Positions 1-10,292 of a stretch of DNA of 10,292 nucleotides are shown here, piece after piece (positions within the stretch are counted from its first letter, which is position 1; every line of letters begins with the position of its first letter). The notes beneath the pieces are model-generated. The model worked only from the letters and a program-made list of their open reading frames with translations. It did not search any database and was not told where the DNA came from. This DNA is from Desulfobacterales bacterium (lineage in GTDB: Bacteria > Desulfobacterota > Desulfobacteria > Desulfobacterales > UBA5852), in NCBI GenBank assembly GCA_016735415.1, contig JAERRP010000716.1, positions 1-10,292 of the forward strand, given 5' to 3'. Made by a program: the position numbers and the translations under genes.

Positions 1-837
1 GCCGTCGGCGATAGCCTCGAAGGTCGGCTGCACGCCGTCCACGAAAGAGCCCTGAATGATGTCGGTGTTCTGGTCCAGGAAGCTGAAGCCGAAAATACCC
101 AGGGCATTGGGGTTGGCATTGAGTTTCTGTACGATGAGGTTGTCGTTCTCGCCGGCTTCCACATAGGCGCCGTCTTCACGGATGGTGTGGCATACGGCCT
201 TGTACTTCTTCTTGTCCTTTTTCTTCATGGCGGCGATAAAATCAAACTTTTTGCCGCCGCCTTCCATGGCCAGTTCCACGAAGGCATCACGGGTACCCGA
301 TGTGGGGGGCGGTCCCAGGACTTCAATCTTAACATCGGGCAGTGACGAATTCACGTCTTTCCAGGTTTTGTAGGGATTAGGGACCAGAGTATCATCGCCC
401 TTGGGATCGGGGACATCCTTGGCCAGGGCCAGGAAGATGTCCTTGCGGGTCAGTTTGAGCGGGTCGGATTTTTTTGAGTTGGCGATCACGATGCCGTCGT
501 AACCGATCTTGACTTCGACGATTTCCTTAACGCCGTTGGCCATGCATTTGTCATATTCCGATCCTTTGATGGCGCGGGAGGCATTGGTAATATCCGGGTG
601 TTCGACACCGACACCGGCACAGAAGAGTTTGAAGCCCCCGCCGGACCCGGTCGACTCGATTTTGGGGGTTTTAAAACTGGTTGTCTTACCGAACTGCTCG
701 GCCACAACCGTGGCAAACGGGTAAACCGTGGAAGATCCAACGATGCTGATGTAGTCACGCGCGGACGCGGCATAAAGGTTTCCTGCCGACGCCAGAAAAA
801 TGATGGCGACGGCGATCAAGATAGATTTTTTAATCAT
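1..837 (-). CDS. pstS: Phosphate ABC transporter substrate-binding protein PstS (3' end cut by window)
   Basis: Periplasmic phosphate-binding protein that hands inorganic phosphate to the PstCA channel. The reading frame is open from the ATG at 835-837 to the window edge, 279 codons with no stop, so the C-terminus is missing. Residues 1-23 form a signal peptide (MIKK, a hydrophobic core, then LYA or ASA before a likely cleavage site). The mature part begins with the family motif GSSTVYPF (34-41), followed by ESTGSGGG (61-68) and NASRAIKGSE (85-94); a PTSGTRDAF block (178-186) carries Ser, Thr and Arg of the type that contacts phosphate in this family. A strong AGGAGG lies at 842-847, 4-5 bases before the ATG. 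It is the last visible gene of the leftward cluster, but a 160-bp gap with its own Pho-box-like repeats and TATAAA suggests separate transcription. Family assignment is secure; the exact PstS subclass is not. Confidence 0.95.
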   Translation of the reverse strand, partial: MIKKSILIAVAIIFLASAGNLYAASARDYISIVGSSTVYPFATVVAEQFGKTTSFKTPKIESTGSGGGFKLFCAGVGVEHPDITNASRAIKGSEYDKCMANGVKEIVEVKIGYDGIVIANSKKSDPLKLTRKDIFLALAKDVPDPKGDDTLVPNPYKTWKDVNSSLPDVKIEVLGPPPTSGTRDAFVELAMEGGGKKFDFIAAMKKKDKKKYKAVCHTIREDGAYVEAGENDNLIVQKLNANPNALGIFGFSFLDQNTDIIQGSFVDGVQPTFEAIADG

Positions 838-841
838 GTGT

Positions 842-847
842 TCCTCC
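842..847 (-). promoter_or_regulatory. Ribosome binding site of pstS
   Basis: The minus strand reads AGGAGG just before the pstS ATG (835-837). It is a full anti-Shine-Dalgarno match and fixes the start codon. The strength fits an abundant binding protein made in excess over its permeases. Confidence 0.85.
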
Positions 848-882
848 TAAAATTTAAATAAACGATTTATGCCATTGTTTGT

Positions 883-914
883 AAAAGGGGAACCGTGCAC
901 GTTGCCCCCCTTTT
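883..914 (-). other. Strong stem-loop between pstA and pstS (leader hairpin or attenuator)
   Basis: AAAAGGGG (883-890) is complementary to CCCCTTTT (907-914), and the inside contains the self-complementary CGTGCACG (894-901), giving a long hairpin with small bulges. Read leftward, it ends in CCCCTTTT, so it could act as a rho-independent terminator or attenuator for the pstCA message. It also sits at or just after the predicted pstS transcription start, so it could instead be a 5' stabilising hairpin that keeps pstS mRNA abundant. The U-run is only four bases, so termination would be partial at best. Confidence 0.5.
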
Positions 915-943
915 ATATAAACCCAACTTTAGGGTTTTGTTAG
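912..943 (-). promoter_or_regulatory. Putative pstS promoter: two-unit Pho box plus -10
   Basis: On the minus strand CTAACA (938-943) is followed 11 bp later by CTAAAG (927-932), then after a 9-bp gap by TATAAA (912-917), a good -10. Direct hexamer repeats with an 11-bp period standing in for the -35, about 10 bp before the -10, are the known architecture of PhoB/PhoP-activated promoters. The same hexamer is found before pstC and phoU in this window. The predicted start lies near 905, leaving a leader of about 68 bases that contains the hairpin at 883-914. Only two units are clear, so this is the weakest of the three minus-strand boxes. Confidence 0.6.
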
Positions 944-997
944 GATGATAAGGAAATTCATGGTTGCACATAAAAAAATTTCGGTTTGCATCGGGCG

Positions 998-2296
998 CTA
1001 CCAGCGACGCTCGAATTTTTTACGGAGAATGACAGCCGTGGCGTTCATCACGATCAGAAAGGCCAGCAAGACAATGGTTGCCGCTGAAGTCCGCTCGACA
1101 AACGCCCGCTCGGGGCTGTCCGCCCAGAGGAAGATCTGGACCGGCAGAACGGTGGCGGGATCCGTGAGGCCTCCCGGGATATCCACGATAAAGGCCACCA
1201 TGCCGATCATGAGAAGCGGTGCGGACTCCCCCAGGGCCCGGGCCATGCCGATGATCGTTCCGGTCAGAACGCCGGGAAGCGCCAGCGGGAGGACATGATG
1301 GGTTACCATCTGCATCCTGGAAGCGCCGATGCCCAGGGCGGCCTCCCGGATGGACGGCGGGACCGCCTGCAGCGAGGCCCGACTCGCAATGATAATGGTC
1401 GGCAGGGTCATCAACGTTAAAACAAGACCGCCCACCAGGGGCGCCGAGCGTGGCAGACCGAAAAAATTCAGAAAGACCGCCAGTCCCAGAAGACCGAAGA
1501 CGATGGAGGGCACTGCCGCGAGGTTGTTGATATTGACTTCGATCAGATCGGTCCAATGGTTTTTAGGGGCAAATTCTTCCAGATAGACGGCCGAGGCAAT
1601 GCCGATCGGAAACGACAGCACGAGTGTAACCAGAAGGGCGTAAAACGACCCGGCAACGGCGCCGAGAATACCGGCCAGTTCGGGTTCGCGCGAGTCGCCG
1701 GCGGTAAAAAAGGTGCGGTTGAAACGCTTTTCCAATCGATTTTCTTTCTGCAGGCGATCGACCCAGGCCAGCTGAATGTCCTTGATGCGGCGTTGGCTTT
1801 CCGGGACATTCAGGTCGAAATGCCCCTTCATGAGCATGTCGATATCATCGTCGGCCGTCACCCAGACAGGCCGGGTCTGTCCGATCATTCCGGGCGAATC
1901 CAGCACCATCTTCCGAATCTGAAAGGCCGCCCCGCTGCTGACCATACCGTAGAGCATGCGTTTGTCGCGACGTGAAACGACTTCCGGAAACATGCGGCGC
2001 AGTGATTGCTTCACGACGCCGGGGTAATTGGCGGTTGTCAGGGATTCCTGGCTCAAAATGGCCGGATCAAAGAAGATATCCAGCTGGACAAATGTCTGCT
2101 GAAACGCGGAATAGCCTTTGGTGATGATGGTGCCGAACAGAAACGCAAGAAAAAGCAGACTGGCCAGGATGGCGCTGATGCCATACAGGCGAAACCGGCG
2201 TTCCTGGCGGTAGCGCCGGGCCAATCCCGCGTTCACAATGTCGATCGCGCGACGGCTCTGATTCAGGCCATCGGTTCTGGCCGTGGGGTTATTCAT
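998..2296 (-). CDS. pstA: Phosphate ABC transporter permease PstA
   Basis: Inner-membrane permease subunit that forms the phosphate channel with PstC and is driven by the PstB ATPase. It has 432 residues, far longer than the roughly 300 of E. coli PstA: an N-terminal extension with one membrane helix (about 38-60) and a soluble, presumably periplasmic, segment (about 62-205) precede the transport domain. That extension is the layout of PstA proteins with a DUF3333-type N-terminus. The transport domain starts near 213 and carries the EAA coupling loop (REAALGIGAS at 317-326, ending in LP at 336-337) and the PstA signature ARALGESAPLL (352-362). The ATG overlaps the end of pstC by 8 bp (ATGAATAA), so the two are translationally coupled; AGGGAA lies just upstream of the start, inside pstC. 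PstC has its own diagnostic motifs, so confusion between the two permeases is unlikely. Confidence 0.95.
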   Translation of the reverse strand: MNNPTARTDGLNQSRRAIDIVNAGLARRYRQERRFRLYGISAILASLLFLAFLFGTIITKGYSAFQQTFVQLDIFFDPAILSQESLTTANYPGVVKQSLRRMFPEVVSRRDKRMLYGMVSSGAAFQIRKMVLDSPGMIGQTRPVWVTADDDIDMLMKGHFDLNVPESQRRIKDIQLAWVDRLQKENRLEKRFNRTFFTAGDSREPELAGILGAVAGSFYALLVTLVLSFPIGIASAVYLEEFAPKNHWTDLIEVNINNLAAVPSIVFGLLGLAVFLNFFGLPRSAPLVGGLVLTLMTLPTIIIASRASLQAVPPSIREAALGIGASRMQMVTHHVLPLALPGVLTGTIIGMARALGESAPLLMIGMVAFIVDIPGGLTDPATVLPVQIFLWADSPERAFVERTSAATIVLLAFLIVMNATAVILRKKFERRW

Positions 2297-3680
2297 ATTG
2301 TTCCCTGTATTTGCGCACCACGTGGAGAGCGATGACGTTCAGCATCAGCGTGGCGATAAACAGGATCAGACCCAGGGCAAAGGCCGCCAGGGTCTTGGGA
2401 CTGTCGAATTCCTGGTCTCCCACCAGCAGGGTGACGATCTGCACGGTCACCGTGGTGACGGTTTTCAGCGGGTTGGCGGTCAGGTTGGCCGCCAGGCCGG
2501 CGGCCATGACGACGATCATGGTTTCGCCGATGGCGCGGGAGACCGCTAAAAGCACCCCCCCCACAATACCGGGGAGGGCCGCCGGCAATACCACCTGTTT
2601 GATGGTTTCGGAGCGGGTGGCGCCCAGCCCGTAAGCGCCGTCCCGCATGGCCTGGGGCACGGCGTTGATGACATCGTCGGAGAGCGAGGATACAAACGGG
2701 ATGATCATGATGCCCATGACCAGTCCGGCGGCCAGGGCGCTTTCGGACGACACATCCAGACCCAGGCCGATGCCCGTGTCCCGGATGAAAGGGGCAACGG
2801 TCAGGGCAGCGAAAAAACCATAGACCACGGTGGGAATTCCGGCCAGGATCTCCATCAGCGGTTTGGCAACGGCACGGAAACGAGGATGGGCGTATTCGGA
2901 CAGATAGATGGCGGACATCAGGCCGACGGGAACGGCCACCACCATGGCAATGGCCGAAATCATCAGGGTGCCGGCAAAGACCGGCACGGCGCCGAAAGCG
3001 CCCGAGGAGCCCACCTGGTCTTCCCGAATGGCCATCTGGGGGCTCCACTTCAATCCGAACAAAAACTCAGTCAAGGGGATCTTTTCAAAAAACCGGATGG
3101 CCTCAAACAAAACCGACAGCAGAATCCCGATGGTCGTAAAAATCGCGATCGTGGAGCAGGCAATCAAAATCCACTCGATGATACGCTCAACCTGGTTGCG
3201 CGCCCGCAGGGTTGGCGAGATGAAACGCAGGAGCACACAAATGGCGGCCATGGCCGATGCGAGGAGGACGACCGCGAGGGCGGCATTGCTGACGGACTGG
3301 AGTTGTCGCGAGTGATCGGACGAGCTTCGCAGGGTCTGGTCGATATTCCCGGACACGATGTTTCCGCTGACCAGATTCCGGATGTCGTTGACGACCAGGT
3401 TCAGGCGGCCGACCGGCAATTCGCGAATAGGGTCGGGCAGGCCGGCAATGACCAGATGTGTGATGATACCGGATTCGAATACGGACCAGGCGCTGAAAAC
3501 CAGCAGGGCGGGAAGGCCGCACCACAAGGCGGTCAGGAGGCCGTAATAAGCCGGACGCGAATGCAAACGGAGTAAACCGGCCCGATCGCCGGCCACCGCA
3601 AACGCGCGTTTTCTGCCTATAAAATAGGCGCCCGACATCAGCAGCAGAATGGCCGTAAATATAACAAAAGGCGAAAGCAT
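2289..3680 (-). CDS. pstC: Phosphate ABC transporter permease PstC
   Basis: Partner permease of PstA in the inner membrane. From the ATG at 3680 it has 463 residues. An N-terminal part (about 1-190) has hydrophobic helices near 4-20, 46-66, 133-152 and 169-195 around a polar loop, as in the long PstC variants. The ABC permease domain follows, with GAVPVFAGTL (230-239), LSEYAHPRFR (260-269), an EAA-like loop with MRDGAYGLGA (345-354) ending in LPAALPG, and the PstC signature SRAIGETM (381-388). A TTG at 3741-3743 would add 21 residues. I prefer the ATG because the sequence begins as family members usually do (short leader, helix, GRKRA), a purine-rich AAAGAG precedes it by about 9 bases, and the Pho box at 3759-3808 leaves no room for a -10 and leader ahead of the TTG. 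It is the first gene of the pstCA pair. Confidence 0.93.
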   Translation of the reverse strand: MLSPFVIFTAILLLMSGAYFIGRKRAFAVAGDRAGLLRLHSRPAYYGLLTALWCGLPALLVFSAWSVFESGIITHLVIAGLPDPIRELPVGRLNLVVNDIRNLVSGNIVSGNIDQTLRSSSDHSRQLQSVSNAALAVVLLASAMAAICVLLRFISPTLRARNQVERIIEWILIACSTIAIFTTIGILLSVLFEAIRFFEKIPLTEFLFGLKWSPQMAIREDQVGSSGAFGAVPVFAGTLMISAIAMVVAVPVGLMSAIYLSEYAHPRFRAVAKPLMEILAGIPTVVYGFFAALTVAPFIRDTGIGLGLDVSSESALAAGLVMGIMIIPFVSSLSDDVINAVPQAMRDGAYGLGATRSETIKQVVLPAALPGIVGGVLLAVSRAIGETMIVVMAAGLAANLTANPLKTVTTVTVQIVTLLVGDQEFDSPKTLAAFALGLILFIATLMLNVIALHVVRKYREQYE

Positions 3681-3758
3681 TTCAGGAATCTCTTTGATTA
3701 ACGTTTTGAGCAGCGGTTCGAAGCTGCCGCCAGTGCCAGGCAATAGGTAAGGGGGGCG

Positions 3759-3808
3759 TGTTAGGAATATATTAGGGAGGCGTTACGATATCGCTAGTTT
3801 CGCAATAG
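3759..3808 (-). promoter_or_regulatory. Putative Pho box before pstC (up to five 11-bp units)
   Basis: Hexamers recur at exact 11-bp steps. Written on the plus strand they are TGTTAG (3759), TATTAG (3770), CGTTAC (3781), CGCTAG (3792) and CAATAG (3803); on the coding strand these are CTAACA, CTAATA, GTAACG, CTAGCG and CTATTG. The unit nearest the gene is identical to the units before phoU and pstS. Tandem hexamers with 5-bp spacers match the arrangement recognised by PhoB/PhoP response regulators. The first three units are convincing and the outer two are degenerate. No strong -10 is seen; TACCTA near 3744-3749, about 9 bp past the last unit, is only a possibility. Confidence 0.65.
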
Positions 3809-4041
3809 ATACGTATGAAGGGAAGAAACCTGCTCGCAAGTGTCAAGGGCAATAATGGCAAGTTTGACCGTATCCGGGTATTCATCCAGCGGCCTGCGGG
3901 AGGGCCGTCTCAAGTCAGGCTCAATCGCTTCACAGGCGTTCTTCCAGAACGGTCAGTGCGGCTGTTGCTCTGCAGGGCGGATCTTGGAATAGTGTCGTCA
4001 AAGGTCCGGAGGGCTTTCGATTCTAACAGCATGGTGTGTTA
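3809..4041. other. Non-coding stretch between the phoU end and the pstC Pho box
   Basis: I see no supported gene here. The only open frame (3815-4060, plus) has no ribosome binding site, an unremarkable composition, and runs into the end of convergent phoU. Two short hairpins are visible: CGGCC (3890-3894) with GGCCG (3903-3907), and CGTTCT (3937-3942) with AGAACG (3946-3951). Neither has a T-run, so they are not convincing terminators. A weak inverted pair, TAACA (4024-4028) and TGTTA (4037-4041), lies right after the phoU stop. The gap, together with the box before pstC, suggests phoU and pstCA are separate transcription units. Confidence 0.5.
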
Positions 4042-4713
4042 TCAGCTTAAACGGGGATAATAGGCGGTGTGCCGTACAATTTCGCCTTCGATCAGATAAA
4101 TGACTTCTTCGGCAATGTTGGTGGCGTGATCGCCGATGCGCTCGAGGTGCTTTGAAATCAGGTAAAAATTAATCAAGAAGGCCATCTGGTCGGTATGATG
4201 CTTAATTTCATCGCAGGTGCGCTGGTAAACTTGGCGGTGGATGCCATCCACCTCATCATCCATCGTGACAACCTTGAAAGCCGTGTCGACGTCCATGTTG
4301 ACGAGCGCATCCAGGCTTAATTTCAGCATTTCTTCTACTTCGGACGCCATGGGCTCATAGTCAAAAGCAAAGCTGGAGGGGGTGTCCTTCACCATGGTTT
4401 TAATGCGCTGCGCGATATTGACCGTCTCGTCGGCAATCCGCTCCAAGTCGTTATTGATCTTGATAACGGCAACCAGAAATCGCAGATCGATGGCCACCGG
4501 CTGATGCAGCGCCATGATCTTGAGGCATTCCTCCTCGATTTCTACTTCCATTTCATCGATTTCATAATCCGAGCGGATAATTTTTTGAGCCAGGGCGGCA
4601 TCCTGGTCGGCAATGGCGGTGGCAATGCGTCGCATGCGTTCCTCGACCATTGTCCCGAGCGACAGGATCATTTTCTTGATCTTTTCCAGTTCTTTATGAA
4701 AATGTCTGGCCAT
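4042..4713 (-). CDS. phoU: Phosphate signalling regulator PhoU
   Basis: Cytoplasmic, peripheral-membrane protein that couples the state of the Pst transporter to the PhoR-PhoB two-component system and limits phosphate uptake. Its 223 residues are the usual size and are almost wholly helical. Both PhoU repeats show the metal-binding signature: NDLERIADETVNIAQRI (88-104) and KHLERIGDHATNIAEEV (188-204). Both E/D-rich motifs are complete, so an active protein is expected. The ATG at 4711-4713 has AGAGGA 6-7 bases ahead (4720-4725). It lies upstream of pstC on the same strand but is separated from it by roughly 360 bp with another Pho box, and it is divergent from the PHP-glycosyltransferase gene across a 337-bp shared regulatory region. 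Confidence 0.95.
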   Translation of the reverse strand: MARHFHKELEKIKKMILSLGTMVEERMRRIATAIADQDAALAQKIIRSDYEIDEMEVEIEEECLKIMALHQPVAIDLRFLVAVIKINNDLERIADETVNIAQRIKTMVKDTPSSFAFDYEPMASEVEEMLKLSLDALVNMDVDTAFKVVTMDDEVDGIHRQVYQRTCDEIKHHTDQMAFLINFYLISKHLERIGDHATNIAEEVIYLIEGEIVRHTAYYPRLS

Positions 4714-4833
4714 GGGTGTTCCTCTTCGTTTTTACTACCGGGCCGGCGGGCAGTCATTGAGCCATGCCGCTGCGGGCAGTGGGCGGGCCCTGATGATCAA
4801 TTCCAGATGCGTTGTCACTCATACAGTTCATAT

Positions 4834-4861
4834 TGTTAGGCACATGTTAGCCGCCTGTTAG
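4834..4861 (-). promoter_or_regulatory. Putative Pho box before phoU (three perfect units)
   Basis: On the minus strand three identical CTAACA hexamers occur at 4856-4861, 4845-4850 and 4834-4839, each 11 bp from the next. TGATAA (4867-4872, plus-strand reading) may be a degenerate fourth. Ten bases past the last unit the minus strand reads TATGAG, a possible -10, which orients the box toward phoU. Perfect tandem hexamers with 5-bp spacers match PhoB/PhoP operator architecture, and the unit recurs before pstC and pstS. This is the clearest of the boxes in the window. Confidence 0.75.
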
Positions 4862-4943
4862 GGTTTTGATAATGGTTCGATTTTTCGAGTATTTTATACT
4901 GAACCCAAGAACGGGGAAGTGCAAGAAGAAAGATTTCGGGTAC

Positions 4944-4982
4944 CTAATGAATTATTAAAGGAAGGCTCATTTGAATCTAACG
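4944..4982 (+). promoter_or_regulatory. Possible plus-strand Pho box before the PHP-glycosyltransferase gene
   Basis: On the plus strand CTAATG (4944), TTAAAG (4955), CTCATT (4966) and CTAACG (4977) lie at exact 11-bp steps. The outer units match the CTAACA unit at 4 and 5 of 6 positions and the inner ones at only 3. Ten bases after the last unit is TAAAAG (4993-4998), a mediocre -10. The resulting leader to the ATG at 5051 would be about 45 bases. Spacing and orientation are right but the hexamers are degenerate, so chance is not excluded. Confidence 0.4.
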
Positions 4983-5050
4983 GCGGAATAGTTAAAAGCG
5001 GTGTAATACCATAGGACCCATTCCCCGACACAACCGAAAAGGAATCTTCC

Positions 5051-7519
5051 ATGCGTGTTGATTTTCATGTTCATTCCAAGTATTCGAAACGGCCTTCGAC
5101 CTGGGTTTTGAAAAAAATCGGTTGCCCGGAAAGTTTCACGAAGCCGTTGGATATCTACCGCATTGCCCATGCGCGCGGCATGACCCATGTGACCATTTCG
5201 GATCACAACCGTATCGCGGGCGCCCTGGAGATTGCCCACCTGCCGAATACTTTTATCAGTGAAGAGATAACGACTTATTTTCCTGAGGACGGCTGTAAGC
5301 TACACGTGCTGGCCCTGAACATCACCGAGCGTCAGCATGCGGACATTCAGAAGCTGCGCGAAAATGTTTTCGAACTGGTGTCCTATCTTCATACCGGCGG
5401 CGTCGTGCACGTGCTTGCCCATGCTTTTTATGCCGTAAACGATAGGCTGACCCTCGCGCATTTTGAAAAACTCCTGCTTCTGTTCAAGAACTTCGAATTG
5501 AACGGGGCCCGCAACGATATCGCCAACGAAGGCCTGGCGGCGGTGCTGAATGCGTTGAGGCCGGAAACAATTACCGCCCTGAGCGAGCGTCATGGCATTA
5601 TTCCGGTGTTTGCCGAGCCTTGGAAGAAAAACATTATCGGCGGCTCCGACGACCACAGCTCGCTCAATATCGCGCGGACTTACACCGAAATTCCCGGTGC
5701 CCGAACAGTGGCCGAAGGGCTGGACGGCATCAGCCGGGGTCGGAGTGTTGCCGTGCGCCATGGCTCCCAACCACAAACCATGGCGCAGAATTTTTACAGC
5801 ATCGCCTATCAATACTACCGCAATAAATTCAAACTGGAGCGCTTCGAAGGTAAAGATATCCTCCTGCAATTCATGGATCGCTCTTTGCGTTTCACCCAGG
5901 ACAAGCGTTACAGGGAAGAGCGCCGGTTTTTCAACAAGATTCACCTGTTTTTCAATATCCGCAAGCAGACCAAAGCCCGGCCTGAATCCACCAGCCTGAT
6001 CGATCTGCTGCGGCAGGAGACCACCAAACTCCTTCAGGCCGATCAAGGGTTCGTGGTGCCGCAACTGCACGAAAACGATGATAATGTGAACCACCGCGAG
6101 GACCGCTGGTTCGATTTTGTCAACCAGGTTTCCAACAGCACCCTGATCAATTTCGCCAATCATGCCATGAACCACCTCCTGAAGGGCAACGTCTTCAATA
6201 TATTCCACAGCCTGGGCTCGGCCGGTGGGCTCTATGGATTGCTGGCACCCTATTTTATTGCCTATTCCCTGTTTTCCAGGGATCGTCAGTTTACGCGTTC
6301 GGTCTGTCGGCGGTTCAACGCGATCCCTGAAGGTCATGATGGGTTTTGCGACCGGGTGCGGGTGGCGCATTTCACGGATACCTTTTACGACACCAACGGA
6401 GTGGCCATGACCATCCGGCAGCAGATCCGGGTGGCCCTGCGCAATCAAAAACATCTCCAGGTGATCACCTGTACAGAAAACAACCGTGACCAGGAAGGGG
6501 TTAAGGCGTTTAACCCCATCGGGGTTTACGATATGCCCGAATACACGGAGCAGAAGCTTTATTATCCTCCGCTGCTCGAAATGCTTCGCTATTGCTACGA
6601 ACAGAAATTCACTCGGATTCACTCGGCCACCCCTGGGCCCATCGGTCTGGCAGCCCTGGCCATTGCCAAGATCCTCAAGCTGCCTTTCTGCGGCACCTAC
6701 CACACCCAGCTGCCGCAATACGCCCAGTTTATAACCGGCGATGCCGCCATGGAAGAGCTGACCTGGAAATATGTGATCTGGTATTACGACCAGATGGATG
6801 CCATTTATGCCCCCTCCGCCAGCACCCGGCAGGAACTCATCGATCATGGTATCAATCCCGAAAAAGTGCTGCTCTATCCGCGCGGAATCGACATCCAGCG
6901 GTTTGCGCCGCAAAAACGCAATGGCTTTCTGGCCCGGGAATACGGCCTGGAAGATACCTGTGTGCTGCTCTATGTCGGGCGCCTTTCCAAAGAAAAAAAC
7001 CTTGGTCTGCTGGTGGAGGCCTATCTTGTCCTGCGGGGCAAAGTGGACAAGGTCCATCTCGTCATTGTGGGCGACGGTCCCTATCTGGCCGAAATGCAGA
7101 AAGCCCTCGAAGGAATACCCTGCACCTTTACCGGGGTCCTCAAGGGAGATGACCTGGTTTCAGCCTATGCCTCCGCGGATGTGTTCGTTTTTCCGAGTGC
7201 CACGGATACCTTCGGGAACGTGATCCTGGAGGCGCAGGCCTGCGGCCTGCCGGTCATCGTATCGGACCGGGGCGGTCCACGTGAGAATATGCTTCCGGGT
7301 CAAACCGGCCTGATGGTCAAGGCCAACGACCGCGGCCGTTTTATGGCGGCCATGCGTACCCTGGTGGTCGATACGGATCTGCGGCGATCCCTTGGTGCGG
7401 CGGCCCGTCGGTATACGGAAGAGCGGTCCTTTGACACGGCTTTTATCAAGATGTGGGATCTCTACCGATCGATTCCCGACAGCGTAAGCGATCCCTGGCA
7501 CAAAGCCGTCGGATTCTGA
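5051..7519 (+). CDS. PHP-domain phosphoesterase fused to GT4 glycosyltransferase
   Basis: An 822-residue two-domain enzyme. Residues 1 to about 215 are a PHP-type metal-dependent phosphoesterase: DFHVHS (4-9, with H6 and H8), ISDHNR (49-54), EE at 71-72, H85, H120 and H124, and GGSDDHSS (197-204), so the expected metal ligands look intact. Residues about 220-430 match no domain I know and include a hydrophobic stretch (392-408). Residues about 436-800 are a GT-B glycosyltransferase of family GT4: FTDTFYDTNG (441-450) near the acceptor side, YHTQLPQYAQF (550-560), YVGRLSKEKN (641-650) with donor-phosphate-binding Arg/Lys, VGDGP (673-677), and TDTFGNVILEA (718-728), where the EX7E motif reads DX7E (D719, E727). 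The GT half resembles the MgtA/SqdX/Agt type that sugars lipids such as diacylglycerol; the true acceptor is not known. AAGGAA precedes the ATG by 6 bases. It is divergent from phoU, behind a possible Pho box, which fits a role in phosphate stress. Confidence 0.85.
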   Translation: MRVDFHVHSKYSKRPSTWVLKKIGCPESFTKPLDIYRIAHARGMTHVTISDHNRIAGALEIAHLPNTFISEEITTYFPEDGCKLHVLALNITERQHADIQKLRENVFELVSYLHTGGVVHVLAHAFYAVNDRLTLAHFEKLLLLFKNFELNGARNDIANEGLAAVLNALRPETITALSERHGIIPVFAEPWKKNIIGGSDDHSSLNIARTYTEIPGARTVAEGLDGISRGRSVAVRHGSQPQTMAQNFYSIAYQYYRNKFKLERFEGKDILLQFMDRSLRFTQDKRYREERRFFNKIHLFFNIRKQTKARPESTSLIDLLRQETTKLLQADQGFVVPQLHENDDNVNHREDRWFDFVNQVSNSTLINFANHAMNHLLKGNVFNIFHSLGSAGGLYGLLAPYFIAYSLFSRDRQFTRSVCRRFNAIPEGHDGFCDRVRVAHFTDTFYDTNGVAMTIRQQIRVALRNQKHLQVITCTENNRDQEGVKAFNPIGVYDMPEYTEQKLYYPPLLEMLRYCYEQKFTRIHSATPGPIGLAALAIAKILKLPFCGTYHTQLPQYAQFITGDAAMEELTWKYVIWYYDQMDAIYAPSASTRQELIDHGINPEKVLLYPRGIDIQRFAPQKRNGFLAREYGLEDTCVLLYVGRLSKEKNLGLLVEAYLVLRGKVDKVHLVIVGDGPYLAEMQKALEGIPCTFTGVLKGDDLVSAYASADVFVFPSATDTFGNVILEAQACGLPVIVSDRGGPRENMLPGQTGLMVKANDRGRFMAAMRTLVVDTDLRRSLGAAARRYTEERSFDTAFIKMWDLYRSIPDSVSDPWHKAVGF

Positions 7520-7721
7520 CCGGTGCGCCTCCCCCTTCCCAGTCATTGGGAGGGGTGGTCCACCAGGGTTGCTTCCTTATCCCATCCGCATGAGGGATCT
7601 GTTTATTGTTTTTCATCAGACCTTATCACAGCCGGCCTGGGGGGGGGAACCGGATCATACGGTTACCTCAGAGGTCAGGAAGCTGTGCGAGCATCGATGG
7701 CGGAACACGAGGAGATAACCC
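7520..7721. other. Intergenic region with stem-loops between PHP-GT and radical SAM genes
   Basis: This 202-bp spacer holds a hairpin soon after the glycosyltransferase stop: CCCTTCCCA (7533-7541) with TGGGAGGGG (7547-7555) and a 5-base loop, including one G-T pair, with no T-run after it. Further on are a run of nine G (7639-7647) and a second hairpin, AACCG (7648-7652) with CGGTT (7660-7664). The first may be a processing or stability element rather than a terminator. I see no clear promoter, so the radical SAM gene may be read from the PHP-GT transcript. Confidence 0.45.
7709..7714 (+). promoter_or_regulatory. Ribosome binding site of the radical SAM gene
   Basis: GAGGAG lies 7 bases ahead of the ATG at 7722. 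The strong match fixes the start; no better upstream start is in frame. Confidence 0.8.
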
Positions 7722-9098
7722 ATGATACGCATCTGGCAATATCTGCATCAGTTTCGAAAAAACCGGGTTCCCGGGCAGTTGGTCATCCAGATGACCGACC
7801 AGTGCAATGCCCGTTGTCCCCAGTGCGGGATGAATACTTCCCGGCGTTTTGAACGTCATCGGCTTACCCTGGACGCCTTGAAGACCATCATCGACAATGC
7901 CGGCGCACGCAGCATCGAAGCGGTTTCCTTTACGGGAGGCGAACCGCTTCTTCTACTGGACGATCTGGTGACACTGATGGCCCATGCCGGTACGGTCGGC
8001 ATTCCCTTCATTCGAACCGGTACCAACGGTTTCGTTTTCCGCCATGCCGAACGCCCCGATTTCGATGACCGTATGCACCGCCTGGCCGAGAGGCTGGCCG
8101 GTACACCGATGCGCAATTTCTGGATCAGTATTGATTCGGCGGTGCCTGCTACCCATGAAAAAATGAGGGGTTTCCCGGGGGTTATTGCCGGTATCGAACG
8201 GGCCCTCCCAATTTTTCATGCTCACGGCCTCTACCCATCCGCCAATCTGGGAATCAACCGCAATCTTGGCGGTGAAGACAGTATCCCGATACTGCCGCGC
8301 GCTCATGCGGCGGCGCAGGCGGCCGACTTCGCAGGCACCCTGCAACAGGGGCTGCATCAATTTTTCGGCTTCGTTGCCGATCTCGGGTTTACGATTGCCA
8401 ATGTGTGCTACCCCATGAGCCTGGCAGCAGATGGGGGCGGGGAGGATTTGCAGGCTGTATACGGGGCCGCCTCGGTGGACTCGGTCGTATCTTTTGCGAC
8501 CCACGAGAAAGCGTTGCTGTTCGAATCTCTGGCTCGGGTCATCCGGGCTGAACGCTCAAGATTGCGCATTTTCGCGCCTCTGTGCTCGTTGTATGGTTTA
8601 AGAAGGCAATTTGTGAACGGTCGGCGGGGGTATGCCTGCCGCGGCGGCATTGATTTTTTCTTTGTGGATGCCGTTCAGGGGCACACTTTTCCGTGCGGCT
8701 ATCGCGGCCGCGAGGACCTGGGACCTTTCGGTCCTGCGGATCAGGACGCAGGCGCCAACGGGGAGGCCTGTTACCAGTGTGAATGGGAATGCTTTCGCGA
8801 TCCCTCCGAGTTGATCGGCCCGGTCCGCGAACTCCTGCACCATCCTCTGGCGCTGCTGCAGCGCATGTGTCACGATCGCGAATTTTTCCGCTGCTGGTGG
8901 GAAGACATACGCTACTATCGCGCCTGTGATTTTTTTAACGGTCGCAAACCGGCCGATATGCCGGGGCTGCGCGCATTCGCATCCGCCAGAAAGCAAGTCG
9001 GCCTCGACCCGCTGAACAGGTCCCTGAACTCTGTCAAAGGGGTAACAAACGTGGCCAGCGCCGTCAGGGTCCATCAGGCTGTATTTCCAAATGAGTAA
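7722..9098 (+). CDS. Radical SAM protein with C-terminal cysteine cluster, function unknown
   Basis: A 458-residue radical SAM enzyme. The SAM-binding [4Fe-4S] cluster motif CX3CX2C is C28, C32 and C35 (DQCNARCPQCGM), and the glycine motif FTGGEP is at 70-75; the strand motif WISIDSA (134-140) completes the usual barrel features. A second Cys set follows: C288, C306, C325, C350, C353 and C357, the last three in CYQCEWEC. This resembles a SPASM/twitch-type auxiliary cluster domain, in which extra iron-sulfur clusters hold a substrate or relay electrons; three more Cys (383, 391, 402) come later. There are no membrane helices, so it is cytosolic. It follows the PHP-GT gene by 202 bp on the same strand and may share its transcript. 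I do not recognise a named family; peptide modification or lipid/cofactor chemistry are both possible. The radical SAM assignment itself is firm. Confidence 0.88.
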   Translation: MIRIWQYLHQFRKNRVPGQLVIQMTDQCNARCPQCGMNTSRRFERHRLTLDALKTIIDNAGARSIEAVSFTGGEPLLLLDDLVTLMAHAGTVGIPFIRTGTNGFVFRHAERPDFDDRMHRLAERLAGTPMRNFWISIDSAVPATHEKMRGFPGVIAGIERALPIFHAHGLYPSANLGINRNLGGEDSIPILPRAHAAAQAADFAGTLQQGLHQFFGFVADLGFTIANVCYPMSLAADGGGEDLQAVYGAASVDSVVSFATHEKALLFESLARVIRAERSRLRIFAPLCSLYGLRRQFVNGRRGYACRGGIDFFFVDAVQGHTFPCGYRGREDLGPFGPADQDAGANGEACYQCEWECFRDPSELIGPVRELLHHPLALLQRMCHDREFFRCWWEDIRYYRACDFFNGRKPADMPGLRAFASARKQVGLDPLNRSLNSVKGVTNVASAVRVHQAVFPNE

Positions 9099-9119
9099 AC
9101 GTGATCTTAATTCAGTCTT

Positions 9120-9144
9120 AACCGTGTTGACGGTTTTATTGATT
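9120..9144 (+). terminator. Weak candidate terminator after the radical SAM gene
   Basis: AACCG (9120-9124) pairs with CGGTT (9131-9135) around a 6-base loop and is followed by a T-rich tail, 21 bases after the radical SAM stop. The stem is only 5 bp, so termination would be inefficient, and readthrough into the mini-protein gene at 9242 is likely. Confidence 0.35.
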
Positions 9145-9241
9145 TCGAGGCATTTGGAAGCCGGACGGATCTCGCCTACGTCCACTTCGTATCAAGGTTC
9201 CGGTGCGGTTTTAAGAACCGTAAAGAGAAAGAAACGATACA

Positions 9242-9415
9242 ATGGAAATATCGAATCCCTGCCGAGACTGTGTGCTGAAGGACAAAGACAAAAACAATAT
9301 GACCTGTCGCGATTGTGACAAACGCCTGAACTACCTGAGGGCGCTGGCCCATGATCTTGAATTCACAGCTTCGGGGACGGTCGATCACGGGTATCCTATA
9401 CATCTTCCCAATTGA
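9242..9415 (+). CDS. Small CxxC...CxxC protein, 57 residues
   Basis: A short open frame from the ATG at 9242 to the TGA at 9413-9415. The product has two CRDC motifs, C7-C10 and C22-C25 (NPCRDC then MTCRDCDKR), 11 residues apart, a compact treble-clef or zinc-ribbon-like layout that would bind Zn or another metal. The C-terminal half (DKRLNYLRALAHDLEF) can form a helix. The pairwise-spaced Cys motifs and charged linker are not what a random frame gives. AAAGAGAAAG (9222-9231) ahead of the ATG is a fair, slightly distant ribosome site, preceded by a small hairpin (9206-9220). It lies 143 bp after the radical SAM gene on the same strand. Function is unknown; a regulatory or adaptor role is a guess. 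Confidence 0.65.
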   Translation: MEISNPCRDCVLKDKDKNNMTCRDCDKRLNYLRALAHDLEFTASGTVDHGYPIHLPN

Positions 9416-9610
9416 GTCGTTTTCCCGTCCGGATTTTCCTATGAACGTAAAATACTTTTTCCACAACGAGCATACCCATATTTTTGACCCCCAAACGCAT
9501 CGTATTCCCAAAATGGTGGTAGTCTTGGCAGTTCTGATCCGGCGGGGTGGAAGACGCCCGGGACCGGTCGCTGAACCACCGGGGAGGGCGGACTTATTTT
9601 AGCGCGAACC
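9416..9610. other. Convergent intergenic region, possible tiny ORF
   Basis: The 195 bp between the mini-protein gene and the end of the convergent Lgt-like gene. A frame of 53 codons (9441-9602, plus, starting MNVKYFFHNEH) exists but has no ribosome binding site, and its last third is Arg/Gly/Pro-rich as expected of translated GC-rich spacer. A hairpin CCGGT (9564-9568) with ACCGG (9578-9582) is present without a T-run on either strand. I call no gene here. Confidence 0.4.
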
Positions 9611-10292
9611 CTAAATGCGATGATGGTGGACATGGAATTCTATGGTTGAACCGGTGACTTTACTTTTACCGGTGTAGATGAAAGCGGCCAGCCAGAGCGC
9701 CTGGATGAAAAGCAGCATGAAGGGGTGCCAGAAGACTTTCAGTCCGGCAACGATCTGAACGGTGACCGGCGGCTGAGCCGTCGGCAGTCCGATGGCGATC
9801 AACCCACCATAGGCCACCGCGCCGAGGCTCATGTACTGATAGACACTGATGCGTCCTCGGCCGCGGTAGTCCGCCCGCAGGAATTCGGAGATGAAACGCC
9901 AGAGCTGGCTGATGGTCAGGGAGAGAGTAAAGGCTGTAGTGAAATAGCCTTTAAGATAAAGGTAGAGACCGGCCAGCGCCGTCAGGCATAATAAAACCGC
10001 GGTGAGGGCCTGGATCGGGACTACCGGCACTTCGTCCAGATGATCGGCATAAGCGATTTTTCGTGTCTGGCCGAAGAAAATGAAATGCCAGTGCCGGAAG
10101 CATTTCTGCAGCAGCAGGGGAGCCTCCGACAACGGTTTACCATAGCAGCAGCCGAAGCTGATACAGGCCAGGCGGCCGATGCCCTCGCCCCAACAGTAGG
10201 CGATGGAGACGGCGGCCAGATAGATCATAATAGGCAGCGACAGGCCCCAGACTCTATAGACGACGGGATGCAGGGCCAGTAGCAGGGGTGGC
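9611..10292 (-). CDS. Divergent Lgt-like (prolipoprotein diacylglyceryl transferase family) membrane protein, 5' end cut by window
   Basis: A membrane protein whose frame stays open to the right edge (226 residues visible); the ATG at 10226-10228 is internal, because the residues before it continue the same hydrophobic style. Lgt family members move diacylglycerol from phosphatidylglycerol to a lipoprotein cysteine in the inner membrane. Seen here are the Lgt-type signature GRLACISFGCCYGKP (with its Arg) and a later EFLRADYRGRG...SVYQYMSL block similar to the family's FLRGD.RG region, with four to five hydrophobic helices. Two features differ: a polar insert of about 35 residues after CCYGKP, and VPIQALT where Lgt usually has HPTQLYE. 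The C-terminus ends in HVHHHRI. The N-terminal third, including the family's HGG region, is outside the window. It may be an Lgt paralogue with another acceptor rather than the housekeeping enzyme; it is convergent with the radical SAM and mini-protein genes. Confidence 0.75.
   Translation of the reverse strand, partial: PPLLLALHPVVYRVWGLSLPIMIYLAAVSIAYCWGEGIGRLACISFGCCYGKPLSEAPLLLQKCFRHWHFIFFGQTRKIAYADHLDEVPVVPIQALTAVLLCLTALAGLYLYLKGYFTTAFTLSLTISQLWRFISEFLRADYRGRGRISVYQYMSLGAVAYGGLIAIGLPTAQPPVTVQIVAGLKVFWHPFMLLFIQALWLAAFIYTGKSKVTGSTIEFHVHHHRI

What the first reader, a model, noticed from the sequence alone, without database searches (positions are those of the whole stretch)
5051..7519. One-chain phosphoesterase plus glycosyltransferase next to the Pho regulon
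The PHP metal motifs and the GT4 donor motifs both look intact in one 822-residue protein divergent from phoU. In Agrobacterium a phospholipase C (PlcP) and a glycosyltransferase (Agt) act together in phosphate-starvation lipid remodelling: one removes the phosphate head group, the other adds sugar to diacylglycerol. A fused phosphoesterase-glycosyltransferase could do both steps, or the PHP part could hydrolyse a phosphorylated sugar donor or product. The lipid link is inference; PHP domains also act on nucleotides and sugar phosphates.
Basis: partly seen in the sequence, partly recalled or inferred. Interest (0 to 1): 0.7.

Follow-up and report, generated by a model that had tools for sequence, protein, structure and literature searches.

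The report
Phosphate-starvation glycolipid enzyme, two domains
This gene makes a single protein that very likely swaps phosphate-containing membrane fats for sugar-containing ones when phosphate runs out in sulfate-reducing bacteria, with a fused phosphate-cleaving half whose exact job still has to be tested.

Summary
Window 5051-7519 encodes one 822-residue chain: a PHP-fold metal phosphoesterase (1-234), a helical region and a GT-B glycosyltransferase (437-808). The GT half groups with Agt-type diacylglycerol glycosyltransferases. A PhoB-box-like array of 11-bp repeats lies between phoU and the gene; 11/22-bp spacing recurs upstream of orthologues. Recurrent neighbours include pst/phoU, ornithine-lipid synthase (OlsF) and PS decarboxylase; other GT4 genes are rare there. 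Oleidesulfovibrio alaskensis carries an 816-aa orthologue; in that species a mutant of the 'Agt homolog' Dde_3613 lacks all phosphate-starvation glycolipids (PMC5193443). Dde_3613 is probably this fusion, though I could not map the tag. New here: a strong match to PlcP, the usual phospholipase C partner, is in 0 of 42 sampled fusion genomes but 3 of 5 with stand-alone Agt only; and one clade of six loci has lost the GT donor lobe and catalytic residues yet keeps all eight main PHP ligands. So the PHP half seems to have a selected function of its own, most simply as PlcP substitute. Its substrate is untested. The GT function is known; the PHP role is the open part.

The parts
5051..7519 (+). 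PHP-GT4 fusion gene, 822 aa
5051..5752 (+). PHP metal-dependent phosphoesterase domain, aa 1-234; ligands H6 H8 H52 E72 H85 H124 D200 H202
5753..6358 (+). helical middle region, aa 235-436, with two long helices (343-378, 381-421); least conserved part; no clear transmembrane segment (19-aa hydropathy maximum 1.18)
6359..7474 (+). GT-B glycosyltransferase of the Agt/GTcp clade, aa 437-808: G529/G532, H551, R611, GRLSKEKN (643-650), FPSATDTFG (714-722), E727, W802
   Evidence: residue list from PMC8231724
4834..4872 (+). PhoB-box-like array: three TGTTAG half-sites plus a degenerate fourth at 11-bp period, between phoU and the fusion gene; conserved in L001
3759..3775 (+). same repeat, 1 mismatch, in the gap upstream of pstC
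927..943 (+). same repeat, 2 mismatches, in the gap upstream of pstS
4042..4713 (-). phoU (TIGR02135, 204.5 bits)
2289..3743 (-). pstC (TIGR02138), with about 185 extra N-terminal residues
998..2296 (-). pstA (TIGR00974), with about 190 extra N-terminal residues
1..837 (-). pstS, cut by the window end (TIGR02136 family, below its cut-off)
7722..9098 (+). radical SAM protein, recurrent partner: relatives in 26 of 80 loci, 4 of 34 Desulfovibrionaceae loci and the window, within 400 bp of the fusion gene in 26 of these 31

Best explanation
A phosphate-starvation glycolipid synthase in which both steps of the PlcP-Agt pathway are carried on one chain. Under low phosphate PhoB induces the gene from the 11-bp repeat array. 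The GT half transfers glucose or glucuronic acid from a UDP-sugar to diacylglycerol, giving MGDG and GADG. The PHP half is a metal-dependent phosphoesterase that supplies the diacylglycerol and frees phosphate, either by cutting the phospho-head group off a phospholipid (phospholipase-C-like) or by dephosphorylating phosphatidate, replacing PlcP, of which the fusion genomes sampled show no strong match. Shown here: architecture, intact ligands, Agt clade, repeats, neighbourhood, PlcP absence in the sample, the GT-dead clade. Published: glycolipid loss in a Dde_3613 mutant. Inferred: Dde_3613 is the O. alaskensis orthologue (about 0.9); GT acceptor is diacylglycerol (about 0.9); regulation by PhoB (about 0.85); PHP acts on a lipid phosphate (about 0.55).
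For: GT half groups with three Agt-type stand-alone enzymes, support 96/91, apart from 10 other GT4s of fusion-bearing genomes; the two best-listed stand-alone hits in the plasmid collection are a P. aeruginosa GT beside plcR and a phospholipase C gene and a Sphingomonas GT beside an LpxH/PlcP-like gene. The residues that GTcp needs are present in the window protein, except Thr162 (Pro610). Repeat array: 5 matches against 0.23 expected, all in three Pho-gene gaps; GTTA, TTAG and TTAA pairs peak at 11 and 22 bp upstream of orthologues; period-11 motif model LLR 159.6 against 55.5-96.0 for periods 9, 10, 12 and 13. OlsF in 16 of 80 loci (about 0.3 expected for one copy per 4 Mb), PSD in 14 of 80. 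O. alaskensis has the full fusion, 816 aa; mutant phenotype. Stand-alone Agt, sought with one Sphingomonas query at E 1e-42, is in only 2 of 288 genomes of the family against 110 of 288 for the fusion. Strong PlcP 0 of 42 fusion genomes, 3 of 5 Agt-only (Fisher p 6e-4). GT-dead clade with all eight PHP ligands in 6 of 6.
Against: No PHP enzyme that cuts phospholipids is known to me (recall); the nearest solved PHP folds act on nucleotides, nucleic acids or small phosphates, as far as their titles and my recall tell. One ligand position is mostly not Asp (9 of 71). One relative (L074) lost three PHP ligands yet keeps the GT residues, and L068 lost one. The P. aeruginosa GT that groups with the fusions has Glu, not Asp, at the catalytic position (FPSLSETFG), and the Rhizobium GT in that group lies beside no PlcP. 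The fusion and stand-alone Agt are not mutually exclusive: 2 of 7 Agt genomes also hold the fusion, 0.94 expected. One fusion genome (G537) has a weak PlcP-like match, E 4.8e-17, and the PlcP test used one query, genomes of untold completeness and only 5 Agt-only genomes. Dde_3613 was not mapped to the orthologue by sequence. Recurrent neighbours also include genes without a lipid link, such as P-type ATPases (11 of 80). In Desulfovibrionaceae the lipid neighbours are scarce (OlsF 3, PSD 0 of 34). In one of two train/test splits the repeat model settled on another optimum.
Confidence: 0.62

Rival explanations
1. The GT half is a diacylglycerol glycosyltransferase as above, but the PHP half acts on a by-product or donor: it hydrolyses UDP/UMP or a sugar phosphate, pulling the transfer forward and recovering phosphate, or trims a nucleotide signal.
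For: Closest PHP folds include nucleotide and nucleic acid phosphoesterases (RNase AM, the 2yb1 protein with bound AMP).
Against: A clade that lost the GT donor lobe and catalytic residues keeps the PHP site, so the PHP half is not merely servicing its own GT; no strong PlcP was found in fusion genomes, which leaves the diacylglycerol source unexplained.
Confidence: 0.22
2. The PHP domain is structural or regulatory and its chemistry is not needed; diacylglycerol comes from lipid recycling or another phosphatase (for example a PAP2 protein).
For: L074 has lost three ligands; PAP2-family genes follow the GT-dead form in L056 and L062; P. aeruginosa plcP mutants still make a little GADG (PMC8528852 passage).
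Against: Ligands are near invariant across many phyla and PHP is the most conserved part (mean top-residue fraction 0.636 against 0.551 for the GT half); PHP outlived its GT in one clade.
Confidence: 0.1
3. A cell-surface polysaccharide or LPS glycosyltransferase with a phosphatase that trims its product; the Pho location is a coincidence.
For: Some sources name family members 'glycosyltransferase involved in cell wall biosynthesis'; 6 of 80 loci hold a PF13528-type GT.
Against: Only 2 of 80 loci hold any other GT4-like gene; recurrent neighbours include phosphate and lipid genes; Agt-clade placement; repeat array.
Confidence: 0.05

Closest known systems
PlcP-Agt lipid-remodelling pathway (Agrobacterium, Pseudomonas, SAR11, methanotrophs)
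   Same: Agt-clade GT4, phosphate-starvation repeats upstream, OlsF-type lipid genes often nearby; the expected products MGDG and GADG are published for the likely orthologue
   Different: the phosphoesterase is PHP, not PlcP (described as a metallophosphoesterase; calcineurin-like is recalled), and is fused to the GT; no strong PlcP in the 42 fusion genomes sampled
Dde_3613 'Agt homolog' of Desulfovibrio (Oleidesulfovibrio) alaskensis G20 (PMC5193443)
   Same: very probably the orthologue: the species encodes an 816-aa fusion; the mutant lacks all glycolipids at low phosphate
   Different: the paper's main text has no occurrence of PHP, phosphoesterase or PlcP; the tag was not mapped here
GTcp of Candidatus Pelagibacter HTCC7211 (PMC8231724)
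   Same: GRxxxEKN, FPSxTDTFG, catalytic His/Asp dyad, DAG-site Arg and Trp
   Different: 334-aa stand-alone enzyme without PHP or helical region; Thr162 is Pro here
PHP phosphoesterases (RNase AM 7ug9, 2yb1, 3o0f, 3e38, PsfC 7rty)
   Same: fold and most metal ligands
   Different: 14-22% identity to these five; one metal-ligand position mostly replaced; fused to a GT; substrate unknown

Membership tests
Agt/GTcp clade of GT4 | UDP-sugar motifs GRVAxEKN and FPSxTDTFG | tested here: met
   GRLSKEKN and FPSATDTFG in the window protein; GRISREKN and FPSGTDTFG in P0276; motif source PMC8231724
Agt/GTcp clade of GT4 | catalytic His with Asp in place of the usual GT4 Glu; DAG-site Arg and Trp | tested here: met
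   all four in the window protein; H551 in 68 of 73 rows, D719 in 65 of 66 rows with a letter, R611 in 62 of 73 rows, W802 in only 49 of 73 rows; residue-to-residue mapping by spacing is mine
Agt/GTcp clade of GT4 | groups with Agt-type enzymes apart from other GT4 | tested here: met
   96/91 support, 15 fusions + 3 Agt-type against 10 other GT4. The Agt label of the three: L130 by its PlcP-like neighbour, L129 by gene position and recall (it has Glu, not Asp), L131 by motifs only
Agt/GTcp clade of GT4 | diacylglycerol glycosyltransferase activity | not testable with these tools
   needs enzyme assay; mutant phenotype published for the likely orthologue
PHP superfamily | PHP (distorted TIM barrel) fold | tested here: met
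PHP superfamily | metal ligands HxH, H, E, H, H, DxH | tested here: met
   exceptions L068 and L074
PHP superfamily | Asp after motif I (further metal ligand in many PHP enzymes; recalled) | tested here: inconclusive
   K13 in the window; Asp in 9 of 71; not required in all PHP enzymes as far as I recall
PHP superfamily | activity on a phosphate ester | not testable with these tools
   -
NCBIfam CehA/McbA metallohydrolase | score over the curated cut-off (80 bits) | tested here: not met
   33.3 bits
PlcP phospholipase C | PlcP sequence homology | tested here: not met
   the PlcP-like protein of L130 gave no blastp hit at E 1 to the window protein or P0276
PlcP-Agt pathway (works like) | control by phosphate through a Pho box | tested here: met
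   sequence evidence only, and not with the E. coli letters:

The most novel reading that the evidence does not exclude
The PHP half founds a new kind of bacterial phospholipase C or phosphatidate phosphatase: the missing diacylglycerol-making enzyme of phosphate-starved sulfate reducers and several other phyla, unrelated to PlcP, fused to its glycosyltransferase so that diacylglycerol passes from one site to the other, and in one clade of sulfate-reducer relatives kept alone, with a dead GT remnant, to work with OlsF and separate phosphatase and GT genes.
Probability: 0.48. Interest if true: 0.75.

Novelty: new variant of a known kind. Interest (0 to 1): 0.62.

Why it matters
Phosphorus-free membranes explain how anaerobes live where phosphate is scarce, and the glycolipids are read as signs of phosphate limitation in the environment (PMC5193443, section 19). 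In the parts of the D. alaskensis study that I read, the step that frees diacylglycerol from phospholipid has no candidate. If the PHP half does it, a large and widely spread enzyme family gets a function, an unrelated fold is added to the PlcP role, and a one-protein lipid-remodelling system becomes testable with a few point mutations.

Tried and rejected
Polysaccharide/LPS role: judged unlikely on neighbourhood. E. coli-type Pho box (CTGTCATN4CTGTCAT) in 111 upstream regions: no clear excess over shuffles; the repeats of this group are TGTTAG/GTTAA-like. Of six words tried for spacing, TGTC and TTAC show little and GTCA also peaks at 21 bp. Motif held-out test: one split gave 32% of held-out upstream regions against 0% of CDS controls, the other settled on another optimum (11% against 1%). 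Mutual exclusion of fusion and stand-alone Agt: not supported (2 of 7, 0.94 expected). PlcP beside the fusion: none in 115 loci at E 1e-15. Solved-structure search by sequence found no PHP relative. Viral fold library not searched. Papers: PMC5193443 read as abstract, passages and sections 18, 19, 21; PMC8528852, PMC9239053, PMC8231724 passages only; PMC4796936 a word search that returned nothing; all other papers only as search listings.
Full report

IS THE SITE INTACT. In an alignment of 73 rows (the window and 72 of the 80 genome loci; 8 loci gave no row with my ORF caller) the PHP ligands H6, H8, H52, E72, H85, H124, D200 and H202 are kept in 70/71, 70/71, 71/71, 71/71, 71/72, 73/73, 73/73 and 72/73 rows with a letter. 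The 8 missing loci keep all eight. PHP is the most conserved part: mean top-residue fraction 0.636 against 0.399 in the middle and 0.551 in the GT half. Against this: one further ligand position of many PHP enzymes (recalled) is K13 here and Asp in only 9 of 71 rows; L068 lacks H6 and L074 (Verrucomicrobia) lacks three ligands while keeping its GT residues.

HOW COMMON. One search gave 2320 proteins at E 1e-3 among the 7997 candidates scored; the best 120, all that were listed, cover 91-100% of the query. Of 170 confirmed genome stretches the best 80 were kept: mostly Desulfobacterota, with Nitrospirota, Planctomycetota, Verrucomicrobiota, Lentisphaerota, Kiritimatiellota, Spirochaetota and others by record title. 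A match at E 1e-150 is in 110 of 288 genomes of the family of the L016 Desulfovibrio sp., which I take for Desulfovibrionaceae, and at E 1e-100 in 40 of 297 genomes of the phylum of Desulfosarcina alkanivorans. A few of these are contig fragments or frame-broken copies. It is old and widespread, not a window oddity.

THE GT HALF IS AGT-LIKE. PMC8231724 (passages) lists for GTcp and its homologues, Agt included, the motifs GRVAxEKN and FPSxTDTFG, a catalytic His/Asp dyad and a set of essential residues. The window protein has GRLSKEKN, FPSATDTFG, H551 and D719 at matching spacing, and the listed Gly, Arg, Lys, Thr, Phe, Glu and Trp positions; Thr162 is Pro610 (the mapping is mine). In the plasmid collection (72,556 records, 1392 with a match, 40 listed) the two highest-ranked and highest-scoring listed matches to the GT half are a P. 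aeruginosa GT next to plcR and a phosphocholine-specific phospholipase C gene, 149 bits (from gene order I take it for PA0842/Agt2, the numbers of the phospholipase genes being recalled) and a Sphingomonas GT directly behind a gene annotated UDP-2,3-diacylglucosamine diphosphatase, the annotation I expect for PlcP, 117 bits. In a maximum-likelihood tree of 28 rows, 15 of the 49 fusion rows and 3 Agt-type enzymes form one group (96/91) apart from 10 other GT4 proteins of fusion-bearing genomes. Caveats: seven of those ten are long branches; the P. aeruginosa protein has Glu at the catalytic Asp; the third Agt-type row, from Rhizobium, has the motifs but no PlcP neighbour.

REGULATION. Between phoU and the fusion gene lie three TGTTAG words at exact 11-bp spacing plus a degenerate fourth (4834-4872). 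The array is conserved in L001, in an intergenic region that is otherwise much diverged. The pattern TGTTAGN5TGTTAG with up to 2 mismatches occurs 5 times in the window against 0.23 expected, and all 5 lie in the gaps upstream of pstS, pstC and phoU/fusion, which make up 7.7% of the window; three of the five are the array that suggested the pattern, so the independent evidence is the other two. In 108 upstream regions, window included (111 found, 3 near-duplicates dropped), GTTA pairs occur at 11 bp in 9 loci and at 22 bp in 10, and at any other spacing from 7 to 26 bp in 0-2; TTAG and TTAA also peak at 11 and 22, with more background for TTAA; TGTC and TTAC show little. A three-half-site model has LLR 159.6 at period 11 against 96.0, 82.4, 70.3 and 55.5 at periods 9, 10, 12 and 13 over 107 regions; 34 of 107 exceed the 99% shuffle level (training data included). 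The held-out test worked in one split (32% against 0% in CDS) and not in the other, which settled on another motif (11% against 1%). An 11-bp direct repeat is how PhoB boxes are built (consensus CTGTCATN4CTGTCAT quoted in PMC8528852), though the E. coli letters themselves are not enriched.

NEIGHBOURS. Of the 80 loci (mean 15.5 kb), 26 hold a relative of the window's radical SAM gene, 16 an OlsF-like acyltransferase-GNAT protein, 14 a phosphatidylserine decarboxylase homologue (13 within 400 bp upstream on the same strand), 14 any of pstS/pstC/pstA/phoU, 5 an alkaline phosphatase, and 38 at least one of those phosphate or lipid genes, a second PSD query included (Pfam names). About 0.3 loci with OlsF are expected for one copy per 4 Mb. 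P-type ATPases (11 of 80) recur too. In 34 Desulfovibrionaceae loci the counts are lower: OlsF 3, pst/phoU 5, PSD 0. In two of these genomes the fusion and olsF are next to each other. Only 2 of 80 and 2 of 34 loci hold another GT4-like gene; 6 of 80 hold a PF13528-type GT. This goes against polysaccharide clusters, although GT2 and other polysaccharide families were not searched for one by one.

LINK TO A PUBLISHED PHENOTYPE. PMC5193443 (abstract, passages and sections 18, 19, 21) reports that a Dde_3613 mutant of D. alaskensis G20, called an Agt homolog, lacks any glycolipids at low phosphate, and that more than 50 other delta-proteobacterial genomes have homologues at E below 1e-100. One search returned P0276, named glycosyltransferase [Oleidesulfovibrio alaskensis], 816 aa, a full PHP-GT4 fusion (sequence). 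Stand-alone Agt, sought with the Sphingomonas protein at E 1e-42, is rare: 2 of 288 in the family and 7 of 297 in the phylum, against 110 of 288 and 40 of 297 for the fusion. So Dde_3613 is very probably the fusion; the locus tag itself was not mapped, and I did not find G20 among the genomes I could search. The paper's main text has no occurrence of PHP, phosphoesterase or PlcP. In seven further library searches (seen as capped listings) I found no paper that describes the fusion; subscription papers and preprints are not held.

DOES PHP STAND IN FOR PLCP. I searched 47 genomes for PlcP with one query, the PlcP-like neighbour in L130: the 40 fusion genomes, the 5 Agt-only genomes, and G036 and G053, which hold both. 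A strong PlcP (E below 1e-70) is in 3 of 5 Agt-only genomes and 0 of 42 fusion genomes (one weak match, E 4.8e-17, in G537); Fisher p 6e-4. Completeness of these genomes is not told, so some absences may be gaps. No PlcP lies beside the fusion in 115 loci. Fusion and stand-alone Agt do not exclude each other (2 of 7 shared, 0.94 expected), so the part that the fusion seems to replace is PlcP. In G036 a stand-alone Agt lies 3.4 kb from the fusion.

A NATURAL SEPARATION OF THE TWO HALVES. Six loci (L056, L062, L065, L066, L073, L076; titles Desulfobacterales, L065 Deltaproteobacteria) keep all eight PHP ligands but match the GT only to about residue 611; the donor lobe is absent from the whole fetched locus in the five whose contig continues (L076 ends at its contig edge). 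H551 is Ser or Thr in the five rows that reach it, and R611 Ala or Gln in the four that reach it. They are one clade (100/100) beside the group of the window, L001 and L015. PHP identity to the window is 60-62% while the remaining GT lobe falls 3.5-3.9 residual SD below the trend of 67 intact relatives (five rows, without L073). The six genomes show no other Agt-like GT (best other match 83.7 bits; the Agt types score 117 and 149). Neighbours are OlsF (five of six), a PAP2-superfamily phosphatase in L056 and L062, and a separate PF13528 glycosyltransferase in L056, L065, L066 and L073. The PHP half thus appears to have a selected function that does not need its own GT.

MECHANISM AND LIMITS. 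The simplest reading is a PlcP substitute: PHP chemistry supplies diacylglycerol and frees phosphate, the GT half caps it with sugar. Whether it acts as a phospholipase C or as a phosphatidate phosphatase, or on a nucleotide by-product, cannot be told from sequence. I hold the lipid/phosphate-starvation role at about 0.85-0.9 and the PHP-as-diacylglycerol-source step at about 0.55.

Noticed in passing
window 7722-9098 +: Radical SAM protein with a Cys-rich C-terminal part, the most frequent partner of the fusion (26 of 80 loci); of the families shown none reaches its cut-off. A lipid-modifying role is possible but untested.
   Followed up: partly
window 9611-10291 -: Lgt-like (PF01790) membrane protein, cut by the window end; relatives near the fusion in 7 of 80 loci. 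Lgt normally takes diacylglyceryl from phosphatidylglycerol (recalled), so it may belong to the same lipid theme.
   Followed up: no
window 998-3743 -: PstC and PstA both carry about 185-190 residues before the permease domain, and the order is phoU-pstC-pstA-pstS.
   Followed up: no
L056, L062, L065, L066, L073, L076: PHP kept, GT donor lobe lost; neighbours OlsF, PAP2, PF13528 GT and a PPDK_N/PEP-utiliser protein.
   Followed up: yes
   Followed up: partly
L117 8440-11319 +: Fusion with an insertion of about 100 residues between the two GT lobes.
   Followed up: no
L074 3417-5795 +: Verrucomicrobial fusion with three PHP ligands changed to Tyr and GT residues intact.
   Followed up: no
G024 C2 1913853-1915244 and 2008666-2010057: Two PstC genes with the same score (69% to the window's) in opposite orientation, about 93 kb apart in one genome.
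   Followed up: no
loci such as L021 and L023: Phosphatidylserine decarboxylase-like gene directly upstream of the fusion (13 loci), often with a Methyltransf_24 gene before it; a plsC-like acyltransferase in 3 loci.
   Followed up: partly
L061 10001-12405: In the Desulfosarcina cetonica record the stretch reads with five stops in the frame of the PHP half, so the copy is frame-broken or carries a sequencing error.
   Followed up: no
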